Shown here piece after piece: positions 1 to 39,849 of a stretch of DNA of 39,849 nucleotides. Each line of letters starts with the position of its first letter. Position 1 is the stretch's first letter. Source of the DNA: a virus. The notes beneath the pieces are model-generated. The model did no database searches, was not told the origin of the DNA, and saw only the letters and a program-made list of their open reading frames with translations. The stretch is from the IMG/VR virus record IMGVR_UViG_3300044627_003186, positions 1-39,849 of that record; one strand, given 5' to 3'. The position numbers and the translations under genes are program-made.

Positions 1-1327
1 CGCCGGGTATATGAGCCACCGCGAAGATGAACGCATCCGCGCGATTGCCGACGCGCAGCGCGCCCGAGAGGAAGAAGAGGTGCGGGCGCTGATGGGGGGC
101 GGAATGCCAGCCGCTGCGCCTGGGGGCCAAGCGCCTGCCATAGAAAGCGCACTTGCTACGCCGCCGGGTTCTCTGCCCCCGCCTATCCCGCTTGGCGCAG
201 AAGCGCCGCCCATGGCGCAGGCGCTGATGAACCCGCCTGGACAGCCTGGGCAGCTTCAGCAAGGCGGTGCGGCGCCGGGAATGCCAATGCCCCCGCCCGT
301 GCCCGCAGGTGGCCCAGCGCCAAGCGCAGCCCCCGCAATGGGCCAGCCGGGCGGCTTGCCCAGCATGGAAGCGATTATGGCAGGGCTGGCGTCGCAAAGC
401 CCGCGCGTCCGCGCAACGGCGCAGATGCTTTTCCAGCAAGCGCGGGATCAAGAAGAACGCGCCTTGCGGGCGCAGGATCGTGAGGAAGAGCGGGCGTTTC
501 GGATGCGGCTTGCCGGGGCCAGTCGCGCGCCATCGGCGCCGACTGAATTTGATAGGTTGCTTGGGGCCGCTGGCATTCAGCCGGGGTCGCCAGAGGCGCA
601 AGCATTGGCGCGTGGGCGTTTGGAGCGCATGGGACAAGCACCACAAACAAACGTGACGGTTGCCCCGGCGGAAGGCGCCTTGATTAGGGCTGATACCGAA
701 ACCTTGAAGCAAATCAACGAAGGCGCGCAACAAGCGCGCCAAATGGTCAATATGTTCACTCGTGCAGAAGAGGCGGTTAGGCAAGTGCCCGAAGGCACTG
801 GCGCGCAATTGCTTCCGATCATCGGCCAAACGGCGCGCGCTTTTGGGGTGGACATTCAGGGCACGTCTGAGGCCGAAGTTCTCAATTCATTGCGGAACCA
901 ATTAGCATCGTTGCAGCGTGTTCCTGGAAGTGGCGCGACCAGTGACCGGGATATGGCACTTTATCTGCAAGCCGTGCCGCGCCTTGGGAATACCCGAGAG
1001 GGTAACTTAAAACTGATTGACATGGGGCGCCGATTGATGGAGCGCCGCATTCAAGAAGCTGGCGTTTGGCGTCGGAATATCGGGCAATCAGACATTATGG
1101 AAAAGCTTGACGAGCTTGGTCCAATCTTTTCGACGGAAGAGCGTCAGCTTTTGCAACAGGACGCAATTCTGATAGGCGATCAATCGGGCGGCAACGTCAC
1201 GAACCAGCGCGGCGGGTTTAGCGCAGCGCCGCCGGCTGCGCCACCTAGGCCGGGCACGGTTTTACAGGGTTTTCGCTTCCGGGGCGGTAATCCCGCAGAT
1301 CGCAACAATTGGGAGCCTGCACAATGA
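1..1327 (+). CDS. putative DNA-ejection/internal virion protein (3' part; gene begins at 39510)
   Basis: Open from the first base and in frame with the gene starting at 39510. Joining the two through the terminal overlap gives a 498-residue protein. The ATG at 11 is internal, being codon 61 of the joined gene. After a Pro/Ala/Gly-rich region comes a charged helical stretch (DQEERALRAQDREEERAF), then a conserved-looking phage segment with PGSGATSDRDMALYLQAVP and LGNTREGN. It is the second of three large proteins downstream of the connector genes. Order and size (294, 498, 697 aa) parallel P22 gp7, gp20 and gp16 (229, 471, 609 aa), so a role in ejection is inferred from position. The stop overlaps the next start (ATGA). 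Confidence 0.75.
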   Translation, partial: AGYMSHREDERIRAIADAQRAREEEEVRALMGGGMPAAAPGGQAPAIESALATPPGSLPPPIPLGAEAPPMAQALMNPPGQPGQLQQGGAAPGMPMPPPVPAGGPAPSAAPAMGQPGGLPSMEAIMAGLASQSPRVRATAQMLFQQARDQEERALRAQDREEERAFRMRLAGASRAPSAPTEFDRLLGAAGIQPGSPEAQALARGRLERMGQAPQTNVTVAPAEGALIRADTETLKQINEGAQQARQMVNMFTRAEEAVRQVPEGTGAQLLPIIGQTARAFGVDIQGTSEAEVLNSLRNQLASLQRVPGSGATSDRDMALYLQAVPRLGNTREGNLKLIDMGRRLMERRIQEAGVWRRNIGQSDIMEKLDELGPIFSTEERQLLQQDAILIGDQSGGNVTNQRGGFSAAPPAAPPRPGTVLQGFRFRGGNPADRNNWEPAQ

Positions 1328-3417
1328 GCGGAAGCGGGCCTTGGGATTTGTTTGCAAACGCCGAACCGCCGCAAGCGGAAGAGGCTGGCCCCTGGACGCA
1401 ATTTCAGCAGCGCGAGCCGGTCACGACTGGTTCAGTCTTGCGTGGCATGGGCGAAACCGCGCTGCGCTTAACTGATCCGGTTGTGCGGTCGATCGCGCGC
1501 GGCGTCAGCTTAAATTTTGCCGATGAATTGGCGGCAGCGGGCGGCGCGACAGTGGGAAGCTTGTCCGGGCAGCCCGGCACATGGTCTGAACGCTATGGGC
1601 AGCGCCTTGCCGAAGAACGCGCCCGCGATGTTGCGTATGATGAGCAAAGCCCGGTTGCGTCTATGGCTGGGCAGATTGCGGGTGGCGTTGCGTTGCCTTT
1701 GGGCACCTTTGCTACGGCAGGGCGGACCCTGGGCACGGCTTCGCTACGAAGCGCCGGCGCCGGCGCAGCTTACGGGGGCGCGGCGGGCTTTGGCCAAGGT
1801 GAAGGCGGCATTGGACCGCGCGCCTTGAACGCGGCAGAGGGCGCCTTAGTGGGGGGCGTTATCGGCGCTGCTATTCCAGCCGGCTTTGCAGCAGGATCAC
1901 GCTTAACAGGAACAATCGGGCGCGCGACGGGCCTTTCAAGTCCTGCCGCGCCTGCCGAACGGCTTTTCTTGCGCGATTTGGAGCGTGACGTGGTAGCGCC
2001 TGCCGAATTGGCGCAACGTGCCCGCGCGGCTGGCGAAGCGCCAATTGGTTTGGTGGACATTGCCGGTGAGAACGTGCGGCAGGCTGGCGCGGCAATGGCG
2101 CGTATGCCAGGCCAAGGGCAACGCATGGCAACCGAGATGATTGGAGCGCGCGGCGGACCCGCCCAGGCCGAGCGATTGCGTTCTACAGTGCGGGAAATCG
2201 TGAACGCCGATGATTACGGCGATGCGATTGGCCGCGTGGTGCAAAACCGCCGCGAAACGGCGCAAGACCTTTACGCGAAAGCCTATGCGCGTTCAATGCC
2301 GGATGATCCCCGCTTGACGCAATTTATGACTGATAAAGACGTGCAACGCGGCATTTTTGAAGGCATGGAAAGCCTGCGCCGGCAAGCCGTAACGCAAGAA
2401 CGCCCATTCAATCCCGCGCAATACGGCATGACGATGCGGGATGATGGCACTATCGTTCTTGGTGACGGGCCAATCCCGACGCAATTGATTGACGCCGCCA
2501 AGCGTGGGCTTGATCTGCTGGAAGAGGCCGCCCGCAATGCCAATGGACAAGCCACAAGCAAAAGCCGTGAAATTGGCAATCTGCGCCGTGCTTTGCTGGC
2601 GCGTGCTGATGAATTGAACCCGGATTTTGCCGCCGCGCGCGCGGCCTATGCGGGCGACACGGCGCTGCTTTCTGCCGCCAATGATGGCCGGCGTTTGGTA
2701 TCTATGAGGCCGGAAGACTTTGAAATGACCGCCAAGGAATTGCGCGGCATGGGCGAAAGTGAGCGCGAATTTTTCCGGCTTGGGGTGGCGCGCGGTTTGA
2801 TGGACCGCATCAATTCCAGCGCAGACAATGCCGAGGCAACGCGCCTTCGGCAGATGTTTGGCACCGAGTTTATGCGCGAACGCCTAAAGGCAATCTTTGA
2901 CGACCCGCAAGACTTTGACCGCTTTCGCCGCATGATGGATCAGGAAATCTCAATGGCGCAGACTAACCGCGCCGTGAACCCGCAAGGCGGCAGTCCGACA
3001 ATGCCGCTTACCGCGCGCCGGGAAGACCTTGCCGCGCCGCCACGCGCGCCAACCATGGCCGGGATCATCGGCAGGGAGCCGAGCGAAGGCTTTGACATTG
3101 GGCAAATGGCCCGCGCAGCGCGTTTTGGTGGCACTGATTTTGCCGCGCAAACCGCCATCCAGCAAGCGCAGCGCCTTGGAGGCGCAAGCGCGCTTGAAAC
3201 CAATGCCGCAAATTACGCGCGGATGCTATTCACCACGCAACCGGAAGAACGCATCAGGATGGCGGAGGCGCTTGTCGCACGCGAATTACGGGAAGGCGCT
3301 CAATCTCGGCTTTCGGCATCGCTTGCAAGAGCGCTAATGCGTGGCGGTGGCGTCGGCGGGGGGCAGGCCGAAATCTTTCCACCAATGACGACGCAAGGTC
3401 TATCAATCCCAAGATAA
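1324..3417 (+). CDS. large putative ejection protein with Gly/Ala-rich hydrophobic segments (P22 gp16-like by position)
   Basis: Protein of 697 residues. I chose ATG 1324 because it overlaps the previous stop and has GGGAG at 1311-1315; in-frame TTG 1309 lies upstream. The N terminus carries two short GPWxxF motifs (GPWDLF, GPWTQF). Residues about 110-200 are rich in small residues and resemble the membrane-active glycine-zipper segments of injected virion proteins. The middle is long, charged and helical. It is the third and largest of the presumed ejection proteins, just before the tail fibre. By analogy with P22 gp16 it may enter the host envelope with the DNA. That is inference; no enzymatic motif is visible. 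Confidence 0.7.
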   Translation: MSGSGPWDLFANAEPPQAEEAGPWTQFQQREPVTTGSVLRGMGETALRLTDPVVRSIARGVSLNFADELAAAGGATVGSLSGQPGTWSERYGQRLAEERARDVAYDEQSPVASMAGQIAGGVALPLGTFATAGRTLGTASLRSAGAGAAYGGAAGFGQGEGGIGPRALNAAEGALVGGVIGAAIPAGFAAGSRLTGTIGRATGLSSPAAPAERLFLRDLERDVVAPAELAQRARAAGEAPIGLVDIAGENVRQAGAAMARMPGQGQRMATEMIGARGGPAQAERLRSTVREIVNADDYGDAIGRVVQNRRETAQDLYAKAYARSMPDDPRLTQFMTDKDVQRGIFEGMESLRRQAVTQERPFNPAQYGMTMRDDGTIVLGDGPIPTQLIDAAKRGLDLLEEAARNANGQATSKSREIGNLRRALLARADELNPDFAAARAAYAGDTALLSAANDGRRLVSMRPEDFEMTAKELRGMGESEREFFRLGVARGLMDRINSSADNAEATRLRQMFGTEFMRERLKAIFDDPQDFDRFRRMMDQEISMAQTNRAVNPQGGSPTMPLTARREDLAAPPRAPTMAGIIGREPSEGFDIGQMARAARFGGTDFAAQTAIQQAQRLGGASALETNAANYARMLFTTQPEERIRMAEALVARELREGAQSRLSASLARALMRGGGVGGGQAEIFPPMTTQGLSIPR

Positions 3418-3490
3418 CCCCGGCCACAAAACCCATGCTGGCGCCAAGCGCCAAGCCGTAAAGAGCAAGCTCAAAAAGCCTTTCAATCAT
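3254..3490 (-). CDS. possible small antisense membrane protein
   Basis: A 78-residue reverse-strand reading frame with ATG in the 119-bp gap between 3417 and 3537. It runs antisense over the last 164 bases of the large ejection gene. The first 35 residues form a convincing membrane segment (ALYGLALGASMGFVAGVILG) followed by an Arg-rich stretch (RFRPAPRRRHRH), the layout of a small inner-membrane protein. Against it: the purine-rich sequence GGCGGGGG touches the ATG with almost no spacing, no other reverse-strand gene lies nearby, and I see no promoter. It may be a chance antisense frame of a GC-rich gene. Confidence 0.3.
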   Translation of the reverse strand: MIERLFELALYGLALGASMGFVAGVILGLIDLASSLVERFRPAPRRRHRHALALLQAMPKAEIERLPVIRVRQAPPPS

Positions 3491-3536
3491 CCCCCGCCCA
3501 TAGCACAAAGCGGGCATTCTGTCATGGAGAACACGC

Positions 3537-4856
3537 ATGGCGCGTAACGGTTCCGGCACCTATAACCGCGCGGTGGCGTCCTATGTTGCGGGCACCACTA
3601 TCACGGCGGCGACGGTCAATTCAGAAATGGAGGACATCGCCACCGCCTTAACGGAAAGCATGGCCCGCAATGGCGAATCGCCCGCAACGGCAAACATCCC
3701 CATGGGCGGGTTTCGGCTGACTGGCCTGGGCAATGCCATCGCCAACACTGACGCGGCGGCGCTGGGGCAGGTTATGGCCAAGTCTGGCGACACCGCGACC
3801 GGCGCGCTTGGCGTTATTGCTGGCACGGCGGCGGCGCCGGGGGTGTTTGTGTCGAATGACACCAACACGGGCTTGTTCCAGCCTGCCGCTGATACGCTGG
3901 CGGTCACGGTCGGGGGCGCTGAGGTTGCGCGGTTTGGTGTTAATGGCTTGCAAAGCGCTTCGCCGTGGGTGGACCTAGCCAGCGCTGCCACGACTGACCT
4001 TGGCGCGCAAACCACGGACAATCTGCGGATTACCGGCACCACTCCCATAATTAGCTTTGGCACGGCGCCAAGCGGCACCACGCGCTTTTTGCGCTTTGCT
4101 GACGTGCTAACGATTACGCACAACGCAACAAGCCTTATTTGCCCAGGTGCTGCGAACATCATCACGGCGGCTGGCGATACTGGCACGGCAAAAAGCCTTG
4201 GGTCTGGAAATTGGGTGCTGACAGATTGGCAGCGCGCCTCGGCTTTGCCGGTTTTGCCGGGCTTGATCACGAGTTCCGGCCTTACGCTTGCCACTGCGCG
4301 CGTTCTTGGGCGGCTGGCGGCAGGCACTGGCGCGACTGAAGACATCCCAATCGCCAATCCCGTCGCTGCCTTTTCAATCGGCATCAATCGCGCCACAGAA
4401 CAAGTTGTCAGCGGTAATCCGGTCAATGTGGATTTTCTGAGTATCCCGGCTGGGGTGCGCGAGGTGAGGGTTACCTTCCGCGCCGTAAGCACAAACGGTA
4501 ACAGCCCACTTCTAATTCAATTGGGGTCAGGGTCTTTCACTACAACCGGCTATAGTTCGCAAGCAACGCAACAGGCAGGTGGCAATTCACACAGCGTATC
4601 CACGGCTGGCCTTATTTTGCAGGGCGGCGGCAACCCATCGGCCCTATACATGGGCCTTTGTGTTTTGGAGAACCCCTCAGGAAACATCTGGGTGGCTTCC
4701 GGCACACTGGCGTCGAACACAGGTGGCAACATCAATTATTTTGCTGGGGTATCGCCCGATCTCAGCAGCGCCTTGGACCGCCTTCGCATTACCACGGTTA
4801 ACGGCACTGATACCTTTGACGCTGGTTCTGCTTTTAATGTTTCATGGAGGTTCTAA
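3537..4856 (+). CDS. tail fibre / receptor-binding protein
   Basis: A 439-residue fibre. The N terminus (MARNGSGTYNRAV, then TITAATVNSEMEDIATALT) matches the phage fibre head domain that anchors fibres to podovirus tails, followed by the usual PMGGFRLTGLGNAI connection. The middle is Ala/Thr/Gly-rich beta structure (VTVGGAEVARFGVNG). The last 150 residues, rich in Asn, Ser and Gly, probably form the receptor-binding tip. GGAGA at 3526-3530 lies 6 bases before the ATG. It follows the presumed ejection proteins, where a P22-like phage keeps its receptor-binding protein. Confidence 0.85.
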   Translation: MARNGSGTYNRAVASYVAGTTITAATVNSEMEDIATALTESMARNGESPATANIPMGGFRLTGLGNAIANTDAAALGQVMAKSGDTATGALGVIAGTAAAPGVFVSNDTNTGLFQPAADTLAVTVGGAEVARFGVNGLQSASPWVDLASAATTDLGAQTTDNLRITGTTPIISFGTAPSGTTRFLRFADVLTITHNATSLICPGAANIITAAGDTGTAKSLGSGNWVLTDWQRASALPVLPGLITSSGLTLATARVLGRLAAGTGATEDIPIANPVAAFSIGINRATEQVVSGNPVNVDFLSIPAGVREVRVTFRAVSTNGNSPLLIQLGSGSFTTTGYSSQATQQAGGNSHSVSTAGLILQGGGNPSALYMGLCVLENPSGNIWVASGTLASNTGGNINYFAGVSPDLSSALDRLRITTVNGTDTFDAGSAFNVSWRF

Positions 4857-4858
4857 TC

Positions 4859-4960
4859 ATGGCCCCGATAAAAATGGTCGTTGACGTGATCACCGGCAAA
4901 GCGGTGGCTGTGAAATTGACGCAAATTGATGATGCTTGGAGGGAGGCAGCGACGCTATGA
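4859..4960 (+). CDS. very small protein after the tail fibre
   Basis: A 33-residue frame starting MAPIKMVVDVITGKAVAVKL. Support comes from an excellent ribosome binding site (GGAGG at 4846-4850, 8 bases before ATG) and from its stop overlapping the next gene's start (ATGA at 4957-4960). It begins two bases after the tail-fibre stop, so it sits translationally within the late operon. No known family is recognised. Position suggests a fibre-associated or lysis-associated peptide, but it could serve only to couple translation. Confidence 0.6.
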   Translation: MAPIKMVVDVITGKAVAVKLTQIDDAWREAATL

Positions 4961-5247
4961 ATCCGCTCGAATCATCCTTCGGCCCGCGCATGAATGACGC
5001 CGAACAAAAACTCGCCATTCTGTTTGAGCGCCACGATAACCACGAGCGGGTTTGTGCCGACCGTTACAAAGACATTAAGGATTCAATTTCGGCCATACGC
5101 GAAACGCAAAAGGAAGCCATTTTGGCATTCCGCGATGAAATGGCGCGGCAATGGGCCAATCAAGAGAAGATGATGCAAAAAATGATTGCGGTGATCATCA
5201 CGGTTGCCGCAGTCGCAGAAGCCCTTCGCAAATTCCTGAATTGGTGA
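4957..5247 (+). CDS. XhlA-like coiled-coil protein with C-terminal membrane anchor
   Basis: A 96-residue protein: a hydrophilic helical N-terminal part (AEQKLAILFERHDNHERV, KDSISAIRETQKEAI) then one C-terminal membrane segment at about residues 76-91 (MIAVIITVAAVAEALRKF). This is the architecture of the haemolysin XhlA family, which assists holins. The double Shine-Dalgarno GGAGGGAGG at 4938-4946 supports ATG 4957 over upstream alternatives. It lies between the fibre and the ADP-ribosyltransferase locus, 1.6 kb before a clear holin. A lysis-assisting or membrane-tethering role is inferred; no sequence-specific motif proves it. Confidence 0.6.
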   Translation: MNPLESSFGPRMNDAEQKLAILFERHDNHERVCADRYKDIKDSISAIRETQKEAILAFRDEMARQWANQEKMMQKMIAVIITVAAVAEALRKFLNW

Positions 5248-5355
5248 ACACATGAGCGATTCCCTAGCCCGCGCGCTTGCCGCGCCACCTCCCGCCGCGC
5301 AGCCCTTTGGTCAGCAGGACATGCTTGCGCGTATCCTGATGGGCAATCCTGATCC
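5239..5355 (+). repeat. 117-bp direct repeat, copy A (copy B at 5607-5723)
   Basis: Bases 5239-5355 recur at 5607-5723 with two mismatches. The repeat covers the last codons and stop of the XhlA-like gene (AATTGGTGA), the 4-base spacer, and the first 35 codons of the following gene. Copy B still carries the AATTGGTGA relic although there it lies after an unrelated gene end, so copy A is probably the parent and B the product of a tandem duplication. Confidence 0.9.
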
Positions 5356-5608
5356 GGGGTTGCCGCAGTATCCTGGCATGGAGCAAGCCGCGCCCATGCA
5401 AGAAAACGGCTTGCAGCGGTTCAGCACGATATTGCGAAACCCTGAAATGGCTACGCCGGAGGAGCAAGTCATGCTCCGAAACATGATGATGAGCGCAGCC
5501 GGGCAGGGCTTGGCCGGGTCCGCCGCTGGCAGGCTGATGGACGTTTTGAAAAGCGCCGGTTTGGCTGGCGTGATGACCAAAGACGCGCTTCCAAAGCAGG
5601 AGCCTTAA
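5252..5608 (+). CDS. short paralogue of the ART protein (shared flanks, no catalytic domain)
   Basis: A 118-residue protein of unknown function. Its first 35 residues (MSDSLARALAAPPPAAQPFG onward) are identical to those of the 410-residue gene at 5620. Two further segments align: RFSTILRNPEMATPEE with RMAAVLRGDVEPTPEE, and the C-terminal SAGLAGVM with RYGLAGLM. It looks like the same chassis without the ADP-ribosyltransferase domain between TPEE and the AGLAG element. The ribosome binding site is weak (TTGGTGA). Possible roles are a virion component, an immunity partner or a delivery tag; the sequence does not decide. Confidence 0.6.
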   Translation: MSDSLARALAAPPPAAQPFGQQDMLARILMGNPDPGLPQYPGMEQAAPMQENGLQRFSTILRNPEMATPEEQVMLRNMMMSAAGQGLAGSAAGRLMDVLKSAGLAGVMTKDALPKQEP

Positions 5609-5723
5609 TTGGTGAACACATGAGCGATTCCCTAGCCCGCGCGCTTGCCGCGCCACCACCTGCCGCGCAGCCCTTTGGTCAGCAGGACATGCTTGCGCGT
5701 ATCCTGATGGGCAATCCTGATCC
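5607..5723 (+). repeat. 117-bp direct repeat, copy B
   Basis: Second copy of the repeat at 5239-5355, offset by 368 bp and with two differences inside the Pro-rich codons. It supplies the start region and first 35 codons of the ADP-ribosyltransferase gene and retains a non-functional remnant of the end of the XhlA-like gene. Confidence 0.9.
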
Positions 5724-6852
5724 TAACTTGCCGAGTTACCCGGTAATGCAATCGGCAGAAAATCGGGGCTTTGCGCCTATGCCGCGCTCCTTTGCTGATG
5801 CAGGCCAGCGCATGGCAGCGGTATTGCGCGGCGATGTTGAGCCGACGCCGGAGGAAGGCCGCCAGATTGCAACGGTGCGCGGTTTCACGGAAGGGCCGGC
5901 AAGTATTCGCGCGTTTCACGGTTCGCCGCATAGGTTTGATCGGTTTGACATGTCGCGCATTGGCACGGGCGAAGGCGCGCAGGCTTATGGGCATGGGCTG
6001 TATTTTGCTGGCAATGAAGGCGTGGCGCGGAGTTATCGAGATGCGCTTTCTTCAACTGCGCGGAATTGGTCAGTTAATGACGTGCCGCTTGATAAATTGC
6101 ATGGCTCACTTGATCCGGCCAGCCGCCTAAATTATGAAATTGGCATTGCTGCGCGAAATCAGGGCGGGTCAGCGCAAGATGCAATTGATTTTGTAATTAA
6201 CCAAAAAAGAAGCGCGCTTACCAGTCGTCGGACGCTTCCAGAAGATTTGCCGGTTTTGAATGAAGAAATTGACGCTCTTTTGCGTATGAGAGGCGCTCCG
6301 CCGAAAATAATGCAAGAACCAGGCTCCATGTACGAAGTCCGCCTAAACACCACGCCTGATAGGCTGTTGGATTGGGATGCGCCTTTGAGTGCGCAGCCGG
6401 AAGTCGCGCGCAGGCTTGGCATGAGCACTCGCACGGCTGATGAAATTCATGATGAAGCTTGGCGCTTGATGAATGAAGGCGGGATGCAAGGCAAATGGAT
6501 GGAAAACCCGGCTATTGTTCAGCGTGTCAACAGTTTGCAAAATGAGCTTGACAATCTTCCGCCAAGCGTAACTGGCGCAGACTTTTATCGTGGTACCGAT
6601 CCCGACAACTTTGTTCATGGGATGCTTTCTCACGGCAACAGTCTTCCTGCGCGAAGTCAACAGCTTCGCGAAGCCGGCATCGACGGCATCCAATACCTCG
6701 ACGCAGGCAGCCGCGCAGCCGGTGACGGCACGCGCAATTACGTCATGTTCGATGACAAGCTGATCGACATTATGCGCCGTTATGGCTTGGCCGGGCTGAT
6801 GGCCCTTGGCGCTTCGCAGACTGAGTTCCAGCCGCAATCTGAACAGCAATAG
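5620..6852 (+). CDS. putative ADP-ribosyltransferase (ART-PolyVal type) in the late operon
   Basis: A 410-residue protein. Residues 1-80 are the segment shared with the short paralogue upstream. From about 98 the sequence follows the phage ART-PolyVal pattern: AFHGSPHRFDRFD (His100), GTGEGAQAYGHGLYFA (Tyr128), YEVRLNTTPDRLLDWDAPLS near 238-256, and GIDGIQYLDAGSRAAGDGTR then NYVMFDDKLIDI near 353-384. The family is thought to transfer ADP-ribose from NAD to targets. His100 and Tyr128 fit the NAD-binding H-Y pair; the catalytic acidic residue is not certain. The C terminus returns to the shared AGLAG element. Lying among virion and lysis genes, it may be packaged and injected as an effector. 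Delivery and target are inference. Confidence 0.8.
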   Translation: MSDSLARALAAPPPAAQPFGQQDMLARILMGNPDPNLPSYPVMQSAENRGFAPMPRSFADAGQRMAAVLRGDVEPTPEEGRQIATVRGFTEGPASIRAFHGSPHRFDRFDMSRIGTGEGAQAYGHGLYFAGNEGVARSYRDALSSTARNWSVNDVPLDKLHGSLDPASRLNYEIGIAARNQGGSAQDAIDFVINQKRSALTSRRTLPEDLPVLNEEIDALLRMRGAPPKIMQEPGSMYEVRLNTTPDRLLDWDAPLSAQPEVARRLGMSTRTADEIHDEAWRLMNEGGMQGKWMENPAIVQRVNSLQNELDNLPPSVTGADFYRGTDPDNFVHGMLSHGNSLPARSQQLREAGIDGIQYLDAGSRAAGDGTRNYVMFDDKLIDIMRRYGLAGLMALGASQTEFQPQSEQQ

Positions 6853-6860
6853 GAGCCCCC

Positions 6861-7265
6861 ATGATCCCCGCAATTGTAACTGCGCTGGTTCCGGCGCTTG
6901 GAACCTTGGTTGACCGGCTGATCCCTGACCGTGCGGCGGCTGAAAAAGCCAAGGCGGAAATGGAAGCCGCACTGGTCAAGGCCAGCAACGAGGCTGCGCT
7001 GGCGCAGGTCGAGGTCAACAAGATCGAGGCCGGTCATTCCAGCGTGTTTGTCGCCGGCTGGCGACCGTCGATCGGCTGGGTATGTGCGGCGGGCCTGGCC
7101 TGGGCTTTCGTGCTGGCGCCGGTGGCAAGCTGGGCGCTGGTGGTGCTTGGCATCAAGGCGGAATTGCCGGCCATCCAGTTTGATCACCTGTTTGAGTTGG
7201 TGCTGGCCATGCTGGGCATTGGCGGGTTGAGAACCTTTGAGAAAATGCGCGGGGTGGCGCGGTGA
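6861..7265 (+). CDS. holin, GTA-type (3-TM family)
   Basis: A 134-residue protein closely matching the gene-transfer-agent holin family. It has an N-terminal amphipathic segment (VTALVPALGTLVDRLIPD), a helical linker (AALAQVEVNKIEAGH), the signature VFVAGWRPSIGWVCAAGLAW, two further hydrophobic stretches, and the C-terminal LAMLGIGGLRTFEK. It would permeabilise the inner membrane at lysis. AGGAG lies just before the ATG. Its stop overlaps the GTG of a collapsed endolysin, the usual holin-endolysin order. Confidence 0.9.
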   Translation: MIPAIVTALVPALGTLVDRLIPDRAAAEKAKAEMEAALVKASNEAALAQVEVNKIEAGHSSVFVAGWRPSIGWVCAAGLAWAFVLAPVASWALVVLGIKAELPAIQFDHLFELVLAMLGIGGLRTFEKMRGVAR

Positions 7266-7396
7266 TCTCCGCCCGCTGCGAATTGCGCCTGGCCGAGGTG
7301 CATCCTGACCTTATCCGGGTGGTGCGGCGCGCGGCGGGGCGAAAGCCGTTTTTGGACGGGCCGCACTTTGAATTGCCGGCGGCGGTCTATCCATAA
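7262..7396 (+). pseudogene. M15-type endolysin collapsed by internal deletion
   Basis: A 44-codon frame beginning GTG at 7262, overlapping the holin stop. Residues 2-26 (ISARCELRLAEVHPDLIRVV onward) are the N terminus of phage L-Ala-D-Glu or D-Ala-D-Ala peptidases of family M15. The last residues (FLDGPHFELPAAVYP) are the C terminus with the terminal zinc-site PHFE motif. The roughly 80-90 residues normally between them, including the SxHxxGxAxD motif, are missing, and the join is in frame. The product cannot be an active peptidase. Either the phage lost its endolysin or the assembly collapsed this segment. Confidence 0.75.
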
Positions 7397-7425
7397 AAAA
7401 ACCCACGCGCCTAGAAACGCGAGGG
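7395..7425 (-). terminator. intrinsic terminator of the leftward unit
   Basis: Read leftward: CCC, T, CGCG, an 8-base loop, CGCG, T, GGG, then seven T. The stem has one T-T mismatch. It lies beyond the tRNA and would stop leftward transcription before it runs antisense into the holin. The T-run overlaps the stop codon of the endolysin remnant. Confidence 0.65.
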
Positions 7426-7560
7426 GGCCGGTGTAATTCGACTAAGAATTGGCGCGAAGGCCGACCCGTACGCCGAAGCGCAGAGGGGCCGGTCATGTCA
7501 AGTATTTCATAATTGAAGCCGCCCAAAAATGCAATAACCATTTTCCTGATGCCGGGAAAA

Positions 7561-7637
7561 TGGTGCGCCTTGATGGATTCGAACCACCGACCTGCGAACT
7601 AGAAAATCGCCGCACTTTCCATCTGTGCTAAAGGCGC
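7561..7637 (-). tRNA. tRNA-Arg (anticodon UCU), CCA encoded
   Basis: The reverse strand folds as a complete 77-base cloverleaf. Acceptor GCGCCTT pairs with AAGGCGC, followed by A and CCA. The D stem is GCAC/GTGC. The anticodon stem GCGAT/TTCGC has a final T-T mismatch, and its loop TTTCTAG gives anticodon TCT with A37. The variable loop is AGGTC. The T arm is GGTGG-TTCGAAT-CCATC. It should read AGA and AGG, which tend to be rare in GC-rich hosts, so it may support phage codon use. It is transcribed at the end of the leftward unit. Confidence 0.93.
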
Positions 7638-7648
7638 AGTTTTGGCGC

Positions 7649-7673
7649 CCCCAGGTGCTCGTAACACCTGGGG
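7649..7673. repeat. 9-bp perfect hairpin just upstream of the tRNA
   Basis: CCCCAGGTG, a 7-base loop, CACCTGGGG. It ends 12 bases before the 5' end of the tRNA on the reverse strand. No T-run follows on either strand, so an RNA-processing or mRNA-protecting structure is more likely than a terminator. Confidence 0.6.
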
Positions 7674-7756
7674 ACTTATTGCCAGGGCAGAACTGGCGAG
7701 GGCTTCGCAGCGAACGAGACGCCGGCCAAATTGAAAATGGCATTTGCGGCGCGTGG

Positions 7757-7775
7757 TGTCAAGCAATTCTTGACA
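7757..7775. repeat. 7-bp inverted repeat TGTCAAG/CTTGACA
   Basis: TGTCAAG, 5 bases, CTTGACA: perfect dyad symmetry. Each arm contains TTGACA, the -35 consensus, but no good -10 hexamer is found at 16-18 bases on either strand. It could be an operator or the loop of a 3' end structure. Confidence 0.4.
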
Positions 7776-7779
7776 GGTG

Positions 7780-7804
7780 AACCTTCAAGTATCGCTTGAA
7801 GGTT
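7780..7804. repeat. 10-bp perfect hairpin at the end of the leftward genes
   Basis: AACCTTCAAG, loop TATCG, CTTGAAGGTT. It overlaps the stop codon of the last leftward protein gene. There is no T-run in the leftward direction. Likely a 3' stabilising or processing structure between the mRNA and the tRNA. Confidence 0.55.
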
Positions 7805-8081
7805 GCGCCATCGCCGCCCTCGCCCGTAGCGCGGCGGCAAGCACGGCTTCGGCAAGCCATAGTCGCGTTTCCTCTTGCAGTGGGATCGCATCCCAAAACG
7901 CGGCACCGCCTTGAGTGTATTGGTCCGGCAGCGCGCGAAGAAACGCGGCGATGATTTTCGCGGGCACCTCAGAACGAACCTTCATGGGGCAGTCATCTGG
8001 CGTGGCGCAAGGGCACTCGCCGTCTGCATGACAATAAACAGCGCGGGCCTTATCCAGCGCGGCGCGGATGGGGTCACTCAT
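7785..8081 (-). CDS. small protein of a tandem paralogue pair (MSDPIRAAL)
   Basis: A 98-residue protein, start chosen at 8081 because AAGGA lies about 8 bases upstream and the start region matches its neighbour. It shares MxDPIRAALxKA, a FLRALPD segment and an LAEAVLAAA helix with the gene at 8074-8331. Specific to this copy is a Cys cluster (CHADGECPCATPDDC) that could bind a metal, though no standard finger is recognised. It is the last protein gene of the leftward unit. Function unknown. Confidence 0.7.
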   Translation of the reverse strand: MSDPIRAALDKARAVYCHADGECPCATPDDCPMKVRSEVPAKIIAAFLRALPDQYTQGGAAFWDAIPLQEETRLWLAEAVLAAALRARAAMAQPSSDT

Positions 8082-8331
8082 TGGTTTGATCCTTCGCAGC
8101 GGCGAGGACGGCTTGGGCAAGCGTCGCACTGCTGTCGCCGCTCCCGTTGTAATTGCAAGTTAATCGCGGGCACACACTCAGGTCCGGCAGCGCGCGAAGG
8201 AAATCGTGAATAACCTTCGCCGTTTCTTCTAGCGACAATGACGAGCGCCGAGTGCCGCTCGGCAGCGTGACGAGGAATAATGGTGCTTCAAGCCACGCTT
8301 TTTCCAGCGCGGCGCGGATGGGGTCAGTCAT
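8074..8331 (-). CDS. small protein of a tandem paralogue pair (MTDPIRAAL)
   Basis: An 85-residue protein. Its start region, including the upstream bases, repeats that of the next gene: 40 bases at 8303-8342 match 8053-8092 with one difference. It has the shared MTDPIRAALEKAW start, a HDFLRALPD segment and ATLAQAVLAAAKDQ near the end. The stop overlaps the start of the paralogue. No enzyme motif is visible; likely a small early regulator or host-modifying protein arising from recent duplication. Confidence 0.7.
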   Translation of the reverse strand: MTDPIRAALEKAWLEAPLFLVTLPSGTRRSSLSLEETAKVIHDFLRALPDLSVCPRLTCNYNGSGDSSATLAQAVLAAAKDQTNE

Positions 8332-8545
8332 TGGTTTGATCCACAATGACAGGCACGCCGGCGCGATTGACCGCCAGTATGACGACTGCGCTAAGCGCAG
8401 CGTCACTAAGCACAATAGTGGTAGCGTTTCCGTTGCGCTGAAATTCCAACACGTTGTGTTGCCTTTCTTTGTCTCTGATAAGCGTTACCTTGTCGCCGTT
8501 TTCCCTAATCTGAAGGCTCCATGCAGGAAGCGCTCGTTTATTCAT
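8324..8545 (-). CDS. hypothetical 73-residue early protein
   Basis: Start ATG 8545 overlaps the stop of the upstream gene and is preceded by an AGGG-type site. The sequence has a basic N terminus (MNKRALPAWSLQIRENGDK), then beta-rich content (VTLIRDKERQHNVLEFQRNG) and a hydrophobic C-terminal stretch (AALSAVVILAVNRAGVPVIV). That stretch is too interrupted to be a confident membrane segment. No family recognised. It sits between the ASCH/PUA-like gene and the paralogue pair. Confidence 0.65.
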   Translation of the reverse strand: MNKRALPAWSLQIRENGDKVTLIRDKERQHNVLEFQRNGNATTIVLSDAALSAVVILAVNRAGVPVIVDQTND

Positions 8546-9279
8546 GGCTTCACCCTTTCGAATTCGATGACCCACACCCAGGGGTTTTCGTCCCAGGCGT
8601 CGGGACCGTAAAGGCCCATCCAAATTGACCGGAAGCCATCCCGCGCAGATCTATCAAGCCAGGGTGTCGCCGGCATTTTCTTCGGCTCAATCATCCATTC
8701 TGGCGGCGTCTCGCCAACGGCCTGCTGATGGAACAACTGGCCATCTCCCAAGTCTCGATAGCCCTGCCACCACGGCCCCGGAAATGGACGCGCTTCGCAG
8801 CCCTCCGTGCGCGCATTATCCTCAGAAATATCCTGCAACCGCTCCACGCGAATATCCGTGATGCGGAGCGTGATGCGCGAAGCCCATCGCGGCATGTAGC
8901 GTGGGGAGCGGTAACGGCTTGACCAGGGCGCGCTTGCATCCGCGATGTATTGCACATCCACCCCAGGCGGCAGGCGCGACGGTGGCCAGTCGTCATATTG
9001 TGACCATGCGCGCCACGCTTCCCGCACCCAAAGCATGTCGCCGGGGGCGCCGTAAGGGGAACGACAGCCGTACTCGCCATCATCCCAATGCGCGCCGAAG
9101 ATTTCTGGCCCTGGCTGCATATCCCCGTGCCGGTCGATCACGGTCGGGTGATAATGCTCGACGGTCACTATAGAGTCCGGGTATGGCTGAACTTTCATCA
9201 CCCGCCGCGTTTGCGTCTTCCGGCCATCGAGGATGGCGCGGACCATTTCGCCTTTGAATAAGATCGGGCGCTCAGTCAT
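8542..9279 (-). CDS. conserved phage protein, ASCH/PUA-like
   Basis: A 245-residue protein of a widespread phage family recognisable from MTERPILFKGEMVRAILDGR followed by KTQTRRV, VREAW, MPRWASRITLRITDIRVERL, QDISEDNARTEGC and the C-terminal WMGLYGPDAWDENPWVWVIE. The KTQTRR core and beta-rich fold suggest an ASCH/PUA-like RNA- or nucleotide-binding domain. The family is often annotated only as hypothetical or morphogenetic. Here it lies in an early, not structural, operon. ATG 9279 is preferred over the ATG three codons upstream because it gives the family N terminus. Confidence 0.8.
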   Translation of the reverse strand: MTERPILFKGEMVRAILDGRKTQTRRVMKVQPYPDSIVTVEHYHPTVIDRHGDMQPGPEIFGAHWDDGEYGCRSPYGAPGDMLWVREAWRAWSQYDDWPPSRLPPGVDVQYIADASAPWSSRYRSPRYMPRWASRITLRITDIRVERLQDISEDNARTEGCEARPFPGPWWQGYRDLGDGQLFHQQAVGETPPEWMIEPKKMPATPWLDRSARDGFRSIWMGLYGPDAWDENPWVWVIEFERVKP

Positions 9280-9790
9280 TGCCTTCACCTTTCAGCGCGC
9301 GGATGTGCGCCACCCCTTCCTCGATGGCGCGGTAATAGCCTGTGTCGTGTTCAAGTTTTGCGGCTTTTGCAGATTCCGGCCATCTGTCATATCGGCCCAG
9401 CTTTTTAGTCAAGGTTCCTGATTCCGGGTCGTAGTTGTGATTCTTGTGCAATTCTTCCAAGCGCCGCGCCGCTTCTGCCAGCGCGCTATCCCGCGACGCT
9501 TCCATCAGCGCATCGGTATCGTGATTCAACTCGGCAAGCCATTCCTTGTGAGCGGCGGCAACGCGCGCTTCCACTTCGGCAGGCGTGAGGCATGGGCCGA
9601 GGTAGCGCATATGTAGTAGCGTCGCGACTTGCGCTGCCGTCCAGCCGCCTTCGCCTGAGATAGACCACATACCAGCTTTCCATTGCTGACATGACGGCCC
9701 TCCCTTGCCGTTCTGGACCCAATGCCACCCATCCCGTTCCGAGTTCAGCGGCACCCCAGGCTCGCCGGGCCAGCCGTTATTGTCGCTCAT
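9272..9790 (-). CDS. phage protein with PGxPLNxExDGxHW module
   Basis: A 172-residue protein, AGGAG 7 bases before ATG 9790. The N-terminal module (WPGEPGVPLNSERDGWHWVQ, then QQWKAGMWSI and YLGPCLTPAEV) recurs in the gene at 22017 on the other strand. The rest is helical and charged (VEARVAAAHKEWLAELNHD, LAEAARRLEELHKNH), probably a coiled coil. The module is common in phage genomes without a known function. It is part of the leftward operon; its start overlaps the stop of the 56-residue gene. Confidence 0.7.
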   Translation of the reverse strand: MSDNNGWPGEPGVPLNSERDGWHWVQNGKGGPSCQQWKAGMWSISGEGGWTAAQVATLLHMRYLGPCLTPAEVEARVAAAHKEWLAELNHDTDALMEASRDSALAEAARRLEELHKNHNYDPESGTLTKKLGRYDRWPESAKAAKLEHDTGYYRAIEEGVAHIRALKGEGND

Positions 9791-9957
9791 TGTGTTTCTC
9801 CTAGGGCCAATGCCAGAGTTTGCTTTGCGCCGATAACGTCCTTGTCTTCAAGGCAATCTCGCGCCATCTCCATAGCCTCCCGCAGCCGCGCGTTCTCGGC
9901 TTCTAGTATCTCAATACGCTTTTTCAGCGCATCCACTACGATAATGGTGCCGGTCAT
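9787..9957 (-). CDS. 56-residue leucine-zipper-like protein
   Basis: A short gene with overlapping junctions on both sides (ATGA at each end) and AGGAG upstream. The sequence begins MTGTIIVVDALKKRIEILEA and continues with ENARLREAMEMA, a clear heptad pattern for a parallel coiled coil. The tail is short and acidic to neutral. It probably dimerises or partners one of the other coiled-coil proteins in this cluster. No family recognised. Confidence 0.65.
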   Translation of the reverse strand: MTGTIIVVDALKKRIEILEAENARLREAMEMARDCLEDKDVIGAKQTLALALGETQ

Positions 9958-10400
9958 TCCTTTTCTCCTAAAACAGACGAGCGAACAGCAGCGCGAATTT
10001 CAGCCGCTTGATCGGCGCGCATTTTTTCCATGTGCGCTTGCCGCGCCTTGTTCCTCGCGTCAAAAAATTCGCGGGCTTCCTTCCGCCACACATCCAAAAC
10101 GGTAACGGCATCTGCCGCCATGTCGTCCGGGTCGTTTTCGAGAAGGATTCGCACAAGTCGCCGCAACTTACGGCTCTCGGGCCGCAGCCGGGCGTTCTCG
10201 GCCTTCCTGTCGTGCCTGCGCTGATACAATTTCGCCAAAGCGCGGCGCTGGCGGGCGATGCGGCGCTGCATGTGCGAAAACTCTGCCTCAGCCTTAAAGC
10301 GCGCATTACGTTCGGCATTACGTTCGGCGGCGAGGCGTAACAAGTACACCTCTTCGATTTGATTGCGATGAAGTTCCGCTTCTTCTGTGGTTATGGTCAT
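9954..10400 (-). CDS. basic coiled-coil protein, unknown function
   Basis: A 148-residue, highly charged helical protein (KAEAEFSHMQRRIARQRRAL, then YQRRHDRKAENARLRPESRK). Start ATG 10400 overlaps the stop of the upstream gene and gives MTITTEEAELHRNQ; longer in-frame starts lack a good ribosome site. Its Arg/Lys richness would suit nucleic-acid binding or oligomerisation. It follows the LRDxFA-module gene and precedes the leucine-zipper gene, so these three may act together. No enzyme motif seen. Confidence 0.65.
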   Translation of the reverse strand: MTITTEEAELHRNQIEEVYLLRLAAERNAERNARFKAEAEFSHMQRRIARQRRALAKLYQRRHDRKAENARLRPESRKLRRLVRILLENDPDDMAADAVTVLDVWRKEAREFFDARNKARQAHMEKMRADQAAEIRAAVRSSVLGEKE

Positions 10401-10777
10401 TTCTTCCGTGCCTCCATCATTGCGTCGGCTTGTCGCCACGCTTCCTTAGCTATTTCATCGCGGCCACAATCAGCTAGATCACCGCCTGCTGCGGTCAACC
10501 CGATCAGCGCATACCCGGCAAATTCATCGCGCAGGGTTTTGGTTTCCGGCGCATACGTTCCGATAGTGAAATTCTGAAATTTATTCGCGCCATCGGCAGG
10601 CGGCGTGTCGCTGACATAGACTTCGCTGATTAGGTCGAATGGTGACCGTGTTGGCCCGTAACGAAAAGTGCCATCTTCATTATAGTGCATAAATCTGCTG
10701 TTAGTGAGGCTCTTTTCGATTGGCCCAGTAACTTGGCCGCCCCGCGTCCGGTAATACTTGCCTGCTTCGATTTTCAT
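10397..10777 (-). CDS. phage protein with C-terminal LRDxFAxxAL module
   Basis: A 126-residue protein. The N-terminal part (MKIEAGKYYRTRGGQVTGPI, VYVSDTP) is a small beta-rich domain found in phages. The C-terminal part (LRDEFAGYALIGLTAAGG, then AKEAWRQADAMMEARKK) is a widespread phage module, also present at 16640-16945 on the opposite strand. Function unknown. Overlaps both neighbours by four bases. Confidence 0.7.
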   Translation of the reverse strand: MKIEAGKYYRTRGGQVTGPIEKSLTNSRFMHYNEDGTFRYGPTRSPFDLISEVYVSDTPPADGANKFQNFTIGTYAPETKTLRDEFAGYALIGLTAAGGDLADCGRDEIAKEAWRQADAMMEARKK

Positions 10778-10905
10778 ATCACCGCTCCCAAAATTGCCAG
10801 CGCCAGAATAGCGCCGCAGATTGCCAAGATTGCCAGCGCCTGGCCGCGCGTGATCGGCGTATGTTGCCGGTCAGGGCCAGGGCCGGGATAAAAGCCGCCG
10901 GTCAT
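10774..10905 (-). CDS. 43-residue membrane protein
   Basis: A short gene with AGGAG before ATG 10905 and a 4-base overlap with the next start. The N terminus is Gly/Pro-rich (MTGGFYPGPGPDRQHTPITR); the C-terminal half is one hydrophobic helix (ALAILAICGAILALAILGAV). The layout is a single-pass inner-membrane peptide. It lies directly after ssb in an early operon, so a host-membrane effect (exclusion or lysis timing) is possible, but nothing in the sequence shows it. Confidence 0.65.
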   Translation of the reverse strand: MTGGFYPGPGPDRQHTPITRGQALAILAICGAILALAILGAVI

Positions 10906-10914
10906 GGTGCGCTC

Positions 10915-11358
10915 CTAAAAAGGCAGGTCATCGTCGAGATCGCGCTTCATGTCGCGCGTCTCACGTTCAATATCGCCGCGCGTCGGGGTAAACGGCGCAT
11001 CATCGCCCCCGTCGCCCCTGCCGCCGATCAGCGTAATCGAACCGCGATGGCGCAGCACAACTTCAGTCGTGTAGCGGTCATTGCCGGATTGATCCTGCCA
11101 TTTCCGGGTTTCAAGCCGGCCTTCAAGATAAACTTGCGCGCCCTTGCGGAGATACTTTTCGGCAATACCGGCAAGATGTTCATTAAAGATCGCCACGTTG
11201 TGCCACTCAGTGCGCTCTTTCTGATTGCCGTCGCTGTCCTTCCACCGCTCGGACGTGGCGACGGAGAAATTCACCACCTTGCCGCCGTTCTGGAAATTGC
11301 GCACCTCCGGGTCTTTGCCGAGACGCCCTAAGAGAGTGATTTTGTTGACGCTGCTCAT
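10915..11358 (-). CDS. ssb: single-stranded DNA-binding protein
   Basis: A 147-residue SSB: OB-fold N terminus ([69 protein letters not shown]) and the acidic tail ending DDDLPF that recruits replication and repair partners. It binds single-stranded DNA during phage replication and recombination. Its start overlaps the stop of the Sak4-like ATPase gene, so the two are co-translated, a common recombination pairing. Confidence 0.95.
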
Positions 11359-12335
11359 TCTGCGGGTTCCTGTTCAAGAGTTTCTTCCAGCCGCGCCGTG
11401 ATGGCCGTGCGGATACCCGCAACGGCGTCCGGGTGGCGCGCTTCAACGGTGGCGAAGGTTCCCACATTTGCATCAGCCCAGGAGCGCAAGGCGGCGGGAT
11501 CATGCGCCAGCAATCCAATCGCGCGCATCGCAGCCTTGTGCCAGATTTCCACACTGGCAAAGGCATGTTCTTTAGCGTGAGGATCAATCAGCGGAAGAGC
11601 CTCGTTTGCCGGGCTTGCGGCGGGCGCTGGGGCGGGTGCGGGCGCATCCGCACCGCTTTCCAGCCATTGCAGCAATTGCCGCCCCGTGCCTTCCGTAATG
11701 GTGTCGCGCCAGCCATCAAATAGCGTGGTGCGATCCTTGGAAGCTGCGGCCTTGTGGTCAATGTCAATATCCATCACCACGGTAAATTCGTATTCTACAC
11801 CGTCGCGCTGCACTGGCGCCAGCCCGACCTTGCGCGGCACTTGCTTGCCCCGGTCATTGGTCTCCAACACGTATTCCGTCTTAACGCGCATTGTCACAAT
11901 GATGTGGCAGCGACTGGATAGCAGCGCTTCCACAAGGGCGTTATGATCCGGCGTCACTTCGCGCCAGGCGGCGTAGGAATTGGTGCCAGGGCGATTGGCA
12001 ATCTGGCCTTGCTTATCCAGCAAGCCGCCAGCGCCAGCCCATGCGTGGGAAAGGCTGTCAACAATAATCGTATCGTATCCGCCATTCTCAAAAGCCGTGA
12101 TGGCTTCCCGGTATTTGCCGACCGTGTAAGGCTTCTCCAGCGTGATCACGTCATAATTGCCAAGGCTGGCGTAAAGATCAGCGGAACCGTTCTCAGTATC
12201 AATAATGCCAGTCTTGCCGCCAATGCCAAACGCCAGCTTGAGCGCAGACATGGTTTTGCCGGACCCTGACGGGCCGATCAGCGCTAGGCGTAGTTTTGCC
12301 TTGCGCCTTTGTGCTTTGCGGATTTGCAGTGCCAT
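11355..12335 (-). CDS. Sak4-like RecA-fold ATPase (phage recombination)
   Basis: A 326-residue P-loop ATPase of the phage AAA_24/Sak4 group. Walker A is GPSGSGKT at 21-28, Walker B is [13 protein letters not shown] around 87-99, followed by [20 protein letters not shown] and [13 protein letters not shown]. Sak4 proteins promote single-strand annealing and work with phage SSB, which is encoded next. A Pro/Ala linker near 230-245 joins a helical C-terminal extension of unknown role. AAGGA lies upstream of ATG 12335. Confidence 0.88.
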
Positions 12336-12336
12336 T

Positions 12337-12885
12337 TCATTTTTCCTTTGAGGTTATCACTAAAGAGGGCGGCGCAGTCACCAACACGGCGCCGGGGATG
12401 TCTTCGCCACGCACCAAGCGCGCCTTAATCAGCGCCTTATCCGGCTCGCGCTTCATGCGCCAGCAATCATCAGGCAGCGCCTTTTCATCGGTAATCTCTG
12501 CCGACTTGGCGCCATTCGCGCGCAACGTGGCGACGTGATGCTTGCTTTCGGCAATGGCCGCGCCAGGGTCGCCACAGGCTACTAGGCCAGCGCGCAATGC
12601 CTCACGGGCTTGTGCCGCGCTGCGTGTCAATTGCGCTTGAACGCGTGTCCAATACTCGACCGCGCGCTTGGCTTCTGCTTCGGCGCCTTCCAACGAAACA
12701 ATGGCGTCCACCGCGCCTGAAAGGCTGGCGTCAAAGCTATTGGCCTGCGCTGTCTTGGCCATAGCCACTTTGGCATCTATCAGCGCCAAGCGCATCGGAT
12801 GCGCGTCATAGTCTTCCATGGTGGCGGGCACTAGCACGCCCCGCACGGCTTCGCGTAGCAGGGCCGCGATTTCCTCGGCGGTCAT
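12337..12885 (-). CDS. Gp157-like protein of the recombination module
   Basis: A 182-residue protein. The start at 12885 gives MTAEEIAALLREAVRG and overlaps the preceding stop. The centre is helical (EAEAKRAVEYWTRVQAQLTR); the C-terminal part matches the siphovirus Gp157 pattern, with SAEITDEKALPDDCWRMKRE, then PDKALIKARLVRGEDIPGA and SLVI. This family regularly sits beside Sak/Erf recombinases and SSB in phages, as here; its mechanism is not established. One base separates it from the ATPase gene. Confidence 0.8.
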   Translation of the reverse strand: MTAEEIAALLREAVRGVLVPATMEDYDAHPMRLALIDAKVAMAKTAQANSFDASLSGAVDAIVSLEGAEAEAKRAVEYWTRVQAQLTRSAAQAREALRAGLVACGDPGAAIAESKHHVATLRANGAKSAEITDEKALPDDCWRMKREPDKALIKARLVRGEDIPGAVLVTAPPSLVITSKEK

Positions 12886-13016
12886 TGGACAACCCCAACA
12901 ACCAATTTCACGACCACATAGGCGGACGCCAAAGCCAACCCAACACAAGCGCCAATTGTGACGCATGACAAAAACAAGGCGCCAATGCCTTTCGCTAATT
13001 CAAAATGATCCTTCAT
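12882..13016 (-). CDS. 44-residue membrane protein
   Basis: Starts at ATG 13016 with GGAG about 8 bases upstream and overlaps neighbours at both ends. After a short polar N terminus (MKDHFELAKG) almost the whole protein is hydrophobic (ALFLSCVTIGACVGLALASA, then YVVVKLVVGVV), long enough for one long or two short membrane helices. No family recognised. One of four very small membrane proteins in this operon. Confidence 0.65.
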   Translation of the reverse strand: MKDHFELAKGIGALFLSCVTIGACVGLALASAYVVVKLVVGVVQ

Positions 13017-13258
13017 TGTCCATCTCCAAAAAGTGAAAGTTGCCCCGGCTCCGGGATCAGCACTTGCGCGCCCGCCGCTTGCAGCAGCGCGGCCAATGCG
13101 GACGCTTCCGCCCGGCATTGCGCGGCGTCATCGCCGGCCTGTTGAGCGCGGTCAGGATCAATCCCCAGGCATCTATCGGCAGTTGCCTCAAGATCGCGGG
13201 CGCGCAGCAAGCGCCGCGCGTGAAGCCCTGCAACGGTGGCAATTTGCTCGGCGTTCAT
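13013..13258 (-). CDS. hypothetical 81-residue helical protein
   Basis: Begins MNAEQIATVAGLHARRLLRA with GGAGG six bases upstream. It is Ala/Gln-rich and predicted helical (AQCRAEASALAALLQAAGAQ), ending PEPGQLSLFGDGQ. That tail resembles the QLxLF beta-clamp-binding motif, which is suggestive but unproven. It lies between two small membrane-protein genes. Function unknown. Confidence 0.65.
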   Translation of the reverse strand: MNAEQIATVAGLHARRLLRARDLEATADRCLGIDPDRAQQAGDDAAQCRAEASALAALLQAAGAQVLIPEPGQLSLFGDGQ

Positions 13259-13422
13259 CACACCGCCTCCAGCACTGCAACCCAAACCGCGACAACCCAT
13301 GCCGCGCCATGGAACACCGCCTCAAAAGCGCCAGAGACAACCGTGCCGCCAAAGACAAGGCAGGCAAGGAAGATCAGGATCAGCGGGCAGAGGACGATGA
13401 TCCAGACGGGGAGTTCGGTCAT
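13258..13422 (-). CDS. 54-residue two-helix membrane protein
   Basis: Begins MTELPVWIIVLCPLILIFLA and continues with CLVFGGTVVSG, then a second hydrophobic segment (AAWVVAVWVAVLEAV). Its stop shares one base with the next start (TGATG) and its own start overlaps the upstream gene's stop. Small two-helix proteins of this kind can act as holin-like or superinfection-exclusion factors, but an early-operon position gives no direct proof. Confidence 0.65.
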   Translation of the reverse strand: MTELPVWIIVLCPLILIFLACLVFGGTVVSGAFEAVFHGAAWVVAVWVAVLEAV

Positions 13423-13679
13423 TGCGCACCGCCCGTTGCCTTAACGCGCGCCGCCATTTGTTCGGCAGCGGCGCAGATAACGCGATTGCCGGTTTCACCA
13501 AAAGAGTTAATTTGCCGCGCGCCGTTGTCGGCTTGGTAGAAGCCTCGCGCATTGACTGGGCTTTTATCAAAAAGACACCAAACACCGATGGAATTATCCG
13601 AAAAAAACCGCACTGCATAACGCTTGGCGCCAAGCGTTACACGCTCTTCAACAAAGGGCAGTTGAGTGGCTTCGGTCAT
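13419..13679 (-). CDS. hypothetical 86-residue early protein
   Basis: Start ATG 13679 overlaps the stop of the 41-residue gene. The protein appears to be a small alpha/beta domain (LPFVEERVTLGAKRYAVRFF, GVWCLFDKSP, ARQINSFGETGNRVICAAAE). No recognised family. The DNA encoding its TLGAKR segment contains a long perfect palindrome (13618-13639). Confidence 0.65.
   Translation of the reverse strand: MTEATQLPFVEERVTLGAKRYAVRFFSDNSIGVWCLFDKSPVNARGFYQADNGARQINSFGETGNRVICAAAEQMAARVKATGGAQ
13618..13639. repeat. 22-bp perfect palindrome inside a gene
   Basis: The half-site TAACGCTTGGC is followed directly by its exact complement with no spacer. It lies within the coding sequence of the 86-residue protein. 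Dyad symmetry of this length is unusual in coding DNA and could be a protein-binding site. Confidence 0.6.
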
Positions 13680-13801
13680 GACAGCACCAGCCTTTGCAGC
13701 CAAAGCATAAGCAGCACGCCAGCCCAAACGATAAATCCAAAGCATGTAGCGAGAAAAACAACCGCAACCAGCGTTGTCATGATTTGGTCAAATTTGGTCA
13801 T
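13676..13801 (-). CDS. 41-residue membrane protein
   Basis: Begins MTKFDQIMTTLVAVVFLATC and continues with FGFIVWAGVLLMLWLQRLV: a short polar start and one long hydrophobic region. Both ends overlap neighbouring genes by four bases, which supports its reality. It is the second gene of the leftward transcript and so among the earliest membrane-directed products. Family unknown. Confidence 0.6.
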   Translation of the reverse strand: MTKFDQIMTTLVAVVFLATCFGFIVWAGVLLMLWLQRLVLS

Positions 13802-14232
13802 TGGCGGCGCCCCTCTTCCTTCTCCAGCGCCGTAACGTATCCGCCAAGCAGCCGCACATGATCACGCACGTCATTATGGAAGTGTTTGCTCTGGGTTGTC
13901 AGGCGGCACCGCATAAGGCGCAGCGCCAGATCGAGAAGGTCGCCCGCGATTGTAAGGCCGGTAGGGTTAGCACCGCGCTCAAGGCAGGCAGGGAAATCGG
14001 TTACTAAAGCAGCAATATGAGGCGCCAACTCGGCTGCCTCCTGCTGCTCTTTTTCTCTAACAAATAAATCTTCCCACTTGGAAGCTGCCAAGCAAACATC
14101 ATCAACCGCGCCGCGCAATTCTTCATGGGCGCTATCAATCGCGGCCTCGTCTTCGTCGCGGTCGTAGTGATCATACTCCGGCGAACGCGGGTCGCTAGTG
14201 TTGAGGTTTTCGGGGTAACAGTGCCAAGCCAT
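13798..14232 (-). CDS. first gene of the leftward operon, 144 residues, unknown
   Basis: Starts at ATG 14232 with CCTCC complement (GGAGG) at 14238-14242, about 25 bases after the predicted leftward transcription start. The N terminus is acidic and Tyr/Asp-rich (YPENLNTSDPRSPEYDHYDR, DEDEAAIDSAHEELR); the rest is helical (KWEDLFVREKEQQEAAELAP). As the promoter-proximal gene with an acidic surface it could be a host-interaction or DNA-mimic protein, but this is only inference from composition. Confidence 0.65.
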   Translation of the reverse strand: MAWHCYPENLNTSDPRSPEYDHYDRDEDEAAIDSAHEELRGAVDDVCLAASKWEDLFVREKEQQEAAELAPHIAALVTDFPACLERGANPTGLTIAGDLLDLALRLMRCRLTTQSKHFHNDVRDHVRLLGGYVTALEKEEGRRQ

Positions 14233-14263
14233 GGCGGCCTCCGGTTCGGGTTGCGATGGGCTA

Positions 14264-14292
14264 ACCCTATGCCTTGCCGTGGTGCATGTCAA
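14264..14292 (-). promoter_or_regulatory. leftward early promoter
   Basis: Reverse strand: perfect -35 TTGACA at 14292-14287, 17-base spacer, -10 TAGGGT at 14269-14264. The predicted start near 14257 leaves a short leader before the GGAGG and ATG at 14232. The -35 box lies in the left arm of the operator-like inverted repeat. Confidence 0.65.
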
Positions 14293-14332
14293 TCATAAAA
14301 TAAATGCGCGGTGCTTTTTTTTATGATTGACA
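14287..14332. promoter_or_regulatory. operator-like 14-bp inverted repeat between divergent promoters
   Basis: TGTCAATCATAAAA at 14287-14300 and its exact complement TTTTATGATTGACA at 14319-14332, separated by 18 bases. The outer ends of both arms are the -35 boxes of the two divergent promoters. A dimeric repressor bound to each arm would block both. The HTH protein encoded at 14365 is the obvious candidate. Confidence 0.7.
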
Positions 14333-14356
14333 CGCGCCCGCGCCTTGGTTTAGGGT
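14327..14356 (+). promoter_or_regulatory. rightward early promoter, leaderless
   Basis: Perfect -35 TTGACA at 14327-14332, 18-base spacer, -10 TAGGGT at 14351-14356. The expected transcription start is about 14363, within two or three bases of the ATG at 14365. No Shine-Dalgarno precedes that ATG, so the first message would be leaderless, as for lambda cI from PRM. Confidence 0.6.
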
Positions 14357-14364
14357 TCCGGCCC

Positions 14365-14565
14365 ATGACAGTCTCAGACCTAATTCACCAGGCAGGCGGC
14401 ACGCGAAAACTGGCGGAAACGCTGGGCTGCCGCCCTAATGCCGTTTGCAATTGGCGGTATCAAGGCGTCCCATACAAGCACCACGCCCGGCTGCGCGCCA
14501 TGTTGCGCCGCCGTGTGGGGCGCCAGGCGCTTGCCGATGCCTTGGAATGGAGGCCCGCGAAATGA
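14365..14565 (+). CDS. Cro-like HTH repressor
   Basis: A 66-residue DNA-binding protein beginning MTVSDLIHQAGGTRKLAETL, with a helix-turn-helix in GGTRKLAETLGCRPNAVCNW, then a basic tail (RLRAMLRRRVGRQ). It resembles YdaS/Cro-type regulators. Encoded directly under the rightward promoter next to the 14-bp inverted repeat, it probably controls the early switch. ATG 14365 is chosen over in-frame starts upstream because those lie before the predicted transcription start. Confidence 0.8.
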   Translation: MTVSDLIHQAGGTRKLAETLGCRPNAVCNWRYQGVPYKHHARLRAMLRRRVGRQALADALEWRPAK

Positions 14566-14816
14566 TTAGACGCATTGCACATGCGTTTGCCCGCGCGTGC
14601 TGGGCGATTGGCGATGGCATCAGCCGCCTTGGCGACCGGATCAATTTGATTGGCGTCAAGCGCGTCCCGCCTTCAGATTTTAATAAAATTGTTTATGAAA
14701 CCCTCGAAGCGCAATCAGAAAAAATTGTGTCTAACGTTCGAAGCAATAATGTGCTGATTGACATGAAAACGAGTGGCAGCATTGACCGCAGACCGTCTTG
14801 GTGGAGGAAGCCATGA
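14562..14816 (+). CDS. hypothetical 84-residue protein
   Basis: ATG 14562 overlaps the repressor stop; GGAGG lies about 8 bases upstream. The N terminus (MIRRIAHAFARACWAIGDGI) is an amphipathic, basic helix, followed by SRLGDRINLIGVKRVP; the C-terminal half is polar (EKIVSNVRSNNVLIDMKTSG). No family recognised. It is translationally coupled to both the repressor and the GcrA-like gene. Confidence 0.65.
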   Translation: MIRRIAHAFARACWAIGDGISRLGDRINLIGVKRVPPSDFNKIVYETLEAQSEKIVSNVRSNNVLIDMKTSGSIDRRPSWWRKP

Positions 14817-15520
14817 CCTCCCACGATTGGACCCCCGAAAGCATTGCGCTTCTTGAGCGTTTTTGGGCGGAAGGCCCTTCATGCACAGAAATCGCGCGCC
14901 GCATGGGCCTAAACAAAGGCGCGGTGGCAGGGAAGGTTTTCAGGCTTGGCCTGACGCAACGTGGCGCTGTCTGCGGCAGTGAGCCAAAGCCGGTGAGCGA
15001 AAGCCAGCGCAGCATCATCCGCAACCATTGGCATCGTGGTCGCCTTAAAGACATGGAGACCTATACCGGCTTGGACCATCGCCGCATTAAGAAAATCGCG
15101 GCGGAAATGGGCCTGCCCACGAGAAGCCGTGCCGTGGTGGCGCGGCCTGCCGCCCGCAGTAGTCGAGAACTTCCCGTTTCCGGTGCGCGGGCGGCTTCCC
15201 CATCGCGGCCACGTGCCGCTATCATCTCCGGCGTTTCCTCCGCCGTTGAGCGCCTGGGCGCCTCCCCCCAGGTTGAAAACTTGCCCGAGGCGGTTGCGGA
15301 AACGCCGCCGCCTCGGGTCTTTTCAGGGACGAAGTGCTGTCATCCGATTGGCGACCGCACCTGCGATGAACCAGTCCAAGCCAATGCGCGCGGGCTGAAA
15401 TCGCCTTATTGCCGGGAGCATTTTGCCATTATTTACGCGGCGCCGCCTGCCAAGAGCGCAACGAATCCGCCGCCTGCGGGATGGCTGAAAAATCGCTTGG
15501 CGATGCGGGCGCACGGGTGA
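14813..15520 (+). CDS. GcrA-like transcriptional regulator
   Basis: A 235-residue protein. N-terminal WTPESIALLERFWAEGPSCT, EIARRMGLNKGAVAGKVFRL and GL match the GcrA DNA-binding helix-turn-helix. A second HTH-like stretch follows (LKDMETYTGLDHRRIKKIAA). After a Pro/Ser-rich linker comes a GcrA-type C terminus with CCHPIGDRTCDEP and SPYCREHFAIIY, which contacts sigma-70 in the cellular protein. In Caulobacter GcrA activates promoters methylated by CcrM. Here the next gene is a DNA methyltransferase, so a phage-borne methylation-sensing switch is plausible. Start ATG 14813 overlaps the previous stop. Confidence 0.85.
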   Translation: MTSHDWTPESIALLERFWAEGPSCTEIARRMGLNKGAVAGKVFRLGLTQRGAVCGSEPKPVSESQRSIIRNHWHRGRLKDMETYTGLDHRRIKKIAAEMGLPTRSRAVVARPAARSSRELPVSGARAASPSRPRAAIISGVSSAVERLGASPQVENLPEAVAETPPPRVFSGTKCCHPIGDRTCDEPVQANARGLKSPYCREHFAIIYAAPPAKSATNPPPAGWLKNRLAMRAHG

Positions 15521-16452
15521 TGACGACATCAACAATCCTGACCGGCGATTGCCTCGAAGTCCTTCGCGGTCTGCCCGATGGCATGGCGCAGACATGCGTG
15601 ACAAGTCCGCCATACTACGGACTGCGCGACTATGGCCACGCCGGGCAGATTGGGCTTGAGGCGACGCCGGATGCTTATGTCGCGCGGTTGGTTGACGTGT
15701 TCCGGGAAGTGCGGCGGGTGCTGCGCGATGACGGGACGCTTTGGCTGAACCTTGGGGATAGCTATGCGCGAGCGGGCGGAACAGACCGTCAGATTTCCAG
15801 CACCGGGAAGGTGGGAAATACCTTAAAAACGCTTGAGATGTTGCCGTGCCGAAAGCAGGCGCCACCTGATGGATTAAAAGAAAAAGACCTTCTTGGCATC
15901 CCCTGGATGGTCGCCTTCGCGCTTCGCGCCGATGGCTGGTGGCTGCGCCAGGATATCATCTGGCACAAGCCGAACCCCATGCCTGAGAGCGTCACTGACC
16001 GCTGCACGAAGGCGCATGAATATGTGTTCCTGCTGACCAAAAGCGCGCGATATTTCTATGATGCGGCGGCGATTGCGGAGCAAGCGGAGCGCGGTGATGC
16101 AGGCTCGCGCTTTGATCAAGGAAAGACAGCGCAGCGTTCAATTACGCCGCCTGTCGCTGGCGCGCGCATAGATGATGGCAAGCGTAACGCCCGATCCGTT
16201 TGGCCCATCGCCACGCAGCCCTATAGCGGCGCGCATTTCGCCACCATGCCGCCCGCATTGGCAGAGCGTTGCATCAAGGCGGGCAGCAAGCCCGGCGATA
16301 TGGTGCTGGACCCGTTTGGTGGCGCTGGCACTACGGGGCTTGTCGCAGATCGGCTCGGGCGTAGCGCCACGCTGATAGAATTGAACCCGGAATATGCGCG
16401 GCTGGCGCGGGAACGCATTACGGCGGATGCGCCGTTGTTGGTAGCGTCATGA
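15520..16452 (+). CDS. DNA methyltransferase, N4/N6 amino type
   Basis: A 310-residue enzyme. The catalytic motif TSPPYYGLRDY lies at 28-38 and the SAM-binding motif DPFGGAGTTG at about 264-273, so the order is catalytic then SAM (beta class). LTGDCLEVLRGLPDG opens the fold and WLNLGDSYA, HKPNPMPESVTDR and KHEYVFLLTKSARYFYD are typical. It methylates adenine N6 or cytosine N4; TSPPY does not settle which. No restriction enzyme is beside it, so it is an orphan, serving protection from host restriction or regulation with the GcrA-like protein. TGATG overlap with the preceding gene. Confidence 0.92.
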   Translation: MTTSTILTGDCLEVLRGLPDGMAQTCVTSPPYYGLRDYGHAGQIGLEATPDAYVARLVDVFREVRRVLRDDGTLWLNLGDSYARAGGTDRQISSTGKVGNTLKTLEMLPCRKQAPPDGLKEKDLLGIPWMVAFALRADGWWLRQDIIWHKPNPMPESVTDRCTKAHEYVFLLTKSARYFYDAAAIAEQAERGDAGSRFDQGKTAQRSITPPVAGARIDDGKRNARSVWPIATQPYSGAHFATMPPALAERCIKAGSKPGDMVLDPFGGAGTTGLVADRLGRSATLIELNPEYARLARERITADAPLLVAS

Positions 16453-16643
16453 AACCCGCCTTCATCCTGCTTTTCCTAATTTGCCCGCCCGAAGGCGCGC
16501 AATGCGAAGAGGGCCTTGTAGTGCATCGCACATGCGCGCTGGCAGAGAACTTCGTCCGGTGGGGAATGCGCGAAGGCCAATCGCTGCATATCACGGAATG
16601 CGTGGCGCAGGCAGAGTTTAATAAGAGGAGGAGAGAGAGATGA
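16449..16643 (+). CDS. small Cys-containing protein with signal-like N terminus
   Basis: A 64-residue protein beginning MKPAFILLFLICPPEGAQC, which resembles a short export signal, followed by a polar region with further Cys residues (RTCALAENF, HITECVAQAEF) and a basic tail (NKRRRER). Overlaps the methyltransferase stop. It might be exported to the periplasm or be a spanin-like piece, but the lipobox is not canonical. Confidence 0.6.
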   Translation: MKPAFILLFLICPPEGAQCEEGLVVHRTCALAENFVRWGMREGQSLHITECVAQAEFNKRRRER

Positions 16644-16945
16644 CAGACTTATGGACGCGCTTCAAGCACTGGATTTATGGCAGTGATCGCGCTGCTGCGA
16701 GGCGGGAATATTTTGAATCACGCATGGAATGGCATCGGGAAGATGTGGAGCGCAGACGCATGGCAGCCCGCACCGAACTGCGTGACCGCTTTGCCGGATA
16801 TGCGCTGATTGGATTGCTGGCTGCCGGCGATCATCACGCATACAACCGCGATGAAATGGCGGCTGAGGCATGGAAGCAGGCCGATGCCATGATGGAGGCG
16901 CGCAGGCAGAGTTTAACCGGAGAAGGAGAGAACAATGACACCTGA
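16640..16945 (+). CDS. phage protein with LRDxFAxxAL module
   Basis: A 101-residue protein. A basic N-terminal helix (MTDLWTRFKHWIYGSDRAAA) leads into ELRDRFAGYALIGLLAAG, then AAEAWKQADAMMEARRQ, the same module that ends the leftward gene at 10397-10777. The DNA of the two is recognisably similar but inverted in the genome. AGGAGGAG precedes the ATG. Function of the module is unknown. Confidence 0.7.
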   Translation: MTDLWTRFKHWIYGSDRAAARREYFESRMEWHREDVERRRMAARTELRDRFAGYALIGLLAAGDHHAYNRDEMAAEAWKQADAMMEARRQSLTGEGENNDT

Positions 16946-17084
16946 AAATTTATCATGGCTTATGACCGGCGCTCAATTGATGATGCTGATATATATGATG
17001 GCAAAGTGTCTTCAGATTTCCAAACTCGGAAAAGAGTTCAAAAGAGAACTGGACAAATTGAAGAGGTATATCGCAAATGAATAA
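16935..17084 (+). CDS. 49-residue single-pass membrane protein
   Basis: AGGAGAG lies seven bases before ATG 16935 and the gene overlaps both neighbours. The sequence begins MTPENLSWLMTGAQLMMLIY, giving one hydrophobic segment, then a basic amphipathic helix (KLGKEFKRELDKLKRY). It resembles small phage membrane peptides with a cytoplasmic coiled tail. No family recognised. Confidence 0.6.
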   Translation: MTPENLSWLMTGAQLMMLIYMMAKCLQISKLGKEFKRELDKLKRYIANE

Positions 17085-17340
17085 TGACGAATACCGCGCG
17101 CTTGTGGAAGCCGGGCCGGCATGGGTTATGGTGGCGAAAGAGGACATGCTGAAGATGCTGGATAGGCTGATTGCAGCCGAGAAAGGCAATGGTTGCAAGC
17201 TGACTGATGAACAAGTGCGGGAAATTCGCAGCACGCGATCAACAGACGTTGCGCTCGCAAAGCATTACAAAGTTACTCCACCGACAATTCGTAAAATACG
17301 TTTGGGCCTTAGCTATCAGCATGTGAGAGATGAACCATGA
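17077..17340 (+). CDS. HTH DNA-binding protein
   Basis: An 87-residue protein. The C-terminal half (LTDEQVREIRSTRSTDVALA, then KHYKVTPPTIRKIRLGLSY) fits the small HTH found in phage homing and regulatory proteins, where the second helix reads TPPTIRKI. The N-terminal half is helical (EDMLKMLDRLIAAEKG). It probably binds DNA as a regulator; no nuclease motif accompanies it. Overlaps neighbours at both ends. Confidence 0.7.
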   Translation: MNNDEYRALVEAGPAWVMVAKEDMLKMLDRLIAAEKGNGCKLTDEQVREIRSTRSTDVALAKHYKVTPPTIRKIRLGLSYQHVRDEP

Positions 17341-17666
17341 GCGAAAAGCCCGAGTTTACATTTTCAGCCCGCGATAAGCGCGGCGACAAGCTATGTGAGG
17401 ATTACGATCTTTTGATGAAAATTGCGGTGGCCCGCTATGGCGAGGAACCGCAATGGACGGGACCAGTAGCTAAATCAGTTATGAAACATCGCACGGCGCA
17501 AGTGCAATTGATGCTTGATGCAATTGAGCAAGTTTTACCAGACATGGCGACAGCGGTTCAATATGCGGTGCGGCTGGAGCAGCAATTAGCGGAAAGCAAT
17601 TTCGCATTGGCGCTGATTCAGCAAAGCGTCAAAGACATTATTGATGGAAAAGAGCGCAGCAAATGA
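17337..17666 (+). CDS. hypothetical 109-residue early protein
   Basis: Mostly helical (YDLLMKIAVARYGEEPQWTG, VQLMLDAIEQVLPDMATAVQ), acidic, without recognisable motifs. It lies between an HTH gene and the VRR-NUC nuclease with four-base overlaps on both sides, so it belongs to the replication/recombination stretch of the rightward operon. It could be an accessory to the nuclease. Function unknown. Confidence 0.65.
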   Translation: MSEKPEFTFSARDKRGDKLCEDYDLLMKIAVARYGEEPQWTGPVAKSVMKHRTAQVQLMLDAIEQVLPDMATAVQYAVRLEQQLAESNFALALIQQSVKDIIDGKERSK

Positions 17667-18073
17667 CCCGCGCTGCGCCAGAGCGTAAGCGCAACCCAAA
17701 GGCGCCGCGCCAGCCAAAGGTATCCGAGCAACAGGTGGTTGACGCCATCAGGAGCCGCCTTGTCCTGTCTGGCGTCATTTGCCAAGTGAACTCAAACGAG
17801 GCGCGATCTGCCGCATTTAAGCGCGCGGTGAAAATTCGCGGCACGATAGCCGGGTTCCCTGACCTGACAGTGATTTCAAGTGATGGGCGCACCGCGTATT
17901 TTGAGGTCAAAACACCGACCGCAAAGCCGCGCAACGCCAAGGACGCGGCACATTGGCAGCGGCAAGCAGAGACGCAAGCCATGCTGCGCCGTATGGGGCA
18001 TGACGTGGCGGTGGTGCGGTCGCAAGATGAAGCGGTGCAAGTGCTGCAAGCGTGGGGATGGCCGGTGCGATGA
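17663..18073 (+). CDS. VRR-NUC nuclease
   Basis: A 136-residue single-domain nuclease. The N-terminal helix SEQQVVDAIRSRLVLSG is followed by a conserved Asn (CQVNSN), then IRGTIAGFPDLTVISSDGR, AYFEVKTPTAKPRNA and HWQRQAETQAMLRRMGHDVA. G-x-PDL and ExK are the metal-binding PD-(D/E)xK residues of the VRR-NUC family. Phage members are often beside replication helicases and may act as structure-specific nucleases, for example on branched DNA. No helicase domain is fused here. Confidence 0.88.
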   Translation: MTRAAPERKRNPKAPRQPKVSEQQVVDAIRSRLVLSGVICQVNSNEARSAAFKRAVKIRGTIAGFPDLTVISSDGRTAYFEVKTPTAKPRNAKDAAHWQRQAETQAMLRRMGHDVAVVRSQDEAVQVLQAWGWPVR

Positions 18074-18201
18074 ACGGTGAACCCGTCCCTTCCACCCTAG
18101 AAGAGCGCTTCGCCCGCAACCTTGCCGAGCGCGTGCCGGACCCGGTAGAGGACGCGGAACGCGAGGCGCATTTTGAGACATGGAAGCAGGGAAAGGAATG
18201 A
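18070..18201 (+). CDS. 43-residue acidic protein
   Basis: A short frame beginning MNGEPVPSTLEERFARNLAE and continuing with acidic helix (RVPDPVEDAEREAHFETWKQ). Start and stop both overlap neighbouring genes by four bases, which is the main support. No family recognised; composition suggests a soluble partner protein. Confidence 0.55.
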   Translation: MNGEPVPSTLEERFARNLAERVPDPVEDAEREAHFETWKQGKE

Positions 18202-18614
18202 AGCGCCGGTCAATCTATGATCCGCTTCCCGCGCCGACCTTGGCAGAAATCGCCAATGAACACGCGCGCATGTCGCGCGATAGCTTAGCCATGGCCTTAA
18301 GCGCGATGGGATACAAGCGCGCGATATTCCAGGCGCCGCGCATCGGAACGCCGCTTTGGTATGAATATGCCACCTTGCGCGAGAGCCTAGACACGCGCGC
18401 AGATCGCGCCGATTGGCCTTGCCTTTTGCTACAACGCCACCGCAAAGCGCCTGCCGTTTGGTTCTGCACCGTGTCGTGCGACTGGAAAACGGACGGCGCG
18501 AAGGGGCGTGGTATCATCAGCCTAGCAAGTTTTACATGGGAGACGAGCGAGCATGAAGCCGCCCGCCGCATTCTTGAAGCAGTCGAACCGGACGCTAGAC
18601 GTGTCAGATTATGA
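18198..18614 (+). CDS. hypothetical 138-residue protein before the helicase
   Basis: Begins MKRRSIYDPLPAPTLAEIAN; ATG 18198 is preferred because it overlaps the upstream stop and has AGGG about 6 bases before. It contains a Trp-rich middle (APAVWFCTVSCDWKTDGAKG) and a C-terminal helix (WETSEHEAARRILEAVE). Its 3' end overlaps the start of the primase/helicase gene by 62 bases. Family unknown. Confidence 0.65.
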   Translation: MKRRSIYDPLPAPTLAEIANEHARMSRDSLAMALSAMGYKRAIFQAPRIGTPLWYEYATLRESLDTRADRADWPCLLLQRHRKAPAVWFCTVSCDWKTDGAKGRGIISLASFTWETSEHEAARRILEAVEPDARRVRL

Positions 18615-20013
18615 CCCCGATGACTGGAACCGCGCTCTAACGGGATCGGCACGCCAGCAACGTGCCGCCGCTAAGTCTGCCAAGTCAGAGGCAGGCATCA
18701 TGTCTTTTTCGGAAGAACAAGCCGCCCTTGCTTTTGCGGCAAAGCAGGAAGGCAAGATGGTATGGGACCATACCGCAGGCCAATGGTTTCTTTTCAGCAA
18801 GGGCAAGTGGACGGTTGACGGCATAGGCGAGGCTAATGACCGCGCCCGACAATTTTTGCGCGACCTGCAGGCGACCCCCGGCATTTCTGAGGGCGAGCGC
18901 AAGGCCATGGGCAAGCTGGCCTTTACGCGCAACGTCCTAGAGTTTGCCAAGTCAGACACGCGCATTGCGGTGCATCATGGCGTATGGGATGCGGACCCCT
19001 GGTTGCTAGGCGTGCCCGGTGGCGTGGTGGATCTGAAAACCGGCAAGAAACGCGATGCCAAGCCCGGCGAATACATCAGCCGAAACACGCTCATAGCGCC
19101 TGCCGCGCCTTCATCCGATCCGGTCCTATGGCGCAGTTTTCTAATCGAAGCGACCGCCAATGATCCCGAGACAATCGCCTTCCTCCAGCGCCTTTGCGGG
19201 TATTTCCTTACGGGCGACGTGACAGAGGAAATGCTCGCCTTCCTGTATGGCAGCGGCGGCAACGGCAAGGGCGTGTTTGTGACCACAGTCACCACGATCC
19301 TAGGCGGTTATGCCGTAGCGGCGCCCATGGGGGCCTTCACCGCAGATAGCCGCATGAACGTGGAATACTACCGCGCCCGCATGGCAGGAAGCCGCCTAGT
19401 CACCGCGTCAGAGACAGAGGCAGGCCACGCCTGGGCAGAAAGTCAGATTAAGGAATTGACCGGCAACGAGGCGCCAGTTTCCGCGCGTCAGCCGTTCGGG
19501 CGCCCCTTCGAGTATTGGCCGCAATACAAGCTGATGTTTGTCGGCAACCACGCGCCCCGCTTGAAGGGCCGCAGCAAGGCCATGGAACGCCGGTTGCGGA
19601 TTGTCCCCTTCGACAATGAGCCGGCGCAGCCTGACCACACCCTAAAGACCCGGCTAGAGGCAGAATACCCGGCAATCTTGCAATGGATGATCGAGGGGTG
19701 CCTTGCATGGCAACAGCAGCGCCTGGGCACCGCGCCCGCCATTGCGGCAAAAACAGCCGAGTATTTTGACCTTCAAGACGCCTTTGGCAGGTGGATTAGC
19801 GAGCGATGCACCCTTGACGCGGCTTTCAGCGCGCGGCCTGGCGCCCTTTACTCAGACTTCCGAAATTGGACCAAAGCGAACGGGGAACACGCCCCAAGCA
19901 ACCAAGAATTTGCCGAAAATATCAATCGCCGCAAGGGCTTATTCCGTCGCCGCGTTCGGGGGCAGGATTGGGTTGGTGGCATCAAACTGAAGGAGATGGA
20001 AGATGATTTCTAA
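18553..20013 (+). CDS. D5/P4-type replicative helicase (primase-helicase family)
   Basis: A 486-residue protein. Residues 140-240 carry the D5_N-like region (LLGVPGGVVDLKTGKKRDAK, RLCGYFLTGDVTEEMLAFLY); Walker A GSGGNGKG is at 233-240. Then RMNVEYYRARMAGSRLVTAS plus ETEAGHAWAE forms the SF3 Walker B region, and LMFVGNHAPRLKG and RRLRIVPFDNE the sensor region. It should unwind DNA at the origin, and with no DNA polymerase recognisable the phage would use host enzymes for synthesis. No primase domain is evident at the N terminus. GGGAG precedes ATG 18553; a later ATG at 18700 is possible. Confidence 0.88.
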   Translation: MKPPAAFLKQSNRTLDVSDYDPDDWNRALTGSARQQRAAAKSAKSEAGIMSFSEEQAALAFAAKQEGKMVWDHTAGQWFLFSKGKWTVDGIGEANDRARQFLRDLQATPGISEGERKAMGKLAFTRNVLEFAKSDTRIAVHHGVWDADPWLLGVPGGVVDLKTGKKRDAKPGEYISRNTLIAPAAPSSDPVLWRSFLIEATANDPETIAFLQRLCGYFLTGDVTEEMLAFLYGSGGNGKGVFVTTVTTILGGYAVAAPMGAFTADSRMNVEYYRARMAGSRLVTASETEAGHAWAESQIKELTGNEAPVSARQPFGRPFEYWPQYKLMFVGNHAPRLKGRSKAMERRLRIVPFDNEPAQPDHTLKTRLEAEYPAILQWMIEGCLAWQQQRLGTAPAIAAKTAEYFDLQDAFGRWISERCTLDAAFSARPGALYSDFRNWTKANGEHAPSNQEFAENINRRKGLFRRRVRGQDWVGGIKLKEMEDDF

Positions 20014-20350
20014 ATCCCAGCTGGACCTGTTTGACCCCAAAGGGGGGCGGAGGGGGCGATGCGATGGGGAGTTTTCCCAACCTTTTTCAAATACAGGCGC
20101 GCGCGCATATGCGCAGGTGGGGAGGTTTGAAAAAGTCCCTCCTTGCACCGCCCCCTCCGCCCCCTCCGCCCCCTGCGAGGTAGCGCCAGACCCCGCCAGC
20201 GCATACCCCACCAAGGCGAGCATCAAGGCGGCCTTTGACCAATGGACCGCCGATGGCCAGCCCTGGCCACCACCCGCCGGCCTGACAAGCGCCATCGCCG
20301 ACAGGTGCATCCCACGCGGCAACAGGGGGGCAAGCCAATGGCGGAAATGA
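20003..20350 (+). CDS. 115-residue low-complexity protein after the helicase
   Basis: Begins MISKSQLDLFDPKGGRRGRC, overlapping the helicase stop by 11 bases, with GGAGATGGA upstream. QLDLF is a good match to the bacterial beta-clamp-binding consensus, so it may contact the host clamp. The middle is encoded by a repeated 9-base unit (TAPSAPSAP). The C-terminal half (SIKAAFDQWTADGQPWPPP) looks like a small globular domain. The coding DNA carries strong dyad symmetry and could double as an origin. Confidence 0.6.
   Translation: MISKSQLDLFDPKGGRRGRCDGEFSQPFSNTGARAYAQVGRFEKVPPCTAPSAPSAPCEVAPDPASAYPTKASIKAAFDQWTADGQPWPPPAGLTSAIADRCIPRGNRGASQWRK
20042..20174. repeat. nested dyads and 9-base iterations (possible replication origin)
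   Basis: Seen directly: a 12-bp palindrome GCGCATATGCGC at 20103-20114; perfect 10-bp arms CTTTTTCAAA (20082-20091) and TTTGAAAAAG (20126-20135) on exactly the same centre; three exact tandem copies of CCGCCCCCT at 20148-20174; and G-rich sequence at 20042-20058 that is nearly their complement. Location just after the replicative helicase and inside a small gene recalls the lambda O origin. Origin function is inference. Confidence 0.45.
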
Positions 20351-20550
20351 GCGAAGCGCAGCTTGGCGCGTATCACGCTGCCATGGACCTAGAACACATA
20401 GCCAAAAGCAAAGCCGTTGCCGCGCGCAACGCCATACAAAGGGCCGATAGTCAAGAGAGCCGGGAATACCTGGCAGCAATGGCGGAATGGTGGGAGCAAC
20501 GCGCCAAGGTGGCGGAAGAGATTGTGCGGCAACAGGAGCGCAACGCATGA
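20338..20550 (+). CDS. hypothetical 70-residue helical protein
   Basis: ATG 20338 has a strong AGGGGGG site seven bases upstream; ATG 20347, overlapping the previous stop, is the alternative and would shorten it by three residues. The protein is a helical, charged chain (YHAAMDLEHIAKSKAVAARN, EWWEQRAKVAEEIVRQQE), likely a coiled coil. No family recognised. Confidence 0.6.
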   Translation: MAEMSEAQLGAYHAAMDLEHIAKSKAVAARNAIQRADSQESREYLAAMAEWWEQRAKVAEEIVRQQERNA

Positions 20551-20744
20551 CTGAACACGATGACGACCTTGACGGCGTTCTATTCCGCTTTTGGATCAGG
20601 GCAGCGTCCTATCCCGGAGGCTGGCCATCGGCAGTAGCGGCGGCACTCAGCCCCTGCAAGACGCCAGCCGAATATCGTGCGGCGCTGATGAAGCTGGCCC
20701 AGGAAAAGGGCGTCAATCTGCCCATGCCAGAGCGCATTCCATGA
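20547..20744 (+). CDS. hypothetical 65-residue protein
   Basis: Overlaps both neighbours by four bases. The sequence is acidic at the start (MTEHDDDLDGVLFRFWIRAA), then SYPGGWPSAVAAALSPCKTP and a C-terminal helix (AEYRAALMKLAQEKG). No motif recognised. Part of the rightward early operon after the presumed origin. Confidence 0.6.
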   Translation: MTEHDDDLDGVLFRFWIRAASYPGGWPSAVAAALSPCKTPAEYRAALMKLAQEKGVNLPMPERIP

Positions 20745-20758
20745 CAGGAGCTCTCGCC

Positions 20759-21238
20759 ATGCCAGCACCGAAACCCGCGCGCGCGCGCGGGCGACCTGAA
20801 AAGCCCATAACCCTGGATTTCGGCCCTGCCCAGCGGCTTGTGAACGGCACGGCTTGGCTTGAGTACCGTGCTGACCCTGAAAACCCGTCACGGCCTTCCG
20901 TAAGGGCTGGGAAGGCCAAGGTGATCTATCACGTGCTTTGGACCGCCGGATACCTAAGCCACGAACAGCACGAGGCGGCAGATCGCTACCTGACGCGGCT
21001 GGAGGTGGCGAGCGGCGCTAAGGTGGACACGCGCGGGCATGGGGCGGCGTCCTATGGGCCTACGGCTGCCCAGGTGGCGGCATTGGCGGACTTGCGTGGC
21101 GCAGACCGGGTTATAGGGTTGGATGCGCTGGTCAAGGCCGTGCGGACCGTGATCGGCTGGAATATCTGGCCGCATGACTTGGACGTGCGGGATTTTAAGG
21201 CGGCGATGCAGCGCGTGGCGGATGAATGGGGCATGTGA
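20759..21238 (+). CDS. unknown 159-residue protein at the end of the early operon
   Basis: ATG 20759 is favoured by GGAG eight bases upstream; ATG 20741, which overlaps the previous stop, would add six residues. A basic start (KPARARGRPEKP) precedes a helical domain (HEQHEAADRYLTRLEVASGA, VIGLDALVKAVRTVIGWNIW). Last gene before a terminator-like hairpin and a new promoter, it occupies the place where many phages keep a late regulator. The helical pattern weakly recalls DUF6456-type proteins; I do not rely on it. Confidence 0.6.
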   Translation: MPAPKPARARGRPEKPITLDFGPAQRLVNGTAWLEYRADPENPSRPSVRAGKAKVIYHVLWTAGYLSHEQHEAADRYLTRLEVASGAKVDTRGHGAASYGPTAAQVAALADLRGADRVIGLDALVKAVRTVIGWNIWPHDLDVRDFKAAMQRVADEWGM

Positions 21239-21239
21239 A

Positions 21240-21262
21240 AAAAATGCAAGACGCGCATTTTT
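21240..21262 (+). terminator. weak terminator-like hairpin
   Basis: AAAAATGC, loop AAGACGC, GCATTTTT: an 8-bp stem with few G-C pairs, T-run forming the 3' arm. It follows the last gene of the main rightward early operon and precedes a promoter. Probably only partial termination. Confidence 0.3.
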
Positions 21263-21266
21263 CCTG

Positions 21267-21295
21267 TTGACATTCCGGGCCAATGGTCCTATGTT
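21267..21295 (+). promoter_or_regulatory. promoter for the 21344 gene cluster
   Basis: TTGACA at 21267-21272, 17-base spacer, TATGTT at 21290-21295 (four of six matches). It sits in one of the few real intergenic gaps on this strand and would start transcription about 40 bases before ATG 21344. Confidence 0.6.
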
Positions 21296-21343
21296 CCCGT
21301 TATCAGCAAGGGCAATCAAGCCCGGCTGCGAGAGATTAGACCG

Positions 21344-21610
21344 ATGAGCAACATGCCAAAACTTTCCGCCCGCGCTTTAATCGCCCTTAATGTTCTTTCT
21401 GACGGAGGTCATTTCCGCTACGGTCTTGAAAGGAATTCCTACACGGGCCGCGAGCAGTTTCAATGGCGCCTTCAAAAGAACGGCAAAAATGTGAAGGGTG
21501 TTGGCGGCGCCACTTACTACGAGCTTGAAGCCGCTGGGTTTCAATTCAAGAAAGAATGGCCGGGCATGACCTCGACCGCGACTTATCACACCCTCAAGCA
21601 CGCGGCTTGA
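21344..21610 (+). CDS. hypothetical 88-residue protein
   Basis: First gene after the promoter at 21267. Begins MSNMPKLSARALIALNVLSD; a later ATG at codon 4 is possible. It continues with an aromatic, basic region (GREQFQWRLQKNGKNVKGVG) and YYELEAAGFQFKKEWPG, probably a small winged-helix-like or beta domain. No family recognised. Confidence 0.65.
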   Translation: MSNMPKLSARALIALNVLSDGGHFRYGLERNSYTGREQFQWRLQKNGKNVKGVGGATYYELEAAGFQFKKEWPGMTSTATYHTLKHAA

Positions 21611-21617
21611 GGGAAAG

Positions 21618-21830
21618 ATGGCCGATTTAATTTTGCGTCCTTCAACGCATATTCCAGGCAAGCCATGGGCGTTGCAACTCAGAAACCACGGGCCGGCTGA
21701 AACCGAATATCTTACCATTGCGCGCGTATCGGACGAATTGGCGCGCGAGATTATTAGGGCCGGGGCCGCCTTTTGGCTTTTTGGTGATCCTGATGACCAC
21801 GAAAAACAACAGCAAAGCGCCACCCCATGA
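21618..21830 (+). CDS. hypothetical 70-residue protein
   Basis: GAGGGAAAG lies directly upstream of ATG 21618. Mixed alpha/beta content (KPWALQLRNHGPAETEYLTI, DELAREIIRAGAAFWLFG) and a polar tail. Function unknown; start and stop follow the tight spacing of the cluster. Confidence 0.6.
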   Translation: MADLILRPSTHIPGKPWALQLRNHGPAETEYLTIARVSDELAREIIRAGAAFWLFGDPDDHEKQQQSATP

Positions 21831-22033
21831 GCTTCAAAAAAACCGGATACGTTATCCGGCTTAAATGTGGCGGCTACCTTCAGGGCTATGAAGGCGGCTG
21901 CTCAATTATAGGCAAAAAGCGATACGCCACAGTCTTTCTTAATCATGAAGAGGCTGTAAAGGCGGCGCTATCAGCTTTTGAAAAAATGACCGTTGAAAAA
22001 GTAGGAGATGTTCCTGATGATCGCTTGGCCTGA
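21827..22033 (+). CDS. hypothetical 68-residue protein
   Basis: Begins MSFKKTGYVIRLKCGGYLQG, beta-rich, with a helix (HEEAVKAALSAFEKM) at the end. The ATG overlaps the previous stop. The pattern suggests a small beta-sheet domain, but no named family is identified. Confidence 0.6.
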   Translation: MSFKKTGYVIRLKCGGYLQGYEGGCSIIGKKRYATVFLNHEEAVKAALSAFEKMTVEKVGDVPDDRLA

Positions 22034-22250
22034 CCCCACGCACCCTGGGAAGCCACTAAATCCTGAAAAGGAGGGGCCGCATTGGCTGCGCTATGAGCAT
22101 GACGGCTACGTTGAAATTTCTGCGTTTCTGTGGGAGCGCGACGGCTACTGGGTAAAATCTCGGCATGTCCACTACAACGAATGGGTAGGTCACTGGACTT
22201 ACTATAGCCCATGTATTCCGCCTAGTGAAGCAATGGGCGCCAACCCATGA
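22017..22250 (+). CDS. phage protein with PGxPLNxExxGxHW module
   Basis: A 77-residue protein. ATG 22017 is chosen because AGGAG at 22003-22007 is correctly spaced; ATG 22008 would touch it. The sequence WPDPTHPGKPLNPEKEGPHW, then WERDGYWV and YYSPCIPPSEA, repeats the layout of the N-terminal module of the leftward gene at 9272-9790, including the final PCxxPxE. The module is common in phages, function unknown. Confidence 0.7.
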   Translation: MIAWPDPTHPGKPLNPEKEGPHWLRYEHDGYVEISAFLWERDGYWVKSRHVHYNEWVGHWTYYSPCIPPSEAMGANP

Positions 22251-22444
22251 CCCCTGATCAATTCCGCGCAGCCCTTGCCAGCTTGGGCTTATCCCAGGCC
22301 GGCTTTGCTCGCCTTGCCATGGTGGACGCTCGCACCGTGCGCCGCTGGTGCGACGGAACGCGGGCCGTGCCTGGGCCGGTGGTGGCGCTGCTGCGGGTGA
22401 TGATGGCCAAAGATGAATGCCGCGAAATTGCGATTGAGGGGTGA
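22247..22444 (+). CDS. XRE-type HTH protein
   Basis: A 65-residue DNA-binding protein: MTPDQFRAALASLGLSQAGF, ARLAMVDARTVRRWCDGTRA. The second helix (DARTVRRWCDG) is a classic recognition helix. A short hydrophobic C-terminal helix (PGPVVALLRVMMA) may dimerise. It overlaps the upstream gene by four bases. As the second HTH regulator of the rightward unit it could act on the late promoter region. Confidence 0.75.
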   Translation: MTPDQFRAALASLGLSQAGFARLAMVDARTVRRWCDGTRAVPGPVVALLRVMMAKDECREIAIEG

Positions 22445-22487
22445 TGACCATGGAATGGCAACTGCCTGCCCCGCCGAAAGGAACAAC

Positions 22488-23144
22488 ATGATTCCCCTTT
22501 TCAGCAACGCGACCGTTCTTTGGACTGAGCGCGAAATCGAAGAGCGCGACGCTTTAATCCGGCTGATTGCCACGATTGTCCGGGATGCCTGGCAAGGCCT
22601 CAACCCTGCCGTGACCATGATTCGGGTCGAGACGCCCATCTTGACGCCTGCCGGACATCTTGGTGGACATATCGCCGCCGGGTTTGAGTTGCTGGGCACT
22701 GAGCGCGGTTATTTGCGCCCCGAGACTACGGCGGGCACCTTTGCGGCGCTCGACGCCCTCTTTCCGCAACAGGCGCAGCGCATGAAGCGGCTGCCGGTCT
22801 GCTTATGGCAAGCGGGCAAGTCTTTCCGAGACGAAGCGCACGGCGAGACGATGCGCGCGACCAAACTGCGGCTCCGGGAGTTTTGGCAGCAGGAGTTCCA
22901 ACTGTTCTGCCGCCCCGACACTAAGGCGGATTACATCGGCGCGGCGCTGGAAGCCCTGACCGCGCGCTTTGGTGGTGAGGCCGCTCCGGCTGATGAATTG
23001 CCCCACTACAGCCGCCGAACGGTGGACTGGCACATGCGCGGCTTGGAGGTGGCGGGATGCTCCGAGCGCACGGATTGGCCGGAAGGCGTGGTGTTTGAGG
23101 TGGCAATCGGCCTAGATCGGCTGGTTGCACTGAAAGGCGCTTGA
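22488..23144 (+). CDS. stand-alone class II aminoacyl-tRNA synthetase core, GlyRS-like
   Basis: A 218-residue protein with all three class II signature regions. Motif 1 ends IRVETPIL (43-52, with E48 and P50). Motif 2 is GKSFRDE (110-116), continuing to REFWQQEFQLF (130-140). Motif 3 is FEVAIGLDRL (203-212). LRPETTAGTF (76-84) and ELPHYSRRTVDW (170-181) are closest to glycyl-tRNA synthetase. The anticodon-binding domain is absent. It could charge a tRNA or another acceptor, adenylate an amino acid, or be a non-catalytic paralogue such as the GlyRS-like polymerase-gamma accessory subunit. AGGAA precedes ATG 22488. It is the last gene before the ribozyme region. Confidence 0.8.
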   Translation: MIPLFSNATVLWTEREIEERDALIRLIATIVRDAWQGLNPAVTMIRVETPILTPAGHLGGHIAAGFELLGTERGYLRPETTAGTFAALDALFPQQAQRMKRLPVCLWQAGKSFRDEAHGETMRATKLRLREFWQQEFQLFCRPDTKADYIGAALEALTARFGGEAAPADELPHYSRRTVDWHMRGLEVAGCSERTDWPEGVVFEVAIGLDRLVALKGA

Positions 23145-23169
23145 CAAGCCCCTGATTTATTTGTAAGGG
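23141..23169 (+). promoter_or_regulatory. possible late promoter
   Basis: TTGACA at 23141-23146 overlaps the GlyRS-like stop. At 17 bases the -10 would be TAAGGG, a poor match, so either an activator is needed (the GcrA-like or HTH proteins are candidates) or it is fortuitous. It would give a roughly 130-base leader before the ribozyme cleavage site. Confidence 0.35.
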
Positions 23170-23258
23170 GGGCATATTCTGGAATTTTGCGCCCGGAGCC
23201 TTGCAAGGCAAAGGGTAAAGTCGTTGGCTCCCAAGGTGGGGAACAATGGAGCATCTGG

Positions 23259-23329
23259 CCCGGCATTTTGCGACTGATGAGCCTGAATGGCGAAACGCTT
23301 CGGCGTCTCGTGGAGTAGCCCCAGCCGGG
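23259..23329 (+). ncRNA. hammerhead self-cleaving ribozyme (stem I open)
   Basis: The full conserved core is present: CTGATGA at 23274-23280; stem II GCC-TGAAT-GGC at 23281-23291; GAA at 23292-23294; stem III ACGC-TTCG-GCGT at 23295-23306; cleavage base C23307 in a canonical GTC, so cutting falls between 23307 and 23308. Stem I pairs GCGA (23270-23273) with TCGT (23308-23311), extended by U-G and U-A pairs, then an internal loop, then CCCGGC (23259-23264) with GCCGGG (23324-23329). The internal loop opposite loop II is where type I ribozymes form tertiary contacts. It lies in the untranslated leader of the terminase genes. Confidence 0.88.
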
Positions 23330-23363
23330 GAATAAATGGCTACCTAAGCCCACCAATTTAACC

Positions 23364-23394
23364 GCCCGAGGCCCGCTAGGCTGCCGGGCTTTTT
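23364..23394 (+). terminator. intrinsic terminator before the terminase genes
   Basis: GCCCG at 23364-23368 pairs with CGGGC at 23385-23389, with an inner GGCC/GGCT pairing and loop CGCTA, followed by TTTTT (23390-23394). It stands between the ribozyme and the late genes, so late transcription must read through it or begin after it. Confidence 0.7.
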
Positions 23395-23408
23395 CATGGA
23401 GAAGCACG

Positions 23409-23444
23409 ATGGGCACGAAAAAGAAGGGCGGCAAGAAATACTGA
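23409..23444 (+). CDS. 11-residue basic leader peptide
   Basis: GGAG at 23398-23401 is correctly spaced before ATG 23409, which encodes MGTKKKGGKKY and a stop. The TGA shares its A with the ATG of the next gene (TGATG at 23442-23446). It probably couples translation into the terminase gene, or may regulate it. Confidence 0.45.
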   Translation: MGTKKKGGKKY

Positions 23445-23860
23445 TGGGCCGCACGAGCACGACTCGTCCGAAGGGCAAAGGCCCCGGCCATGGCGGGCCA
23501 GCAAGCGGCGATTCAGCAAGCGGCGCAGGCTACGGGCCAGGCGCAGGCCCGGCCAAGGCTTTTAGCGCCGATAACCAGCCGCCCGGCGAGGCGAAGTCCG
23601 CCGGCAAGGAAGTGGCAGCGGAGATCAAGGCAAAAATTGCAGAGCATAAGGACGCGATTCTTAGAGCGCAGCTTGCGCGGGCAAAAGACGCGGCGCACCC
23701 TCAAGGTCATGCGGCGGCGGTGGATTTGCTGAACCGCATTATGCCGCCCGTTTCCAAGATTGAGCTTTCCGAGGCCACCCCCGACCAGATGACGGATGAA
23801 CAACTTGCCGCTATCGCAAGCCGATGCAGCGCGACTGCTGCTGGAAAGGCGCCAGACTAG
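23444..23860 (+). CDS. putative terminase small subunit
   Basis: A 138-residue protein directly before TerL. A basic Gly/Pro-rich N terminus (GRTSTTRPKGKGPGHGG) is followed by FSADNQPPGEAKSAGKEVAA and helices (IKAKIAEHKDAILRAQLARA, AAAVDLLNRIMPPVSKIELS), resembling DUF5681-like small terminases that bind pac or cos DNA. ATG 23444 is coupled to the leader peptide; the upstream in-frame ATG 23396 begins at the terminator T-run without a ribosome site. Overlaps TerL by 65 bases. Confidence 0.7.
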   Translation: MGRTSTTRPKGKGPGHGGPASGDSASGAGYGPGAGPAKAFSADNQPPGEAKSAGKEVAAEIKAKIAEHKDAILRAQLARAKDAAHPQGHAAAVDLLNRIMPPVSKIELSEATPDQMTDEQLAAIASRCSATAAGKAPD

Positions 23861-25307
23861 GCGCGATTTTCTGCGCTGGTGCGAGTATGCACTGGCGCCG
23901 CGTGAAATGAAGCCCGCAGCGCACCACAAGCTGCTGATTCGGGAGTTGGCGGCAGTTGCAGCGGGTGAGAATGATCGGCTCATGGTGTTTATGCCGCCCG
24001 GCAGTGCCAAAAGCACTTACACAAGCGACCTGTTCCCGCCATGGTTTTTGGCGCAAACCAAAGATCGAAGCATCATCGCGGCGAGCAATACCGCCGATCT
24101 AGCGCAGTCCTTTTCGCGCCGGGTGCGGGGCCGGGTGCGAGAATATGGCCGGCTGCTAGGCTATGGTTTGGACCGTGAGGCCGAGGAGCTTTGGACAACA
24201 AGCAACGGCGGTCAATACCGTGCGGCGGGTGTTGGCGGCGTGATTACCGGCCTTCGGGCCGATCTTGCGGTAATTGATGACCCTATCCGGTCGCGTGAAG
24301 ATGCTGACAGTGAAACGCGACGCAATCGGGTTTGGGAATGGTTTCAGGACGATCTAACGACGCGCTTGCGGCCTGGAGCGGGCATTGTCCTAGTGCAAAC
24401 GCGCTGGCATGAAGATGATCTAGCCGGGCGGTTGCTGGAGCGCGAGGCCAAGCGGTGGCGGGTGCTAAAGTTGCCGGCTATTGCGGAAGACCCGGATGAT
24501 CCGCTTGGGCGGGCGCCTGGCGCGGCGCTTTGGGGTGATGACGAATACGGCTACGGGGCGGACCTAATCCGCAAGCGTGAAACGGCTGACGCTCGGACTT
24601 GGGCGGCGTTGTATCAGCAGCGCCCGGCGCCGGCTGAGGGTTCGTTATTTCAGCGCCGGTGGATCATCCGAGAGGAACCCCCGCCGCGTGAAAACATGCG
24701 GGTTTATGGCGCCAGCGATTATGCCGTGACGGCTGACGGTGGCGATTTCACGGTGCATGTCGTGGTGGGAATGGACCCGGCATGGCGGTTGCACCTTTTG
24801 GATGTTTGGCGAGCGCAGGCTTCCGCTGATGTTTGGATTGAGGCATTTTGCGACTTGGCCCTAAAATGGAAGCCACTGGCATGGGCGGAAGAGACTGGCC
24901 AGATTAGAGCGGGTGTGGGGCCTTTTCTTGAGCGCCGGATGCGTGAGCGCAAAGCCTATGTCTATCGCCGGCAGTTTCCGACGCGCGGGGATAAGGCGGT
25001 GCGGGCGCAAAGCATTATCGGGCGCATGGCGCTTGATGGTTTGCGAGTTGCGCCGGATGCGCCATGGATTGCCGACCTCGAAGCGGAATTGCTGGCCTTT
25101 CCGGCTGGCAAGCACGATGACCAAGTGGACGGCTTAGGGCTGATTGGGCAGCTTTTGGATGTTATGTCAGCCGGTCGCGTAGAAAAACCGCCCGAGCAAC
25201 CGCGCTTTGCCATTCAGGCAGCGCCGGGCGGGATACAGATCAACCTTGGCGAATTGGCGCGGCAACATTTGCAGCGGCGCGCGGCCATGAGAGGGGAATA
25301 CGAATGA
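23796..25307 (+). CDS. terL: terminase large subunit
   Basis: A 503-residue packaging motor and nuclease. Walker A is VFMPPGSAKST (64-74), Walker B LAVIDD (157-162), and a coupling motif follows in IVLVQTRWHEDDLAGRLL. The RNase H-like nuclease has YGASDYAVTADGGDF and, near the C terminus, KHDDQVDGL, both supplying metal-binding Asp residues. It pumps DNA into proheads through the portal encoded 1.5 kb downstream. ATG 23796 lies within the TerS gene; no better start is seen. The stop overlaps the next start. Confidence 0.96.
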   Translation: MNNLPLSQADAARLLLERRQTRRDFLRWCEYALAPREMKPAAHHKLLIRELAAVAAGENDRLMVFMPPGSAKSTYTSDLFPPWFLAQTKDRSIIAASNTADLAQSFSRRVRGRVREYGRLLGYGLDREAEELWTTSNGGQYRAAGVGGVITGLRADLAVIDDPIRSREDADSETRRNRVWEWFQDDLTTRLRPGAGIVLVQTRWHEDDLAGRLLEREAKRWRVLKLPAIAEDPDDPLGRAPGAALWGDDEYGYGADLIRKRETADARTWAALYQQRPAPAEGSLFQRRWIIREEPPPRENMRVYGASDYAVTADGGDFTVHVVVGMDPAWRLHLLDVWRAQASADVWIEAFCDLALKWKPLAWAEETGQIRAGVGPFLERRMRERKAYVYRRQFPTRGDKAVRAQSIIGRMALDGLRVAPDAPWIADLEAELLAFPAGKHDDQVDGLGLIGQLLDVMSAGRVEKPPEQPRFAIQAAPGGIQINLGELARQHLQRRAAMRGEYE

Positions 25308-25534
25308 GCGAGACCTTTCCGGCAAGCGCCGCAACAGCGGTGACGCCAAGCGATACCACGCAAATCAATTGCCGCGCGTTGTATATTGGCGGAACGGGAA
25401 ATGTGTTGGTGCATATGCCAAACAGCGAGGTATCGGTCACGTTTTCGAATGTTTTGGCGGGGACGGTTTTGCCGGTGAGCGTGCGACGTGTTTTGGCCGC
25501 GACCACGGCGACGAACATCGTGGCGCTCTATTGA
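25304..25534 (+). CDS. head-spike base protein (RCAP_rcc01079/GhsA-like)
   Basis: A 76-residue beta-rich protein: TAVTPSDTTQINCRALYIGG, GNVLVHMPNSEVSVTFSNVL, AGTVLPVSVRRVLA, then TTATNIVALY. This is the pattern of the small spike base protein of the Rhodobacter capsulatus gene transfer agent and related phages, which anchors fibres on the capsid. The fibre-like gene follows after one base, as in the GTA (ghsA-ghsB). ATG overlaps the TerL stop. Confidence 0.8.
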   Translation: MSETFPASAATAVTPSDTTQINCRALYIGGTGNVLVHMPNSEVSVTFSNVLAGTVLPVSVRRVLAATTATNIVALY

Positions 25535-25535
25535 T

Positions 25536-26702
25536 ATGATTGGAATTGGCATCTCTATTCCGATGATGATGCCCTTTGCGGGAAACGCGCTTGACCTAAA
25601 CTTTCTCTCGGGATCGCTTGATCCGCGCATCACTTTTACGCGCGCATCAAACGGGTGGGAATTCAATAGCGCGGGCAATCTGGCGCAATACAGCACCAAT
25701 GTGTCACGCTTTGGCTATGATCAAAGCGCGCTTGCGGCGCGCGGCCTGCTTATGGAAATGGCCAGGACCAATATCGCGTTGCATTCGCGCGATTTCACGC
25801 AAACGGCATGGGTAAAGACCAACATCACCGCCGCATTGAATGTAACCGGCATCGACGGCGTGGCCAATTCTGCGTCACGCTTGACCGCTACGGCTGGCAA
25901 TGCGACGGCGCTGCAAACCATCACCTCTGCCAGCGCCAATCACGTCACGTCCTTCTTTGTGCGGCGCATCAGCGGCACGGGCACGGTCGAGATTACGCAA
26001 AATAACGGCACGACCTGGACGGCCATCACGCTCACCTCTGCGTGGCAGCGGTTTGTGGTTCCTGTAGGCACCGTTGCTAATCCCGTGATTGGGATTCGCC
26101 TTGTCACTAACGGCGATGTCATCGCGGTGGACGTGGCGCAGACTGAGGTCGAGACTTTTCCGACTAGCCCGATCATTACCACAGGCGCCTCGGTGACGCG
26201 CGCTGTGGATACGGGAACAATGGCGTCAGTCGCGCCGTGGTTTAATGCTTCGCAAGGCACGATGTTTGCGGAGTTTTTGTTTCCGTTTTTCCCCACATAC
26301 AACGGCGCTCTCGTGTCGCAAGAATTGTTCCGGCTTGATGATGGGAGCGGCGCTAACTGGATGAATTTGCGATTGGTGCGCGACTCGGCGTTGGTATATT
26401 GTGAACCTTCCGCCGCATCTGCGGGGGCGTTTCTTTTTGATGGCGTGAATTATTCATTTTCAGCCAATCAGGTTTTGAAGTTGGCTATGTCTTATGACGC
26501 GGCTGGCTTTGCCACAAGTTTCAACGGAAGCGCTGTCAGCACTGCCACAATCCCGCTGCCGACAGGCATCAATACGTTTCGCTTAAATCCTTCGCCAACC
26601 TTTTTAAGTGCCACGCCTTCAAGTGGCGCGGCGTACTTGCGTCGTTTCGTTTATTATCCAACGAAACTGTCCAACGCGGTATTGCAGGCAATAACCGCGT
26701 GA
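25536..26702 (+). CDS. head-spike fibre / receptor-binding protein (GhsB-like)
   Basis: A 388-residue fibre. After a hydrophobic start (MIGIGISIPMMMPFAGNALD) comes SLDPRITFTRASNGWEFNSA, then ARGLLMEMARTNIALHSRDF, the conserved head-spike fibre segment seen in phages of this type. The rest is two beta-sandwich-like regions (VEITQNNGTTWTAITL; MFAEFLFPFF with LFRLDDGSGANW), the second concanavalin-like. It likely binds surface polysaccharide, as GTA head spikes bind capsule. ATG 25536 follows the spike-base stop by one base. Confidence 0.75.
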   Translation: MIGIGISIPMMMPFAGNALDLNFLSGSLDPRITFTRASNGWEFNSAGNLAQYSTNVSRFGYDQSALAARGLLMEMARTNIALHSRDFTQTAWVKTNITAALNVTGIDGVANSASRLTATAGNATALQTITSASANHVTSFFVRRISGTGTVEITQNNGTTWTAITLTSAWQRFVVPVGTVANPVIGIRLVTNGDVIAVDVAQTEVETFPTSPIITTGASVTRAVDTGTMASVAPWFNASQGTMFAEFLFPFFPTYNGALVSQELFRLDDGSGANWMNLRLVRDSALVYCEPSAASAGAFLFDGVNYSFSANQVLKLAMSYDAAGFATSFNGSAVSTATIPLPTGINTFRLNPSPTFLSATPSSGAAYLRRFVYYPTKLSNAVLQAITA

Positions 26703-26715
26703 CGGAGGAAGCCAC

Positions 26716-26808
26716 ATGCCTTCTCGCGTTTCCGTAATTAACGGCGCCCCCCCCAATTCTATTTTTCGCGTCGGTATGTCTATTAATTTTTCAACAGGAA
26801 ACGCATAA
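26716..26808 (+). CDS. 30-residue protein before the portal gene
   Basis: GGAGGA stands seven bases before ATG 26716, and the TAA shares a base with the portal start (TAATG). The peptide begins MPSRVSVINGAPPNSIFRVG and is encoded across a run of C residues. Good translation signals support it. It may be a tiny virion component or a coupling peptide for portal translation. Confidence 0.5.
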   Translation: MPSRVSVINGAPPNSIFRVGMSINFSTGNA

Positions 26809-29120
26809 TGAGCGATAGCGCCAGCGAAGCCTATGAAGACCGCGAAGACGCTGGCGAGGATGACGCTGGCCTTGCGCGTCTTTGGCTTGATAGCATTACG
26901 CTCGCGCGAAAGAACGAGGAAGCATGGCGCAATGATGCTGGCGAAGCGCGCGACCGTTATCGCGGCGACAAGAAAAACCAGCAAGGCAAAAAATTCAACA
27001 TTCTGTATGCCAATACGCAAATTACGCTGCCTGCCATTTACAATTCAACGCCCATCCCGGACGTGCGGCGCCGCTTTGGCGATGCTGATGCGATTGGCAA
27101 GGTGGCGGCGCAGGTGTTGGAGCGCAGCCTAAGCTATTCCTTTGACGCCTATGATTTTGGCGGCAACATGCGCGCGGCGGTGTTTGATAGCGTGCTTGCC
27201 GGGCGCGGCGTGTTGCGCGTGCGCTATGAGCCATCCTTCGAGGAAACCGAGGAAGAGCAACAGGAAGAGGCGGAAGAATACGCGGAAGAGGCTGCCCAGC
27301 CTGCCGCGCCGCGCATCGTGTTTCAAAAGGTTTGCCTTGAGCATGTGAATTGGCAAGATTTCATCATCGGGCCGGGTCGCAAGTGGGAAGAGGTTCCCTG
27401 GATTGGCTTTGAGCATCGCTTGACGCGCGATGAATTGGAAGATCGGTTTGGCGACCTTGGCGCCACCATGCCGCTTGACATTATCACGGATGACGCGCGG
27501 GCGCGCAATTCTGACCCGCGCGACGTGCCGGATGTTTTCAAGCGCGGCACGGTCTATGAGATATGGGATAAGGAAGAGCGTGAGGTTCTATTTGTTGCGC
27601 CTTCGCTGCCTTCCAAAATCCTAAAGCGGGTTGATGATCCGCTTGGTCTGCAAGATTTCTGGCCAATGCCGCGCCCGATTTATGACGTGGTGGATAGCGG
27701 TAGCCTTGTGCCGGTTGTGCCGTATTCGCTCTACAAGGATCAGGCAGAAGAGCTTGATCACGTCACGCGGCGGATTGATAAGCTCGTCGAGCAATGCCGG
27801 TATCGCGGATTGCGCGCTGCTGATATTGCGGAATTTGAGAGCTTGGCGCGGGCTAAGGATGGTGAATTTATTGCGGTCGAGAACGCGAGTCAGTTTGCCG
27901 ACCGTGGTCTTGATAAGGCAATCTGGCACGCGCCGCTTGAAACGCTGGTGTCTGTCATTGTTCAGCTTATGCAGCATCGCGAGGCGCTGAAGGCTACCAT
28001 TTACGAAATCACGGGCCTATCGGACATTGTCCGCGGCTCCAGCGTGGCGAGTGAGACTGCCACGGCGCAAGAGATCAAGGCGCAGTTTGGTTCGATCCGC
28101 ATTCAGGACCGGCAGGCCGAAGTGCAGCGTATGGCGCGCGATGCCGTGCGGCTGATGGCGGAATTGACCGGCGAAAAATTTGAGCCTGAGACGCTTGGTT
28201 TAATGACTGGCATTGACCTGCCGCAAGCGCAACAGAAGATGATGGCGCAGCAAGCCGCGATGATGGCGCAACAGGCTGGGCAGCCGGTGCCGCCCGAGAT
28301 TGAGCAAGTGTTGAGCGTTCCGTCATGGGATGAAGTGCTGCAAGTGCTGCGCTCCGATGCGATGCGCGGCTATCGGGTGGACATTGAAACCGATAGCACG
28401 GTGCAAGCCGATGTTGCGCGATTGAAGACGAATGCAGCGGAGTTTGTGCAGGGCTTTGGCGGGTTTATCCAAGCGGTGGGGCCGGCAGTGCAAGCTGGCG
28501 CTATGCCGATGGATGTGGTTGCGGATTTGCTGACCGCCTTCGCGCGCAATTTCAAGCTAGGGCGCCAGGCGGAAGACGCGCTGGAGCGCATGGGCAAGAT
28601 TGCCGCGCAACCGGCGCCGCAACAGGATCAGGGCGCGGCGGCAGAGGCGCAAGCGGAACAGCAGCGCGTTGCCATGGAAATGCAAGTGAAGCAGGCCGAA
28701 GTGCAAGCCAAGGCGCAGCTTGAGCAAGAAAAGCTGGCGCTTGAAGCGCAGCGTTTGGCAATGGAAGCGCAGATCAAAGAGCGCGAGATCGCCATTCAAG
28801 AAGCTGAGTTGGCATTGAAGGCGCAAGTGGAAAACGCGCGTTTGCAAGATGGCCAAATTGCGCGGGCTGAAGGCCGCAAGGATGCAATGGTGTCTGAGCG
28901 CGAAGCCATGATGAACGAAAGCGAGGCGAAGATGCGCGAATTGGCAGCCGCTTTGGCGGCAGTAGGCCAAAGGCTTGAGGCAATGCAGCAACAACAGGCG
29001 AGCACGTCGCAGATGCAAGCGCAGGCTCTGGCGCAATTGGCGGCTTCCATGTCTGCGCCGAAGCGTGTGGTGCGAGGGCCGGATGGCCGCGCCATGGGCG
29101 TTGAAACCGTTTTGAATTGA
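26808..29120 (+). CDS. portal protein
   Basis: A 770-residue portal of the P22-like class. Helical N terminus (LARLWLDSITLARKNEEAWR), the early motif NILYANTQITLPAIYN, VLAGRGVLRVRYEP, WQDFIIGPGRKWEEVPWIGF, KDQAEELDHVTRRIDKLVEQ, and ITGLSDIVRGSSVASETATA, which are diagnostic. The C-terminal 200 residues are Gln/Ala/Glu-rich coiled coil (VKQAEVQAKAQLEQEKLALE), consistent with a barrel domain reaching into the capsid. Twelve copies form the DNA entry vertex bound by terminase and later by the gp4-like connector. Confidence 0.93.
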   Translation: MSDSASEAYEDREDAGEDDAGLARLWLDSITLARKNEEAWRNDAGEARDRYRGDKKNQQGKKFNILYANTQITLPAIYNSTPIPDVRRRFGDADAIGKVAAQVLERSLSYSFDAYDFGGNMRAAVFDSVLAGRGVLRVRYEPSFEETEEEQQEEAEEYAEEAAQPAAPRIVFQKVCLEHVNWQDFIIGPGRKWEEVPWIGFEHRLTRDELEDRFGDLGATMPLDIITDDARARNSDPRDVPDVFKRGTVYEIWDKEEREVLFVAPSLPSKILKRVDDPLGLQDFWPMPRPIYDVVDSGSLVPVVPYSLYKDQAEELDHVTRRIDKLVEQCRYRGLRAADIAEFESLARAKDGEFIAVENASQFADRGLDKAIWHAPLETLVSVIVQLMQHREALKATIYEITGLSDIVRGSSVASETATAQEIKAQFGSIRIQDRQAEVQRMARDAVRLMAELTGEKFEPETLGLMTGIDLPQAQQKMMAQQAAMMAQQAGQPVPPEIEQVLSVPSWDEVLQVLRSDAMRGYRVDIETDSTVQADVARLKTNAAEFVQGFGGFIQAVGPAVQAGAMPMDVVADLLTAFARNFKLGRQAEDALERMGKIAAQPAPQQDQGAAAEAQAEQQRVAMEMQVKQAEVQAKAQLEQEKLALEAQRLAMEAQIKEREIAIQEAELALKAQVENARLQDGQIARAEGRKDAMVSEREAMMNESEAKMRELAAALAAVGQRLEAMQQQQASTSQMQAQALAQLAASMSAPKRVVRGPDGRAMGVETVLN

Positions 29121-29132
29121 TGGGAAATTAGC

Positions 29133-29579
29133 ATGTCGGCAACAAACGCTTTTGAAACGAGCCTTTTGCAGCATATTTTTCAAAATGCTGCGATTGCGAA
29201 TATTGGCGATGCGACGGGCCTGCCTGCATCTGCCACGGCGGGGTCGTTGTATGTGTCATTGCACACGGCGGACCCTGGCGAGGCCGGGGCGCAGAATACC
29301 AATGAAACGACTTACACCGGCTATGCCCGCCAAGCCGTAGCGCGTTCTGGTTCCGGGTGGACGGTATCTGGCAACAACGCGTCAAACGCGGCGGCGGTGG
29401 CGTTTGGGCCTTGCACGTCTGGTTCTGCCACGATCACGCATTTCGGCATTGGCACCGCGTCAAGCGGCGCGGGAAATTTGCTTTTCAAAGGTGCGCTGAC
29501 GGCTTCAATTTCTGTCACCACGACCTCAAACGCTACGCAAACCTTCGCCATTGGCGCGCTTGATGTGGATTGTGACTGA
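29133..29579 (+). CDS. conserved phage virion protein (LHTADPGE family)
   Basis: A 148-residue beta-rich protein: NAFETSLLQHIFQNAAIANI, SLYVSLHTADPGEAGAQNTN, ETTYTGYARQAVARSGSGW, ITHFGIGTASSGAGNLLFKG. The SLHTADPGE...TNE..YTGYAR pattern is common in phage structural gene clusters, with a fibre- or decoration-like role suspected. It sits between portal and scaffold genes. Exact location in the virion is unknown. Confidence 0.75.
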   Translation: MSATNAFETSLLQHIFQNAAIANIGDATGLPASATAGSLYVSLHTADPGEAGAQNTNETTYTGYARQAVARSGSGWTVSGNNASNAAAVAFGPCTSGSATITHFGIGTASSGAGNLLFKGALTASISVTTTSNATQTFAIGALDVDCD

Positions 29580-29788
29580 TGCAGATTATCTCATACCCCG
29601 GCGCCTTTCTCTATATCGCCGAAACTGGCGATTGGCAGATCTATGTGGCTTCTGGCGTTTTTCGCATGGAACCAAAGGCGGCCCTTTGGGAGTACGCCAG
29701 CGGCATTAATCTGGACAATCTTGCGGCCTTGATTGTGGCCGCGAAGGCACATGCGGTAGCGAACGGAATTGACTGGGTGAATAACTGA
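29579..29788 (+). CDS. small virion-cluster protein, unknown
   Basis: A 69-residue protein starting MQIISYPGAFLYIAETGDWQ and ending with a helix (LDNLAALIVAAKAHAVANG). Start and stop overlap the neighbouring genes. No family recognised; by position a structural or assembly protein. Confidence 0.6.
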   Translation: MQIISYPGAFLYIAETGDWQIYVASGVFRMEPKAALWEYASGINLDNLAALIVAAKAHAVANGIDWVNN

Positions 29789-30624
29789 TGGTCGCGCTTC
29801 CTGATCTTTCGGCGCTCGTGAACCGCCAAAGCGGCGGGAACAACGGCAATCCCGATAATCGCTTCCCCTTCAAGGTGCCGCGTATCTCGGGCGCTGCCGC
29901 CACTGCGCCGATTGCCGGGTTGTGGCATTCCCTGTGGCGTTATGAAGGGATGCCTGCCGCTGGTGCCATCCCGACAACGGCTGCTATTCCAGACCGCACA
30001 ACGCAAGGCGCGCTGCCATTCACTGCGCCGGGTGGGTCGCGTCAGAAACTCCTTCTGGCGACGGGCGCAGCCGCAAGCGTGGCTGGAACGTATCTGCTTT
30101 ATGATCGGCTGATGCACATTGGTGGTTTGAGTGGCACATCAACCGCCGCGCAGACCGTGCAGGGCACCGGGCCGACGCCAGCGCTCACCCGCAATACGGG
30201 CGGCTTGGGCAATTTCGCATTTTATGAAATCTACGAGCAGATTGGTAACACTGGTGTTACGCTTACCATGACTTATACTGATCAGGACGGAAACACTGGC
30301 CAGACCAGCACGATCAACATTGGCACAGCAAACAATCGCAACGTTACACGCGCGCAGCGTATTCCGATGGCGGCTGGCGATGACGGCCTGCGGGCGGTGC
30401 GTGAAATTCAATTAAGCGCCAGCACGGGCACCCTCGGGAATTTTGGCATTACAATCGCGCAACCGCTGGCGATTGCTATCGGCCCTTACGGCTGGCGCGA
30501 TTTCACGACTGGCCTGCCTGGTATTCCTGAAATTCATCCTGACGCTTGTTTGGCGGTTTTATTCCAGCCTATAACCGCCACTGCGCCAGAGGTCATGTTC
30601 CCCATGGGCATGGTGGAAAACTGA
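29788..30624 (+). CDS. virion structural protein, paralogue 1
   Basis: A 278-residue beta-rich protein. It aligns with the next gene over YDRLMHIGGLSG, TYTDQDGNTGQTST, IPMAAGDDGLRAVREIQLSA, TLGNFGITIAQPLAIAIGPY and the C-terminal DACLAVLFQP. Tandem paralogues of this size in a head gene cluster suggest capsid decoration or fibre subunits. No catalytic motif. Confidence 0.7.
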   Translation: MVALPDLSALVNRQSGGNNGNPDNRFPFKVPRISGAAATAPIAGLWHSLWRYEGMPAAGAIPTTAAIPDRTTQGALPFTAPGGSRQKLLLATGAAASVAGTYLLYDRLMHIGGLSGTSTAAQTVQGTGPTPALTRNTGGLGNFAFYEIYEQIGNTGVTLTMTYTDQDGNTGQTSTINIGTANNRNVTRAQRIPMAAGDDGLRAVREIQLSASTGTLGNFGITIAQPLAIAIGPYGWRDFTTGLPGIPEIHPDACLAVLFQPITATAPEVMFPMGMVEN

Positions 30625-30625
30625 C

Positions 30626-31441
30626 ATGGCCTTCGCTGATTTCGCAGATTACAAAAATGCGCTGGAAACAAGGTCAAAGCAAGCAACGCTGATAAGCACC
30701 ACTCCAAACACTTCCATACCAGTCGGAACGCTGGTAGATTACTCATCGGTAATGGTTCCCACGCCTGCCATTCCTACGACTTCTGTGGCGTTCAATAAAT
30801 CGTCCGACCGGGCGCTGAATCAGTTCATCGAAAACGGCGGTGTCAATCCTTTGATGCTGACGGGTGCGCGGCCACTGACGGCTGGCGCGCAATTATCTAT
30901 CATGGTGGTGGACTTGCTGTGCATGTCGGGCGGTTTGTCTGCAATTGTTACCGGGCCGCAAACCACCAATCTTCCGACCGCCGCGCTGCCGCGCTATACG
31001 GACGGTGAGGGTGTTCAGGCTGCGCTAATCAATCATGGGACGATTGGATCAGGCGGCACAACGTTCACCGCGGAATACACCAATCAGGCTGGCACTGGTT
31101 CGCGCGTATCCACCGCTATGCCGATTGGCGGCGCCGCGCGTCATGTGCCACTTCTCACGCGGATTCCAGTGCAAGGTTCCGATAGCGGTTTTCGCTCAGT
31201 TGAAAGCGTGAACTTGGCGTCGACCACTAACGTTGCTGGCAACATTGGCGTGGTTTTGTATCGCCCGCTGGCGATGATTTTTTACGATGGCGCAAGCCAT
31301 TCAGCCAACTTTGATTCTATCAGCAGCGGCGGCATGGTGCCGAATATGGCGGAAGCGCTGGATGATGCCTGCATTGCCATTTTTGGTGTCGTCAGCACAC
31401 CGCAGGCGCTGTCTGCCACGTTGAATTTTGCGGAAGCCTAA
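30626..31441 (+). CDS. virion structural protein, paralogue 2
   Basis: A 271-residue protein related to the preceding one: VVDLLCMSGGLSA, AEYTNQAGTGSRVSTAMPIG, RIPVQGSDSGFRSVESVNLA, VAGNIGVVLYRPLAMIFYDG and DDACIAIFGVVS occupy equivalent positions. The N-terminal 60 residues (ADFADYKNALETRSKQATL) differ, so the two probably share a beta fold but attach differently. The pair arose by tandem duplication that has since diverged. Confidence 0.7.
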   Translation: MAFADFADYKNALETRSKQATLISTTPNTSIPVGTLVDYSSVMVPTPAIPTTSVAFNKSSDRALNQFIENGGVNPLMLTGARPLTAGAQLSIMVVDLLCMSGGLSAIVTGPQTTNLPTAALPRYTDGEGVQAALINHGTIGSGGTTFTAEYTNQAGTGSRVSTAMPIGGAARHVPLLTRIPVQGSDSGFRSVESVNLASTTNVAGNIGVVLYRPLAMIFYDGASHSANFDSISSGGMVPNMAEALDDACIAIFGVVSTPQALSATLNFAEA

Positions 31442-31444
31442 ACC

Positions 31445-32476
31445 ATGGCTTCGCGGCGCTTATTCGACGGGGCGCAGGTTGAATTAGGGTTACTGCCCCT
31501 TGAGGCGGCGGCGGCGGGCGGCGCAATATCTGGGCAAACCACGCTAACCTTTACGCCAGCCGGTGAATTGATTGGCGACGGCGCGCTTATCGGCGCCACA
31601 ACGCTAACCTTTACCACTCTGGCGGACCTTACCGGGTCTGGTAGCGCGGGCGCTTTAGAAGGCGCGACCTCGATAACCTTAACGCCAAGCGCTACGGCGT
31701 TTGGTGGCGGGGTGATCAGCGCGACAGCCTTGGTGACGTTCACCACGGCAGGCGACTTAACCGGAAGCGGGTCCAGCGGCGATATTTCCGGCGCGACCTC
31801 GCTCACGTTCACGCCAGCGGGCGCGTTGTTTGGTGATGGGTTACTTGAAGCGTCTTCTGCCCTGACATTTACCACGGCAGGAGACCTAACAGGAAGCAGC
31901 GGCGGCGGCGATCTTGTTGGCGCGTCAACTCTAACCTTCACCACGACTGGCACGGCCATTAGTGCGGCGGAAATTTCCGGCGCGACCACGCTCACGTTTT
32001 TACCAGATGGCACGCTATCGGGCGGCGGTGCGGAGATAGCCGGACAGACCACGCTAACCTTTTTGGTGGCCGGTTCGCTTAACAGTGATGTTATTGCCTT
32101 GCCTTCTGGTGGCGATGATGCGCCCGCCCGCAGTGAGGACATTCGGCGCATCGCCAAGCGCGAAAAGCGCCGGCAGCGGCTGGAAGATGAACGCGGGCGG
32201 CGTTTCCGGCAGGCTTTGCAGGCCGCATATGAGGCGGCAGAAGGCCTTGCAGAGACAGAGGCGCCAAGCGCACGGGTTGACGTGCAAGAGGCGCTGGCAG
32301 ACGCCAGAAAGGCCGCGCCGGAAGATTTCAGGGCCGAGGTTGCGGCGCTTGATCGGCAAGCGCGTAACCTGGCCACGATTGACCGCATTTCCGCCTTGCT
32401 CGACGGCATTGCGGAATTGCAAGCCCGCGCTTGGGCTGATGATGACGACCTGACCGTCCTTTTAATGGTGATGTAA
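31445..32476 (+). CDS. beta-repeat virion protein with charged helical C terminus
   Basis: A 343-residue protein. Residues 27-214 hold about nine degenerate repeats of 20-23 residues with consensus xxIxGATTLTFTPAGxLxG. Longer units containing GSGSAG-like inserts alternate with shorter ones, giving a period of about 43. This looks like a beta-solenoid or fibrous stack. Residues 225-330 are basic to acidic helix (RIAKREKRRQRLEDERGRRF, then RQALQAAYEAAEGL). Position before the scaffold gene suggests a fibre or internal head protein. Similar GATTLTF repeats occur in other phage structural proteins; function is not known. Confidence 0.65.
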   Translation: MASRRLFDGAQVELGLLPLEAAAAGGAISGQTTLTFTPAGELIGDGALIGATTLTFTTLADLTGSGSAGALEGATSITLTPSATAFGGGVISATALVTFTTAGDLTGSGSSGDISGATSLTFTPAGALFGDGLLEASSALTFTTAGDLTGSSGGGDLVGASTLTFTTTGTAISAAEISGATTLTFLPDGTLSGGGAEIAGQTTLTFLVAGSLNSDVIALPSGGDDAPARSEDIRRIAKREKRRQRLEDERGRRFRQALQAAYEAAEGLAETEAPSARVDVQEALADARKAAPEDFRAEVAALDRQARNLATIDRISALLDGIAELQARAWADDDDLTVLLMVM

Positions 32477-32742
32477 TGCCCCGTTATCGCTGGAACCGTG
32501 ACGCGCTTCGTTTGGAGGAAGTGACAGATGAACCGCGCGCTGCGCCTGACGCGCCTGGCATCATGCGTGACCTGCCAGCCTATAAGTCCCCGCTTGGCGA
32601 TGGTTGGGTTGATGGCCGGGCCGCGCGCCGCGAGCATTTGAAGCGGACCAATAGCCGCGAGGTTGACCCCTCCGAATGGCGCGGCGGCTATCGCAGTGAG
32701 AAATTCGCAAACCCGCGAAACCTGCCTTTGAGGCGGGACTAA
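32476..32742 (+). CDS. small conserved protein preceding the scaffold gene
   Basis: An 88-residue hydrophilic protein with MRDLPAYKSPLGDGWVDGRA and RREHLKRTNSREVDPSEW, a pattern seen in small proteins next to scaffold and capsid genes of podoviruses. Overlaps the beta-repeat gene by one base. Probably an assembly factor; biochemical role unknown. Confidence 0.7.
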   Translation: MPRYRWNRDALRLEEVTDEPRAAPDAPGIMRDLPAYKSPLGDGWVDGRAARREHLKRTNSREVDPSEWRGGYRSEKFANPRNLPLRRD

Positions 32743-32754
32743 GCAGGAGAAACC

Positions 32755-33774
32755 ATGTCAGAGATACTTGAGCAACCGGCAGTGGAAGAAACCGCGCCGG
32801 AACCCATTGCCGCGCCCGCCGAGGCTGCCAAGCCTTCGATCCGAGACACGCTTGAAAGCGTGTTGGCGAAGGCGGAAGAACGCGGCGACGATGGGCGTTT
32901 CAAGGCCAGAGATACGGCGCCAGAAACCGCGCCAGAAACACCGGACCAGCCCGAGACAGCGAAGGCGGCAGAACCTCAAGCCGAGGCCATCGAGCCGCCT
33001 TCCTCTTGGTCCGCCGAGGTGAAAGCCAAATGGGCAACGCTTCCGCCCGACGTTCAGCGCTACGTGCTGGATCGGGAAAGCCAAACCCACAAAGCCATCA
33101 CGGAAAAAGGGCAGCGCGCTTCGCTCTATGACGCGATCGAGCAAGCCATTGGTGAAAACAAAACCGCGCTGGTAGCCGAGTATGGCGACATTCCGCGAGC
33201 CGTTCAAATGCTCGTTAATGTCTCTACTCAGGCCGGGCGCGATCCATTGCGTTTCATTGAATGGTTTGCCGGGCAACGCGGCATTGATCTTCGCGCGCAT
33301 TTTGCCGGCCAAGCGGGGCAACCTGCCGCGCCGGTGGATCAAATGCAACACGCCTTAGTGAGTGAGGTAACGCAACTCAAGCAGCATATCGAACGCCAAC
33401 AGGCCGAGACGCTTCAATCCACCATTTCCCAATTTGAACAGGCAAAGGACGCCAGCGGCAAGCCGCTACGGCCACATTTTGCCGATGTTCGCGCGGACAT
33501 GGGCCGATTGATTGCGTCCGGTGCAGCGCAAGGGCTGGAAGATGCTTACACCAAAGCCGTCCGCATGAATGATGCGGTATGGGCCAAAGTGCAGGCAGCC
33601 GAGGAAGCCGAACGCGCGGCGAAGGCTAAGGCAGAAGCCGCCACCAAGGCAGCGGACGCCAAGAAAGCCGCTTCGATTAACATGCGGAGCCGTGGCGCGG
33701 TGTCGGGTTCCCCCGGCAGGCCGCCAGACATTCGCAGCAGCTTGGAAGCTACTTACCGGAAACTCACGGGCTAA
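32755..33774 (+). CDS. scaffolding protein
   Basis: A 339-residue, strongly acidic N terminus (EILEQPAVEETAPEPIAAPA), central PPSSWSAEVKAKWATLPPDV then RYVLDRESQTHKAITEKGQR, typical of podovirus scaffolds, and an extended helical, basic C terminus (AEEAERAAKAKAEAATKAAD, then RSRGAVSGSPGRPPDIR), which in P22-like scaffolds binds the coat. It directs prohead assembly and leaves before DNA packaging. Immediately upstream of the major capsid gene. Confidence 0.88.
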   Translation: MSEILEQPAVEETAPEPIAAPAEAAKPSIRDTLESVLAKAEERGDDGRFKARDTAPETAPETPDQPETAKAAEPQAEAIEPPSSWSAEVKAKWATLPPDVQRYVLDRESQTHKAITEKGQRASLYDAIEQAIGENKTALVAEYGDIPRAVQMLVNVSTQAGRDPLRFIEWFAGQRGIDLRAHFAGQAGQPAAPVDQMQHALVSEVTQLKQHIERQQAETLQSTISQFEQAKDASGKPLRPHFADVRADMGRLIASGAAQGLEDAYTKAVRMNDAVWAKVQAAEEAERAAKAKAEAATKAADAKKAASINMRSRGAVSGSPGRPPDIRSSLEATYRKLTG

Positions 33775-33805
33775 TCCTCAACCTTCAGCAAAGGAGTGAA
33801 CGGCA

Positions 33806-34774
33806 ATGCCGTCCCCGAACGCTACATTTACCGAAATGGTCACAACGACCCTTCGGAACCATCCGACTGAGATTTCAGATAACGTCAGCAAGCATAACGC
33901 GCTCTATAACCGGCTTAATCGCCGGGGCCGGGTTCGCACTGTGCTTGATGGCGGATATGAGATCGTGCGCCCTTTGGATTATCAGGAAAACGGCACCTAT
34001 CAGCGCTACTCGGGTTTTGACGCGCTGAACATCTCTGGTTCCGATGTTGTGTCGGCTGCGAAGTATGATTGGGTGCAAGCGGCGGTGCATATTACCGCTT
34101 CGGGCCGCGAGCTTCGCATGAACTCGGGTTCCAGCAAGCTAATTGATCTGGCCGAAGCGCGTATTCAGAACGCCAAACGCACGGCAATGAATAACATGTC
34201 GGTCGATCTGTATTCGTCTGGCGCGCTGGCAAACCAGCTTGGCGGGCTTGCACTGATCATTCAAACCAACGGGCAAGGCACCGTGGGGGGGATTGATAGT
34301 TCAGTCTATCCTTTTTGGCGCAACCAATTCCGCGAAATTTCTGGCAGCAACACCTGGACGAAAAGCACGATCAAGGGCGAAATGAACCAGCTTCATCTGT
34401 CTTGCGTCCGTGGCGGCGATAAGCCGGACCTTATCGTTTCTACGCACGATTTCTTCTCGGCCTATTGGGAAAGCCTGCAAGATTTGCAGCGTTACGCTTC
34501 TGCTGATGAAGCTGAAGCGGGTTTTCAGACACTGAGATATGCAACTGCAAGCGTAATCTTTGACGATAACGCCAATTTCGGGAAAACGGCAGAGAGGATG
34601 TATTTCCTCAATACCGATTACCTGGAATTGATCGCGCATCGTGACGCTAACTGGACGGTGGACGATGAGAAAGTCTCCATCAATCAGGACGCGGTTGTGA
34701 TCCCGATGTTCTGGCAGGGCCAGCTTTGTTGCTCCAACCGGAGCTTGCAAGGCATTCTTATTGACGCGTCGTAA
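33806..34774 (+). CDS. major capsid protein
   Basis: A 322-residue coat protein. N terminus FTEMVTTTLRNHPTEISDNV, then GRVRTVLDGGYEIVRPLDYQ and YDWVQAAVHITASGRELRMN. The centre has LAEARIQNAKRTAMNNMSVD and PDLIVSTHDFFSAYWESLQD. These match HK97-fold capsids of podoviruses. AAAGGAG lies upstream. It follows the scaffold and precedes the decoration protein, the canonical order. Confidence 0.92.
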   Translation: MPSPNATFTEMVTTTLRNHPTEISDNVSKHNALYNRLNRRGRVRTVLDGGYEIVRPLDYQENGTYQRYSGFDALNISGSDVVSAAKYDWVQAAVHITASGRELRMNSGSSKLIDLAEARIQNAKRTAMNNMSVDLYSSGALANQLGGLALIIQTNGQGTVGGIDSSVYPFWRNQFREISGSNTWTKSTIKGEMNQLHLSCVRGGDKPDLIVSTHDFFSAYWESLQDLQRYASADEAEAGFQTLRYATASVIFDDNANFGKTAERMYFLNTDYLELIAHRDANWTVDDEKVSINQDAVVIPMFWQGQLCCSNRSLQGILIDAS

Positions 34775-34792
34775 TCGAAAGGAGAACGACAC

Positions 34793-35275
34793 ATGACTAC
34801 GCTGATTGGGGTTGATATTCTCAACCCCGTAACTGCTGCCGAATTGACGCAAGGCAAAGGCTTCGGCCTTGGCGACCGTCACATTGATTGGTCCGGCAAT
34901 GAGTATGTCTATGTCCAAGCCGGTGTCGGCGGGATTACGGCAAACTTTGTTGCCACTATTAACGAAGCCTATGACGCCGTCATGGTCAGCACGTCGAACG
35001 ACGCGCGCGGTGATCTGCTTGGTGTGGCGCCCGTCACTATTGCGGCCAGTAGCTTCGGCTGGGTGCAAGTGAAAGGCGTGTGCAACGTGCAGGTGGCCGC
35101 TTCATGCGCGGCGAATGTGCGCTTGAACACGACCGGCACGGCTGGCCAGCTTGATGATGATGGCACTGCGGGTTCCATTACCTGCGATGGCATCTTCCTG
35201 ACTACGGCCCGCGGTGTGGGTGCTGGCACGGCGCCGGCGGTTATGAATTACGCCATTCAGGGCGTGACGATCTGA
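34793..35275 (+). CDS. capsid decoration-like protein
   Basis: A 160-residue, beta-rich, Ala/Gly/Val-rich protein (GVDILNPVTAAELTQGKGFG, EYVYVQAGVGGITANFVATI, WVQVKGVCNVQVAASCAANV). Its position after the major capsid gene, with GGAG upstream, and its composition fit head-stabilising decoration proteins. A strong terminator follows, so head proteins are favoured over the connector genes beyond it. Confidence 0.75.
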   Translation: MTTLIGVDILNPVTAAELTQGKGFGLGDRHIDWSGNEYVYVQAGVGGITANFVATINEAYDAVMVSTSNDARGDLLGVAPVTIAASSFGWVQVKGVCNVQVAASCAANVRLNTTGTAGQLDDDGTAGSITCDGIFLTTARGVGAGTAPAVMNYAIQGVTI

Positions 35276-35285
35276 TGATCAACGG

Positions 35286-35317
35286 GGCCGGGGAAATCAA
35301 TCCCCGGCCTTTTTTTT
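35286..35317 (+). terminator. strong intrinsic terminator after the head genes
   Basis: GGCCGGGGA, loop AATCAA, TCCCCGGCC, then eight T. The 9-bp stem is perfect. There is no room for a promoter in the 12 bases before the next gene, so downstream connector and ejection genes depend on partial read-through. Confidence 0.92.
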
Positions 35318-35329
35318 GGAGATGACCTT

Positions 35330-35923
35330 ATGAGTGGAACCGGACAAAGCCGCGAGCCCGTGGCCATAATGCCGATTGATTTTTGGACAGAATACACCGG
35401 CGAAGGCCCCGATATGAAAGCCGCCGATTGGGTGCGATGGGTGAAAAAGGGCGACAGTATGCGTTCAACCGTTGCCGAAAAGGTGTCGCGGTTGAAAAAG
35501 GGCGTTGTCGGTGAAGAAATTTGGGCGGTGATCAAGCCCTATTACGAACGCTGGAAGGAAGGCCAAGATGCGCCGGTTATCGGAATGCCTTTGGACGCTG
35601 CGCCATTTGCTACGAAAGAAATGGTCCGCGTTCTGGCGCAGGTTGAAATCCGCAGTGTCGAAGATTTGGCCAATGCGGAAGAGGCGGCGCTGAACAAGCT
35701 GTCGATCCCCGGCATTATTGGAATGCGCGCCAAAGCGAAGGCGCTGCTTGATGCGCGGGCCAATCTGGCGCCGGTATCGGAAGAATTGGCCGCGCTGCGT
35801 CAGAAGGTGGAAGCCTTGGAGAAAGAGCGCAACGAGGCGCTGGAATTGGCCGATGAAATGGCCAAGGAAGCCGACAAAAAGCGCGCCCGAAGGCCGGAAA
35901 GCGTTGCGGCGGCGCTTGGTTAA
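35330..35923 (+). CDS. conserved phage protein after capsid genes, HhH-like and coiled coil
   Basis: A 197-residue protein: MPIDFWTEYTGEG, DWVRWVKKGDSMRSTVAEKV, YYERWKEGQ, then an HhH-like stretch (ALNKLSIPGIIGMRAKAKAL) and a C-terminal coiled coil (ELAALRQKVEALEKERNEAL, ELADEMAKEADKK). Proteins of this design regularly follow the coat genes in P22-like phages. Role probably in assembly or DNA contact. GGAG lies before ATG 35330. Confidence 0.7.
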   Translation: MSGTGQSREPVAIMPIDFWTEYTGEGPDMKAADWVRWVKKGDSMRSTVAEKVSRLKKGVVGEEIWAVIKPYYERWKEGQDAPVIGMPLDAAPFATKEMVRVLAQVEIRSVEDLANAEEAALNKLSIPGIIGMRAKAKALLDARANLAPVSEELAALRQKVEALEKERNEALELADEMAKEADKKRARRPESVAAALG

Positions 35924-35934
35924 GGGGTGCGGAA

Positions 35935-36639
35935 ATGTCATTACTCACGCTGGTTCAAGCGGCTTGCGATAGGCTGGGCATTCAAGTGCCGAGCGCGGTC
36001 ATGTCCTCGGGTGTTGACAACATCCGCGTCATGCGCGCCTTGGCCACGCAAGAAGGGCGCGAATTGGCGCGGCGAGTGGCATGGCAAAACCTGACCAAAG
36101 AAAGCAGTTTCACCACAGTTGCTGCAGAGGCGCAGCCGGGCGCAATCCCGGCTGACTTTGACCGTTTCATCAATGAGACTGCTTGGAATTATACCCAAAA
36201 CCGGAGCCTAATTGGGCCGGTTGATCCGCAACAATGGCAGCAATTGAAGGCTTCACTTGTGGGACCGCCGTGGTTGCATTTCAGGCAACGCGGCAACGCC
36301 TTCCTGATCATTCCAAACCCGCCGGCGGGCGAAAATATCCGCTTTGAGTATGTGTCGCGGTTTTGGGTTGATACGAATGGCGACGGCATAGGTGAGGCTG
36401 ACGCCTGGGCGAACGATGCCAATACGGCGCTGCTCAATGAAGAATTGATCACGCTGGGCATTATCTGGCGCTGGTTGAAGCGCAACCGCTTGCCCTATGC
36501 TGACGAATTGCAGGAATATCAGGCGCAAGTGAACCAAGCCATAGGCCGCGATGGTGGCAAGCGCACTGTGAGCATGGGTGGTGAATATGACCCGGCGCCG
36601 CGCGTGCCGAGCATTCAAGACGGGTCTTGGCCGCTGTGA
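35935..36639 (+). CDS. head-tail connector, P22 gp4-like
   Basis: A 234-residue adaptor. LTLVQAACDRLGIQVPSAVM, MRALATQEGRELARRVAWQN, ADFDRFINETAWNYTQNRSL, FRQRGNAFLIIPNPPAGENI and LNEELITLGIIWRWLKRNRL follow the tail accessory factor pattern. In P22 gp4 binds below the portal, closes the head after packaging and receives gp10. The next gene is gp10-like, which supports the call. No lysozyme motif was identified. Confidence 0.88.
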   Translation: MSLLTLVQAACDRLGIQVPSAVMSSGVDNIRVMRALATQEGRELARRVAWQNLTKESSFTTVAAEAQPGAIPADFDRFINETAWNYTQNRSLIGPVDPQQWQQLKASLVGPPWLHFRQRGNAFLIIPNPPAGENIRFEYVSRFWVDTNGDGIGEADAWANDANTALLNEELITLGIIWRWLKRNRLPYADELQEYQAQVNQAIGRDGGKRTVSMGGEYDPAPRVPSIQDGSWPL

Positions 36640-38171
36640 TCCGTCCGACCAAACAGGCGGCAGGCACGGCGCGGGTTGTGTCTATTCCGCCCCCGGTGCA
36701 AGGCTTGAATGCGCGCGATGCGCTGGCGTCTATGGACCCGGCGGACGCTATCACGCTTGATAACTGGTTTCCGCGCGGGAATGACGTGCTGCTACGGCGC
36801 GGGCATCAAAGCCATGTCACGGGCCTGCCAGGCAACGTCGAGACGCTGATGCAGTATTCCAGCGGAAGCACGAATACCCTTTTCGCGGCTTCTGGCAGCG
36901 GCATTTATGACGTGACTACGCCTGGCGCGGTTGGTGCGGCGGTGGTGTCGGGATTGACCAATGCGCGCTGGCAACATGTAATGAAAACCACGTCTGGCGG
37001 GACGTTCCTTGTTTGCTGCAATGGCGCCGATGCAATGCGATCCTATAATGGCAGTGCATGGTCAACGCCAACAATCAATAGCGTTTCCTCATCCAGCATC
37101 ATCGGCCTGACTTCGCATAAAGAGCGGCTTTGGATGATCGAGAAAGATAGCGCGAATGCGTGGTATCTTGCGACAAAAGCCATTTCAGGCAATGCAACTG
37201 CATTTCCGCTTGGCGCGGTGTTTCGCATGGGCGGCAGGCTGAAGGCAATTATTCCGCTTTCGCAAGACGCCGGCAGCGGGCCGGATGACTTTCTGGCTTT
37301 TGTGTCCGACAAGGGCGAGGTGGCGATTTACCAAGGCACTGATCCCGGCACGGCTTCCGAATGGGCTTTGATTGGCGTCTTTCGGGTGGGGGCGCCGATT
37401 GGCGACCGGGCTTTTCTCCGGGTTGGCGGCGATGCTGCGCTAATCACTGATGACGGGGTGATTTCTCTTTTGCAGGCAATCAATGTTGACCGTGCCGCCG
37501 CAAATACCGCTACCATCACTGACCGCATTCGGGAATTATTTTCGGACTATGTGCGAGCATACAGGACAAATTTTGGATGGCAGGCTATTAGCTATCCGGC
37601 TGGCAACTGGGGCTTGTTTAATGTGCCGATTTCGGCAACGCAAAGCGTCCAACTTGTGATGAACACCATCACGGGCGCGTGGTGCCGCTTTACCGGGCAG
37701 AATGCCTTTTCATGGTCAATGCTGGGAAATGAAATCTATTTTGGCGGTTCGACGCGGGTTTTTCGCGCTGACGTAGGCGGCACTGACAATGGCGCTGATA
37801 TTGCGTCAGATATGAAAACCGCGTTTCAGTATTTTAAGGATCGAGGAGGCTTAAAGCGGTTTTTGCAATTGCGTCCTGTTTTTCTGTCCAATGGCTTGCC
37901 ATCGCCACGCATCACGCTTGATGTTGATTTTGGCAATGAGGAGCCGACCGGATCAACTAGTTTCGCAGCCTTTGGGGCGCTTTGGAATACGGCGGTTTGG
38001 GATATTGATGTTTGGGGCGCAAACCAAGAGCAGGTAACGCAACAATGGCTTGGCGTTCATGCCTTGGGGCGTTGCGCGGCGGTGCGGATGAAAATGGCAA
38101 GTTCCGGTGCGACCATGGCGGTCAGTGCTTTTGACGTGCTGATGGAACCAGCCCAGGCAACCGCGCTATGA
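36636..38171 (+). CDS. tail hub / DNA stabilisation protein, P22 gp10-like
   Basis: A 511-residue protein. I choose GTG 36636, which overlaps the previous stop; TTG 36627 is in frame upstream. RPTKQAAGTARVVSIPPPVQ, then GLNARDALASMDPADAITLD, NWFPRG and VLLRRGHQSH form the conserved N terminus. The rest looks like a beta-propeller (WQHVMKTTSGGTFLVCCNGA, RLWMIEKDSANAWYLATKAI, WGLFNVPISATQSVQLVMN). It forms the tail hub to which fibres or needles attach. Confidence 0.87.
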   Translation: MIRPTKQAAGTARVVSIPPPVQGLNARDALASMDPADAITLDNWFPRGNDVLLRRGHQSHVTGLPGNVETLMQYSSGSTNTLFAASGSGIYDVTTPGAVGAAVVSGLTNARWQHVMKTTSGGTFLVCCNGADAMRSYNGSAWSTPTINSVSSSSIIGLTSHKERLWMIEKDSANAWYLATKAISGNATAFPLGAVFRMGGRLKAIIPLSQDAGSGPDDFLAFVSDKGEVAIYQGTDPGTASEWALIGVFRVGAPIGDRAFLRVGGDAALITDDGVISLLQAINVDRAAANTATITDRIRELFSDYVRAYRTNFGWQAISYPAGNWGLFNVPISATQSVQLVMNTITGAWCRFTGQNAFSWSMLGNEIYFGGSTRVFRADVGGTDNGADIASDMKTAFQYFKDRGGLKRFLQLRPVFLSNGLPSPRITLDVDFGNEEPTGSTSFAAFGALWNTAVWDIDVWGANQEQVTQQWLGVHALGRCAAVRMKMASSGATMAVSAFDVLMEPAQATAL

Positions 38172-38629
38172 CGTTGTATTGGCCACGCGATGCGCGCGAG
38201 AATGACGCGCTGGCGCAATGGTGCGGACGCCGAATCAATCATGTTGGCGATGTTGGCTTTGGTCCCTGCCGAGCGGCGGCGGTGTTGCGTGAGGGGCATG
38301 TCGCGGCGGTGGTGGTGTTTCACGATTGGCAGGATCAGGCCCGCACTTTGCAGGCTTCCATCGCGGCGGATAGCCCGCAATGGGCTGGGCGTGAGGTTTT
38401 GGAAGGCATCTTTGGTTATGCCTTCACGGTGGCCAACGCAAACAAACTATGGGCTGCCAGCCCGCACAATGCGGCGCGGACGCTGCGTTTTAACAAGGGC
38501 GTCGGCCTCAAACCAGAAGCAACGCTTCGGCACCATTTCGGGCCAAAAATTCACGCGGTAATCTGCGCGATGTTGCGAAGCGAATGGCAGCGGTCGCGCT
38601 GGTATAAGGAGACTTCTCATCATGGGTAA
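38168..38629 (+). CDS. GNAT-like acetyltransferase protein in the tail cluster
   Basis: A 153-residue protein. RAAAVLREGHVAAVVVFHDW, EVLEGIFGYAFTVANANKLW and HNAARTLRFNKGVGLKPEAT fit the GNAT fold, where the Asn after the last strand and the GxxPEA region are typical. A classical acetyl-CoA RxxGxG/A loop is not clear, so catalytic activity is uncertain. Members of this group recur between connector and ejection genes of podoviruses. Overlaps the gp10-like stop by four bases. Confidence 0.72.
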   Translation: MTLYWPRDARENDALAQWCGRRINHVGDVGFGPCRAAAVLREGHVAAVVVFHDWQDQARTLQASIAADSPQWAGREVLEGIFGYAFTVANANKLWAASPHNAARTLRFNKGVGLKPEATLRHHFGPKIHAVICAMLRSEWQRSRWYKETSHHG

Positions 38630-39506
38630 AAGGGCACCGAGCGCGCCGCCCGCGCCTGATCCTGCCGCCACGGCACGAGCGCAAGCAGTGGCCAATCGCG
38701 AAACCGCAATCACGCAATTTGGCTTAAACGCGGTCAATCAGGTAACGCCATACGGCAATCTGACCTATACCCAAACAGGCACTTGGGAGGATGGAACGCC
38801 GCGCTTTACCGCCACGCAAACGCTATCGCCAGCGGAACAAGAGGCGCTTGACCTAAGCAACCGGGCGCAATCGCTTTATGGAACGGCGGCGGTTAATCAG
38901 CTTGGTGCGGTGCAAGATCGGCTTTCGCAACCTTTTGAGTTTGACCCCGGCGCTTATGGTGACACGGCGATGGGGCGCGATGCTGTTGAGCGGGCCTTGA
39001 TGGAGCGCTTGCAGCCGCAACTTGAGCGGGATCGGGCCGCGATGGAAACGCGCCTTGCCAATCAGGGCATCATGCTTGGCTCTGAAGCGTATCGCAACGC
39101 GATGAGCGATTACGAGCAGCAGGTGGCGGACCAGCGCCTTGCGGTGGTTGGCGCGGCTGGCCAAGAAGAAAACCGCATGGCGGCATTGCGCCAGCAACGC
39201 TTGCAGGAACAACTTGCCTTGCGGTCGCAGCCGATCAATGAGGCGACCGGGTTGCTTACCGGGCAGATGGTCGGGACGCCGCAATTCACCAACACGCCGC
39301 AGACAAACGTGGCGCCAACTGATTACCTGGGCGCGGTTGGGATGCAGCAAGCGGCGCTGCAAAACCAATACAACCAGCGAATGCAGAATTATCAAGCCAA
39401 CATTTCTGGGCTGTATGGGCTTGGATCGGCGGCGCTTGGCGGTTGGGCAAGCGGCGGGTTTTTTAATCCTTTCACAAGCGCAAGCGCAACTCCCGGAAGG
39501 CGTTAA
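38622..39506 (+). CDS. putative ejection protein, smallest of three (P22 gp7-like by position)
   Basis: A 294-residue protein. ATARAQAVANRETAITQFGL, NAVNQVTPYGNLTYTQTGTW and FTATQTLSPAEQEALDLSNR form the conserved N-terminal pattern of phage injection proteins. Helical Gln-rich repeats follow (LMERLQPQLERDRAAMETRL, ENRMAALRQQRLQEQLALRS) and a Gly/Ala-rich hydrophobic end (ISGLYGLGSAALGGWASGGF). Expected to leave the virion with the DNA and help form the channel across the envelope. AAGGAG lies before the ATG. Confidence 0.72.
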   Translation: MGKRAPSAPPAPDPAATARAQAVANRETAITQFGLNAVNQVTPYGNLTYTQTGTWEDGTPRFTATQTLSPAEQEALDLSNRAQSLYGTAAVNQLGAVQDRLSQPFEFDPGAYGDTAMGRDAVERALMERLQPQLERDRAAMETRLANQGIMLGSEAYRNAMSDYEQQVADQRLAVVGAAGQEENRMAALRQQRLQEQLALRSQPINEATGLLTGQMVGTPQFTNTPQTNVAPTDYLGAVGMQQAALQNQYNQRMQNYQANISGLYGLGSAALGGWASGGFFNPFTSASATPGRR

Positions 39507-39509
39507 ACC

Positions 39510-39849
39510 ATGAGCGAAAGTTTTGGTCGCGGCGAAAGCGCGCTCTTCCTGCAAAACCCGGAATTGGCAGCCGCTGCCCGGCGCCAAAGGCTTGCGCAAG
39601 GCTTGCTTGAACAAGCCGTGAAACCGCGCAATGTCGGGGGCCACGCGGGCGGGCTGGCGCAGATGGGGCAGGCTCTAATCGCCGGGTATATGAGCCACCG
39701 CGAAGATGAACGCATCCGCGCGATTGCCGACGCGCAGCGCGCCCGAGAGGAAGAAGAGGTGCGGGCGCTGATGGGGGGCGGAATGCCAGCCGCTGCGCCT
39801 GGGGGGCAAGCGCCTGCCACAGAAAGCGCACTTGCCACGCCGCCAGGTT
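39510..39849 (+). CDS. putative ejection protein, 5' part (continues at position 1)
   Basis: ATG 39510 opens MSESFGRGESALFLQNPELA and runs off the window in frame with the gene at 1-1327. The 60 residues before the terminal overlap include AAARRQRLAQGLLEQAVKPR and QMGQALIAGY. In the overlap the protein is identical to the other copy except that codon 104 of the joined gene is ATA (Ile) at the left end of the window and ACA (Thr) at the right end. Confidence 0.8.
   Translation, partial: MSESFGRGESALFLQNPELAAAARRQRLAQGLLEQAVKPRNVGGHAGGLAQMGQALIAGYMSHREDERIRAIADAQRAREEEEVRALMGGGMPAAAPGGQAPATESALATPPG
39680..39849. repeat. 170-bp terminal overlap with bases 1-170 (four differences)
   Basis: Bases 39680-39849 match 1-170 except at 127/39806 (C/G), 141/39820 (T/C), 157/39836 (T/C) and 166/39845 (G/A). 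Three of the four are third-codon positions and silent. The overlap closes the contig into a circle and reads as two variants of one sequence rather than a maintained exact terminal repeat. Confidence 0.9.

Follow-up and report, generated by a model that had tools for sequence, protein, structure and literature searches.

A phage hammerhead ribozyme at the joint of a conserved, doubly pseudoknotted RNA that probably acts in trans

A hammerhead ribozyme (HHR) in a viral contig of 39,849 nt (IMG/VR record IMGVR_UViG_3300044627_003186, positions 1 to 39,849; the whole stretch is called the window here) is probably a module of a conserved, trans-acting phage non-coding RNA, which contains two interlocked pseudoknots and would be nicked by the ribozyme where its two halves meet. 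What hammerheads do in bacteria and phages is still largely unsettled. The original prediction treated the ribozyme as the main entity and placed it in the leader of the terminase operon, with a cut separating two messages; comparison with more than 100 phage sequences leads to a different picture, in which the ribozyme is an optional insert in a larger RNA.

The ribozyme itself is of a known kind, a hammerhead of type I (CGS). Read base by base, the predicted core, stems and cleavage triplet are in place (Table 1), with core residues C3, G5, A6 and G8 and G12, A13 and A14 intact, stems II and III closed and stem I open. The exact spaced core pattern found no chance match in 100 shuffles, and a stricter pattern matched once, with 0.05 matches expected. 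A second match to the bare core spacing (20685-20718, + strand) has no stems, lies in a coding frame and is attributed to chance. Rfam models did overlap the ribozyme, the best being Hammerhead_3 in the wrong permutation, but its 21.3 bits fell short of the gathering cut-off of 48.5; the related locus L089 likewise remained below its cut-off (Hammerhead_1, 28.7 bits versus 34). Moreover, the pseudoknot-free minimum-energy fold of the isolated window segment is not a hammerhead (-27.6 kcal/mol versus -18.8 kcal/mol for the hammerhead with its outer helix). Fold and Rfam score thus leave the ribozyme unsure from its own sequence, and the case for it rests on the relatives.

Table 1. Positions of the ribozyme, the enclosing RNA and adjoining features in the window
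Feature	Position	Strand	Details
TTGACA-N-TTATTTGTA block	23143-23165	+	Conserved in relatives with and without the element
Whole element	23221-23354	+	Half 1 (23221-23265), HHR insert, half 2 (23308-23354); ends set by landmarks
s1, N1-CGTTGG	23221-23227	+	N1 = T23221; K = T23225
Helix a	23227-23252	+	23227-23231 with 23248-23252; loop holds strand b; pairs verified in the window
Strand b, GGTGGG	23235-23240	+	Partner b' (CCCACC, 23349-23354); pseudoknot 1
Strand c, CCCGGC	23259-23264	+	Partner c' (GCCGGG, 23324-23329); pseudoknot 2
HHR insert, type I (CGS)	23270-23311	+	Pair-by-pair reading; conserved at the same place in 86 of 122 relatives
HHR stem I, GCGA/TCGT	23270-23273 with 23308-23311	+	4 bp
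HHR core CTGATGA (CUGAUGA)	23274-23280	+	
HHR stem II, GCC/GGC	23281-23283 with 23289-23291	+	3 bp; loop TGAAT
HHR core GAA	23292-23294	+	GAAA in the window
HHR stem III, ACGC/GCGT	23295-23306	+	4 bp; TTCG loop
HHR cleavage nucleotide C17	C23307	+	Triplet GUC, 23305-23307; predicted cut 23307/23308
s2, N2-CGTGGA	23308-23314	+	N2 = T23308, first base past the cut
Helix d, GTAGCC/GGCTAC	23315-23343	+	23315-23320 with 23338-23343; loop holds c' and GGGGAATAAATG (A23336 = partner of K)
Strand b', CCCACC	23349-23354	+	
Terminator-like hairpin, GCCCG...CGGGC-TTTTT	23364-23394	+	Directly 3' of the element; fold -16.0 kcal/mol

Indeed, among the 122 family members that could be parsed, 86 have a hammerhead at this place, with the core intact as CUGANGA in 84 and altered to UUGAUAA in two. 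All 86 contain GAAA and a UH cleavage site (UC in 52, UA in 30 and UU in 4), base 2.1 is complementary to N2 in nearly all of them, and loop II is short and variable. L162 and L170, which are closest to the window copy, differ from it only in loops II and III, with core and stems kept. The pair at the foot of stem II (10.1/11.1), normally G-C in hammerheads, is like-with-like in 37 of the 86, namely A-A in 29 and U-U in 8 (for example L085 and L094). In addition, C3U and G8A occur together in L082 and L209 (UUGAUAA) and in L207 (UUGACAA), a double change that looks compensatory, because C3 and G8 pair within the active hammerhead structure.

The RNA around the ribozyme is the size of a tRNA, about 92 nt, or about 134 nt with the hammerhead in the window. 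Half 1 reads N1-CGUKG-[a]-(b)-[a']-AUCUGG-[c] and half 2 N2-CGYGGA-[d]-(c')-GAAUAAmU-[d']-(b'), where N is any base and K is G or U. Both halves begin N-C-G-U/C-(G/U)-G and follow a common plan: a 5' N-C-G motif, a 6-bp hairpin, a loop strand whose partner is the tail of the opposite half, and a tail strand whose partner is the loop of that half. Helices a and b cross, as do c and d, and the outcome is two H-type pseudoknots that interlock; from this pairing scheme, we infer that the RNA is a pseudo-two-fold-symmetric internal dimer. The outer CCCGGC/GCCGGG helix of the original prediction does pair, but what had been described as outer stem I is helix c, that is, pseudoknot 2 of the larger RNA. 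Likewise, GTAGCC/GGCTAC, proposed as a refold after cleavage, is helix d of the native fold. A covariance model constructed from HHR-less relatives alone matched the window over 23260-23358 as a full model (49.7 bits, E = 7e-11); cmsearch placed the end of half 1 inside the gap occupied by the hammerhead, and the ends of the element were therefore set by landmark.

A DNA search at sensitive settings with positions 23145-23400 as the query matched the otherwise dissimilar Arthrobacter phage Constance, Mycobacterium phage Gaia and Enterobacter phage SDFMU_EhYP. Beyond the ribozyme core, the sequences share ATCTGGCCCGGCA upstream and GGAGTNNNNCC...GGGGAATAAmTGNNNACC downstream. Scanning IMG/VR with the downstream part yielded 101 contigs. 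Among the matches listed, there were ~147 distinct copies on phage contigs, of which 122 were parsed and 74 are non-redundant, whereas only 7 matches, mostly on metagenome contigs, were obtained from 84,980 species genomes, indicating that the element is a phage feature. The carriers are phages of actinobacteria, proteobacteria and cyanobacteria. The hammerhead is present in 51 of the 74 non-redundant members and absent from 23, which consist of the scaffold without the ribozyme and so argue against the ribozyme as the main entity; in most HHR-less members, one or two nucleotides join the halves. In every HHR-bearing member, the predicted cut falls exactly at this joint, before N2, and homology thus bears out the position 23307/23308 predicted from the window. 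Nearly all of 48 phage records contain one copy, and most double matches stem from the two halves of a permuted element. Tandem pairs were observed in L090 (150-520, two HHR-less copies) and on the reverse strand of L162 (~1280-1640, two HHR copies).

Enterobacterial phages and Escherichia coli prophages contain a circular permutation of the element, in the order half 2-half 1, with the hammerhead at the 5' end and a hairpin joining b' to N1. This form was found in prophages of 15 of 5,426 complete E. coli genomes, where it lies between the antiterminator gene Q and the holin gene, within a long stem. The lambdoid stem CACAACAGGTAAGAGCATTG/CAGTGCTCTTTCCGTTGTG between Q and holin encloses the permuted HHR element in L196 (8080-8300), and in L197 (1560-1670) the same stem surrounds a quite different sequence without the element; this stem is possibly an exchange site for RNA modules. 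No scaffold family was recognized by Rfam 15 at E <= 0.1 in 15 related loci, which gave only tRNAs and two weak, sub-threshold hammerhead matches, nor in the window at either the gathering cut-off or loose E-values. A search of the open-access literature outside bioRxiv (hammerheads combined with phage, tRNA array, pseudoknot, permutation or RAGATH) returned no matching description. Within Rfam 15 and the literature searched, the host RNA would be a new class of phage RNA, although it may exist in other sources.

To assess the fold, pairing across the 74 non-redundant members was compared with that of shuffled partners, and all four helices were found to covary. Helix a is 98.0% paired (70% when shuffled; 119 cells changed on both sides), helix c 99.8% (81%; 68 cells) and helix d 100% (77%; 107 cells), and a b/b' helix of at least 6 bp is formed in 74 of 74 members compared with 19.7 with shuffled tails. 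The parser imposed CG and the A-CT--CC motif and chose candidates by helix a, and was blind to N1, N2, K, m and helices b, c and d. The sequences GGAGT, GGGAATAA and ACC were demanded by the search pattern, which accounts in part for their invariance, and 25 distinct copies outside the parser limits, including the window copy, were read by eye or landmark. The same signal is present where there is no ribozyme: in the alignment of the 23 HHR-less members, 93.6% of cells pair, whereas shuffling lowers the figure to 77.0% and a shift by one column to 53% or less. Both sides change in 20 of the 28 pairs, and on all measures the observed value exceeded that of every shuffle. In addition, K pairs with m, the variable base of GAATAAmT, as G-C or U-A in 120 of 122 members.

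A different rule governs the base with which each half starts. N1 and N2 are identical in 120 of 122 members, with all four letters represented, and N1:N2 ranks fourth among all column pairs by corrected mutual information, behind three ordinary base pairs; neither base covaries strongly with any further column. The identity extends to HHR-less members (35 of 36). Direct antiparallel pairing of s1 with s2 was rejected, since identical bases, be they A, C, G or T, do not form Watson-Crick pairs. In HHR-less members, pairing of N1 with the base preceding N2 is partial (21 of 33 Watson-Crick). Identity rather than complementarity is what would be expected of symmetry-related bases meeting on a two-fold axis, and on the pseudo-dyad N1 and N2 probably form a like-with-like pair. 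Alternatively, one and the same partner may read both bases.

With regard to genomic surroundings, a tRNA gene lies within 400 nt of the element in 18 of 71 loci, whereas positions drawn at random from these loci would give 5.7. The 59 tRNAs concerned all share the strand of the element, 13 elements are within 20 nt of a tRNA, and in Mycobacterium phage phiGD24-3 the element fills the gap between tRNA-Ser and tRNA-Trp. The neighbouring protein genes are diverse (terminase, portal, endolysin, HNH, methylase), the EhYP copy being inside a structural operon, and no association with a single downstream gene family was found. In most phages, the element is co-directional with its neighbours; in three loci, the nearest long genes are antisense on both sides. 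A downstream terminator is not a general trait (within ~100 nt in only 7 of 74 members, versus 5 of 74 upstream), and the search for a shared sigma-70 promoter across the family gave only a few good cases. A perfect TTGACA-N16-TATAAT promoter lies 66 nt upstream of the HHR-less copy in L188.

In the window, the element lies between a gene for a glycyl-tRNA synthetase (GlyRS)-like protein and the terminase region, ahead of the large terminase gene (TerL). Two relatives with 95% identical TerL (L001 and L002) have the same flanks and lack the whole element, indicating that it was gained or lost as a unit, untied to the terminase. The HHR-less covariance model found no element in TerL relatives such as these, and 80 loci that surround relatives of the window TerL, scanned strictly for HHRs, yielded no other hammerhead, so that the element does not follow the terminase. 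The TTGACA-containing block upstream is possibly the start region of the RNA; it is not a full sigma-70 promoter. The 3' half and T-run of the hairpin at 23364-23394 also occur in element-less relatives, and a terminator-like hairpin stands beside the element in L157, L162 and L170; a consensus terminator scan did not call the window hairpin. Both flanks of the element (23190-23209 and 23363-23382) resemble one and the same terminator arm, which is single in L001 and L002, suggesting that recombination between terminator-like repeats brought the element in. The 243-aa protein encoded immediately upstream of it (22413-23141, + strand) matches the class II aminoacyl-tRNA synthetase core of the glycine type (Pfam PF00587, 2e-7; NCBIfam glycine--tRNA ligase, 9e-16), is seemingly too short for an anticodon-binding domain and is also encoded by relatives without the RNA element. 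The sole tRNA gene of the window, for tRNA-Arg (TCT) (7561-7637, - strand), is far from the element and on the opposite strand.

A modified form of the original idea is a leader acting in cis, in which the hammerhead trims the late mRNAs for terminase here and for holin in lambdoid prophages, and the 3' product, being knotted and starting with a 5'-OH, shields them from 5'-dependent decay. The places of the element ahead of TerL, between Q and holin and in the EhYP structural operon fit this proposal, as does the 5'-OH, which established hammerhead chemistry leads one to expect. But the element is absent next to nearly identical terminases, its downstream genes are heterogeneous, both neighbours can be antisense, and in the window group a terminator-like hairpin follows it. 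In addition, 23 of 74 members have no ribozyme to do the trimming, and the cleavage products would still be held by helices b (GGTGGG/CCCACC) and c, both of which covary, so that the cut alone would not separate upstream from downstream message. We therefore find no support for the terminase-operon leader as originally drawn and regard the modified version as unlikely, while co-directionality with neighbouring genes keeps a cis role conceivable in most phages. Less likely still is a processive antitermination RNA, similar to put, serving phage late or tRNA operons: terminators adjoin the element in the window group, it occupies the late leader region of lambdoid prophages, and nearby tRNA genes always run in its direction, but some members are antisense to their neighbours and a terminator within ~100 nt is hardly more common downstream than upstream.

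Two further explanations carry little weight. The scaffold might be a mere peripheral domain that speeds the hammerhead and replaces the usual contact between loops I and II; it encloses stem I, the position of the ribozyme is constant, and hammerheads often contain pseudoknots that connect stems I and II (PMC3088659). We consider this very improbable because the scaffold is equally strict in members that have no hammerhead, down to the identity of N1 and N2. Finally, the resemblance could be accidental, with neither a working ribozyme nor a functional RNA, as the sub-cut-off Rfam score and the competing thermodynamic fold might be taken to imply. Compensatory changes over >100 phage sequences, together with loops that vary in L162 and L170 while core and stems are kept, make chance scarcely credible.

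The explanation that we consider probable is that of a trans-acting RNA with the hammerhead as a module. In tRNA arrays, N1 would be at or near the 5' start of the RNA. The hammerhead would nick the backbone before N2, leaving a 5'-OH, the end that hammerhead cleavage produces; helices b and c would hold the halves together after the nick, and the short stem I would open, freeing N2 to take up a position equivalent to that of N1. The folded RNA would then work in trans as a particle. Its setting in tRNA arrays, which it has in common with the phage RNAs GOLLD and ROOL, suggests translation, or tRNA-directed defence or counter-defence, as the area of its role. Counted against the trans reading are the window HHR segment, which does not fold as a hammerhead in pseudoknot-free prediction, and the distance of the window copy from any tRNA. 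We see about an even chance that the full picture holds: a new phage RNA class with pseudo-two-fold symmetry, comprising after the HHR cut two chains with matching 5' ends and a like-with-like contact of N1 and N2 on the axis, tolerant of permutation and of loss of the hammerhead, and acting in trans during infection from tRNA arrays and late regions.

A large covarying set thus presents the hammerhead as a module of another RNA, with the HHR-less RNA as a natural control and with natural circular permutants. Covariation of the kind seen in the identity rule N1 = N2, which covers all four letters, is uncommon among RNAs and yields a sharp, testable prediction; with the permuted version present in E. 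coli prophages, laboratory strains can be used to address the question.

Compared with the type I hammerheads of Rfam (RF00163, clan CL00010), the family ribozymes are alike in CUGANGA, GAAA, the NUH site, the three stems and the open stem I; they differ in their place at the joint of a pseudoknotted scaffold, conserved in sequence, which also occurs without them, and in the A-A or U-U, rather than G-C, foot of stem II in 37 of 86. Intergenic hammerheads have been described in phages PaP3 and Bcep176 (Perreault et al. 2011, PMC3088659); both were rejected as family members, the scaffold being absent from the two genomes by pattern and by covariance model. Relations to HDV-like ribozymes, group I introns and tmRNA were dismissed, the order of the strands being incompatible. 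A precedent for permutation within a pseudoknotted RNA that contains a hammerhead is provided by type-SGC and other permuted hammerheads (Eckert et al. 2023, PMC10085705), but there the ribozyme blocks themselves are permuted, whereas in the present family the HHR blocks stay CGS and the scaffold halves are swapped. GOLLD and ROOL, structured phage and prophage RNAs of hundreds of nucleotides and unknown function, are often found near tRNA islands (PMC12286853). Their Rfam models matched neither the window nor the 15 related loci; the family RNA resembles them as a structured phage RNA near tRNAs and differs in its length of only ~92 nt and in the internal hammerhead that most members contain.
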